Shown here one piece after another: positions 1 through 41,741 of a DNA stretch of 41,741 nucleotides. Source of the stretch: Flavobacteriales bacterium (lineage in GTDB: Bacteria > Bacteroidota > Bacteroidia > NS11-12g > UBA955); contig CANKVN010000009.1 of assembly GCA_947487055.1 (NCBI GenBank), forward strand, positions 1-41,741, in the 5' to 3' direction. Position 1 is the first letter of the stretch, and each line of letters begins with the position of its first letter. The notes beneath the pieces are model-generated. The model saw nothing but the letters and a program-made list of their open reading frames with translations, was not told where the DNA came from and made no database searches. Position numbers and translations under genes: made by a program.

Positions 1-364
1 ATTTTGTGTCCTGTCCCCGACAGAAGGGTAAAGCCTACCTGAAGATGCAGATAAGTTGGCCAACGAAATTATCGAAGACTTAAGCCGCCGAACCGGATAT
101 GATATCCAAAGCAATACCCTAAGCAAAACCATCTACACCCCAATAGAATGGGAAAAAATGTTCTCCCTATACAGGGGCAGCGGCCTAGGACTTGCGCATG
201 GTCTAAACCAGATTGGCGCTTTCCGTCCGGCAAATAAAGATGAGTATTTAAATAATGTGTATTATGCAGGTGCCAGTACCCATCCGGGAACCGGCTTGCC
301 AATTGTTGTTATAGGTTCTAGATTAGTCACAGAAAAAATTACCCATGAGCATCCAGTTATTTGA
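1..364 (+). CDS. crtI: Phytoene desaturase (CrtI family), C-terminal part; 5' end outside window, with an apparent frameshift near position 40
   Basis: Frame +2 gives ...EDADKLANEIIEDLSRRTGYD...FRPANKDEYLNNVYYAGASTHPGTGLPIVVIGSRLV, a CrtI C-terminal signature. Frame +1 at 1-39 gives ILCPVPDRRVKPT, which fits the preceding CrtI segment. Followed by crtB with a 20-nt overlap. Confidence 0.8.
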
Positions 365-1190
365 TAAAACATCAGGAGACATCAGCCGCAAGGTTGCCCT
401 GAATTACAGCACCAGCTTCTCTTTGGGCATCAAATTGCTGGCCAAAGAATACCGTTGGGCGGTTTTTGCCGTTTATGGTTTTGTACGCGTTGCCGACGAA
501 ATCGTGGATACCTTTCATGGTCACGACAAGGAAGCGCTTCTGCAAGAGTTTAAAATGCAGACATACAAAGCCATTGAAACAGGCATTAGCACCAATCCAA
601 TATTGCATTCCTTTCAATTAGCTGTTAAGGAATTTGGCATCGAAAATGAGCTCATAGAGCCGTTTTTTCAGTCCATGGCAGCAGATTTGGACCAAACTAC
701 ACACGATAGCGCAAGCTACGATCAATATATCTATGGCAGTGCTGAGGTGGTGGGTTTGATGTGTCTGCGTATTTTTTGCAAGAACAACGATTTTCAATAT
801 CAGGCGTTGTTGCCCCATGCGCGCAGTTTGGGTGCAGCATTTCAAAAGGTTAATTTTCTGCGGGATTTGAAAAGTGATGTGGATGAACGCGGAAGGATTT
901 ATTTTCCCGGTGTGGATTTTGAAGCTTTCAATGAGGATGATAAAAACCAAATCATTGCCGATGTGAAAAAGGATTTTGCCCATGCCCTTGAAGGAATTCG
1001 CAAACTGCCGGTCGGTTGCAGGCTCGGGGTTTACACGGCATACATTTATTACCTAAAATTGCTGGAAAAAATTCAGCGCAGCAGTGCCCAGGAAATTGTA
1101 GGCAACCGTATTCGGATTGCCAATGGTCAAAAACTGGTGCTACTGGCTAAAAGTTTCGTTCGCGAGCGCATGATGCGTGCCGCACTGTGA
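345..1190 (+). CDS. crtB: Phytoene/squalene synthase family protein (phytoene synthase)
   Basis: 281 aa; RVADEIVD and FQKVNFLRDLKSDVDERGRIYFP motifs of trans-isoprenyl diphosphate synthases; overlaps crtI. Confidence 0.92.
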   Translation: MSIQLFDKTSGDISRKVALNYSTSFSLGIKLLAKEYRWAVFAVYGFVRVADEIVDTFHGHDKEALLQEFKMQTYKAIETGISTNPILHSFQLAVKEFGIENELIEPFFQSMAADLDQTTHDSASYDQYIYGSAEVVGLMCLRIFCKNNDFQYQALLPHARSLGAAFQKVNFLRDLKSDVDERGRIYFPGVDFEAFNEDDKNQIIADVKKDFAHALEGIRKLPVGCRLGVYTAYIYYLKLLEKIQRSSAQEIVGNRIRIANGQKLVLLAKSFVRERMMRAAL

Positions 1191-1209
1191 TTTGGTTTTT
1201 GCCCTTTTC

Positions 1210-2568
1210 TTAGCCAAATAACCAGCTGAACATCTCATCCACCCGTCCAAAGCGGTGAATCTTGATTTTGGAACTTCCTATCTGCACTTTGTTGTATTTG
1301 GAAATAACAATCTCCTCAAATCCGAGTTTTTCGGCCTCTGTAATCCTTTGCTCCACGCGCTGTACGGCCCGTATTTCGCCACTTAGGCCAACCTCTCCGG
1401 CAAATACCGTTTTGGATGGAGCCACCACTCCCTGATAACTGCTCATGATGGCTGTGGCAATTGCCAGATCCAGCGCTGGGTCTTCAATGCGTATGCCGCC
1501 GGCAAGGTTGATGAACACATCTTGTGCCCCCAACCTGAATCCACAACGCTTTTCCAGAACTGCCAGCAACATGTTTAATCTCCTGAGGTCAAAACCTGTA
1601 GACGAACGTTGTGGAGTGCCATAAACAGCTGTACTGACCAACGATTGCGTTTCCAGCAATATCGGGCGCACGCCTTCCATCGCCGCGGCAATGGCAATGC
1701 CGGAAATCTCTTCATCCCGTTCTGCTAAAAATATTTGAGATGGGTTTTGAACGGCTGCCAAACCAGTTCCGGTCATTTCGTAAATTCCCATTTCGTGGGT
1801 ACCGCCAAACCTGTTTTTAAGGGTTCTTAGGATCCTGAAGTGATAATTGCGGTCGCCCTCAAATTGCAATACCGTATCGACCATGTGCTCCAGTATTTTG
1901 GGACCTGCAATGCTGCCATCTTTGGTGATGTGCCCAATTAAAAATACCGAAACGTTGTTTTCTTTGGCAAACCTGAGCAGTTTTCCGGTGCACTCCCTGA
2001 TTTGGGAAACACTGCCCGGTGTAGCTTCAAGCATCTCGGAAAAAAGTGTTTGAACGGAATCTACCACCACAATGGCGGGTTTTTGTTCCTGTAAAATTTG
2101 AAGAATGGCCTCAATACGGGTTTCGGTTAACACATCGCAACGCTCATTGTCAATGCCAATGCGCTCGGCACGCAATTTTACCTGTTCGGCGCTTTCCTCT
2201 CCGGAAACGTACATAACCTGTTCGTTCAATTTGAGTGCCACCTGCAACAGCAGTGTGCTTTTCCCGATTCCGGGCTCGCCACCAAGCAAAACCAGGCTTC
2301 CGGGTACCAAACCGCCGCCAAGCACCAGGTTTAATTCTGTGTCCGGCATGATCATCCGTTGCGTATTGTTGCTGGCAATCTCGTTTATTTTTTGGGTTAC
2401 CGAACGGTCTGATGGATGGGTTTTTACCCAGCCCGCCGGACTGTTTTTAACCACCACCACTTCTTCCCGAAGGGTATTCCATTCTCCGCAAGCATTGCAC
2501 TTGCCGGCCCACTTGGAACTCTCCGCTCCGCATTGGTTGCAGAAATAAACTGTTTTGCTTTTGGCCAT
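1210..2568 (-). CDS. radA: DNA repair protein RadA/Sms
   Basis: N-terminal zinc finger CNQCGAESSKWAGKCNACGEWNT, Walker A GGEPGIGKST, KNRFG motif. Start placed at MAKSKTVYFC (2568) rather than the ORF start at 2586. Confidence 0.96.
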   Translation of the reverse strand: MAKSKTVYFCNQCGAESSKWAGKCNACGEWNTLREEVVVVKNSPAGWVKTHPSDRSVTQKINEIASNNTQRMIMPDTELNLVLGGGLVPGSLVLLGGEPGIGKSTLLLQVALKLNEQVMYVSGEESAEQVKLRAERIGIDNERCDVLTETRIEAILQILQEQKPAIVVVDSVQTLFSEMLEATPGSVSQIRECTGKLLRFAKENNVSVFLIGHITKDGSIAGPKILEHMVDTVLQFEGDRNYHFRILRTLKNRFGGTHEMGIYEMTGTGLAAVQNPSQIFLAERDEEISGIAIAAAMEGVRPILLETQSLVSTAVYGTPQRSSTGFDLRRLNMLLAVLEKRCGFRLGAQDVFINLAGGIRIEDPALDLAIATAIMSSYQGVVAPSKTVFAGEVGLSGEIRAVQRVEQRITEAEKLGFEEIVISKYNKVQIGSSKIKIHRFGRVDEMFSWLFG

Positions 2569-2673
2569 GCCGCAATTTACATTCAATTAACAAGGGGTTA
2601 TTCCCATTTTATTAACCCATTGCTTTTATTTAGAAAGATTACAAACTGTTGTGATTTTTCTTCAAAATGAGCG

Positions 2674-2681
2674 TAATTTTG
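2674..2681 (+). promoter_or_regulatory. Bacteroidota-type -7 element TAATTTTG upstream of the Nfu gene
   Basis: Matches TAnnTTTG; a TTG lies 22 bp upstream; the ATG (2692) begins only 11 nt after its last base. Confidence 0.5.
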
Positions 2682-2691
2682 TAACCACATT

Positions 2692-3261
2692 ATGGAACCA
2701 TCAGCTGAAAATTTCGTGACAATTTATGCCGAAGCAACACCCAATCCGGAAAGCATGAAGTTTGTTTCCAGCAAAATGTTGTTGCCCAACGACAGTGCCG
2801 ATTTTCGAACCGCCGCTTCTGCAGTTGATTCCGCTTTGGCCACTGCACTTTTTGAAATGCCTTTCGTAAATGGTGTGTTCATCATGAACAATTTTGTTTC
2901 TATCACCAAGAACAATGATTACGAGTGGTTTGACCTTATCCCTGATTTACGCACATTTTTTCAGGAATGGATTCAGGATGGGAAAATGATTGTGTCACCA
3001 AAACAACAGCTGAGCCCGGAGCAGGAAACGGAAGTTGAGCGCAAAATTCGTCAGCTTTTGGAAGACCACGTTCGTCCGGCAGTTGAAATGGATGGTGGTG
3101 CCATCGATTTTAAAAGTTTTGAAAACGGCGTTGTTACAGTTCAAATGAAAGGGAGCTGTTCCGGTTGTCCTTCTTCTACCATGACGTTAAAATCTGGTAT
3201 CGAAAATCTGCTTAAGCGCATGGTGCCTGAGGTTCAGGCCGTAGAAGCGGAAGCTGTTTAA
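2692..3261 (+). CDS. nfu: NifU/Nfu-type Fe-S cluster scaffold protein
   Basis: N-terminal Nfu_N-like domain (YAEATPNPESMKFV) and C-terminal NifU domain with CSGCPSS (CxxC) motif. Confidence 0.93.
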   Translation: MEPSAENFVTIYAEATPNPESMKFVSSKMLLPNDSADFRTAASAVDSALATALFEMPFVNGVFIMNNFVSITKNNDYEWFDLIPDLRTFFQEWIQDGKMIVSPKQQLSPEQETEVERKIRQLLEDHVRPAVEMDGGAIDFKSFENGVVTVQMKGSCSGCPSSTMTLKSGIENLLKRMVPEVQAVEAEAV

Positions 3262-3342
3262 ATATTTTCTTCATTCCCTTACACTGCATTATTCGGGATT
3301 TCGCCCGTATTTCCTTTTATTTGCCATTCTTAAGTAATAACC

Positions 3343-5235
3343 ATGGCAAATACCTTATATAATGAATTCAAAGATCCGGATTATAAGTCTCTACACCAGT
3401 TCTTCCTGAATTCAGCCCATCACATTCACACTCCCGATACGGTTTACCTGACAAAGAAGGAAAAAGGAGCTTGGGTCGATTACACTTACCGCGACCTGCT
3501 TGCATACATTGATTGTATCACCGGATGGCTTATGAGCCGCGGTTTACAAAAGGGAGACAGGGTTTCTCTAATTATGGACAATAGTCCCGAATTTTATTGC
3601 ATTGACCAGTCACTGCAAAAACTGGGATTGATCAATGTGAGTATTTACCCCACGCTTACCCCTGATGAAACAGCTTTCATCCTCAATGATTCCGGTGCGA
3701 AAATCCTGATTGTTGGGAATCATTTTCTATTGAAAAAGTTTAAAAAAGTAGAAGAAAAGTGCCCTACCGTAGAAATGGTTGTTGGTTTGCCAGAGGATAT
3801 CGATACCGATGAAAAACTCATTACCTATTCCTCCATGATAGAGCAGGGTAGAAGCCTTTATGCGGGCTGGAGTTCGCAAATAGAAGAGCGTTTTCTGCAA
3901 GTGGGGCACGATGATGTTGCCACACTGATCTATACTTCCGGAACTACCGGTGTTCCCAAAGGCGCCATGCTCACCCATTATAACTTTTTAAGCAATTGCT
4001 ATGATGCCAATGATTTGGTTCCGGATATCACCAAGGATGACAGGTTCCTGAGCTTTTTGCCATTGAGCCATGTATTTGAGCGTATGGCATACTACCTCAC
4101 GACTTATATTGGTGCTTCTGTAGCATTTGCTGAAAACATTGATAAGGTTGCCCCAAACATGGCCGAAGTAAGGCCCACACTGATGGCATGTGTGCCACGA
4201 TTGCTGGAGCGGGTGCACGATCGTGTTATGAAAAGCGGAACCGAAGCCGGTGGCATGAAAGCCGCTATTTTCCGTTGGTCTTTGGGAGTGGGTGAAACCG
4301 CACGCCATACCAAAGATGCCGGTAAGTCAAGAGGTCCGCTGCTTGCAGCCAAATATGCGCTTGCCAATAAATTGGTATTCTCAAAAATCAAGCAAAAAAT
4401 GGGTGGAAGACTTAAATTGTTTGTTTCAGGCGGGGGGGCTTTGCCACCGCATGTAGGTGAGTTTTTTGCAAACCTGGGCATTCAGGTTCAGGAAGGATTT
4501 GGGCTAACGGAAACTTCGCCATTTATTACGGTAAATGAATACAACAGACAAGTCTACGGCACCGTGGGCAGGGTAGCGCCAAGGCAGCAGGTAGCCATAC
4601 AAAATCCGGATACCAAAGAGGTTTATACCATTCAGTCCTATAAAAGTTTCCATCCGGATTTCGTATCTCAGGAAGGGGAAATATTGGCCAAGGGCCCAAA
4701 TATCATGAAGGGCTATTGGAACAACAAAGTTGAAACTGATAAGGTATTTGACGAGGAAGGATGGTTCCATACCGGTGATATTGGCCGATTTGAAAAAGGG
4801 TACCTGAAAATTACCGATCGCTTGAAAAATATGCTGGTTACCTCGTTGGGTAAAAATATCTTTCCTACCCAGCTGGAAAATAATTTCCTTAAAAGTCCCC
4901 GAATAGAACAAATTTTTATCATTGGTGATAAACGCGAGTTTATCACCGCCATCATTGTCCCAAATAGGGATGAAGCCCTTTCTCAGATTGGTGTTTCGGC
5001 CTCTGCTTTTGAAGGGGATTCACCATTTATGGACCATGAAGCATTACAGCATTGGTTGGCGGAAGACATAAAAAAATACAACGAAAACTTGTCTAAATTT
5101 GAGCGGGTTAAAGAATTTCTAATAAAGCGCAATCCCTTTTCCATAGAAGATGGCGATATGACCATCACCCTTAAAGTAAAACGTAAAATTGTGATGGAGA
5201 AGTTTGCCAAAGAAATAGACAATATGTACCTGTAA
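3343..5235 (+). CDS. Long-chain fatty acyl-CoA synthetase (AMP-dependent synthetase/ligase)
   Basis: YTSGTTGVPKGAMLTH AMP-binding motif, GFGLTETSP, GWFHTGDIG; 630 aa. Confidence 0.95.
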   Translation: MANTLYNEFKDPDYKSLHQFFLNSAHHIHTPDTVYLTKKEKGAWVDYTYRDLLAYIDCITGWLMSRGLQKGDRVSLIMDNSPEFYCIDQSLQKLGLINVSIYPTLTPDETAFILNDSGAKILIVGNHFLLKKFKKVEEKCPTVEMVVGLPEDIDTDEKLITYSSMIEQGRSLYAGWSSQIEERFLQVGHDDVATLIYTSGTTGVPKGAMLTHYNFLSNCYDANDLVPDITKDDRFLSFLPLSHVFERMAYYLTTYIGASVAFAENIDKVAPNMAEVRPTLMACVPRLLERVHDRVMKSGTEAGGMKAAIFRWSLGVGETARHTKDAGKSRGPLLAAKYALANKLVFSKIKQKMGGRLKLFVSGGGALPPHVGEFFANLGIQVQEGFGLTETSPFITVNEYNRQVYGTVGRVAPRQQVAIQNPDTKEVYTIQSYKSFHPDFVSQEGEILAKGPNIMKGYWNNKVETDKVFDEEGWFHTGDIGRFEKGYLKITDRLKNMLVTSLGKNIFPTQLENNFLKSPRIEQIFIIGDKREFITAIIVPNRDEALSQIGVSASAFEGDSPFMDHEALQHWLAEDIKKYNENLSKFERVKEFLIKRNPFSIEDGDMTITLKVKRKIVMEKFAKEIDNMYL

Positions 5236-5237
5236 GA

Positions 5238-5292
5238 ATGCCGTATGTTGATTATTGTCAACCGCATGTTGATAATAATCAATGTGCGGTAT
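5238..5292. repeat. Long imperfect inverted repeat (hairpin) in the acyl-CoA synthetase / glycosyl-P transferase intergenic region
   Basis: Core TTGATTATTGTCAAC (5248-5262) / CGCAT loop / GTTGATAATAATCAA (5268-5282): 15 bp with one G-U. Outer arm CCGTATG (5241-5247) pairs with TGTGCGG (5283-5289) including wobbles. Confidence 0.85.
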
Positions 5293-5337
5293 ATTGAAAA
5301 TATTCTAATTTTGTCGGCAGTATTAATAACTGGATAA

Positions 5338-6357
5338 TTGAATTTAGTACTGGCTCTTGGATTGATGTCTGTCTGCAGCGCGGGAGCAGTTTTGTTTTTG
5401 CGCCTGGCTAGGCTCTACGGATTGCACGATCACCCCACAGGTAGAAGCTCTCATCGTAAGCCAACCGTAACGGGTATGGGTATTATCGTTGCCCTGGCAT
5501 TCATCGTATACTTAATTTGGCATCCGCTTACCTTACCGGAATACTTTGTTGTCGGTTTTTTCATCGTCACTGCAGTGAGTTTCCTGGATGATATTCTCTT
5601 TCTTAAACACTCATTTCGCCTGATAGTGCAAATTATTACCATGGTGATGTTGTTGTACCAAATGCCGTTTAGCAGCCTTGGCACCGAGGCAATTCCCATT
5701 TTTCTTGCATCCTTGATTTTTGGAATAGGCGTTTTAAACTCCTATAACTTCATGGATGGGGTCAATGGAATGCTCACACTCCACGCGTTGCTGGTGTTTA
5801 CCGGCTTGCTATTTTTGAACGAGCATATTACCGATCTTCAAGGCAACCTGATACATTTTACAGATTCCAATTTTATCCTCAGCATCATCATCCCGCTTGC
5901 CATATTCGGTTTTTTTAACATTCGCAGATCAGCAGTAGCCTTTATGGGGGATGTGGGAAGTATCTCCATCGCATTTATCACGGTGTTTTTAATCTACACC
6001 CTGATTTTCAAAACCGGAAATTACATGTTTCTCCTAATGTTCAGCGTTTTTGGCGCCGATGCAGCACTCACAGTCTGCTACAAGCTGATTTTGGGCGAAA
6101 ACATATTTGTGCCGCACCGCGATTTCTTATTCAAAAAACTGGTTCATCTTGGCAAATGGTCCCACTTAAAAGTGAGTAGCTGGTATTTTGCTGTTCAGGC
6201 CCTTATTAATGTAATTATTATCGGGTTGTTCTCCAATACGCCAAAGCTCAGTACCCAGATTTCAGTGCTTTTTATCGGTTGTGTTGTCCTCACGGCAATT
6301 TACATCTACGGTCAATCCTTGTTTCCCCGCAAAGCGGCGCTGAAATCAAAGGATTAA
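5338..6357 (+). CDS. Glycosyltransferase family 4 / undecaprenyl-phosphate sugar-1-phosphate transferase (MraY/WecA/TagO superfamily)
   Basis: Polytopic membrane protein; HDHPTGRSSHRKPTVTGMGI, NFMDGVNGM, FMGDVGSISIAF motifs. TTG start, or ATG at 5365. Confidence 0.88.
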   Translation: MNLVLALGLMSVCSAGAVLFLRLARLYGLHDHPTGRSSHRKPTVTGMGIIVALAFIVYLIWHPLTLPEYFVVGFFIVTAVSFLDDILFLKHSFRLIVQIITMVMLLYQMPFSSLGTEAIPIFLASLIFGIGVLNSYNFMDGVNGMLTLHALLVFTGLLFLNEHITDLQGNLIHFTDSNFILSIIIPLAIFGFFNIRRSAVAFMGDVGSISIAFITVFLIYTLIFKTGNYMFLLMFSVFGADAALTVCYKLILGENIFVPHRDFLFKKLVHLGKWSHLKVSSWYFAVQALINVIIIGLFSNTPKLSTQISVLFIGCVVLTAIYIYGQSLFPRKAALKSKD

Positions 6358-6981
6358 GCGCAATACACCAAAGAATAATGTTTGGATAACCAACAGGCCA
6401 ATGGCTATGTTGTTGCGCTCTATTTTGCTCATCCAGATAAACAAACGCAGCAATATAAAGGAGCAGATAAACCAGGCCAGGTAGTTTTGATTGGGGATAA
6501 TGCCCTTTTGCCAATGCCATAAATCCATCCAAACGGCCACAGGTTCCATGATGAAATCATAACAGGTCATCATCAGGCCGCCAATGGCAGCCAAAAACCA
6601 TGGGTTAGATACCTTTCCGGCCAGAAATGAAGTCGTAAAAAAGATAAGCATGGCCCAGTTTACCGCAATCATAAATGGAATTCCCTGCCATCCGGGCCCG
6701 AGGGTTTTGCCATAATGGTAGTTGCCGAAAACGAGGCCTGTGTGAACGCCCGCATATTCAATAAAAAACCCTGCCGCTCCCACGCAAAACAAGCCAAGCA
6801 AAAGCCCAACGGTCCATTTTTTTTGAAACAAAAGCGGTATCAGCAAGGAAACAGCCAGGTTCACAGGGGTAAGCTGTATGAAATAATGCCTTATTCCGGC
6901 ATTGCCAAAACTGAGGCCGATTGCCCCCACCGTATATATAATTGCGGCTATTCCTATGACCCTCTTTTCAGTGCTTTGCAT
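6346..6981 (-). CDS. cruF: Carotenoid biosynthesis protein, CruF-like (carotenoid 1',2'-hydratase family)
   Basis: Polytopic; FIEYAGVHTGLVFGNYHYG and MTCYDFIMEPVAVWMDLWHW motifs; overlaps the CrtI/CrtD-family gene upstream by 14 nt. Confidence 0.82.
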   Translation of the reverse strand: MQSTEKRVIGIAAIIYTVGAIGLSFGNAGIRHYFIQLTPVNLAVSLLIPLLFQKKWTVGLLLGLFCVGAAGFFIEYAGVHTGLVFGNYHYGKTLGPGWQGIPFMIAVNWAMLIFFTTSFLAGKVSNPWFLAAIGGLMMTCYDFIMEPVAVWMDLWHWQKGIIPNQNYLAWFICSFILLRLFIWMSKIERNNIAIGLLVIQTLFFGVLRLIL

Positions 6982-8452
6982 GGTGCTGACCGATAATGAT
7001 ATCGCTGGCTATTCTTCCGCCGAGTACGCACAAAGGTATACCTCCGCCGGGATGAACACTGCCGCCGCAAAAGTATAACCCTTTTGGGTTTTTTGTGAAA
7101 TTGGCTTGCCTGAAAAATGCCGACATCAAGTTATTGCTGCTGCTGCCATATAAAGATCCGAAAGAACTGCCGGTAAATTGTTCAATCCTTACAGGGTCCA
7201 GGTATTCCTCAAATGCTATCAGGGATTCAACATCGCAACCAAGCTGTTTGCTGATTTTAGCCAGAACAGATGCACGCGCTTCCTGCCGAAAAGCTTCCCA
7301 GTCCTGACCCTTGTTTGCCGGAACATTGATCATCACAAACCAGTTTTCACAGCCCTCAGGAGCGTCGGTTTTGTCCATTTTAGAGCTGATGTTGATGTAA
7401 ATTGTAGGGTCTTTGCTGATTTCTTTCCGATTGAAAATGCCATCAAATTCATCCTGGTAATCGGCACTGAAGAGGATATTGTGCAGGTGTAGTTCGGGGA
7501 ATGTTTTGCGGATGCCCCAATAAAAAATCAATGCGGAGCTGCTGGGCTCGGCTTGTTTTATTTTTTTGGGTAATGGCATGCCCAGCAACTGGTAGGTGAG
7601 GCGCACATCCAGGTTGGAAACGACCAAATCTGTTTTTTGGGAAATATGGTCTATTTCGATGCCTGTGATTGTACCTTCCTGATGCTTTATGGCGGTTATC
7701 TTTTTTCCAAAATGAAAATGAACACCCAATTGGGTAGCCCTGGCAAACAATGCACGGGGAATGGCAATCATCCCTCCGGCTGGATAGAAAGCGCCAATGC
7801 CCATCTCCAAATGAGGTATTACGTTAAGCGTGGAGGGCGCTTTCCATGGGTTGGAGCCGTTGTAGGTGGCAAAACGATCGAAGTACTGCACCAAATGGCT
7901 GTTGTTGAGTGCATCCTTGTTGGCATTGTGCATGCTTTTGCTGATGCCGATAAAGGGCAAATTTAAAATTCCCCGGAGCCCTTTGGGATTCAAATAGGTG
8001 CCAATCCGGTGAAGGCTTCTTTCCAGAAATACAGGTGAGGTGATGCGGTAAATGAACTTGCTTTTTGCAAGATGCCTTGCAATTTTCTTTGGCTCAACCC
8101 CAAAGGTGGTGGCTGCCGCCGATATGAATGCTGTTTGGTCTGCAGGGGCCTGAAAACGCAGGCCATCCTCATAAAAGTAATGGCAGAGGGTATCCATGCG
8201 CTGATATTGAAAAGGTACATTGCCAGCAAGCAGCTCATCGATGAAGTGCGGCATTGTAAATAGGGAAGGGCCTGCATCAAAGCGGTATCCATTCTCTTTT
8301 ATTTCAGCCAGCTTGCCTCCGGGTTCGTTTTTTTGTTCATACACATGCACCTCGTATCCGGCTTCTGCCAGCCTGATGGCTGCGGTTAATCCGCCAATCC
8401 CGGCTCCGGCAATGCTAATCTTTTTCAATACCTTATGTAACCGAAGATGCAT
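6968..8452 (-). CDS. crtD: CrtI/CrtD-family carotenoid desaturase (probable 1-hydroxycarotenoid 3,4-desaturase type)
   Basis: FAD-binding N-terminus ISIAGAGIGGLTAAIRLAEAGYEVHVYEQKNEPGGK; C-terminal GLYFCGGSVHPGGGIPLCVLGGRIASD. Start taken at MHLRLHKV (8452) rather than 8551. CrtD subtype inferred from linkage to cruF. Confidence 0.8.
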   Translation of the reverse strand: MHLRLHKVLKKISIAGAGIGGLTAAIRLAEAGYEVHVYEQKNEPGGKLAEIKENGYRFDAGPSLFTMPHFIDELLAGNVPFQYQRMDTLCHYFYEDGLRFQAPADQTAFISAAATTFGVEPKKIARHLAKSKFIYRITSPVFLERSLHRIGTYLNPKGLRGILNLPFIGISKSMHNANKDALNNSHLVQYFDRFATYNGSNPWKAPSTLNVIPHLEMGIGAFYPAGGMIAIPRALFARATQLGVHFHFGKKITAIKHQEGTITGIEIDHISQKTDLVVSNLDVRLTYQLLGMPLPKKIKQAEPSSSALIFYWGIRKTFPELHLHNILFSADYQDEFDGIFNRKEISKDPTIYINISSKMDKTDAPEGCENWFVMINVPANKGQDWEAFRQEARASVLAKISKQLGCDVESLIAFEEYLDPVRIEQFTGSSFGSLYGSSSNNLMSAFFRQANFTKNPKGLYFCGGSVHPGGGIPLCVLGGRIASDIIIGQHHAKH

Positions 8453-8567
8453 GGAAATAGTTTGCTGTTGCGCGCTTTTTTGGTTCTTCAAATAGGCCAA
8501 TTTGCCCGGATAATAAAAAAAAATGAAAAAAAAATACAGAAAGTATTGCATTTTTATTTTTCACTTT

Positions 8568-8575
8568 TATTTTTG
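8568..8575 (+). promoter_or_regulatory. Promoter -7 element TATTTTTG for the small lipoprotein gene, with TTG at 8546-8548 as -33
   Basis: TTG-N19-TAttTTTG, consensus-like Bacteroidota promoter architecture. Confidence 0.6.
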
Positions 8576-8602
8576 CCCCACATTTAATCAGGAAAAAACA
8601 AA

Positions 8603-8803
8603 ATGAAAAAGATCTATTTCGCTATCGCTGCCTGCGCTATGTTCGCTTTCGCAGCTTGCTCTGGTAACAGCGGTACCGCTGATGCTGACACTGCTAACAA
8701 AGCTGCTGACACTACAGTTAAAACTGAAGAAGCTGCTACTGTTGACACTTCAAAGGCTGCTGCAGCTGACACTACCAAAAAGGTAGAAGAGAAAGCTAAA
8801 TAA
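8603..8803 (+). CDS. Small Ala/Thr/Asp/Lys-rich lipoprotein
   Basis: 66 aa; signal peptide with lipobox FAFAAC; low-complexity body with a repeated AADTT/EEKA pattern; flanked by its own promoter and terminator. Confidence 0.85.
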   Translation: MKKIYFAIAACAMFAFAACSGNSGTADADTANKAADTTVKTEEAATVDTSKAAAADTTKKVEEKAK

Positions 8804-8823
8804 GCTTTTCTCCCAAGAAATTT

Positions 8824-8853
8824 AAAGGGTGCTTGCAAAAGTGCCCTTTTTTT
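8824..8853 (+). terminator. Rho-independent terminator after the small lipoprotein gene
   Basis: AAAGGGTGC-ttgcaaaa-GTGCCCTTT stem followed by a T run. Confidence 0.8.
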
Positions 8854-8873
8854 ATTTCCTTTGCATATAACTG

Positions 8874-9251
8874 ATGCACAAGGTTTTTGCAATAGCATTT
8901 TCAATCCTCCTTATGGGATCTGCCCCGGGTGTTGTAAACGCTGCCACCTTTGCTGGTCCGGTTCCCACGGTTACAGAGCCCGCTCCTGGTTTTTCTTTGA
9001 ACCCAAATCCGGTTACCGGAACCTGGTTTTACATCAACCTGGAATTTTCTGAAACCGATTTCCCCAATGCAAAATATGCCATTTCCAATGTTTTGGGTGA
9101 AGTTGTTTTTTCTGCGCCAATCAAAAAAACCGAGTTTGCCGGTGCCAAAGTGCGCGTAGACATTGCCGACCTAAAGCTGAACAAAGGACTTTACTTCGTT
9201 CAGGTAACCGGTGGCGATAAATCCAAAATACTCAGACTGGTAGTGCGTTAA
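8874..9251 (+). CDS. CTD-only secreted protein (signal peptide plus T9SS type A sorting domain)
   Basis: 125 aa; N-terminal signal peptide; FSLNPNPVTG...YAISNVLGEVVF...LNKGLYFVQVTGGDKSKILRLVVR is a Por secretion-system CTD pattern filling most of the mature protein. Confidence 0.8.
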   Translation: MHKVFAIAFSILLMGSAPGVVNAATFAGPVPTVTEPAPGFSLNPNPVTGTWFYINLEFSETDFPNAKYAISNVLGEVVFSAPIKKTEFAGAKVRVDIADLKLNKGLYFVQVTGGDKSKILRLVVR

Positions 9252-9252
9252 T

Positions 9253-9717
9253 ATGGCCTTTTCAGGTTATACCGTACGTTTGGCTACAGCCGATGATGCT
9301 CCCGCCATGTTCAACCTTATCGAGGAGCTTGCAGCATACGAACGCGCCCCCCACGAGGTTATCAATACCGCAGCAAAACTGAAACATGACGGATTTGAGC
9401 GCTCAAATCCATTATTTAAAGCCTGGGTGGCTGAATCTTCTGATGGGGTTGTTGTTGCCATGGCTATTTGTTATGTGCGCTACAGCACCTGGAAAGGCCC
9501 TGTGTTGTATTTGGAGGATATTGTTGTACGTGAAGCCCTCCGCGGAAATGGTATCGGTAAATTGCTCATGGAGGCCTGTGTGAACGAATGCCGGGCCATG
9601 GGCTATAAGCGTTTAACATGGCAGGTGCTGGACTGGAACGAACCGGCCATACGGTTTTATGAACGGTGGAATGCGGAATTTGATGCCGGTTGGCTTAATG
9701 CCAGTATAGACTTTTAA
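9253..9717 (+). CDS. GNAT family N-acetyltransferase
   Basis: YTVRLATADDAPAMFNLIEELAAYE; acetyl-CoA binding VVREALRGNGIGKLLM; LTWQVLDWNEPAIRFYERWNAEF. Confidence 0.92.
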   Translation: MAFSGYTVRLATADDAPAMFNLIEELAAYERAPHEVINTAAKLKHDGFERSNPLFKAWVAESSDGVVVAMAICYVRYSTWKGPVLYLEDIVVREALRGNGIGKLLMEACVNECRAMGYKRLTWQVLDWNEPAIRFYERWNAEFDAGWLNASIDF

Positions 9718-9722
9718 ATAAC

Positions 9723-10364
9723 GTGCAACGATTATTCCAAAACATACTGCCGGCAATAATCATTGTCTGTGCTATTGTGGCCATGCACTTCATGGCAGAT
9801 TTATTAGCATGGGATAAGGCTGCATTAAGCCTTCAGCCGGGCAATTGGGCGCACATACATGGAGTTGTAACAATGGTCCTGGTGCATGCAGATGCCGCAC
9901 ATTTATGGTCCAATACACTTGGGTTGCTGTTGCTGCTATCTCTGCTGTTTGTGCGTTACAGGCCTGTAGCATGGCTGGTGTTATCCCTGTCCTGGGTCTT
10001 GACCGGATTCTTTGTCTTTTTTCTGGCTAAAGAAAATACCCAGCACATCGGTGCCAGTGGCTTTTTGTACGCTTTATTGATCTTTTTAATTGTTGCGGGC
10101 CTGCTTGCCGCAAATCGCTCGCTGCGCATGCTTTCCTTTGTGCTTATCATGTATTACGGAAGCATGGTATGGGGTGTTTTCCCGCTGCAGCGTCATGTTT
10201 CCTGGGAAGGTCACCTTTCCGGTGCCATAACGGGCTTTATTTTAGCCATCTTGCTTCGGGGTTATTATCTGAAATACACCAGGGACGTTAAGCCGCCATG
10301 GTTCCATGAAAACGAATCCAAAGAAGATCCTTATTCCGCGTTTGATAACAGTAAAAAGCCTTAG
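9723..10364 (+). CDS. Rhomboid family intramembrane serine protease
   Basis: GTG start; HADAAHLWSNTLGLLLL (HxxxN), GASGFLYALL (GxSG) and SWEGHLSGAITG (catalytic His); polytopic. Confidence 0.9.
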   Translation: MQRLFQNILPAIIIVCAIVAMHFMADLLAWDKAALSLQPGNWAHIHGVVTMVLVHADAAHLWSNTLGLLLLLSLLFVRYRPVAWLVLSLSWVLTGFFVFFLAKENTQHIGASGFLYALLIFLIVAGLLAANRSLRMLSFVLIMYYGSMVWGVFPLQRHVSWEGHLSGAITGFILAILLRGYYLKYTRDVKPPWFHENESKEDPYSAFDNSKKP

Positions 10365-11629
10365 GCTTCTGCACTGGCAGCGGGTTTCGCGATAGCACTT
10401 TTTTCTTCTTTAAACAGCACCATAAACCCGATGGCGATGATAAACGCATAGGCGGCGAAACTAAGCCAGATGCCATGCCAATCCTTAGAACCATTTGAAA
10501 ATGTGTAATAGCGGTCTATCACAACACCACTGATGGTACTGCCCAAAAAAGCGCCGACGCCATTGGTCATCATCATAAACAATCCTTGTGCACTGGAGCG
10601 GATATTGGAATCGGTTTGTGTTTCGATAAATAAAGAACCGGAGATGTTGAAAAAATCAAATGCCATTCCGTAAATAATGCAGCTTAGGATAATCATCCAC
10701 AACCCTTGTTCAGGATTTCCATAAGCAAACAGGCCAAAACGGAGTACCCAGGCAAACATGGCAAAAAGCATTACTTTTTTGATACCGAATTTTCTTAAAA
10801 AGAAGGGGATGGTGAGGATGAAAACCGTTTCAGATACCTGAGAGATGGACATGATGATGGTAGAATACTTCACCACAAAGGAATCGGGGCCGTATGCCAC
10901 CTGGTTCCTGAAATCATCCAGAAAGGTATCGCCATACATGTTGGTTAATTGCAGTGCGCCGCCTAAAAACATGGAAAACAAAAAGAAAAGTGCCATTCTG
11001 TATTTGGCGAATAAGCGGAATGCATCTAGCCCCAATTGAGAAACCCAGGACGCTGTTCTGGAAATGGTGTTTTTAGGCGTACAGGCAGGAAGGGTGAAAG
11101 CATAGAATCCCAAAGCAATGGCCACAATGCCTGCAATAAAGAACTGTTGCGTATTGCTTTTGCTTCCGGTTAGGTTGGTAATCCACATCGCGGCGATAAA
11201 GCCTATGGTGCCCCAAACACGTATTGGAGGGAATACCTTTATCACGTCGTATCCTTGTTGGCTTAGCGTGGTATAGGAAATGGAATTTGATAATGAAATG
11301 GTGGGCATGTAACACATCATCGCGCCGAAAATGATGTAGTACAAATCATTGGCATTGGTTGCGGTTGTGGCCAGCAGCATAAACCCTCCATAGGCTATTT
11401 GCAGCACTCCGTAGAGCCTTTCGGCATTTACCCAGCGGTCTGCTATGATTCCGGTAATTGCGGGCATGATCAGTGAGGCAATGGCCAGGGTAGAGAAAAT
11501 GGCGCCAAATTGCTCGCCTGTTCCCAGTTTGCTGCCAAAGAAATAGGTGCCAATGGTTATGAGCCAAGCTCCCCAAACAAAAAACTGAAGAAAGCTAAGC
11601 AGGGTTAATCGAAAGCGTAAATCCATCAT
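10361..11629 (-). CDS. MFS transporter, NupG/XapB-like nucleoside permease family
   Basis: 12-TM-like protein; MMDLRFRLTLLSFLQFFVWGAWLITIGTYF N-terminus typical of nucleoside:H+ symporters. Confidence 0.85.
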   Translation of the reverse strand: MMDLRFRLTLLSFLQFFVWGAWLITIGTYFFGSKLGTGEQFGAIFSTLAIASLIMPAITGIIADRWVNAERLYGVLQIAYGGFMLLATTATNANDLYYIIFGAMMCYMPTISLSNSISYTTLSQQGYDVIKVFPPIRVWGTIGFIAAMWITNLTGSKSNTQQFFIAGIVAIALGFYAFTLPACTPKNTISRTASWVSQLGLDAFRLFAKYRMALFFLFSMFLGGALQLTNMYGDTFLDDFRNQVAYGPDSFVVKYSTIIMSISQVSETVFILTIPFFLRKFGIKKVMLFAMFAWVLRFGLFAYGNPEQGLWMIILSCIIYGMAFDFFNISGSLFIETQTDSNIRSSAQGLFMMMTNGVGAFLGSTISGVVIDRYYTFSNGSKDWHGIWLSFAAYAFIIAIGFMVLFKEEKSAIAKPAASAEA

Positions 11630-11669
11630 GAGCAGGCGAAAATATTGAATTGCCTGCAGAATTCTTGAT

Positions 11670-12248
11670 TTATTTTATCAGGGTTTGCTCAATTTGGTCA
11701 ATCAAAGCATGAATCACCTTGATGTGGATCTCTTGAGCCCGGTCTGCATACTCGGACCATGGAGCGCGGATTTCAATGTCGCACAATCCCGCCATCTGTC
11801 CACCGTCCTTGCCGGTAAGCCCTATGGTTCTTATACCCATGGCTTTTGCCGCTTGCATGGCATTGATGATGTTTTTGCTGTTGCCGCTGCTGCTTATTCC
11901 AAGCAAAACGTCACCGGGTTTTCCAAGGCCTTCAACAAAACGGCTAAATACAAACTCAAAACCATAATCGTTGCCCACACAGCTGATGTGGCTGGGGTCG
12001 CTGATGGCAATAGCGGGCAAGGCTTTGCGGTTGTTGCGGTAGCGCCCGCTCAGTTCCTCCGCAAAATGCATGGCATCACAATGGCTGCCCCCATTACCGC
12101 AGGAAATAATTTTCCCTCCACCTTCAATGGCTGAAGACATTAATGTTGCAGCTTCGGCAATCTGCAATAGGTTTTGCTCATTACCCATAAATTGCTGCAA
12201 TACTGCTGCTGCTTCGGTGAAATGTTGTTGAATACGTTGGATACTCAT
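11670..12248 (-). CDS. gmhA: Sedoheptulose-7-phosphate isomerase (phosphoheptose isomerase)
   Basis: SIS domain; [39 protein letters not shown]; 192 aa. Confidence 0.93.
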
Positions 12249-14371
12249 GGGTTCAATCGTTTAAATTCTGATAAGCCAATTTCCAGAAATTCCCTGAACT
12301 TATCTGCGTTGTAATTGAATGTTTCTGCGCTTCCGGGGTGTTGAAGCAATACTTCTTCTCCGGTCATGAGCACGTACATGGGCTGGCTATTGCTGTTGAA
12401 ATAACAAGCCTGTATTTCGGCATTCTTTTCCCCCAGGGTTTTGATGGTTCTTCCGCTGCTTCTGGCAACAAATTGTTCGCCCACAGGCAGTTTGATTTTT
12501 TTGTCATCCACATATAGCGATACAACAATATAATCATTTTTGAGAATATTGAGCACTGCAGGGTTGCTCCAAACCTTTTCTTCCATGCGCCTGCAGTTTA
12601 CGCAGCCATGCCCGGTGAAATCGATAAACAGGGGTTTTTTCTGTTCTTTTGAGCAAGCCAGGGCTTGTTCGTAGTCAAAATAACCATTGAGGCCATGAGG
12701 CAAATGCAGTTGTTCAGCATATTTGGCAGATTGACACTGGCCCGCCGCAGATGCTGATTCTTCCGCACCAACTCCCAGTTTGAAGTCCTGTGTGTGCATG
12801 GGAGGCAAATAGCCCGCCAGCGATTTTAGCGGTGCACCCCACATTCCCGGCAGGAGATAGGCCACAAAAGACCAAGTAGTAATCACCAGCATCAATCGGG
12901 TTACGGACCAATAAGGCACATCGCTATCATGAGAAAACTTGATTTTACCCATGAGATAAATTGCCAGTAAGGAGAAGATAACAATCCACAAGGCCAGGTA
13001 AACTTCCCTGTCCAGTATTCCCCAGTGGTATGTTTGGTCTGCTGTGCTTAAGAATTTTAAGGCAAAGGCCAATTCTACAAAGCCCAGCACCACCTTTACG
13101 CTGTTTAGCCATCCACCGCTTTTGGGCAGGCTTTTCATGTAGCTGGGGAATATGACAAGCAATCCGAATGGCAGTGCAAATGCCAGGGAAAATCCCAGCA
13201 TGGCTATGATGGGTGTGGTTAGTCCGCCTTTGGCGCTTTCTACCAATACAGTTCCTACAATTGGCCCTGTGCAGGAAAAAGAAACCAGCGCGATGGTCAG
13301 TGCCATGAAAACAGGTCCGGCTATGCCGCCCTTGTCTGCCCTTTTGTCTATGGCATTTACCCAAGAGGCGGGAAGCACCATTTCGAATGCCCCAAAGAAA
13401 CTGGCTGCAAACACAATAAATATAAAGAAGAAGAATACATTGGGTATCCAGTGTGTGCTCAGCCAGTTGGCCGCGTCCGGGCCCACCACTTTACTTACAA
13501 TGGTGCCTATGACAACATAGATGAGGATAATGGAAATGGCAAATACAATGCCGTCACGAACCGATTTTTTGCGGTCTTCATTTTTTAGGAAGAATGCCAC
13601 GGTCATGGGTATCATTGGAAATACACATGGCGTGAGGAGCGCCAGCAATCCAGAGGTGAAGGCCAGCCAGAAAACCAGCCCAAGTCCTTTGTTGCCGGTT
13701 TCGTTTTTAGCCGCGCCCACAGAGCCCTTGTAGGTTAATTCTTTGCAGGAACCCACAGCATTTTTAGCGCTTGATTTATAGGAATTATCGGAAGCGTTGG
13801 ATTCCTCTATGTTGGTTTCAGGTTTTTTGGTGGTCTGGGTGGTATCTTCCTGTGGTTTGGTCTCTGTGCTTGGTGCTGTGGCACCTTCTGCCATTACAGG
13901 ATTTTTGGCTTCCAGCACTTCATTGATAGGTACACACTGATCCTCAGAGCACATTTGTCCGCTAAAACGGCATTGGATTGAAGCAATCGTGCCCAATACC
14001 TTTATTTTTTGTTTGAAAACCGCAATTCCCGGAAATTCGCCGGTCTTACAATTAATTTTGTCCAGTTCGGCAAGTTGGTCGGTTTTAAGTACATCGCCCA
14101 CCCCAATTGGTTTTCCAACCACTACAAAGTGATCGCCGGTAAATTCCATTGAGGCACGGGTGTTTCCTACATCCTCTGCACAGGTTGTTTTCTCGCTGTA
14201 TATATGCATTCCGGGAGCGGGCCCCAGGGAAACAACAACATCGATGATATCTCCAACCTTTGCATTTTTGGTAGAAAAAGTCATGCTTCTGGTTGTGGTC
14301 CTTTTTATCTGGGCATGGAGGTTACCCAAAACCAAAGCGGCAATCGAAAGGGCAAATAGTTTAAGTTTCAT
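12245..14371 (-). CDS. dsbD: Thiol:disulfide interchange protein DsbD-like (DsbD N-terminal domain, CcdA-type TM domain, thioredoxin domain)
   Basis: [14 protein letters not shown] and [15 protein letters not shown] cysteine motifs; C-terminal [20 protein letters not shown]; stop/start overlap with gmhA. Confidence 0.93.
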
Positions 14372-14541
14372 TTTTCAAATGCAAAAAAACACAATTAAAG
14401 GTATACTGCAGTGATACTTTAGTCACGAAGTTTCATATAGAACCATTTTTACACCCATTTGTTGCCTTGTTTATTCACTTTTCGTCGATAAAGAAATAAA
14501 ATATGACTTCATCCCGTTAGTTAATTTGGAGATACTAGCCT

Positions 14542-15885
14542 ATGCGCCCGGTCCTATATTGTTTTATTGCCTTTAGCGCTGCTTTTGCTTCGCTGCAAGC
14601 CCAGAAGCTCAATACCGTTGATTATATTAACGAGTATAAGTTTGCGGCCATGCAGGAAATGAAGGTCTACAGTGTTCCCGCATCGGTAACCCTGGCTCAG
14701 GGTATATTGGAAAGTGCCAGCGGTAATAGCAAGTTGGCCAAGGATTGCAACAACCATTTTGGGATTAAGTGTCGTAAAAACTGGACGGGAAATTTTTGCC
14801 TTGCAGATGATGACGCTCCGGATGAGTGTTTTCGGGGATATTCATCGGCCATGGAAAGCTACAGGGACCATAGTTTGTTTCTGAAAGGCAATTCCCGGTA
14901 TGACTTTTTATTTGCCATGCCGGCCACCGATTACAAAGCCTGGTCCAATGGGCTTAGACAGGCAGGCTATGCAACCAATCCGGCTTATGGATCAATCCTT
15001 ATTGGTGTAATAGAGCGCTACCGCTTGTCGATGTATGACAGCATGGTTATTTTGGGTGATGACTACGATACCCCGGATACGGCTGCCGGCAACTTAATAA
15101 GGGTGAAGGGGCTGCCAGCAGTTTACGCACGCAGGGGGCAAACTGCTGCCGATATCGCCAAAGAGCAAGACATGGGCGTGTGGCAGATTTATAAATACAA
15201 CGATCTGAAAAACGGCGAAGAGCTTAGGCCCGGAGAAATCATCTACCTCAAACCCAAGCGGCGCAAGTCTTCAGACCAAATCCATGTGGTGCAGGATGGC
15301 GAAACATTGCGGGATATCAGCCAGCAACACGCCATTAAGCTAAAACAATTGCAAAAGTATAACCACGTGAAGCCCGGACAGGATTTGCGGCCCGGAGAAC
15401 GCCTGTATCTTATGCAAAAAAGAGAGGACCTGGATAAGGCCGAACAGGAAAAAAAGAAAAACAACACGGATACAGGGCATGTGTTTCCTGAAGCAAGGGA
15501 TAAAAAAATTCCAGAAGCAAAGGTGGGAGAGGGCAAAGGAAATCCGGCAGCGGAGCATGATGTGCCGAAGCCTAATTTATCTTACCATATTGTTATGAAG
15601 GGGGAAACAGTTTTTAGCATTTCAAGGCTATACAAAATTTCAGCGGATTCCTTAATGGTTTGGAACCATATTGTAAACTCCCAGATACAGTTGGGACAGG
15701 AGTTGCGAATAGCAAATACCGCATTGGTATCTAAATCCCTGGAAAACAAGCTCCATAAGGTTTCTGCAGGGGAAACACTCTATCAGATTTCAAGGAAATA
15801 TCAGGTTTCGGTGGATGCGCTCAGGCTTAAAAACCAGCTTGGAAGCAATGAAATTAAAGTGGGTCAGCAATTGCTGATTCCCTGA
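14542..15885 (+). CDS. Glucosaminidase-domain peptidoglycan hydrolase with LysM repeats
   Basis: PASVTLAQGILESASGNSKLAKDCNNHFGIKC (glucosaminidase/FlgJ-like), then about four LysM-like modules (HVVQDGETLRDISQQH, YHIVMKGETVFSISRLY, HKVSAGETLYQISRKY and a degenerate first one). Confidence 0.93.
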   Translation: MRPVLYCFIAFSAAFASLQAQKLNTVDYINEYKFAAMQEMKVYSVPASVTLAQGILESASGNSKLAKDCNNHFGIKCRKNWTGNFCLADDDAPDECFRGYSSAMESYRDHSLFLKGNSRYDFLFAMPATDYKAWSNGLRQAGYATNPAYGSILIGVIERYRLSMYDSMVILGDDYDTPDTAAGNLIRVKGLPAVYARRGQTAADIAKEQDMGVWQIYKYNDLKNGEELRPGEIIYLKPKRRKSSDQIHVVQDGETLRDISQQHAIKLKQLQKYNHVKPGQDLRPGERLYLMQKREDLDKAEQEKKKNNTDTGHVFPEARDKKIPEAKVGEGKGNPAAEHDVPKPNLSYHIVMKGETVFSISRLYKISADSLMVWNHIVNSQIQLGQELRIANTALVSKSLENKLHKVSAGETLYQISRKYQVSVDALRLKNQLGSNEIKVGQQLLIP

Positions 15886-15941
15886 CCATTAACAGAAAAG
15901 TCATATTTCTGTCATAGACATAACTTTTTTTTAAAATTATT

Positions 15942-15973
15942 GCAACCTTTTTAAGGTGTTGCGTCTTTTTTTT
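15942..15973 (+). terminator. Probable intrinsic terminator between the LysM hydrolase and the giant surface protein
   Basis: GCAAC-CTTTTTAAGGT-GTTGC stem (with bulge) followed by GTC and T8. Confidence 0.55.
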
Positions 15974-16011
15974 AGCTATAATTGCGACAACTACAGATAA
16001 AATCTCACAAT

Positions 16012-19000
16012 ATGAAGTTAACTATTACCAAAATCACCAGAGCGCTGGGCCTTGTGGGCTTAGGGTTTCTGGCCATGATGCCGGGTAGTTCAAAGGGGCA
16101 AATTTGCGCCGCTGCGAACTCTTGGGGTTGTGGACACAACTACGGTGGCAACATCGTAGAAATCAAAATGAGCAACAGTGGAGGTACGCTGGCCAGTTAT
16201 TCGGGCCTTGCGTGTTCTACTACTGCTTCTACACCCAACACGCTGGTGAATGCATCCAGTCCTGTCGACATCACTGCTGGTGGCGATTTGACTCTTGAAA
16301 TCACCGGTTCTGTTGATGCTTACGGTTGGGGTTACTTAACCCGTGTAGGTATCTGGTTGGATTACGACCGCAACAACAGCTTCTCTGCTGCTGAGTGTAT
16401 TGCGAATCCAGCATCAGGTCCATGGTCTGCTATCGGTACTACTGCGGTAAAATCAACCATCAAGTTGCCTTGCTGGTCTGCTACCGGTGCAAGCACCATG
16501 CGTTTCCGTGGTTTTTACTTCTACTCGACTGTTAACACAAGCATGGGCTGCGGAACACAGAGCACCTATGGTAACATCATCGATGTAGCCGTTAACCTGA
16601 AAGTGGGTGCGCCTCCCGTAGCCAACTTTATCGTTCCTACTGGTCCAAACTACGAAAACACCACAGTTAAGTTTAATGCTGCCAATCCAAATTCAGCATA
16701 TACCTACAACTGGACCTTCGCAGGACCTGACGTTACGCCAGTTGCCTCTACAGGAACAGTGGGTCAGGCCAAATGGGCTCCACCTTCACCACCTACTACC
16801 TTTGACGTGAAAATGCTCATAAGCTATTGCGGTGTAAAAGATTCAATTTCCAAATCAGTTACCATCGTAAGGCCAAGCAAAGTGCCTGATGCTGACTTTA
16901 TTGCTAAGGCTAACCAGGTTGAAATTTATTATGATGCTGAAATGTTGGATCTTTCCACCAACGGTGCATTCAAATGGAACTGGGAAGCTAAGTCTCCAAC
17001 TGGTTTGGTATACACCCGTACCGTACAGAATCCTAAATTTTTCTTAGACGAAGTAGGTAAGTGGGATTTCTGCTTAACTGCTGAAAACAGCATTGGTGCA
17101 TCTACCAAAACTTGCAAAAACATGTATGTTGAATGTACCCCACCTTCAGAATTCTACATGGGTATCACTACCCTGGGCGAAAACAAAAAGGGTACATTGT
17201 ATGATCACGCCGGACCTACTGCTAACTATGGTGGAAACCGTAAAACCAGTATCGACTATTTCAAGATTCTCCCTTGCGGTGCCAAAGAAATCCGCTTGAA
17301 ATTCAAGCAAATCAGATTGGCTGACGCCAACGATAAAATCCGCATCTATGATGCCGGAATTGCTGATCCTTCTAAAGAAATTACCCCTGCTACTGGAATT
17401 ACCGGTGCGAACCAGGCTACCTACAGAAATAGCACATTCACATCAAAAAGCGGTGCTATGTACATCACTTTCGAATCAACCGCTTCAGGTCAGGACTCCG
17501 GCCTCATCCCCACTTGGGATTCTGATTTAGCTCCTCCCGTTAAGCCAGATGCTTCATGGTCTACCATTTACAATCCTGCCGCAATCGGAACAACAGTTGA
17601 TTTCAAAAACACCTCAGCCAATGTTCAGGGTTCTCCAATTTGGGAGTGGTCAGTAGATGGCAACCCCGAGTCTGGTTCTGAAACATTCAGCCGTGTATTC
17701 CCAGCTGATGGTACCTACACTGTTTGTTTGTCAGCTACCACTTGTAACGGTTCAGACACTTTCTGCAAAACAATTGATATTGTAACTCCTACCAAACCAG
17801 GTTTGTTGGATTACACTGCAAGCAACGTTCGTCCAAATGCTGGTCAAACTGTTGATTTCACAATCACTTCAGATTATGCTACCAACTTCGAATGGAACAT
17901 CTTCCCAACTACCTACACCGTTATGTCAGGTTCTTTGGTTGGAACTTCCAAGAAGTTGTCTCTTCGTTTCAACCAGGGTGGTTGCTACACTTTCACCCTT
18001 AAAGGTTGGAATGCTGCTGAAAACCCTGCCGGTTCTACCGAGAAGAAGGTTATCAAAAACAAATATGTATGTGCCCTTGACTATTGCATTCCTTTGACTG
18101 ACCTGATCAGCTCTGACATCGGAATCAACAAGGTTAACCTGAGCAAAGGTTCTACCACCTTGATCAACAACGAATCTGCAAGTGGTGTGGCTGCTTACAC
18201 AGACTATTCTGCTACCCAGAAAGCTACTTTGACTTTTGGTGCATCTTACAGCCTGGCTGTATCACGTTTGACCAACAGCAACAGCTTGAACTACAAAGCA
18301 TGGATCGACTTCAACGTAGATGGTGACTTTAATGACGCCGGCGAAGAAGTTATGAGCACTGGTGCAATCACCGGTTTTGATGCAACTGCAACCATCACCG
18401 TTCCAAACAAGAGCGCCAGCTTCGAAGGCAGCACACGTTTACGTGTAGCCAGCAGCTATGGTGCATTCAGCAACACTCCTTGTGGTGTAAACACTGTAGG
18501 TGAGTTTGAAGATTACGGTATCGAACTTGCCAATGACAATGCGATTCCAGTAATTACCCTTGTAGGTAAAGATACCTTATATGTAGAACGTACCAGTACT
18601 GCTAATGGATGCTGGGCTGAAGTAGCTAACAACACCTATAGCGCCAATGACCCTACAGAAGGTGACATGACTTCTAAAGTTGTATTGAACTCTGATTTGG
18701 ATTGTACCATCCCTGGTATCTACAGCATCGATTTCACATTGAGCGATGCATCAGGTAACGCAGCTATGCCTAAGCGTCGTACTGTATATGTGGTTCTTGA
18801 CAGGACTGCACCTACCTTGACCTTGAACGGTAAAGCAATCGAAACCATCGAACAGTGCGGAACCTACAACGAGCCAGGTGCAATTGCAACTGACGCTGTT
18901 GACGGTAACCTTACCACTGCTATCATCATCACTGGTTCTGTTAACGCTTCTAAAGTAGGTGACTACACCCTTACTTACACCGTTAGCGATGCTCAAGGCA

Positions 19001-20082
19001 ACACTTCAGTTAAGACCCGCATTGTGCAGGTTCGCGACACCAAGAAGCCTGGTATCTACACTGTAGGTAACCGTATCACAAACAACAGCATCGTTAAAAT
19101 TCAAATCAACAGCGTATTTGTAGATAACATCTATGCTCAAGACGAATGTAACGGTCCTATCGCGGTTGTTAAAACTCCTGGTTTCAACGGTCCGGTAAAC
19201 ACTGCTATCCGTGCTTCTTACCCTGTAATCTACACTTCAGTTGATCCTAACGGAAACAAAGCTGACGAAGATGGATTTGTAATCAACTACCAGGTTGATG
19301 ACTACATTGCTCCTGAAATTTCATTGAACACTGAAGATATCATCCTTCACGATGTGAATACTCCTTATGTATCTCGCAACGTAACTGTAAGCGATAACTT
19401 CTATCCTTTGAACAAAGTGAGTGTAGTTAAAACCGGTTCAGTAGATCCATACACCTTGGGTACTTACACTGAAACTTACACTGCCACAGACGAAAGCGGT
19501 AACACTACCACTAAAATTCGCACTGTAACAGTTGTAGACCGCATTGCTCCTCAAATCCTTGCACCTGCCATGAACGTATGCGTAGGTACTCCTTTCTGGG
19601 CAATGAGTGGCTTGGTATTGAGCGATAACTATTACTCGCCTGCTACCTTGTCTCCACTTGTATCTGTGTTGAACCACAACGTGAACATTTGGGAAGCTGG
19701 TGTTTACTACATCAACTACATGTTGAACGATCCTAGCGGTAACAAAGCCATGATGGTAACCCGTCCTGTGTTTGTTAACTATCCTCCAAACTGTCAGAAT
19801 ACTTACCTGAGCACCAGCGCAATCAGCCTTGATGAAGCAGTTAGCGTGTTCCCTAACCCAACCAGCGGTAAGGTAACCTTGAGCTACATGTTGCAAAACA
19901 ACAAGCCTGTAAGTGTTGAAGTATTCAATGTATCTGGCAGCAAAGTAGCGTCTTTCTCTAACTTGAAATCAGGTCTCGGACACACCGAAATGAACCTGGC
20001 TCAATTTGGAAATGGTGTATACATGATTCGTCTTTCAAACGACGGTCAAACCACCACCAAGCGCGTAGTAGTTAGAAACTAA
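16012..20082 (+). CDS. Large modular T9SS-secreted surface protein (GEVED-like, PKD, CUB-like, DUF5011/HYR-like Ig modules, T9SS CTD)
   Basis: Signal peptide; AWIDFNVDGDFNDAGEE...GEFEDYGIEL (GEVED); PKD-like WEWSVDGNPESGSETFSRVFPADGTYTVCLSA; CUB-like LYDHAGPTANYGGN...MYITFES; repeated TYTVSDAQGN / TYTATDESGN Ig-like units; CTD VFPNPTSGKVTL...GNGVYMIRLSNDGQTTTKRVVVRN. Start chosen at MKLTITKI rather than 15982. Confidence 0.92.
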   Translation: MKLTITKITRALGLVGLGFLAMMPGSSKGQICAAANSWGCGHNYGGNIVEIKMSNSGGTLASYSGLACSTTASTPNTLVNASSPVDITAGGDLTLEITGSVDAYGWGYLTRVGIWLDYDRNNSFSAAECIANPASGPWSAIGTTAVKSTIKLPCWSATGASTMRFRGFYFYSTVNTSMGCGTQSTYGNIIDVAVNLKVGAPPVANFIVPTGPNYENTTVKFNAANPNSAYTYNWTFAGPDVTPVASTGTVGQAKWAPPSPPTTFDVKMLISYCGVKDSISKSVTIVRPSKVPDADFIAKANQVEIYYDAEMLDLSTNGAFKWNWEAKSPTGLVYTRTVQNPKFFLDEVGKWDFCLTAENSIGASTKTCKNMYVECTPPSEFYMGITTLGENKKGTLYDHAGPTANYGGNRKTSIDYFKILPCGAKEIRLKFKQIRLADANDKIRIYDAGIADPSKEITPATGITGANQATYRNSTFTSKSGAMYITFESTASGQDSGLIPTWDSDLAPPVKPDASWSTIYNPAAIGTTVDFKNTSANVQGSPIWEWSVDGNPESGSETFSRVFPADGTYTVCLSATTCNGSDTFCKTIDIVTPTKPGLLDYTASNVRPNAGQTVDFTITSDYATNFEWNIFPTTYTVMSGSLVGTSKKLSLRFNQGGCYTFTLKGWNAAENPAGSTEKKVIKNKYVCALDYCIPLTDLISSDIGINKVNLSKGSTTLINNESASGVAAYTDYSATQKATLTFGASYSLAVSRLTNSNSLNYKAWIDFNVDGDFNDAGEEVMSTGAITGFDATATITVPNKSASFEGSTRLRVASSYGAFSNTPCGVNTVGEFEDYGIELANDNAIPVITLVGKDTLYVERTSTANGCWAEVANNTYSANDPTEGDMTSKVVLNSDLDCTIPGIYSIDFTLSDASGNAAMPKRRTVYVVLDRTAPTLTLNGKAIETIEQCGTYNEPGAIATDAVDGNLTTAIIITGSVNASKVGDYTLTYTVSDAQGNTSVKTRIVQVRDTKKPGIYTVGNRITNNSIVKIQINSVFVDNIYAQDECNGPIAVVKTPGFNGPVNTAIRASYPVIYTSVDPNGNKADEDGFVINYQVDDYIAPEISLNTEDIILHDVNTPYVSRNVTVSDNFYPLNKVSVVKTGSVDPYTLGTYTETYTATDESGNTTTKIRTVTVVDRIAPQILAPAMNVCVGTPFWAMSGLVLSDNYYSPATLSPLVSVLNHNVNIWEAGVYYINYMLNDPSGNKAMMVTRPVFVNYPPNCQNTYLSTSAISLDEAVSVFPNPTSGKVTLSYMLQNNKPVSVEVFNVSGSKVASFSNLKSGLGHTEMNLAQFGNGVYMIRLSNDGQTTTKRVVVRN

Positions 20083-20098
20083 TAAAACAATCTAATAG

Positions 20099-20130
20099 AA
20101 AAAGCCCGGCTAATTGCCGGGCTTTTTTTT
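20099..20130 (+). terminator. Rho-independent terminator after the giant surface protein
   Basis: AAAAAGCCCGGC-taatt-GCCGGGCTTTTTTTT perfect stem plus T run. Confidence 0.95.
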
Positions 20131-20278
20131 GTTATGTATGGTCCTGATGGAGAGCTGGAAATATTCTTCTTCAGACCCAATTAGTCTGTTTCATTGATTA
20201 CACTGCCTAAATAAACCACAGCTACCTAAATGGTAGTATTTGGGTTTGCAGAAAAGGCCTATATAGAAAATTAGAACC

Positions 20279-21544
20279 TTACCGGTTAATTAAATAATGG
20301 ATTGTATTGCCATTTTTTTGTTCGAGAATGATATTCCCAATAGACCCAACATATTGGATAGAGGCATTGTTGGCATTGTAGATGGTTATAAGTTCCAATG
20401 CTTCGGTTGTTTTTGTTTCTAATCCGAGTGTAACCAGTTCAGCCAATAGTTTTTCCAGCTTGTTCTCTTTGTTGTCTGCCACAAAGCTGAAACTGATAGC
20501 TGAGTTTTGAATGATGTTGCAGCGAACTTTGTATTTTGCCAGCAGGCTAAAAATTTGTTCCAAGTTCTGTTCCACGATAAAGGTGAAATCTTTGGTTTTA
20601 AGTTCTACCAGAACCTGATCAGTTTTGAAAATATAACAGGGAACGCTGAGTTTATGAGATAAACGGCTGACTGTTGTTCCGTCATCCTGCGGGTTTAGAA
20701 ACGATTTAACATGAAGTGGTATATTCTTAGCCATCAGCGGTTGTATCGTCTTAGGATGGATTACAGAGGCACCGTAATAGGCCAATTCAATGGCATCAGA
20801 ATAACCAAGTTCCTGAATCAGTTCTGCATTATCCATTTTTTTAGGATCTGCATTCATCACACCTGCAACATCTTTCCAAATGGTAACGGATGTTGCATCA
20901 AGGCAATATGCAAAAACAGCGGCAGAATAATCGCTGCCTTCTCTGCCTAGGGTGGTGCTTTCGTTTACAGGGCCCCGGCCAATAAAACCCTGGGTTATGA
21001 CAAGGTTTCGTTCGGCAAGTGGTTTTAGGCGTTTGGTAATAATCTGTTCGGTTTCATTCCATTGTATCCGTGCATCGCGGTAGCGGTCATCTGTGATGAT
21101 GAAATTCCTGCTGTCTATCCATTGGTTTTTAATCCCCTGATTCAGTAAATAATGGCTTACAATTTTGGTGCTGATCATTTCTCCGAAAGAAACTATTTGA
21201 TCGTAAATGAAATCATATTCCTCAATATTGACCGGAGTTTCCACCAGACATTCGAGTTCTAAAAATAAATTTTCTATGTCATTTACCATTGCTGATGCTT
21301 TGGATGTGTTCAATTCATCCACAATGGCATAATGGTAAGCCCTCAGTTCTTGAAGATAGTGGTTGAGTTCTCCGGTTTTGTGCACACAGGCATTCACGAT
21401 TTTTTCGAGAAGATTGGTGCTTTTTCCCATAGCGCTTATCACCACCAGCACCTGTTCCTGCTGATATTGCGAAAGTAAGGCAGCTACATTCCTTACCCCA
21501 GTTGCATCTTTAACCGATGCGCCTCCAAATTTGAATATTTTCAT
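20279..21544 (-). CDS. lysC: Aspartate kinase
   Basis: MKIFKFGGASVKDA, TTLGREGSDYSAA, ELAYYGASVIHPKT; C-terminal ACT-like region; 421 aa. Confidence 0.92.
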   Translation of the reverse strand: MKIFKFGGASVKDATGVRNVAALLSQYQQEQVLVVISAMGKSTNLLEKIVNACVHKTGELNHYLQELRAYHYAIVDELNTSKASAMVNDIENLFLELECLVETPVNIEEYDFIYDQIVSFGEMISTKIVSHYLLNQGIKNQWIDSRNFIITDDRYRDARIQWNETEQIITKRLKPLAERNLVITQGFIGRGPVNESTTLGREGSDYSAAVFAYCLDATSVTIWKDVAGVMNADPKKMDNAELIQELGYSDAIELAYYGASVIHPKTIQPLMAKNIPLHVKSFLNPQDDGTTVSRLSHKLSVPCYIFKTDQVLVELKTKDFTFIVEQNLEQIFSLLAKYKVRCNIIQNSAISFSFVADNKENKLEKLLAELVTLGLETKTTEALELITIYNANNASIQYVGSIGNIILEQKNGNTIHYLINR

Positions 21545-21617
21545 TTTATTTGGTAAACACCAATTCCTTGTTGTTTTTTTGCAAAGGTATAAACCAAATC
21601 ATCCCAATACATCATTT

Positions 21618-22622
21618 ATGGCTTTAAAAGGACTTGTTACCCTAGAACAATTTATTGTAGATCAGCAATCGCTGTACAAAAACGCAACCGGAGCATACAG
21701 TAAAATGTTTCGCGCACTCGAATTGGGTGCGAAAATGGTAAACCGGGATGTTCGCAAAGCCGGGCTTGTAGATATCCTTGGCGATATGGGTTCCATGAAC
21801 ATACAGGGTGAGTACCAGAAAAAGCTTGATGTGATTGCAGACGATACGTTTATTGAAGTGTTGAGCCGTTGTGGTGAAGTTTGTGCGGTTATCAGTGAAG
21901 AGCAGGACCATGCCATTTTCATTAAAGGATGCGAGCACAAGGAATATTACGTTGCAATTGACCCACTGGATGGAAGCAGCAATATCGATGTGAATGCCAG
22001 TATCGGTACCATTTTTTCTATTTACCGCAGGAAAGATACAAGCAGTGCTCCAAAGACAGAAGATTGCTTACAGGCCGGCTCTGAGCAAATTGCGGCCGGT
22101 TATTTCTTATATGGTACCAGTACCATGTTGGTATATACCACTGGAAATGGTGTTAATGCATTTACCCTGGATGATTCTTTGCAGGAATTTTGTTTGTCGC
22201 ATGAAAACATCCGTATTCCGCAGCAAGGATCCATGTTTTCCTTAAATGAGGGCAACTCTTCTGATTTTCCGGAAGGGGTTAGGCAATACGTGGCTTGGTG
22301 CAAGGAAAAAGACAAAGAAACAGGCCGACCTTATGGCGCGCGTTACATTGGCAGTTTGATTGCCGATGTGCACAGGAATTTGTTGCGTGGCGGTATTTTT
22401 ATTTACCCCGGAACCGAAAAGAAACCCAGTGGAAAGCTTAGGTTGATTTATGAGTGCAATACCATGGCGTATATTGTGGAACAGGCGGGTGGAATGGCTC
22501 ATTCGGGTAAAGAGCGCATTTTAGACATCATGCCCACGGATTTGCATCAGCGGTCACCGCTGTTTATTGGCAGTTCTGACATGGTAAAGCACGCGCTGGA
22601 ATACCTTGAAAGGTATCCCTAA
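21618..22622 (+). CDS. fbp: Class I fructose-1,6-bisphosphatase
   Basis: AIDPLDGSSNIDVNASIGTIFSIY, CNTMAYIVEQAGG; start placed at MALKGLVTLEQF (21618). Confidence 0.95.
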   Translation: MALKGLVTLEQFIVDQQSLYKNATGAYSKMFRALELGAKMVNRDVRKAGLVDILGDMGSMNIQGEYQKKLDVIADDTFIEVLSRCGEVCAVISEEQDHAIFIKGCEHKEYYVAIDPLDGSSNIDVNASIGTIFSIYRRKDTSSAPKTEDCLQAGSEQIAAGYFLYGTSTMLVYTTGNGVNAFTLDDSLQEFCLSHENIRIPQQGSMFSLNEGNSSDFPEGVRQYVAWCKEKDKETGRPYGARYIGSLIADVHRNLLRGGIFIYPGTEKKPSGKLRLIYECNTMAYIVEQAGGMAHSGKERILDIMPTDLHQRSPLFIGSSDMVKHALEYLERYP

Positions 22623-23290
22623 GCATCAAAAACTTCGGAAATAATCCGAAAAGTACGTATTTCTTTTCCGGGGAAAACCACCTGTTTCATGTAATCGAGC
22701 ATTTTTTCTGCCAGTTTTCTGCGGCATTCCCGATCACCTTCAGGCTGTTGGTTTTTTTGCAGTGTTTCAATCAAAAACTGGTCTGTTTTATCCCAAAAAA
22801 GGAAATTCATACCGGTATGTATATGTTTGGTTTCACTAGAAGATATAAGGCTATGGCCGGTAGCTTCACATAGTTTGATGATGAACTTGTGGATGAACCA
22901 TAATTCCAGGCTGGAGGCACGGTAAAGCCTCGAAAATTCTGTTTTCAAGGCTGTAAAAAGGTTCTCGTCCGGCATTTCGTCAGGTACAGAATTTTTTACC
23001 AGCTCTGTGCATAGCAGCGCAATATTGCTGCGAACAGGATCCTCAATCAAAAAAGGTTCGATGGCCTTGGTCTCTTTGGCGCGAAGCAATTGCTGGTTGT
23101 TTTTGTAATAAAAAACCAATTCGATAAAGCAACCGGGTCGCAGTGCCGCTCCTTTGCCTTTTTTGCCTTGTACCGAAGAAAAGATGAAGGATAACACGCC
23201 GTGGGTTTGGGTGAAAACATGCACGATAGCGGAATTTTCTGCATAAGCAGTTTTTCGCAATACCAGTGCTTCTGTTTTAATCAGCATCAA
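22619..23290 (-). CDS. recO: DNA repair protein RecO
   Basis: MLIKTEALVLRKTAYAENSAIVHVFTQTHGVLSFI N-terminal OB fold typical of RecO. Confidence 0.88.
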   Translation of the reverse strand: MMLIKTEALVLRKTAYAENSAIVHVFTQTHGVLSFIFSSVQGKKGKGAALRPGCFIELVFYYKNNQQLLRAKETKAIEPFLIEDPVRSNIALLCTELVKNSVPDEMPDENLFTALKTEFSRLYRASSLELWFIHKFIIKLCEATGHSLISSSETKHIHTGMNFLFWDKTDQFLIETLQKNQQPEGDRECRRKLAEKMLDYMKQVVFPGKEIRTFRIISEVFDA

Positions 23291-24357
23291 TCCACCCAGT
23301 CGGCTATAAATAGGTTGGTTGCACGTGTGCCACCATTGTACCGGTTGGAACTAAATACCAGTTTTTTCCCGTTGGGGGAAAACATGGGGAAGGAGTTGAA
23401 AATACTTTCAGTGGTGATTTGTTCCAACCCGGTTCCATCTTCATTGATCATATAAAGCTGGAAGTCATATCCCTTGGTGCTTTTGTGATTGCTGGAGAAA
23501 ATGATTCGTTTATTGTCGTGGTGGTAAAACGGAGCCCAGTTGGCTTTGCCCAAATGGGTGATTTGCTTTAGGTTAGTTCCGTCTATATTCATTGTATAGA
23601 TTTCCATTTGGGTTGGCTCCACCAGGTTTCTGGACAATAAATCTTTATACTTTGCGACTTCCTCCGGCAAAATGGGTCTGCTGGACCGAAAAACAATTTT
23701 TTTACTATCCGGGCTAAAAAATGCGCCACCGTCATATCCCAGGCCAAAGGTGAGTTGTTTCTGGTTATTTCCGTCAATGTCCATAATCCAAAGTTCAAGG
23801 TCTCCACTGCGCGTGCTGGTGAAGATAATCTTCTTGCCGTCGGGGGAAATGGTTGCTTCGGCATCGTAACCGGGTGCGTTGGTCAGTTGTTTGGTTATTT
23901 TGCCACTAAGGTCAGATACAAAAATGTCGTAGGTGTCGTAAATGGGCCAAACGTATGCCCCTTTTAATTCCGGAGCAGCCGGACATGATTTTGCTCCAAG
24001 GTGGGTGCTGGCAAAAAGGATATGCTTGTTGTCGGGCATGAAATAGGAGCATGTGGTTCTACCATCACCGGTGCTGATGAGGCTGGGTTTGAATCCGGAA
24101 TCCTGAAGTTGTTTGATGCTTGCCGTGAAGATTTGATCGCACTGTAATCCCCAGGCGGTATTGTTGCTTTGGAAGGTGAGCATTTTGCCGTTAAAACTCC
24201 AGTAGGCTTCGGCATTATCCCCGCCAAAGGTGAGTTGCTGCAGGTTTTTCAGGTGCTTTTCTCCTTTCCCAACAGGTAATTGATTTGCCGGTTTTGTTAA
24301 AGTGCAAGCATTCAACAGCAAAATAAACAGGGGGAGGGTTGGAGAAAAATATTTCAT
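23287..24357 (-). CDS. PD40/TolB-like beta-propeller lipoprotein
   Basis: Lipobox LLNAC; repeated SPDGKKIIFTSTRSGDLELWIMDIDGNNQKQLTF-type units; overlaps recO start. Confidence 0.88.
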   Translation of the reverse strand: MKYFSPTLPLFILLLNACTLTKPANQLPVGKGEKHLKNLQQLTFGGDNAEAYWSFNGKMLTFQSNNTAWGLQCDQIFTASIKQLQDSGFKPSLISTGDGRTTCSYFMPDNKHILFASTHLGAKSCPAAPELKGAYVWPIYDTYDIFVSDLSGKITKQLTNAPGYDAEATISPDGKKIIFTSTRSGDLELWIMDIDGNNQKQLTFGLGYDGGAFFSPDSKKIVFRSSRPILPEEVAKYKDLLSRNLVEPTQMEIYTMNIDGTNLKQITHLGKANWAPFYHHDNKRIIFSSNHKSTKGYDFQLYMINEDGTGLEQITTESIFNSFPMFSPNGKKLVFSSNRYNGGTRATNLFIADWVD

Positions 24358-24379
24358 TTTAGGAATAAATAAACGGCAG

Positions 24380-24387
24380 CAAAATTA
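24380..24387 (-). promoter_or_regulatory. -7 element TAATTTTG (minus strand) upstream of the PD40 lipoprotein gene
   Basis: CAAAATTA on the plus strand; TAnnTTTG match 22 bp upstream of the ATG. Confidence 0.45.
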
Positions 24388-24432
24388 CCGCTAAAGCAGG
24401 GAAAAAGGATTCAGTAATTGCTTTTGTTGAAA

Positions 24433-25461
24433 TTATTTCAGCAGTTCCCAGGCTATTTTAGGGTAACCTTTTTCACCAAGATCATTGTAGAAGTCTACGA
24501 AACGCATTTTGAAATAATTTCCTTTCGCATCCAGTATGATAAAAACTTTGTTTTGATTGATGGCGTATTTATTTGCTGACAGGCTCCAGGTTTTCCAATC
24601 GTAACCTATTTCATTCAAATAATTGCTAAACACCAATGCTTTTGCATAAGTGAGGTCAATTTGGTCAAAAGGGATTTTGTTGTTTAGTTCAATTACTTTC
24701 ACCTTGTTTGGGTTGGTGAGCACTCCACGAAGTATGTACGGCATTGTTTGCCCGAGGGTTTCTTCTTTCACCACCTGCTTGTAGGTGGTGATCATCAGGT
24801 CCCAGTTATCCCGGTTTAGGGGTTCATTCTGAACCTCTTTTTCAATTCCGAAATTGTAATAACAATAATTATAGTTGTTGTTTGTTTGGATATAAACATC
24901 GTGAGTGGCAGCAGTGTCGGAAAGTACAGCCCATTTGAAGTGGTAGCTGTTGCCTTCTCGCCCCATCATTTTTAGTTTTATGAACTTTTTATTGCCCAAT
25001 GAATCTGCGCCTCGGTTGATGATATATAAACGGTTAAATGGTTCTGCTTTGCCCAAACTGTAATTCTTGCACCAACCAGAGAAGGCGAGAGAATCTACAT
25101 GACCATTGGGATTGTCGAAACGCCATTGAAATTTACTGATATCGATGCTGGTAAGGTCTTTAAAATCAACATTGTCTATAGAAGTAACATTGAAGGCACT
25201 GTGCTTGCCGGAGTTGATGATAATCTTGTTGGTTTCATTCATGGAAAACCCAATATCCCACAATCCAAAGGGATTGGAAGCTGTTTTTTGGGTGGAAAAC
25301 TCAAACCACAATTGATTTTCATAGTTTTCACCCATGAAAAAGCTGGTAGATTGAGTGCCAATGGGAACTTCTGGTGCAGTATAAAGCGGCTCCTCTTTCT
25401 CACAACCCGCAAGGGAAATGACCAGTAGAATGAGCGATATGTATATTTTGCCCAGTTTCAT
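24433..25461 (-). CDS. HmuY-family lipoprotein
   Basis: Lipobox LAGC followed by EKEE; LWDIGFSMNETNKIIINSGKHSAF and NWDLMITTYKQVV motifs of HmuY-like proteins; overlaps the TonB receptor gene by 4 nt. Confidence 0.75.
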   Translation of the reverse strand: MKLGKIYISLILLVISLAGCEKEEPLYTAPEVPIGTQSTSFFMGENYENQLWFEFSTQKTASNPFGLWDIGFSMNETNKIIINSGKHSAFNVTSIDNVDFKDLTSIDISKFQWRFDNPNGHVDSLAFSGWCKNYSLGKAEPFNRLYIINRGADSLGNKKFIKLKMMGREGNSYHFKWAVLSDTAATHDVYIQTNNNYNYCYYNFGIEKEVQNEPLNRDNWDLMITTYKQVVKEETLGQTMPYILRGVLTNPNKVKVIELNNKIPFDQIDLTYAKALVFSNYLNEIGYDWKTWSLSANKYAINQNKVFIILDAKGNYFKMRFVDFYNDLGEKGYPKIAWELLK

Positions 25462-27731
25462 TGGATGTCATAAGTTAAACGCAGGAAAGCAATTCTGCCG
25501 GGCGTGATGTTTAGGTTCAAACCTTGTTCTGAGTGAGGGGTGAGGTTTCTTTGGGTGGATTGTAGCGATGTGATTCCGAGAATGTTCTTAACACCTGCAG
25601 TTACCTGTACCCTGGCCTTAGGAAAGGCTTTCTGCATGGTAAGGTCCATTAGGTAAAATCCTGATGTGCGGTATCGGTCGTAGTTTTCCATGTAACCTAC
25701 CGTTGGACTTGTGTATCGGCTAAATAGAGAAACAGAGGCTTTTTGCCTGGCGAATTTTCGGGTGAAGTTGAATCCTACCTGACCATTGATGTAGGAGCGT
25801 TGGTCGGTGCTGTCTGCTTCTTTCAAAAGGTCGGAAACCGTAAGTAAGGTTCCGGAGAACTGGAAAGAGTATTTTTTGTTGTGGAACTCAAAATTGGTAC
25901 TCAGACCCTGGGACCTGAATCTTCCAATGTTGATGTAGGTATAGTAATTGGTGTTTATATCCACCAAGGCAAGGTTGATTTTGTTTCGGATGATATTGTT
26001 GAAGAGGGAAAAACTAAAAATAGCGCCGGAACTGGGTGAAAATGAATGGCGGTAATCAAATGAAAGGATGAAATTATCCGAAGTTTCTGCGTTTAAGTTG
26101 GCGTTACCATGAACGTTGTGGCTCATGTCAACAAAATAAAAATTCAGTTCCTTAATGCTTGGGGCCCTAAAACCTTTGGCATAGCTGCCTCTGAAACAAA
26201 GGTGTTTGGATAAATTGTATTTTAATTGCAGTGAGGGAATAAGTGGAGCCATTTTCAACCTGTTTCCGAAAATGCCGGTAACAATGGGTTCGCCAAACCT
26301 GGAATTATGGAGGATGCGCAACGATGGCCTGATTTGCCATTCCTTGTTGGGATTGTATTCCATGGATCCAAAGACGGCAACATCAGAAATGCCGGGCAAT
26401 TGGGCAGGTACACGTTTGCCGATGGCTGTTTCACGCATGAAATCATAACCTGCTGTCCAGGAAATAGCCTCAACAGGGTTTCTGCGGGTAAATACCCCCC
26501 TGGAATTAAACATGGTGAAAATAGAAGTGTCTTGATCTTCCGGTCTATACGGCGTTTCTGCTCCTGTTACCAAATTGCGTTTGATGGTGTTTTTCGCCCG
26601 GTTGAAATAGTTAAAGGCATTTTGCCATTCAAACCTGCTGAATGCGTTGATTTTAAAAACAGAATGGGCGCTGTTGTCAAAACGGGTGGTAAAGTAATTG
26701 GAGTTGTATCCCGTTACCTTAGACAGGCTATATTCGGCATCGCTGCGGTCGGTTAGCTTTTCCTGATAAAAAGAAGAGGTGAAACGGTGCTGCGCATGTT
26801 GCCTGTTAACGAAAAGCGATGCATCGGCAAAGTGTTTGATTTTGGGCTTCCAGTCGTAGCTGCGGGTGCTTGGATCAAAGTCCCTGCCGGCGAAAAAATG
26901 TCTGCCTGCATTGAATGTTATGGGCATCTGTTTGGTGATGCGGGACGTAACATTAACATCATAATTGAAGTTGGACGGCTTGGCCAAAAAGTCCTGAAAC
27001 AAATTCAGGCGGGCATTGAAGCGCTGCTGGGCAAAATTTTTGGTAATGATGTTGATAACTCCACCAAGGGCATCGGTTCCGTAAACAACACTCATTGGCC
27101 CTTCAATGATTTCCACACGCTCAACATTGGAAAGCACAATCTGGCTCACATCCACGTTGCCATTGATTCGGCCAATGACTGGAATTCCATTGATGAGGAT
27201 TTTAATGTCTTGTCCGCCAATTCCCTGCATGATGGCATTGCTTCCCATAACGGCATCTTGCCCCACCTGGATATTTACTTCATTGAGGAGTAATTCGCCA
27301 AGATTTTGGGCCCCCATTTGCAATATTTTTTCTTTCGAAATCACCCTGACCAAGTAGGGATTGTCCGCAATTTGCCTTGGTCCTGTTGCGCCGGTAATGG
27401 TGACAGGATTGATGAGCAAATCTTTTTTTACCAACTGGATTTTGATGTGTAAATCGTTTACGGTATAGGTGGCGGAAAAGTCCTGCAGTGAGTCGTTTGG
27501 AGAGATTATGTTTAGTTTGAAGGCCCCTTGCTGCTGGAGTGTGTATTTGCCATCAGCATTGGTTTTGCCAATGTTTAACGCATGTTCAGGACGGAAATCT
27601 GCCAGGATTGTGGCCTCAAATACAGGTTGGTTGAATTCATCGCGCACTTCAATTATCCTTTGCTGACCAAATGCATCAGTCCAGCTTCCGGCAAAGCCCA
27701 ATAAAACAAATATGTATGTGAGGAGCCGCAA
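25458..27731 (-). CDS. TonB-dependent outer-membrane receptor
   Basis: Carboxypeptidase-regulatory-like N-terminus; plug domain VERVEIIEGPMSVVYGTDALGGVINIITK; C-terminal barrel ending GRIAFLRLTYDIQ. Confidence 0.95.
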   Translation of the reverse strand: MRLLTYIFVLLGFAGSWTDAFGQQRIIEVRDEFNQPVFEATILADFRPEHALNIGKTNADGKYTLQQQGAFKLNIISPNDSLQDFSATYTVNDLHIKIQLVKKDLLINPVTITGATGPRQIADNPYLVRVISKEKILQMGAQNLGELLLNEVNIQVGQDAVMGSNAIMQGIGGQDIKILINGIPVIGRINGNVDVSQIVLSNVERVEIIEGPMSVVYGTDALGGVINIITKNFAQQRFNARLNLFQDFLAKPSNFNYDVNVTSRITKQMPITFNAGRHFFAGRDFDPSTRSYDWKPKIKHFADASLFVNRQHAQHRFTSSFYQEKLTDRSDAEYSLSKVTGYNSNYFTTRFDNSAHSVFKINAFSRFEWQNAFNYFNRAKNTIKRNLVTGAETPYRPEDQDTSIFTMFNSRGVFTRRNPVEAISWTAGYDFMRETAIGKRVPAQLPGISDVAVFGSMEYNPNKEWQIRPSLRILHNSRFGEPIVTGIFGNRLKMAPLIPSLQLKYNLSKHLCFRGSYAKGFRAPSIKELNFYFVDMSHNVHGNANLNAETSDNFILSFDYRHSFSPSSGAIFSFSLFNNIIRNKINLALVDINTNYYTYINIGRFRSQGLSTNFEFHNKKYSFQFSGTLLTVSDLLKEADSTDQRSYINGQVGFNFTRKFARQKASVSLFSRYTSPTVGYMENYDRYRTSGFYLMDLTMQKAFPKARVQVTAGVKNILGITSLQSTQRNLTPHSEQGLNLNITPGRIAFLRLTYDIQ

Positions 27732-27741
27732 TCCTTATTGA

Positions 27742-29049
27742 TTAGTCAATAACAATCTTTTTGGTGATTGCGTTTTGGCCACCACTAACATTTAACAAAT
27801 ACAGACCTTTGGGCAAGTTGCTTACCGGGATTGCAATGCCAGAGAACAAGTTGGTATTGCTTGCCTTCTGCTGGCTTATCAGTTTGCCATTAATGTCCAG
27901 CAGGGAAACTGTCGCTGTATTTGTTTTGGCATCGCTGATGCTAACAAAAAGCACTTCGGTAGCAGGATTTGGGAATACTTTGATTGAACCCAAAGTCTTG
28001 TCATTTACTGAAAGGCTATTGCGCAGCGCTGTTTTAGAGAATTTGATTTTACCGGTGGTAGAGCCCTCGAATCCGGTCATGTGAATCAACCAATATGAAG
28101 TGTCTGCAGTGCGGGTGCGTTCAACGATATAGCTCAGGGTGTCTTTTAAGGACCAGGTGCCGCTGAAAGCTTTCCAGCCAGAACCAATACCTGTTAAGTC
28201 ATTGCTGAACTTTTTGGTGTTGTCGCCAACCATCCAGTTTGAATCGCCCAATATGGTGTTAAAGGCCCTGCCTCCGATTTTGGCAGTTCTGGTACCGCGT
28301 TTACTCTCAATGCCCATAACAGGATACATTTCAAGGTTTCCGGTGCCGGGGTTTGGGGTTAATTCATAGTAACGGTTGAATGTGATATCCCAATTGGTAT
28401 TAGCTGGTTCGCGGTTTGGTTTGGTGTTTCCAACAAATTTATAATATTTATACATTTTGCCGGTGGCAGCAGATTGGTACAGGGTATCTGTCTTTTCTGC
28501 ACTTCCATCAAGATTGGCAACTTTAAAAATCAGATCGCCATTGGCTTTCTGAACGATTGGCCAAAATTTGGCAAAACGGCTGTAGGTATTTGGTGCCATG
28601 CCGGCCCAAGCGAGCAGGTACATGGAATCGCCGGTTACTTCTTTGCTGTTTACATCGTAGGTTCCCCATCCGAATTTCCAATTCGATAAATTGGTGTAGA
28701 GGCTAAATGCTCCTTTGTTGTGGTCGTGGATATCATTCCAGTATGGTTTCCAGGCAGTCCAGCCGGCGGTATCAAATGTATTCCAGGCATCTGTTTTGCC
28801 TTTTGGATAAAGAAAAACCCTTAAGCCGGACATGTGGTTTGCACGGATGCAATTGTCCCTACTTACGGAAGTGTGCGCAATATCCCAGTTGTTTACGGGA
28901 GCGGTTGCTCTTTGCCCGGTTTGGATGTCATAGAATACTTGCGAACCATATCCAGGACCCATCACAGCAGAATCGTTGATGATGGTTTGTGCATTGGATG
29001 TGCCCAAAAAGGATAAAGTGCTGATAATCAATAGGAAGTTGTGCTTCAT
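27742..29049 (-). CDS. T9SS-secreted HmuY-like protein
   Basis: Signal peptide MKHNFLLIISTLSFLGTSNAQ; QVFYDIQTGQRATAPVNNWDIAHTS and NTNWDITFNRYYEL HmuY-like motifs; CTD VFPNPATEVLFVSISD...LPKGLYLLNVSGGQNAITKKIVID. Start taken at 29049 rather than 29085. Confidence 0.75.
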   Translation of the reverse strand: MKHNFLLIISTLSFLGTSNAQTIINDSAVMGPGYGSQVFYDIQTGQRATAPVNNWDIAHTSVSRDNCIRANHMSGLRVFLYPKGKTDAWNTFDTAGWTAWKPYWNDIHDHNKGAFSLYTNLSNWKFGWGTYDVNSKEVTGDSMYLLAWAGMAPNTYSRFAKFWPIVQKANGDLIFKVANLDGSAEKTDTLYQSAATGKMYKYYKFVGNTKPNREPANTNWDITFNRYYELTPNPGTGNLEMYPVMGIESKRGTRTAKIGGRAFNTILGDSNWMVGDNTKKFSNDLTGIGSGWKAFSGTWSLKDTLSYIVERTRTADTSYWLIHMTGFEGSTTGKIKFSKTALRNSLSVNDKTLGSIKVFPNPATEVLFVSISDAKTNTATVSLLDINGKLISQQKASNTNLFSGIAIPVSNLPKGLYLLNVSGGQNAITKKIVID

Positions 29050-29082
29050 GTATGCTTTATTTGTGTGGTTTGTTTCTGAATG

Positions 29083-29090
29083 CAAAGGTA
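29083..29090 (-). promoter_or_regulatory. -7 element TACCTTTG (minus strand) upstream of the HmuY/TonB receptor operon
   Basis: CAAAGGTA on the plus strand; TAnnTTTG match 33 bp upstream of the chosen start. Confidence 0.5.
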
Positions 29091-29203
29091 CTTCTTTCCA
29101 AGTTGTTATTGCATTGAACAGGCATGGTGTATTGTCATTTTTAAGTAATGAATTTTAATTGAAATAGCGGTTTATTTTGGACCATTGTGGAAGATCTCTT
29201 CAG

Positions 29204-29211
29204 TAACTTTG
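29204..29211 (+). promoter_or_regulatory. -7 element TAACTTTG upstream of the Hsp70 gene
   Basis: TAnnTTTG match 42 nt before the ATG. Confidence 0.5.
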
Positions 29212-29253
29212 CAGCGGTAAAAACCTTGCAACAATTGTTTCGTTAAATAAACC

Positions 29254-31122
29254 ATGGCAAAAATCAGCATCAACATAAAATCAGGAACCATAGAAAGTGA
29301 AGGGATAATCGTAGGGATTGATCTTGGTACGACCAATAGTATTGTGGCCATGGTGGATGCAGAGAGCGGCAAGCCGAAGGTTATTGGAACTGGCGATGAC
29401 GTGCTGGTGCCCTCGGTGATTCACATTGCAGAAGGCGGAATTCCCATTGTCGGTGAAACCGCCAGGCGGGCGCTGGTGTCGCATCCCCACAGCACCATTT
29501 TTTCTGTTAAACGTCTGTTGGGAAGAAGCTACAAGGATATTGCCAACCATTCCGATTTTTATTCTTACCGTATTTTGGATGAAGATGATGGAAAGCTGGT
29601 GAAAATTGCAGCAGGTGATCATTTCTTCACTCCGATTGAGTTGAGCGCCGAAATTTTAACCACCCTTAAACGGAAGGCGGAAGCCTACTTGGGTAAAACG
29701 GTGAGCCGCGCGGTGATAACCGTTCCGGCCTATTTCAACGATAGCCAGCGTCAGGCAACAAGGGATGCCGGAAAACTTGCCGGATTGGATGTGTTGCGCA
29801 TTATCAATGAGCCAACTGCAGCAAGTCTTGCTTATGGAATTGGCCTGGATCCCAATGAAATGAAGACCGTGGTGGTTTATGATTTGGGTGGCGGCACCTT
29901 TGATGTTTCTATTCTGAGGATAGAAGATGGCGTGTTTGAGGTGCTTAGCACCAGGGGCGATACCTATCTGGGCGGCGATGATTTTGACCGGGAAATTGTT
30001 CAGTATTGGGCAAAAAATCTTACGCTTGATATGAAAAGCTGGTCGCAGGCAGATGTTCAAAGCATCAGGCTGAAAGCCGAGGAGGCCAAGCGATTTGTTT
30101 GTACAGCCAACTTAAAATACAGCGATTCGGTAATCCTACATGGTAACAACCTACAACTGGAACTGGAATTTGCAAACTTCGAAGAGATAACACGCAGATT
30201 GATGCAAAAAACCATGGATTGCCTGCAATCTGCACTTACAGACTCAGCCTTGGGTTTGGACGATATTGACGAGGTTGTGCTGGTGGGTGGAAGTACCCGA
30301 ATGCCGATGGTGAAGCAACGAATTGCGGACATATTCGGTCATAATAAAGTGAACGATACCTTGGATCCGGATCAGGTGGTGGCATTGGGCGCTGCTGTGG
30401 AAGCCGATATACTTGCCGGCAACCGCAAGGATATTTTGTTGCTGGATGTTACGCCGTTGAGTTTGGGTATTGAAACCCTTGGAGGGCTTATGGATGTTAT
30501 GATTCCGCGCAACACCAAAATTCCGGCCAAGTTTGTAAAACAATATACCACATCGGTGGATGGACAAGTGAAAATGGGTATTTCTATTTATCAGGGAGAG
30601 CGCGAGCTGGTGGAGGAAAATCGCAAGCTGGGGGAATTTATACTCACAGATATTCCTGCAATGCCTGCCGGTTTGCCGAAAATAGAAGTACGTTTTTTAA
30701 TCAATGCAGATGGGATACTTACTGTGGAAGCGCAGGAGTTGAGAAGTGGTGTGCAGCAGCAGGTACAGATTAAGCCACAATACGGGCTCACCGATGCTGA
30801 TGTGGAAAAAATGCTGATGGACAGCCTCACCCATGCCAAGCATGATGTGGAACTCAGGATGCTGGTAGAAGCCAAAACGGAGGCAGAGCAGATGTGTTAC
30901 ACTGTGACGCGTTTTCTGGATAAAAACAAATCCCTGCTCACGGATGAAGAGGTTCTAAAAACAAAGGAACTGGTAAAAATGTTAAATAAAAGCATTCCGG
31001 AAGGCGATAAAAATGCAATATTGTCTGGCGTAGATGCGTTAAATACTTACACACGGCCATTTGCCGAGAGACTTATGAATCAGGCAGTGTCTGGTGCTTT
31101 AAAAGGAACAAAAATAAATTGA
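29254..31122 (+). CDS. Hsp70-family chaperone, HscA-like
   Basis: GIDLGTTNSIVAMVD, VVYDLGGGTFDVSILRIEDGVFEVLSTRGDTYLGGDDFD, VVLVGGSTRMPMV; N-terminal extension and length (622 aa) resemble Fe-S chaperone HscA more than DnaK. Confidence 0.88.
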   Translation: MAKISINIKSGTIESEGIIVGIDLGTTNSIVAMVDAESGKPKVIGTGDDVLVPSVIHIAEGGIPIVGETARRALVSHPHSTIFSVKRLLGRSYKDIANHSDFYSYRILDEDDGKLVKIAAGDHFFTPIELSAEILTTLKRKAEAYLGKTVSRAVITVPAYFNDSQRQATRDAGKLAGLDVLRIINEPTAASLAYGIGLDPNEMKTVVVYDLGGGTFDVSILRIEDGVFEVLSTRGDTYLGGDDFDREIVQYWAKNLTLDMKSWSQADVQSIRLKAEEAKRFVCTANLKYSDSVILHGNNLQLELEFANFEEITRRLMQKTMDCLQSALTDSALGLDDIDEVVLVGGSTRMPMVKQRIADIFGHNKVNDTLDPDQVVALGAAVEADILAGNRKDILLLDVTPLSLGIETLGGLMDVMIPRNTKIPAKFVKQYTTSVDGQVKMGISIYQGERELVEENRKLGEFILTDIPAMPAGLPKIEVRFLINADGILTVEAQELRSGVQQQVQIKPQYGLTDADVEKMLMDSLTHAKHDVELRMLVEAKTEAEQMCYTVTRFLDKNKSLLTDEEVLKTKELVKMLNKSIPEGDKNAILSGVDALNTYTRPFAERLMNQAVSGALKGTKIN

Positions 31123-31826
31123 AGGTAAAGTTTCGTATAGCGATTTGTTTGTTTTTGCTGGCTGCCAATGTCAATGCACAAAGCTGGACGCCATCGGAGG
31201 AATCCGAGCGCCAGAACTTTGGGTTAAAGTTGGGCATAAATTTTTCATCCATGTGGGGTGGCGAACTCAAGAATCCAAGGCCATATTTTGGGCCAACTGC
31301 AGGTTTTTTTCTGCATACCAAGGAGGCAAAGAAGCCGTGGATGTTTCAAACCGGGATAGAAGGCAGCTTGCGTGGGAGTAATTTTGCCAATAAAAGTACC
31401 GATTTCCCCAATTCTGGTAATTCAAATTACAGAAGAATAGGGTTGATTACTTTAGATGTGCCATTGTTGCTCAACTACAGGCTGGGTCCCAAAAAGGCAG
31501 ACCGAACCAAAGTGGTGCAGCTGGGAGCAGTCATCTCGGGAACCATTAAAAGTACGGTTTATCTTGGTGATGACAAATTGCCTGCGCAGCACTATCTGGA
31601 CAGTACGAGCCATTTGTATCGCTGGGCCAACTTGCCACTAAAGCCAATTGAGGTTTTGGGTGTGGTTGGTTATCAGGACAGGGGCGTATTGGCAGGATGG
31701 CAAATCCAGTTGCAGGTTGGCATCAATAACCTGAACAATAACTTCAAACTACCCTATGCTTATCCCATTACAGGGACTGGCAAGAGGATAAGTACCTGGG
31801 CCTTAAAAGTGTCTGCTTTGTTTTAA
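31119..31826 (+). CDS. Outer-membrane beta-barrel (PorT-like) protein
   Basis: TTG start overlapping the Hsp70 stop; signal peptide FRIAICLFLLAANVNAQ; FGLKLGINFSSMWGG, C-terminal ISTWALKVSALF. Confidence 0.75.
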   Translation: MKVKFRIAICLFLLAANVNAQSWTPSEESERQNFGLKLGINFSSMWGGELKNPRPYFGPTAGFFLHTKEAKKPWMFQTGIEGSLRGSNFANKSTDFPNSGNSNYRRIGLITLDVPLLLNYRLGPKKADRTKVVQLGAVISGTIKSTVYLGDDKLPAQHYLDSTSHLYRWANLPLKPIEVLGVVGYQDRGVLAGWQIQLQVGINNLNNNFKLPYAYPITGTGKRISTWALKVSALF

Positions 31827-31837
31827 GCAGACTTCCT

Positions 31838-31845
31838 TAATTTTG
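31838..31845 (+). promoter_or_regulatory. -7 element TAATTTTG immediately upstream of mtaB
   Basis: TAnnTTTG match; ATG 8 nt after its last base. Confidence 0.45.
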
Positions 31846-31853
31846 TGCCGCTT

Positions 31854-33164
31854 ATGGGCCACTCAGTTGCTTTTTACACCCTTGGTTGCAAATTGAATTT
31901 TGCAGAAACCAGTACCATAGGCCAGCAGCTCATGGACCATGGTTTTGCCAAGGCGCAGTTTACCCAGGGCGCAGATTTATATGTTATTAATACCTGCAGC
32001 GTTACCGACCACGCAGACCGCAAATGTAAAAAAGTGGTGGCAGAGGCATTGCGCTACAATCCCAACGCCTATGTGGTGATTGTGGGTTGCTATGCGCAAC
32101 TAAAGCCTGCAGAAATTGCTGAAATACCGGGTGTGGATATGGTTTTGGGCGCCGCAGAAAAGTTTAACCTGATGCAACACCTGGGCGAACTGGTGAAAGA
32201 GCCCAAAGCCAGGATTTACAATGCGCCAATCAAAGAGACCAATGTGTTTGTGCCCGGATTTAGCGAAGGAGACCGAACACGTACCTTCATGAAGGTGCAG
32301 GATGGATGTGATTATTTTTGTTCGTTTTGTACCATTCCCCTGGCCCGGGGAAACAGCCGCAGTGCCAATATTCAGGATACAGTGGCAAAAATTAAAGAGG
32401 TTGCTGCCGGAGCCACCAAGGAAATTGTGCTTACAGGCGTAAATCTTGGGGATTTTGGTGTAAACCACGGGGAAGATTTTTTTGGATTAATTCGCCAGCT
32501 CGACCAGATTGAGGGGGTAGACCGTTACCGGATTAGTAGTATAGAGCCCAATTTGCTTACAGATGAAATTATTTCATTTGTTGCGGCTTCCCGACGTTTT
32601 GTTCCCCATTTTCATATTCCGCTTCAAAGCGGTTCGGACGATATTTTGGCCAGAATGCGCCGCCGCTATGATTCATCGCTTTACCAAAGCAGGATTAACC
32701 GGATTCTGGAACTGATGCCGCATTGTGCAATTGGTGTAGATGTGATTGTGGGATTTCCCGGTGAAACCGAAGAGGAGTTTATGAAAACCTACCAGTTTTT
32801 AAATGCGCTTGATGTTGCCTATTTGCATGTGTTTCCTTACAGCGAAAGGCCAAATACCACAGCCAAGAAAATGAAGGATAGGGTGCCGCAATTTATGCGC
32901 AATCAGCGGGTGGAAATGCTCCGGATATTGAGTGAAAAGAAAAAACAAGCGTTTTACCGCAATCATCTTGGCACCTGCAGGCCGGTTTTGTTTGAAGCAG
33001 AAGAAAAAGGAAATTTCATGTTTGGGTTTACCGACAACTACATCAAGGTGAAAGCCGAGTATGATCCACTTATGGTGAATGAGGTGGTGGCGATGAACCT
33101 GGAGCACATCAATGAAGATGGCACGATTAGCGGGGTATTTGATTTCGCGGCTGTCAAGCACTAA
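31854..33164 (+). CDS. mtaB: tRNA (N6-threonylcarbamoyladenosine37-C2)-methylthiotransferase MtaB
   Basis: Methylthiotransferase family: VAFYTLGCKLNFAET, radical-SAM QDGCDYFCSFCTIPLARG; start at ATG 31854 rather than GTG 31845. Confidence 0.93.
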   Translation: MGHSVAFYTLGCKLNFAETSTIGQQLMDHGFAKAQFTQGADLYVINTCSVTDHADRKCKKVVAEALRYNPNAYVVIVGCYAQLKPAEIAEIPGVDMVLGAAEKFNLMQHLGELVKEPKARIYNAPIKETNVFVPGFSEGDRTRTFMKVQDGCDYFCSFCTIPLARGNSRSANIQDTVAKIKEVAAGATKEIVLTGVNLGDFGVNHGEDFFGLIRQLDQIEGVDRYRISSIEPNLLTDEIISFVAASRRFVPHFHIPLQSGSDDILARMRRRYDSSLYQSRINRILELMPHCAIGVDVIVGFPGETEEEFMKTYQFLNALDVAYLHVFPYSERPNTTAKKMKDRVPQFMRNQRVEMLRILSEKKKQAFYRNHLGTCRPVLFEAEEKGNFMFGFTDNYIKVKAEYDPLMVNEVVAMNLEHINEDGTISGVFDFAAVKH

Positions 33165-33173
33165 TTTGCAGCC

Positions 33174-34352
33174 GTGTTTCCAACATTATATCATTTTTTC
33201 AAAGACTTATTTGGAATAGAAATAGGTGCTCTCCAAATTTTGAACACCTTTGGCTTTTTTGTGGCCATGTCTATTGCCGGGGCGTTCTGGGCCATGGCCT
33301 CAGAAATGAAGCGCAGAACAGCACTCGGACAGTTTGATGCCGTGAGCGTTAAAACAATTTCGGGGCAGCCATATCCATTGTCTGACTACATTACAAATGG
33401 GGTTATGGCTTTTCTGTTTGGGTATAAAATACTTTATCTCATGTTTCCTGAGCAGCCGAATTTTGTGCCACAGGAGCATATTTTTACCACAGAAGGAAAC
33501 CTTGTTTATGGAATTCTGGTGCTTGCCGGCGTATTGCTGTGGCGCTATCGCAGTGATAAAAAACAACGCCTGCCCGAACCGAAGGAATCAATAGCAACGG
33601 AGACTGCCGACTGGCACATGGGAAATATCACCACCATTGCTTTGCTCTCCGGTTTTGTAGGAGCCAAACTGTTTCATATTCTGGAAAATCCTGCCGGGCT
33701 CGGAATTGCCGGTATCCTGGATGCTTTTTTCAGCACCGGTGGCTGGACTTTTTACGGAGGATTGATTTGCGGAGCTGCAGGCGTGCTTGTTTATTGCCAT
33801 AGAAAAGGCATAAGTTTACTTCGTATGCTGGATGCCGGTGGCCCTGCCATGATGCTTTCTTACGGTATTGGCCGCTTTGGATGTCAGTTCTCTGGAGATG
33901 GAGACTGGGGTGTGGCCAACCTGAAAACCAAACCATTTTCCTGGCTGCCCGATTGGGTTTGGAGCTATACCTATCCGCACAATGTGCTTGGTGGGCAATC
34001 CGGTGGGCTTGCACCGGAAGGGATGGTCCCCATTGCCGGTTGCGAAGGCGATTACTGCTATCAGTTGGCGGTTCCGGTTTATCCTACGCCGCTTTACGAA
34101 GCACTGATGGCTTTGGGTTTGTTTTTTATCCTCTGGAAATGGTTGAGGTTAAAGCCCCTTGCTCCAGGAAAACTGTTTGCATGGTATATGGTATTTGCCG
34201 GTGTTGAGCGTTTTCTGATTGAAGGCATACGGGAACATGGCGATAGCCTTTACCGCATTTCCTCATTGAGCTTTTCCCAGGCACAAATGATATCCTTGCT
34301 GCTCCTCTTTTGTGGTGCTGCCTGGCTGCTGAGAAAGCCTTCTCCAGCATAA
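33174..34352 (+). CDS. lgt: Prolipoprotein diacylglyceryl transferase, long Bacteroidota-type
   Basis: GGWTFYGGLICG, SYGIGRFGCQFSGDGDWG, YPTPLYEALMALG, GVERFLIEGIR; GTG start. Confidence 0.9.
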   Translation: MFPTLYHFFKDLFGIEIGALQILNTFGFFVAMSIAGAFWAMASEMKRRTALGQFDAVSVKTISGQPYPLSDYITNGVMAFLFGYKILYLMFPEQPNFVPQEHIFTTEGNLVYGILVLAGVLLWRYRSDKKQRLPEPKESIATETADWHMGNITTIALLSGFVGAKLFHILENPAGLGIAGILDAFFSTGGWTFYGGLICGAAGVLVYCHRKGISLLRMLDAGGPAMMLSYGIGRFGCQFSGDGDWGVANLKTKPFSWLPDWVWSYTYPHNVLGGQSGGLAPEGMVPIAGCEGDYCYQLAVPVYPTPLYEALMALGLFFILWKWLRLKPLAPGKLFAWYMVFAGVERFLIEGIREHGDSLYRISSLSFSQAQMISLLLLFCGAAWLLRKPSPA

Positions 34353-34391
34353 AATAAATTGCATGATTTTCCGTTTTGTGTTTATTAGCCT

Positions 34392-34946
34392 ATGAATAAG
34401 ATTTTGCTTTTTTGTTTGTTTTGGATGGGTTCCAGCACCATAAATGCCCAGGATACCAGTGCGCGCTGGCAGGTAATAGATGGCGATACCATCAACGTGG
34501 CAGAAATGGATCCGGTGATGGTGAGTGCCGGTATGGATGCAGAAGGCCGTAAAGCCTATCAGCGGCTCAAAAAAAGGGTTAAGAAAGTTATGCCATACGC
34601 AAAAATGGCAGCCTATAAAATGCGGGTGATGGAGGATAACCTCACCCTGAAAAAATCCAAAAAAGAACGCAAACGCTACATCAAGGAGTGCGAAGAAAGC
34701 CTTAAACAGATGTATATGGGGCAATTGAAGAACCTAAGCATTGATGATGGAAAAATTCTGATGAAACTGATCCACCGGGAAACAGGGAAAACCACCTGGC
34801 AGATTATGAAAAGCTACAGAGGAACCACGGAAGCCATATTCTGGCAGGCCTTTGGCACGGTATACGGACACGACATGAAAACAGAATACGATCCGGTGAT
34901 GGACTACCAGATTGAAAACATCATACGGATAGAAAAACTGGAATAA
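34392..34946 (+). CDS. DUF4294-type secreted protein
   Basis: Signal peptide; RWQVIDGDTINVAEMDPV... ending EYDPVMDYQIENIIRIEKLE, as in DUF4294 proteins of Bacteroidota. Confidence 0.75.
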   Translation: MNKILLFCLFWMGSSTINAQDTSARWQVIDGDTINVAEMDPVMVSAGMDAEGRKAYQRLKKRVKKVMPYAKMAAYKMRVMEDNLTLKKSKKERKRYIKECEESLKQMYMGQLKNLSIDDGKILMKLIHRETGKTTWQIMKSYRGTTEAIFWQAFGTVYGHDMKTEYDPVMDYQIENIIRIEKLE

Positions 34947-35897
34947 TCACAAGCGTTTTTGCAGAATAATCCAAAGGACCATGGGTGCGCCCAGCAGTGC
35001 ACAAACAGCATTGGTTGGCAAGGTAATTCCTGGAATGGCATAGTGGGCAAGCCAGTCTGCCAGTGCGCAAAGCAATATTCCACATAGCATGGTGGGAATC
35101 CACAGAAGCCCGTGATTGTTGCTTTTTACCATAAAACGGGCAAGGTGTGGGGCAATCATTCCCACAAATCCAATGGGGCCGCAAAACCCGGTAATGACAC
35201 CTGCAATGAGTCCTGAGGCAATTATAATGGTGAGCCTCAGCTTATAAACATCTACCCCTGCGTTGGTGGCATAATGATCGCCGGGAAGGTAGGCATCCAT
35301 TCGAAAGCGGCATAGCCATAGCATGGCTAATCCGGCCGCAGTGATGGTAATCAAAATCGGCAATTGTTCATTTTGTACCCGGTCAAAGCTTCCCAGGCCC
35401 CACATGATAAATTGTTTAACCTGTTCAGCACCGGCAAGGCTTTGCAAGATTTCTACCCCTGCACCCAGCAAATAGCCAAGCAGGATTCCAGAAATTAGCA
35501 GGGTGAATGTGCCGGGATTACGCTGCTGTATGTATAACTGCAGCAGCAAAACACCAAGTCCGCCCAGCATTCCTGCTAAGGCAATTCCCAAAGTTTGGCT
35601 CCATGCGGCGGCAAAGCCACCGGGAACAGCCAGCAGCATCATTGCAACAGTGAACGACGCTCCCGGGCTGATGCCCGTGAGAAACGGTCCCGCCAGCGGG
35701 TTTCTAAACAAGGTTTGTAAGGCAAGGCCGCAAACCGATAAACCCAGTCCGGTAATAACAGCGGCGGCAACCCTCGGTATTCTAAAGGTGATAAACGACA
35801 AATCAGTCCAGCTTTGGGTGCCTGTAATCAAATCAAGGGAAATGACCAGTAGACAAGCTGCGGCCAAAGCCAAAGTCAAACCCGATTGCTTCGTCAT
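34947..35897 (-). CDS. FecCD/BtuC-family ABC transporter permease (iron/heme/cobalamin)
   Basis: FRIPRVAAAVITGLGLSVCGLALQTLFRNPLAGPFLTGISPGA; GPIGFVGMIAPHLAR. Confidence 0.93.
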   Translation of the reverse strand: MTKQSGLTLALAAACLLVISLDLITGTQSWTDLSFITFRIPRVAAAVITGLGLSVCGLALQTLFRNPLAGPFLTGISPGASFTVAMMLLAVPGGFAAAWSQTLGIALAGMLGGLGVLLLQLYIQQRNPGTFTLLISGILLGYLLGAGVEILQSLAGAEQVKQFIMWGLGSFDRVQNEQLPILITITAAGLAMLWLCRFRMDAYLPGDHYATNAGVDVYKLRLTIIIASGLIAGVITGFCGPIGFVGMIAPHLARFMVKSNNHGLLWIPTMLCGILLCALADWLAHYAIPGITLPTNAVCALLGAPMVLWIILQKRL

Positions 35898-37024
35898 TTT
35901 ACCTGCTCAAAGAAAGTGAATGAATGCGTTGATGCTGTTTCCAGATCGGGGTGGAAAATGCCTGCCAGGTCCTGCAGCACCAAATCCGGACGGATAACGG
36001 CATAATCCCACCAAGCGTTTCCGCCCTCCGGAGTGCTGATTTTTGTGGCGTTGTAGACCCCATTTCCCTTTAGTGCGCGGAACAATCCCAGCCGCTGATC
36101 GGTTTGTGTAATGCAACGGACATCTTTGCAGCCACCTGGATTTATCCAGTAGTCGGCTTCCTTTGCTTTTTTGAAAACCGATTCAATTTCGGAGGTTATT
36201 TTGCCACTTCCTTTGGTGTTATTCCATAAATAATCGGAGCCGGCATCTTCAAACAACGTGGCCATATAGCTGCCACCGGACGGTAAATCCCAGGTGCCGC
36301 TGTAGGGTAAGTTGCAGAATACGGTTGGTTTTATTTTCACTTGTTCCTTGATGGAAGCCTGCAATTCCTGATAATGTTCTTTCACCATGGTGAAGAAAGC
36401 ATCGGCTTGCGCGGGTTTGCCCAATAACCAGCCCATGGCTCGAATCCATTCGGCCCTGCCCAAAGGGTGTGTCTCCAGGTAGTTTTGACAGAACAAAACA
36501 GGGGTCCCTGTTTTTGTGAAATTGGCCCATTCATCTTTCCCTTGCTGGTCGATGAAATACGCAATCACCAGATCGGGCTTTTGGCCCGCGAGTTTTTCTT
36601 TATTCAGGACATTGCCGCTGCCGATGCTGCTGATGAGTCCTGTGGCAATGCGTTTTCTGCATCGTGGCATGGTGTGGAAACGGGTGTCGTCGGTGCAAAT
36701 TATCCGTGATTCTTCTTCAATGGCCTCCAGCATGGCAGAAAATACAGCCGACATTGATGCAATTCTATTGCGGCTTTTGAGGGTTGTGCAACCAGGAAAT
36801 GAATTTTTGGTTCCCCAGTGAAAAACCTGCATCCATGATTGGGTATCTGTGGGGTTTCTAATGGCCAGAAAGCTATCATTTTTCAGGTAGCCAAATTGAA
36901 ACAGGTTGCTGTATTCTGGACTTGTCCAGGTTATCCCATCAGGCAGGTTGCTCGCGTTGCGCTTTCCGCAACCCAAGGCAATTAGCATTAAGCATAGGGG
37001 GATAATTCCGAAGAACTTTTGCAT
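35894..37024 (-). CDS. ABC transporter substrate-binding lipoprotein (BtuF/FhuD-like)
   Basis: Lipobox IALGC; NRIASMSAVFSAMLEAI, KPDLVIAYF, GSGKITSEIESVFKKAKEADYWIN; ATGA overlap with the permease gene; start at MQKFFGII (37024). Confidence 0.88.
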   Translation of the reverse strand: MQKFFGIIPLCLMLIALGCGKRNASNLPDGITWTSPEYSNLFQFGYLKNDSFLAIRNPTDTQSWMQVFHWGTKNSFPGCTTLKSRNRIASMSAVFSAMLEAIEEESRIICTDDTRFHTMPRCRKRIATGLISSIGSGNVLNKEKLAGQKPDLVIAYFIDQQGKDEWANFTKTGTPVLFCQNYLETHPLGRAEWIRAMGWLLGKPAQADAFFTMVKEHYQELQASIKEQVKIKPTVFCNLPYSGTWDLPSGGSYMATLFEDAGSDYLWNNTKGSGKITSEIESVFKKAKEADYWINPGGCKDVRCITQTDQRLGLFRALKGNGVYNATKISTPEGGNAWWDYAVIRPDLVLQDLAGIFHPDLETASTHSFTFFEQVK

Positions 37025-38247
37025 CAGGGGCTGCAAAGAAAAGCACCATTGCCGGAATTTGAATGATAACGTACCAGGCATGGTGAAATATTTAATGCAA
37101 TTTGCTCACCGGTTTTCACAAGCTGTTTGGACAGTTGCTTGCCTGCAAGGTCATAAATCACCACTTCGGCATCTGCATGGGCTAAAATTGCTTTTTGATT
37201 ATCTTGGTTAATTACAGAAAAAACAGATTGTCTGTTGGGTTTTTGAACCTTGGCAACTGCGCTGCAGATTACCGATGAGGCCCAGTTGGCAGTCATGGTG
37301 TCCATCAATGCAGGATTGTCTACATCGTGCGCGTTTCCACTGATAATGCGGTTTCGCAATTGATTTCCGGTGTATCCCAAGGCCTTTAAACGGCGGCTGA
37401 TGATGGTGCTACCGAATACCCAAGGATAATTATCAGAAATGCCGAATCCAAGGCCATAGTATGGTTTATTGATGCCAGCCGGCACCACAGGGTCTCCAAG
37501 CTGGTGGTAGTTAAAAACGGCCGGAGTGGCTGTTTCCAACGCCGTGGTATCCCAAACGCCCCCAAAATAGTTGAGAACCCCGCGCACGCTGTTGTTTTGG
37601 CCGTTGATGTTGAGCGTGCCATCAATAGGGCCTAAATCAGGTCTTTTATAGCTGTAGCCCTGAAATACAATGGTGTTAATGGAATCGCAGGTTGCGGGTT
37701 TGAATTTGCTGCCATTGGCGAATGCCACATTTAAACTGATAATGGCACCAGCGCTAAATCCGCCAATAAAAAAGTTTGTTACGTCTGAACTGTCGGCTTT
37801 GTTTCGACCTTTTAGGAAGCGAACAGCGCCTTTTATATCTTGTATGGCGCGGTAAGCGGCACGTTCTGGTTCAGCCTTGTCCAGTGCAAACGGATAGTTG
37901 TCCGGAACAACCGGCCTGAAAAAGCCCAGGCGGTAAGAAGCGGTGGCAGCGACATAGCCGCGTGCTGCAAAGGCTTTGGCCTGGTTAGTAACATCCTTGT
38001 AATTACCCCCGCTAAAGCCGCCTCCATGAATGAAGAGGATGATAGGCCTCAGGGTATTTTTGTCGTTAATCGGTTTGTAAACATCCAGGTAAAGGGTATC
38101 TGTTTTGGTGCTGAAGGCTTTAGCAATACCATAGGAAGTGTTTATTTCGCTGCGTATGGCATATTTCTTTATGCTGTAGTCGCAGGGTTGTGCATGGGCT
38201 GCAATCCCAATAAGCATGGCGGTTGTACAAAGAAGAGCAAATTTCAT
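37024..38247 (-). CDS. Secreted alpha/beta hydrolase (HSL/carboxylesterase type)
   Basis: Signal peptide MKFALLCTTAMLIGIAAHAQ; oxyanion FIHGGGFSGG; nucleophile GGFSAG; degenerate CTD-like C-terminus; start at 38247 rather than 38415. Confidence 0.85.
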   Translation of the reverse strand: MKFALLCTTAMLIGIAAHAQPCDYSIKKYAIRSEINTSYGIAKAFSTKTDTLYLDVYKPINDKNTLRPIILFIHGGGFSGGNYKDVTNQAKAFAARGYVAATASYRLGFFRPVVPDNYPFALDKAEPERAAYRAIQDIKGAVRFLKGRNKADSSDVTNFFIGGFSAGAIISLNVAFANGSKFKPATCDSINTIVFQGYSYKRPDLGPIDGTLNINGQNNSVRGVLNYFGGVWDTTALETATPAVFNYHQLGDPVVPAGINKPYYGLGFGISDNYPWVFGSTIISRRLKALGYTGNQLRNRIISGNAHDVDNPALMDTMTANWASSVICSAVAKVQKPNRQSVFSVINQDNQKAILAHADAEVVIYDLAGKQLSKQLVKTGEQIALNISPCLVRYHSNSGNGAFLCSP

Positions 38248-38313
38248 TTTAACGAAGATAGCAATAAATTGGACATGGTCAAAAAAAAGCAAGTTTTGCA
38301 ACCGGAGCTTAAT

Positions 38314-38321
38314 TAACTTTG
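38314..38321 (+). promoter_or_regulatory. -7 element TAACTTTG immediately upstream of the ftsB-like gene
   Basis: TAnnTTTG match; ATG (38328) 6 nt after its last base. Confidence 0.45.
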
Positions 38322-38327
38322 CTTTCG

Positions 38328-38627
38328 ATGCTGGAAAAATTGTTTGCATACCGCTACTGGATTTTGTTTGGGATATTCGCCCTTTGGATGTTGTTTTTCG
38401 ACAGTAACAATGCATTTTACCGCTATTCTATAGCCCAGGATGTGTCTGCGCTGGAAGATGCCAGGGATGCATACAGCAAACAAATTTCTGACCTAAGAAG
38501 GCAGCGCACGGAACTTTTCGGCAATCAGGTAAACCTGGAAAAATTTGCCCGGGAAAAGTACATGATGAAAAAAGATAACGAAGACCTGTTTGTGGTTGTT
38601 CAGGATACGGTTAAAACGGAAGACTGA
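38328..38627 (+). CDS. Septum formation initiator family protein (FtsB/DivIC-like)
   Basis: About 99 aa; single TM then coiled coil DARDAYSKQISDLRRQRTELFGNQVNLEKFAREKYMMKKDNEDLFVV. Confidence 0.88.
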   Translation: MLEKLFAYRYWILFGIFALWMLFFDSNNAFYRYSIAQDVSALEDARDAYSKQISDLRRQRTELFGNQVNLEKFAREKYMMKKDNEDLFVVVQDTVKTED

Positions 38628-38657
38628 CCAAAAAAATGGTGTTGTTCATAAAACCCT

Positions 38658-38665
38658 TAATTTTG
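38658..38665 (+). promoter_or_regulatory. -7 element TAATTTTG upstream of dnaN
   Basis: TAnnTTTG match about 61 nt before the ATG. Confidence 0.45.
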
Positions 38666-38710
38666 TGCATTTCTATTGCGGTCTCATGAATAGGTTTGTA
38701 GTCATCATCG

Positions 38711-38726
38711 AAAAGAATATTCTTTT
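38711..38726. repeat. Perfect 16-bp palindrome AAAAGAATATTCTTTT abutting the dnaN start codon
   Basis: Sequence equals its own reverse complement; next base is A of ATG (38727). Confidence 0.9.
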
Positions 38727-39848
38727 ATGAAGTTTATAGCACCAAGCAACGAATTACTTCAGCATTTGCTGACGGTTAACGGGGCCATCATCTCCAAGCC
38801 CATCATACCTATTTTAGAGAATTTTCTCTTTGATATACAAGGGAATACCTTAACCATATTCAGTACCGATTTGGATACCAGCATGACCACCAAAATGCAG
38901 GTAGAATCCAAAGAAGACATACGGGTGGCGGTTCCCAGTAAAATGGTGATTGATATTTTGCGGTCATTGCCCGATCAGCCTGTTACGTTCAGTATCGAAG
39001 ATCCCAGCTACGGGATTGAGGTTGTGAACAACAATGGTCGTTACAAAATGGCAGGCCTCAATGGTGTTGATTTTCCGGCGTTGCCCGAAAAATCAGGTGA
39101 AGGAAGCTTTTCCGTTCCATCCAATATTTTGTTGCGTGCCATTAGCAAAGCTTTATTTGCCACAGGAAACGACGAATTGCGCCTGAACCTTACCGGCTTG
39201 TTTGTGGAAATGAAAGAAGATTACGTGAATTTTGTTGCTACCGATGCCAATAAACTGGTTCGCTTCACCCGCAAGGATTTGAAGCCTGGTGTGGAACATA
39301 GCTTCATCATTCCCAAAAAACCATTGAACCTGCTGAAAACAGCACTTCCAAACGATGATACCCTGGTGACTGTGGATTACAACCGCACCAATGTGTTCTT
39401 CAGCTTTGGTTCTACCCAGCTGATTGCCCGTTTACTGGATGAAAAATATCCTGACTATAATGCGGTTATCCCAACCGAAAATCCAAACAGGCTCACCATT
39501 TCCCGTACCGATTTTCTGAGTTCTATCAACCGTATCAGCATTTTTGCCAGCAAAACCACCCACCAAATTCGTTTGAAGATTACCGGCAGTGAGTTGCAAA
39601 TCAGTGCTGAAGATTTGGAGATGGCCAACGAAGCGCAGGAGAAAATCAACTGCGAATACGAAGGCGAGGATATGGAAATTGGTTTCAATGCACGTTTCCT
39701 GAAAGATATGCTGGCAACCCTCGACGGGGAGCAGGTTGTTCTCAAACTTTCTGCACCTAACCGCGCAGGACTTCTCGTTCCAACAGAGAACGAAAAAGAT
39801 GAGGACATCACCATGCTCATCATGCCCATGATGCTGAACAATTATTAA
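38727..39848 (+). CDS. dnaN: DNA polymerase III subunit beta (sliding clamp)
   Basis: 373 aa; [21 protein letters not shown]...; C-terminal [12 protein letters not shown]. Confidence 0.97.
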
Positions 39849-41311
39849 TCTTTGCGGCGACCCTTGCGGGCGTGTGTGGACAGTATTCTCGAACTTTCGG
39901 ACCTAACCGTTTCGGTTTTTCTTATTCCCCATATTTTTTCCTTGTGTTCCTTGGGAATACCATCTGTGCTGCAAATAGGCATTGGATAATCTTTGCCGGG
40001 AGTGAACGCGAATTCTGCCTGCTCCAGGATGTTTGCTTCCCAGGGTTGATGTCTTAAGTGTGCCGGCAATACGGCCAGTTCAGGGCACCACCTTGCGATG
40101 AAATGACCTTCAGGGTCGTGGTCTAAACCTTGCTTCACCGGATTGTAAATGCGCACAGTATTGATGCCGGTGGTGCCCGCCTGCATCTGGAACTGCGGAT
40201 AATGAATTCCGGGTTCGTAATCCAGGAAATAGGTTGCAATATGGGTAGCTCCCAGAAGCCAGTTTTGACCGAGGTTGTGGCACAAAAACGAAACCAGCAT
40301 AGCCCGCATCCTAAAATTAATCCAACCGGTTTGCGCCAGACAACGCATGTTGGCGTCTATCATTGGAAACCCCGTGCAGCCTGCTTTCCAGGCTTCAAGG
40401 GCTGCCGAGTCGCTTTTCCATGTCATGGCATCATAACCGCGGTTGATGTGCTCAAATTCGTAACGGCATTCCTGCTCGAATTTTTGTATAAAATGGCAAT
40501 GCCAGCGCAGTCGCTCCCTGAATGCGGAAAAAGCACGCTTATGCACCTTGGCTTCGTTTGAAATGTAAACATTTTGGTATGCCTGTCGCACACTCATATT
40601 TCCCCAGGCAAGGTATGGGGACAGCCTGCTGCATGAAGTGCGGCTCTCTGCCGGCTTGGATATGTGCCTGTGGTAGTTTTGGCCGCGTTCTTCAATAAAA
40701 GATTGTAAGTATCGCCTGGCTGCGCTTTCTCCACCGGGTTGCATGCCGTTGTGCCATTTTCCTGCAGTTGGTATATTGGCTGGTGTTGTTGCAAAAGGCA
40801 ATTGTATATTTACGGATAGCTGGGGTGTGAAAGGGTTGCTTTCCTGAGGGGTGTGCATGTGGCCAAACCATTGCTTGTCCCAGCCTTCACGGTTTTGGAT
40901 TCCGCGCAAAATGCCGTCGCGCTGAAATTCCTGCCAGCCTACTTTGTGTTTTTTAAATAGCTTGGCAATGCTTTTATCCCTTTCCCAGGTTTGAAAAACT
41001 CCGCTTTCCTGGTAACTGAACACAGTGTTCAGGCTGAAGTTTTCTATCAAATAGCCAAAAACTGCGGTTGCTTCATCGCAGGCAACATGCACCTGCATTC
41101 CGGCATATGACAGCTGGCGGTTCATGTCTTCGATAGATTGTTGCTGAAAAACAATATGCCGTTCGCTGCAATCCGGGCGGTTGAGCAGGGTAGGCTCAAA
41201 AAGAAACAGGATCAGATAGGGGCGACCTGCATTTTCTGCTGCGGCGAGCGCTGCATGGTCGGTTGTGCGAAGGTCACGCTTTAGCCATACAACATTTATT
41301 TCAGGCTTCAT
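39845..41311 (-). CDS. Deoxyribodipyrimidine photolyase / cryptochrome family protein
   Basis: [21 protein letters not shown]-binding region [50 protein letters not shown]. Confidence 0.93.
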
Positions 41312-41741
41312 GATCCATTTGTTGCAGGAAATCGTTAGCAGATTGCATCATTTCATTGAATTTCTCAGGAGGCATGCGGTCCAGGGTTTTCAGGAGCATT
41401 CCCAGTCGGGGGTTGCCGCCAAAGAAATCGCGGTGCACATGCATGAATCGCCAAAACAAGCCGTCCCAAATTTTCTCCCACCGCCCATCGGCTTTGTAGT
41501 CGGACATCTTAAGCAGGTAATTGCTTCCGCTGATGTAAGGTTTGGAGGTCATGCTCCCACCATCTGCAAACTGGCTCATGCCATATACATTGGGCACCAT
41601 CACCCAATCATATGCGTCTATGTACATTTCCATAAACCAGCGGTAAACTTCATTTGGGTCAAATTCGCAAAGCAGCATAAAATTACCCAGTACCATAAGC
41701 CTTTCTATATGGTGATTGTAGCCTGTAGTCAGCAGTTTTTT
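41301..41741 (-). CDS. Photolyase-related protein of the PhrB/FeS-BCP family, C-terminal part; 5' end outside window
   Basis: Open through the window edge: [81 protein letters not shown]; overlaps the next photolyase gene by 11 nt. Confidence 0.88.

Follow-up and report, generated by a model that had tools for sequence, protein, structure and literature searches.

The window, by which we mean the whole stretch of 41,741 nucleotides that was analysed, holds three consecutive open reading frames (ORFs) on the minus strand, which we call CTDY, TBDT and LIPY. CTDY and TBDT are separated by 10 bp (27732-27741), and TBDT and LIPY overlap by the 4 nt ATGA (25458-25461), all on the minus strand. The original prediction had described three packed minus-strand genes with this gap and this overlap, and the ORF coordinates match its positions exactly.

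27742-29049, minus strand: CTDY, a predicted secreted HmuY-like protein with a type A T9SS sorting domain (435 aa from ATG; PF18962, 60.6 bits)
25458-27731, minus strand: TBDT, a HmuR-like TonB-dependent receptor (757 aa, TTG start; PF07715 plug, PF00593 barrel)
24433-25461, minus strand: LIPY, a HmuY-family lipoprotein with a probable surface location (342 aa; PF14064, 59.6 bits)

In the terms of the hmuYRSTUV operon, the locus contains only the Y and R types, and no gene in it qualifies as S, T, U or V.

The receptor and its two HmuY relatives

Three short features bear on the destination of the flanking proteins and on the nature of the receptor.

25390-25404, minus strand: predicted lipidated Cys of LIPY with the surface-export-like signal CEKEE (Cys invariant; LES K-(D/E)2, PMC5080379)
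27748-27978, minus strand: type A C-terminal sorting domain of CTDY, residues 358-434 (PF18962/TIGR04183; the AF2 model is confident only here)
26094-26171, minus strand: FRAP box, invariant His and NxxL box of TBDT (FRAPSIKELNFYFVDMSHNVHGNANL; His in 38/38 receptors)

Against PF14064, for which the curated cut-off is 27 bits, full-length LIPY scores 59.6 bits, and a match was found in all 39 LIPY orthologs. A LIPY profile also retrieves HmuY (3h8t), BfrB (8b6a) and Tfo (6eu8) from the PDB by sequence. The structure model of LIPY was of medium quality (pLDDT 63, pTM 0.50); its best seven matches in the PDB are all HmuY-family proteins, but the E values are at least 0.025, the TM-scores are low and none is significant alone. 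The lipobox of LIPY reads LAGC and continues into CEKEE. The Cys (+1) is present in 39/39 orthologs, and 23 of these possess a K at +2 or +3. In Capnocytophaga canimorsus the surface export signal has been defined experimentally as K-(D/E)2 with the K at +3 (PMC5080379), and CEKEE is an exact fit, which bears out a likeness to such signals that had been noticed at the outset. In the cell, LIPY probably sits next to the receptor, exposed on the external side of the outer membrane.

CTDY does not share the surface-lipoprotein character of the HmuY family, for which LIPY has both the conserved Cys and the export-like signal, and carries a T9SS domain instead. Its N-terminus is a Sec-type signal peptide, its C-terminal domain matches PF18962 (60.6 bits) and TIGR04183, and this type A domain is present in 38/38 CTDY orthologs. 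SprA, the T9SS translocon, is encoded in the host genome (G000, contig C1), so that the three marks of a type A cargo (signal peptide, type A domain and a T9SS in the genome) occur together. CTDY would thus be expected to reach the cell surface or the medium through the T9SS. The original prediction had assigned the two proteins to different anchoring routes, and this distinction holds, with a T9SS-type signal in CTDY (PF18962, TIGR04183) and a lipobox (LAGC) in LIPY.

The kinship of CTDY with HmuY is invisible in a Pfam scan of the single protein and was established from its orthologs and from profile-profile comparison. A search of both proteins against PF14064 had been proposed as a check; it succeeded with LIPY, but a scan of the full window CTDY gave no match to this family. 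The C-terminal half of CTDY alone scores 17.3 bits (E 0.0053), which is under the cut-off. With a threshold of E<=0.1, PF14064 finds 16 of the 38 CTDY orthologs, and the lowest E value is 4.2e-10. When the core of CTDY was aligned with that of LIPY by hhalign, the probability was 100 (E 1.8e-44), and comparison of the whole-alignment profiles gave the same probability (E 3.6e-44). Moreover, a genome search with the LIPY sequence directly retrieves CTDY orthologs, for example G071:C4:169921-170781 with 69.8 bits. These comparisons establish CTDY as a paralog of LIPY and a relative of HmuY, in agreement with the claim that both proteins flanking the receptor are of this kind. AF2, run on a 7-sequence alignment, did not model the CTDY core usably (pLDDT 39.6).

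For TBDT the best NCBIfam models are those for heme (TIGR01785, 112.5 bits) and B12 (TIGR01779, 111.6 bits), both under cut-off. Since the cut-off of TIGR01785 is 316.85 bits, the receptor is not filed in that subfamily, although it may still work like a TIGR01785 heme receptor. With nearly equal heme and B12 scores, these models were set aside as a means of discriminating the ligand. A FRAP box and an NxxL box with an intervening His have been described for heme and hemoglobin receptors (PMC9331221). TBDT carries this motif of TonB-dependent heme receptors, and the His is invariant in 38/38 receptors.

Probable tandem domains, gene order and neighbours of the operon

The cores of CTDY and LIPY are each about 320 aa long, compared with the 157 positions of the PF14064 profile, and in both the following parts may be distinguished.

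28450-28986, minus strand: CTDY HmuY-like domain 1, residues 22-200 (CTDY N half versus C half, hhalign 90.6%, E 1.3e-6)
28015-28449, minus strand: CTDY HmuY-like domain 2, residues 201-345 (PF14064, 17.3 bits; hhalign to the LIPY C half 99.9%, E 1.5e-32)
24874-25401, minus strand: LIPY HmuY-like domain 1, residues 21-196 (hhalign to CTDY domain 1 99.3%, E 1.3e-20)
24436-24873, minus strand: LIPY HmuY domain 2, residues 197-342 (PF14064 positions 4-157 of 157, 47.1 bits alone)

Four comparisons of N halves with C halves gave hhalign probabilities of about 75-91%. Scanned separately, the N halves of the window's own CTDY and LIPY do not match PF14064. In one orthologous locus (L086) the N half of CTDY covers PF14064 positions 3-145 of 157 with 26.6 bits and its C half positions 7-149, and the N half of LIPY covers positions 1-62. 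Further, other families possess HmuY-like ORFs of about 190-215 aa, and these align with the combined profile over its C half only. Core length, the likeness between halves, the separate scans and these short ORFs suggest that two HmuY-like domains probably stand in tandem in both CTDY and LIPY, the C-terminal one being canonical; the original prediction had missed this probable two-domain make-up.

A tree of 87 cores separates the CTDY and LIPY clades fully, with 100/99 support, and the mode of anchoring changes once on this tree, compared with 29 changes expected in shuffles. The clean split indicates that CTDYs and LIPYs go back to one old, single duplication, and that within this sample anchoring has never switched.

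In the genomic regions retrieved, CTDY, TBDT and LIPY follow each other in this order, on one strand and with no intervening gene, in about 23 genera drawn from the window's own family, the sister family and a third family of the class; two genera outside the class (G348 and G221) share the order, for a total of about 25. The locus is not the product of chance, because its order recurs so widely. Conservation of this order across Bacteroidota was one of the checks that had been proposed. The original prediction would have been refuted by a CTDY that does not match the HmuY fold, or by a gene order unique to this genome together with no ligand binding; on the points that computation can address, neither was observed.

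Two further families (L094 and L095) keep all three genes with extra genes inserted. The operon of L095 reads CTDY, Peripla_BP_2 (a lipoprotein), FecCD permease, ABC ATPase, HemS, TBDT and LIPY. A similar row in L110 consists of CTDY, Peripla_BP_2, a permease-like gene, an ATPase-like gene, HemS and TBDT, without LIPY in that stretch; there Pfam identified Peripla_BP_2 and HemS, and the other three genes (permease, ATPase and TBDT) were recognised from their position, N-terminal sequence or profile. In L113 a Peripla_BP_2 gene lies 3' of LIPY. The same locus also encodes, between CTDY and a divergent TBDT-LIPY pair, a short protein that has a weak T9SS sorting domain (L113:9778-10584). In L094 two proteins are encoded between CTDY and the receptor (L094:2702-4230): one, of the CbiX family and so akin to sirohydrochlorin chelatases, has a possible lipobox, and the other is a membrane protein that resembles PepSY_TM. 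The two might conceivably perform a tetrapyrrole-handling step at the surface or in the periplasm.

Outside this core, partial loci are found. L118 has CTDY and TBDT without LIPY; L115, L116, L119 and L121-L124 have TBDT and LIPY without CTDY; and in L108, L111 and L112 CTDY has neither partner close by. A public record under the name Sphingomonadales (L066) contains this Bacteroidota operon, fully syntenic and 63-75% identical; its label is probably wrong.

Three further features adjoin the genes.

29083-29090, minus strand: Bacteroidota -7 promoter element TACCTTTG of the operon (TAnnTTTG upstream of CTDY in 7/7 genus loci)
29133-29151, minus strand: candidate operator formed by the inverted repeat TCATT-N7-AATGA, with the operon on one side and a divergent DnaK-like gene on the other
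23287-24357, minus strand: PD40 (TolB-like) beta-propeller lipoprotein, a conserved neighbour (PF07676, 137.6 bits)

The inverted repeat is perfect in 6 of the 7 genus loci, in all six of which it lies 61 nt upstream of TAnnTTTG; its right arm is degenerate in L067, and within the window it occurs as a single copy. We regard it as a candidate operator that may be shared by the operon and the divergent gene. The latter (29254-31122), of the Hsp70 family, adjoins the operon and is kept there in most of the window's family. Elsewhere in the window, positions 15982-20082 encode a 1366-aa repeat protein with a C-terminal sequence resembling a T9SS sorting domain.

The PD40 gene had been credited with its own promoter. 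The element TAATTTTG is indeed present about 22 bp upstream, but TAnnTTTG is found there in only 3 of the 5 genus members checked, and the promoter is weak grounds for treating the gene as a separate unit. PD40 genes adjoin HmuY genes in at least four families (f1, f2, f33 and f35), in varied arrangements; copies in other loci include L101:6868-7968, L105:10915-12039, L108:8149-9237 and L111:8381-9430. The HmuY-adjacent copies, those of f33 and f35 included, are 52-79% identical, far above the identity of the HmuY proteins themselves, and this difference suggests that the PD40 lipoprotein is probably a functional partner of the HmuY system. Its standing as a conserved partner had been missed in the original prediction.

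Heme auxotrophy and the probable capture of heme

Searches for ferrochelatase, URO-D and ALAD, each positive in control genomes, found none of the three in the host genome (G000), which is 95% complete. Among 117 relatives ferrochelatase is absent from 108 and found in only 9, URO-D in only 9 (one a fragment) and ALAD in only 8. Heme auxotrophy is known in aquatic lineages. Within Bacteroidota it has been described mostly in Bacteroidales (PMC11139205).

To relate this loss to the operon we considered the 73 genomes that are at least 90% complete, of which 63 have LIPY without ferrochelatase, 3 have both, 6 have ferrochelatase without LIPY and 1 has neither. Thus 63 of the 66 LIPY-bearing genomes lack ferrochelatase, with p 3e-6, a value inflated by shared ancestry, to which the correlation is partly due; counted by family, the association has p 0.015. 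Of the seven genomes that lack LIPY, six make heme; in the exception (G010) the absence of LIPY is probably explained by a contig that breaks after CTDY. In a sample of the phylum, ferrochelatase is absent from 11 of 34 genomes with the profile, compared with 34 of 263 without it (p 0.008). G026, G046 and G111 possess both the operon and heme synthesis. In G026 (C10:228082-233288) and G046 (C169:151-5812), which belong to one genus of an otherwise heme-auxotrophic family, ferrochelatase, ALAD and URO-D are clustered on one contig; these genes could have been regained by transfer or retained.

The original prediction had left the ligand as unknown. The FRAP-His-NxxL motif of the receptor, the heme transport and HemS genes linked to the operon in other genomes, the loss of heme synthesis and the association of the operon with auxotrophy all point to heme as the most likely ligand. 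Against this reading counts the lack of a conserved axial pair, since no column of His or Met is conserved across all LIPYs or across all CTDYs. Known members of the HmuY family vary in their heme ligands (PMC9331221, PMC11967795).

Our preferred explanation, to which we would assign a probability of about 0.78, is that the three genes serve heme uptake in a heme-auxotrophic lineage, with a HmuR-like receptor that is fed by two paralogous hemophore-like proteins, LIPY being lipid-anchored and CTDY exported by the T9SS; the operon is probably how the lineage obtains heme. Both proteins would capture heme from dilute or protein-bound sources, LIPY on or by TBDT in the manner of Porphyromonas gingivalis HmuY with HmuR, and the exported CTDY would reach further. 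Heme captured by both would converge on the single TonB-dependent receptor, be pumped inward and be kept as an intact cofactor, for example for cytochrome oxidase. The host genome encodes a heme-copper oxidase subunit, COX1. No HemS was found in this genome, which would suit a cell that keeps heme whole as a cofactor and does not draw iron from it. Counted against this explanation, besides the unconserved axial residues, are this same lack of HemS, the nearly equal heme and B12 scores of the receptor, the three relatives that combine the operon with heme synthesis, the share of ancestry in the auxotrophy correlation and the poor structure models. A further point against it is the T9SS-secreted hmuY of Flavobacterium columnare, since the deletion mutant grew normally in TS medium limited for iron (PMC9618737). 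We hold as doubtful a more ambitious version, namely a two-hemophore system that arose once and spans the phylum, in which two tandem HmuYs, one T9SS-exported and one lipid-anchored (four HmuY-like domains), would act in series on one receptor as the main source of heme for an aquatic lineage that has lost tetrapyrrole synthesis, with PD40 possibly a fourth surface component.

The two proteins might divide this work in more than one way. Each may feed TBDT directly, CTDY with distant or particle-bound heme and LIPY with heme at the cell surface, and we give such parallel capture somewhat less than an even chance. Partial loci with a single protein are common outside the home lineage, and the T9SS HmuY of F. 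columnare (PMC9618737) and the F. psychrophilum TBDR with one HmuY relative (PMC9331221) are in keeping with it; the near-constant pairing in the home lineage, however, suggests that the roles are not redundant. We think it rather unlikely that there is a strict relay, with CTDY, whether released or at the surface, taking heme from other proteins and obliged to pass it to LIPY, which alone would dock on TBDT. The original prediction had proposed this order, from T9SS protein to lipoprotein to receptor, and it remains conjectural, no heme-ligating residue being conserved across either family. In its favor, the two modes of anchoring never interchange across 87 sequences, the gene order is kept in about 25 genera, and HasA forms that hand heme to each other before the receptor have been discussed (PMC11967795). 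However, the loci with only CTDY or only LIPY imply that neither is strictly required for the other, and the retention of only one of them in some lineages argues against an obligatory series everywhere.

CTDY may, with still lower probability, have drifted from heme binding to the role of a surface adhesin or hemoprotein-docking protein. Its greater distance from PF14064, which only 16 of 38 members match, and its residues H59, H72, H108 and H110, conserved in the window's genus but not family-wide, would fit such a drift; yet both domains and the LIPY-like core have been retained over the whole tree, still in the operon. Finally, it is quite improbable that the operon serves a ligand other than heme, be it a different tetrapyrrole or cofactor, for example cobalamin, or else a siderophore: the B12 and hemin models score the receptor almost alike (111.6 and 112.5 bits), a beta-propeller lipoprotein is next in line, much as the Bacteroides B12 receptor BtuB pairs with the propeller lipoprotein BtuG, the L094 operon contains a CbiX-family protein and heme ligand residues are not conserved, but HemS lies beside the operon in L095 and in the CTDY-TBDT operon of L110, the receptor has the FRAP-His-NxxL motif and the presence of the operon tracks the loss of ferrochelatase, URO-D and ALAD.

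Uptake of heme through two hemophore-like proteins would provide a concrete heme-acquisition route for a widespread, uncultured aquatic lineage of Bacteroidota, and predicts that added heme or a heme-donating partner could help to culture it. One HmuY duplication, fixed with two routes of surface delivery, would also be a natural case for asking why both hemophores are kept per receptor.

Comparison with known systems

Several HmuY paralogs in one species are familiar from Prevotella intermedia (PinO and PinA) and Bacteroides fragilis (BfrA, BfrB and BfrC), all known as lipoprotein-type and single-domain. We know of no T9SS-exported HmuY partner in P. gingivalis. In that organism, itself a heme auxotroph (PMC12106395), HmuY is, like LIPY, a surface lipoprotein with a TonB-dependent receptor (PMC12583661, PMC12578637), and it forms an SLP-barrel complex with HmuR (PMC12578637). 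The P. gingivalis operon hmuYRSTUV differs in that its HmuY is a single-domain protein of about 200 aa, present once per operon, and in that it includes the chelatase-type HmuS (PMC12583661, PMC12578637).

Closer to the window in its layout is HfpR/HfpY of F. psychrophilum, where a TonB-dependent receptor and a HmuY relative are likewise in one operon; HfpR is co-transcribed with HfpY, which binds heme and aids growth on hemoglobin (PMC9331221). This system has one HmuY, has a DoxX-family gene between the two and serves iron supply under scarcity (PMC9331221). A T9SS-exported HmuY, which the original prediction had taken no account of, is already known in F. columnare (PMC9618737). C6N29_01035 combines a HmuY superfamily domain with a Por_Secre_tail, is described as secreted by the T9SS and is predicted to bind heme (PMC9618737). 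It is like CTDY in being a HmuY-type protein with a T9SS tail, but the passages on it describe no second HmuY lipoprotein or cognate receptor (PMC9618737). RhuR-RhuA-RhuH of Riemerella anatipestifer is also comparable, in that a flavobacterial TonB heme receptor is joined by a heme-binding accessory protein and by a hemophore distinct from it, although RhuH is reported to have low HmuY homology and a different structure (PMC11967795).

The open-licence literature yielded no account of two tandem-domain proteins paired in this way, of their having arisen once or of a connection with heme auxotrophy in this lineage, which is weak evidence of novelty, and no paper there links the phrase "HmuY domain" with the T9SS. 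As a whole, this comparison suggests that the T9SS HmuY and the receptor-HmuY operon are the known elements of the locus, and that the pairing of two tandem-domain proteins is new, as is its connection with heme auxotrophy.
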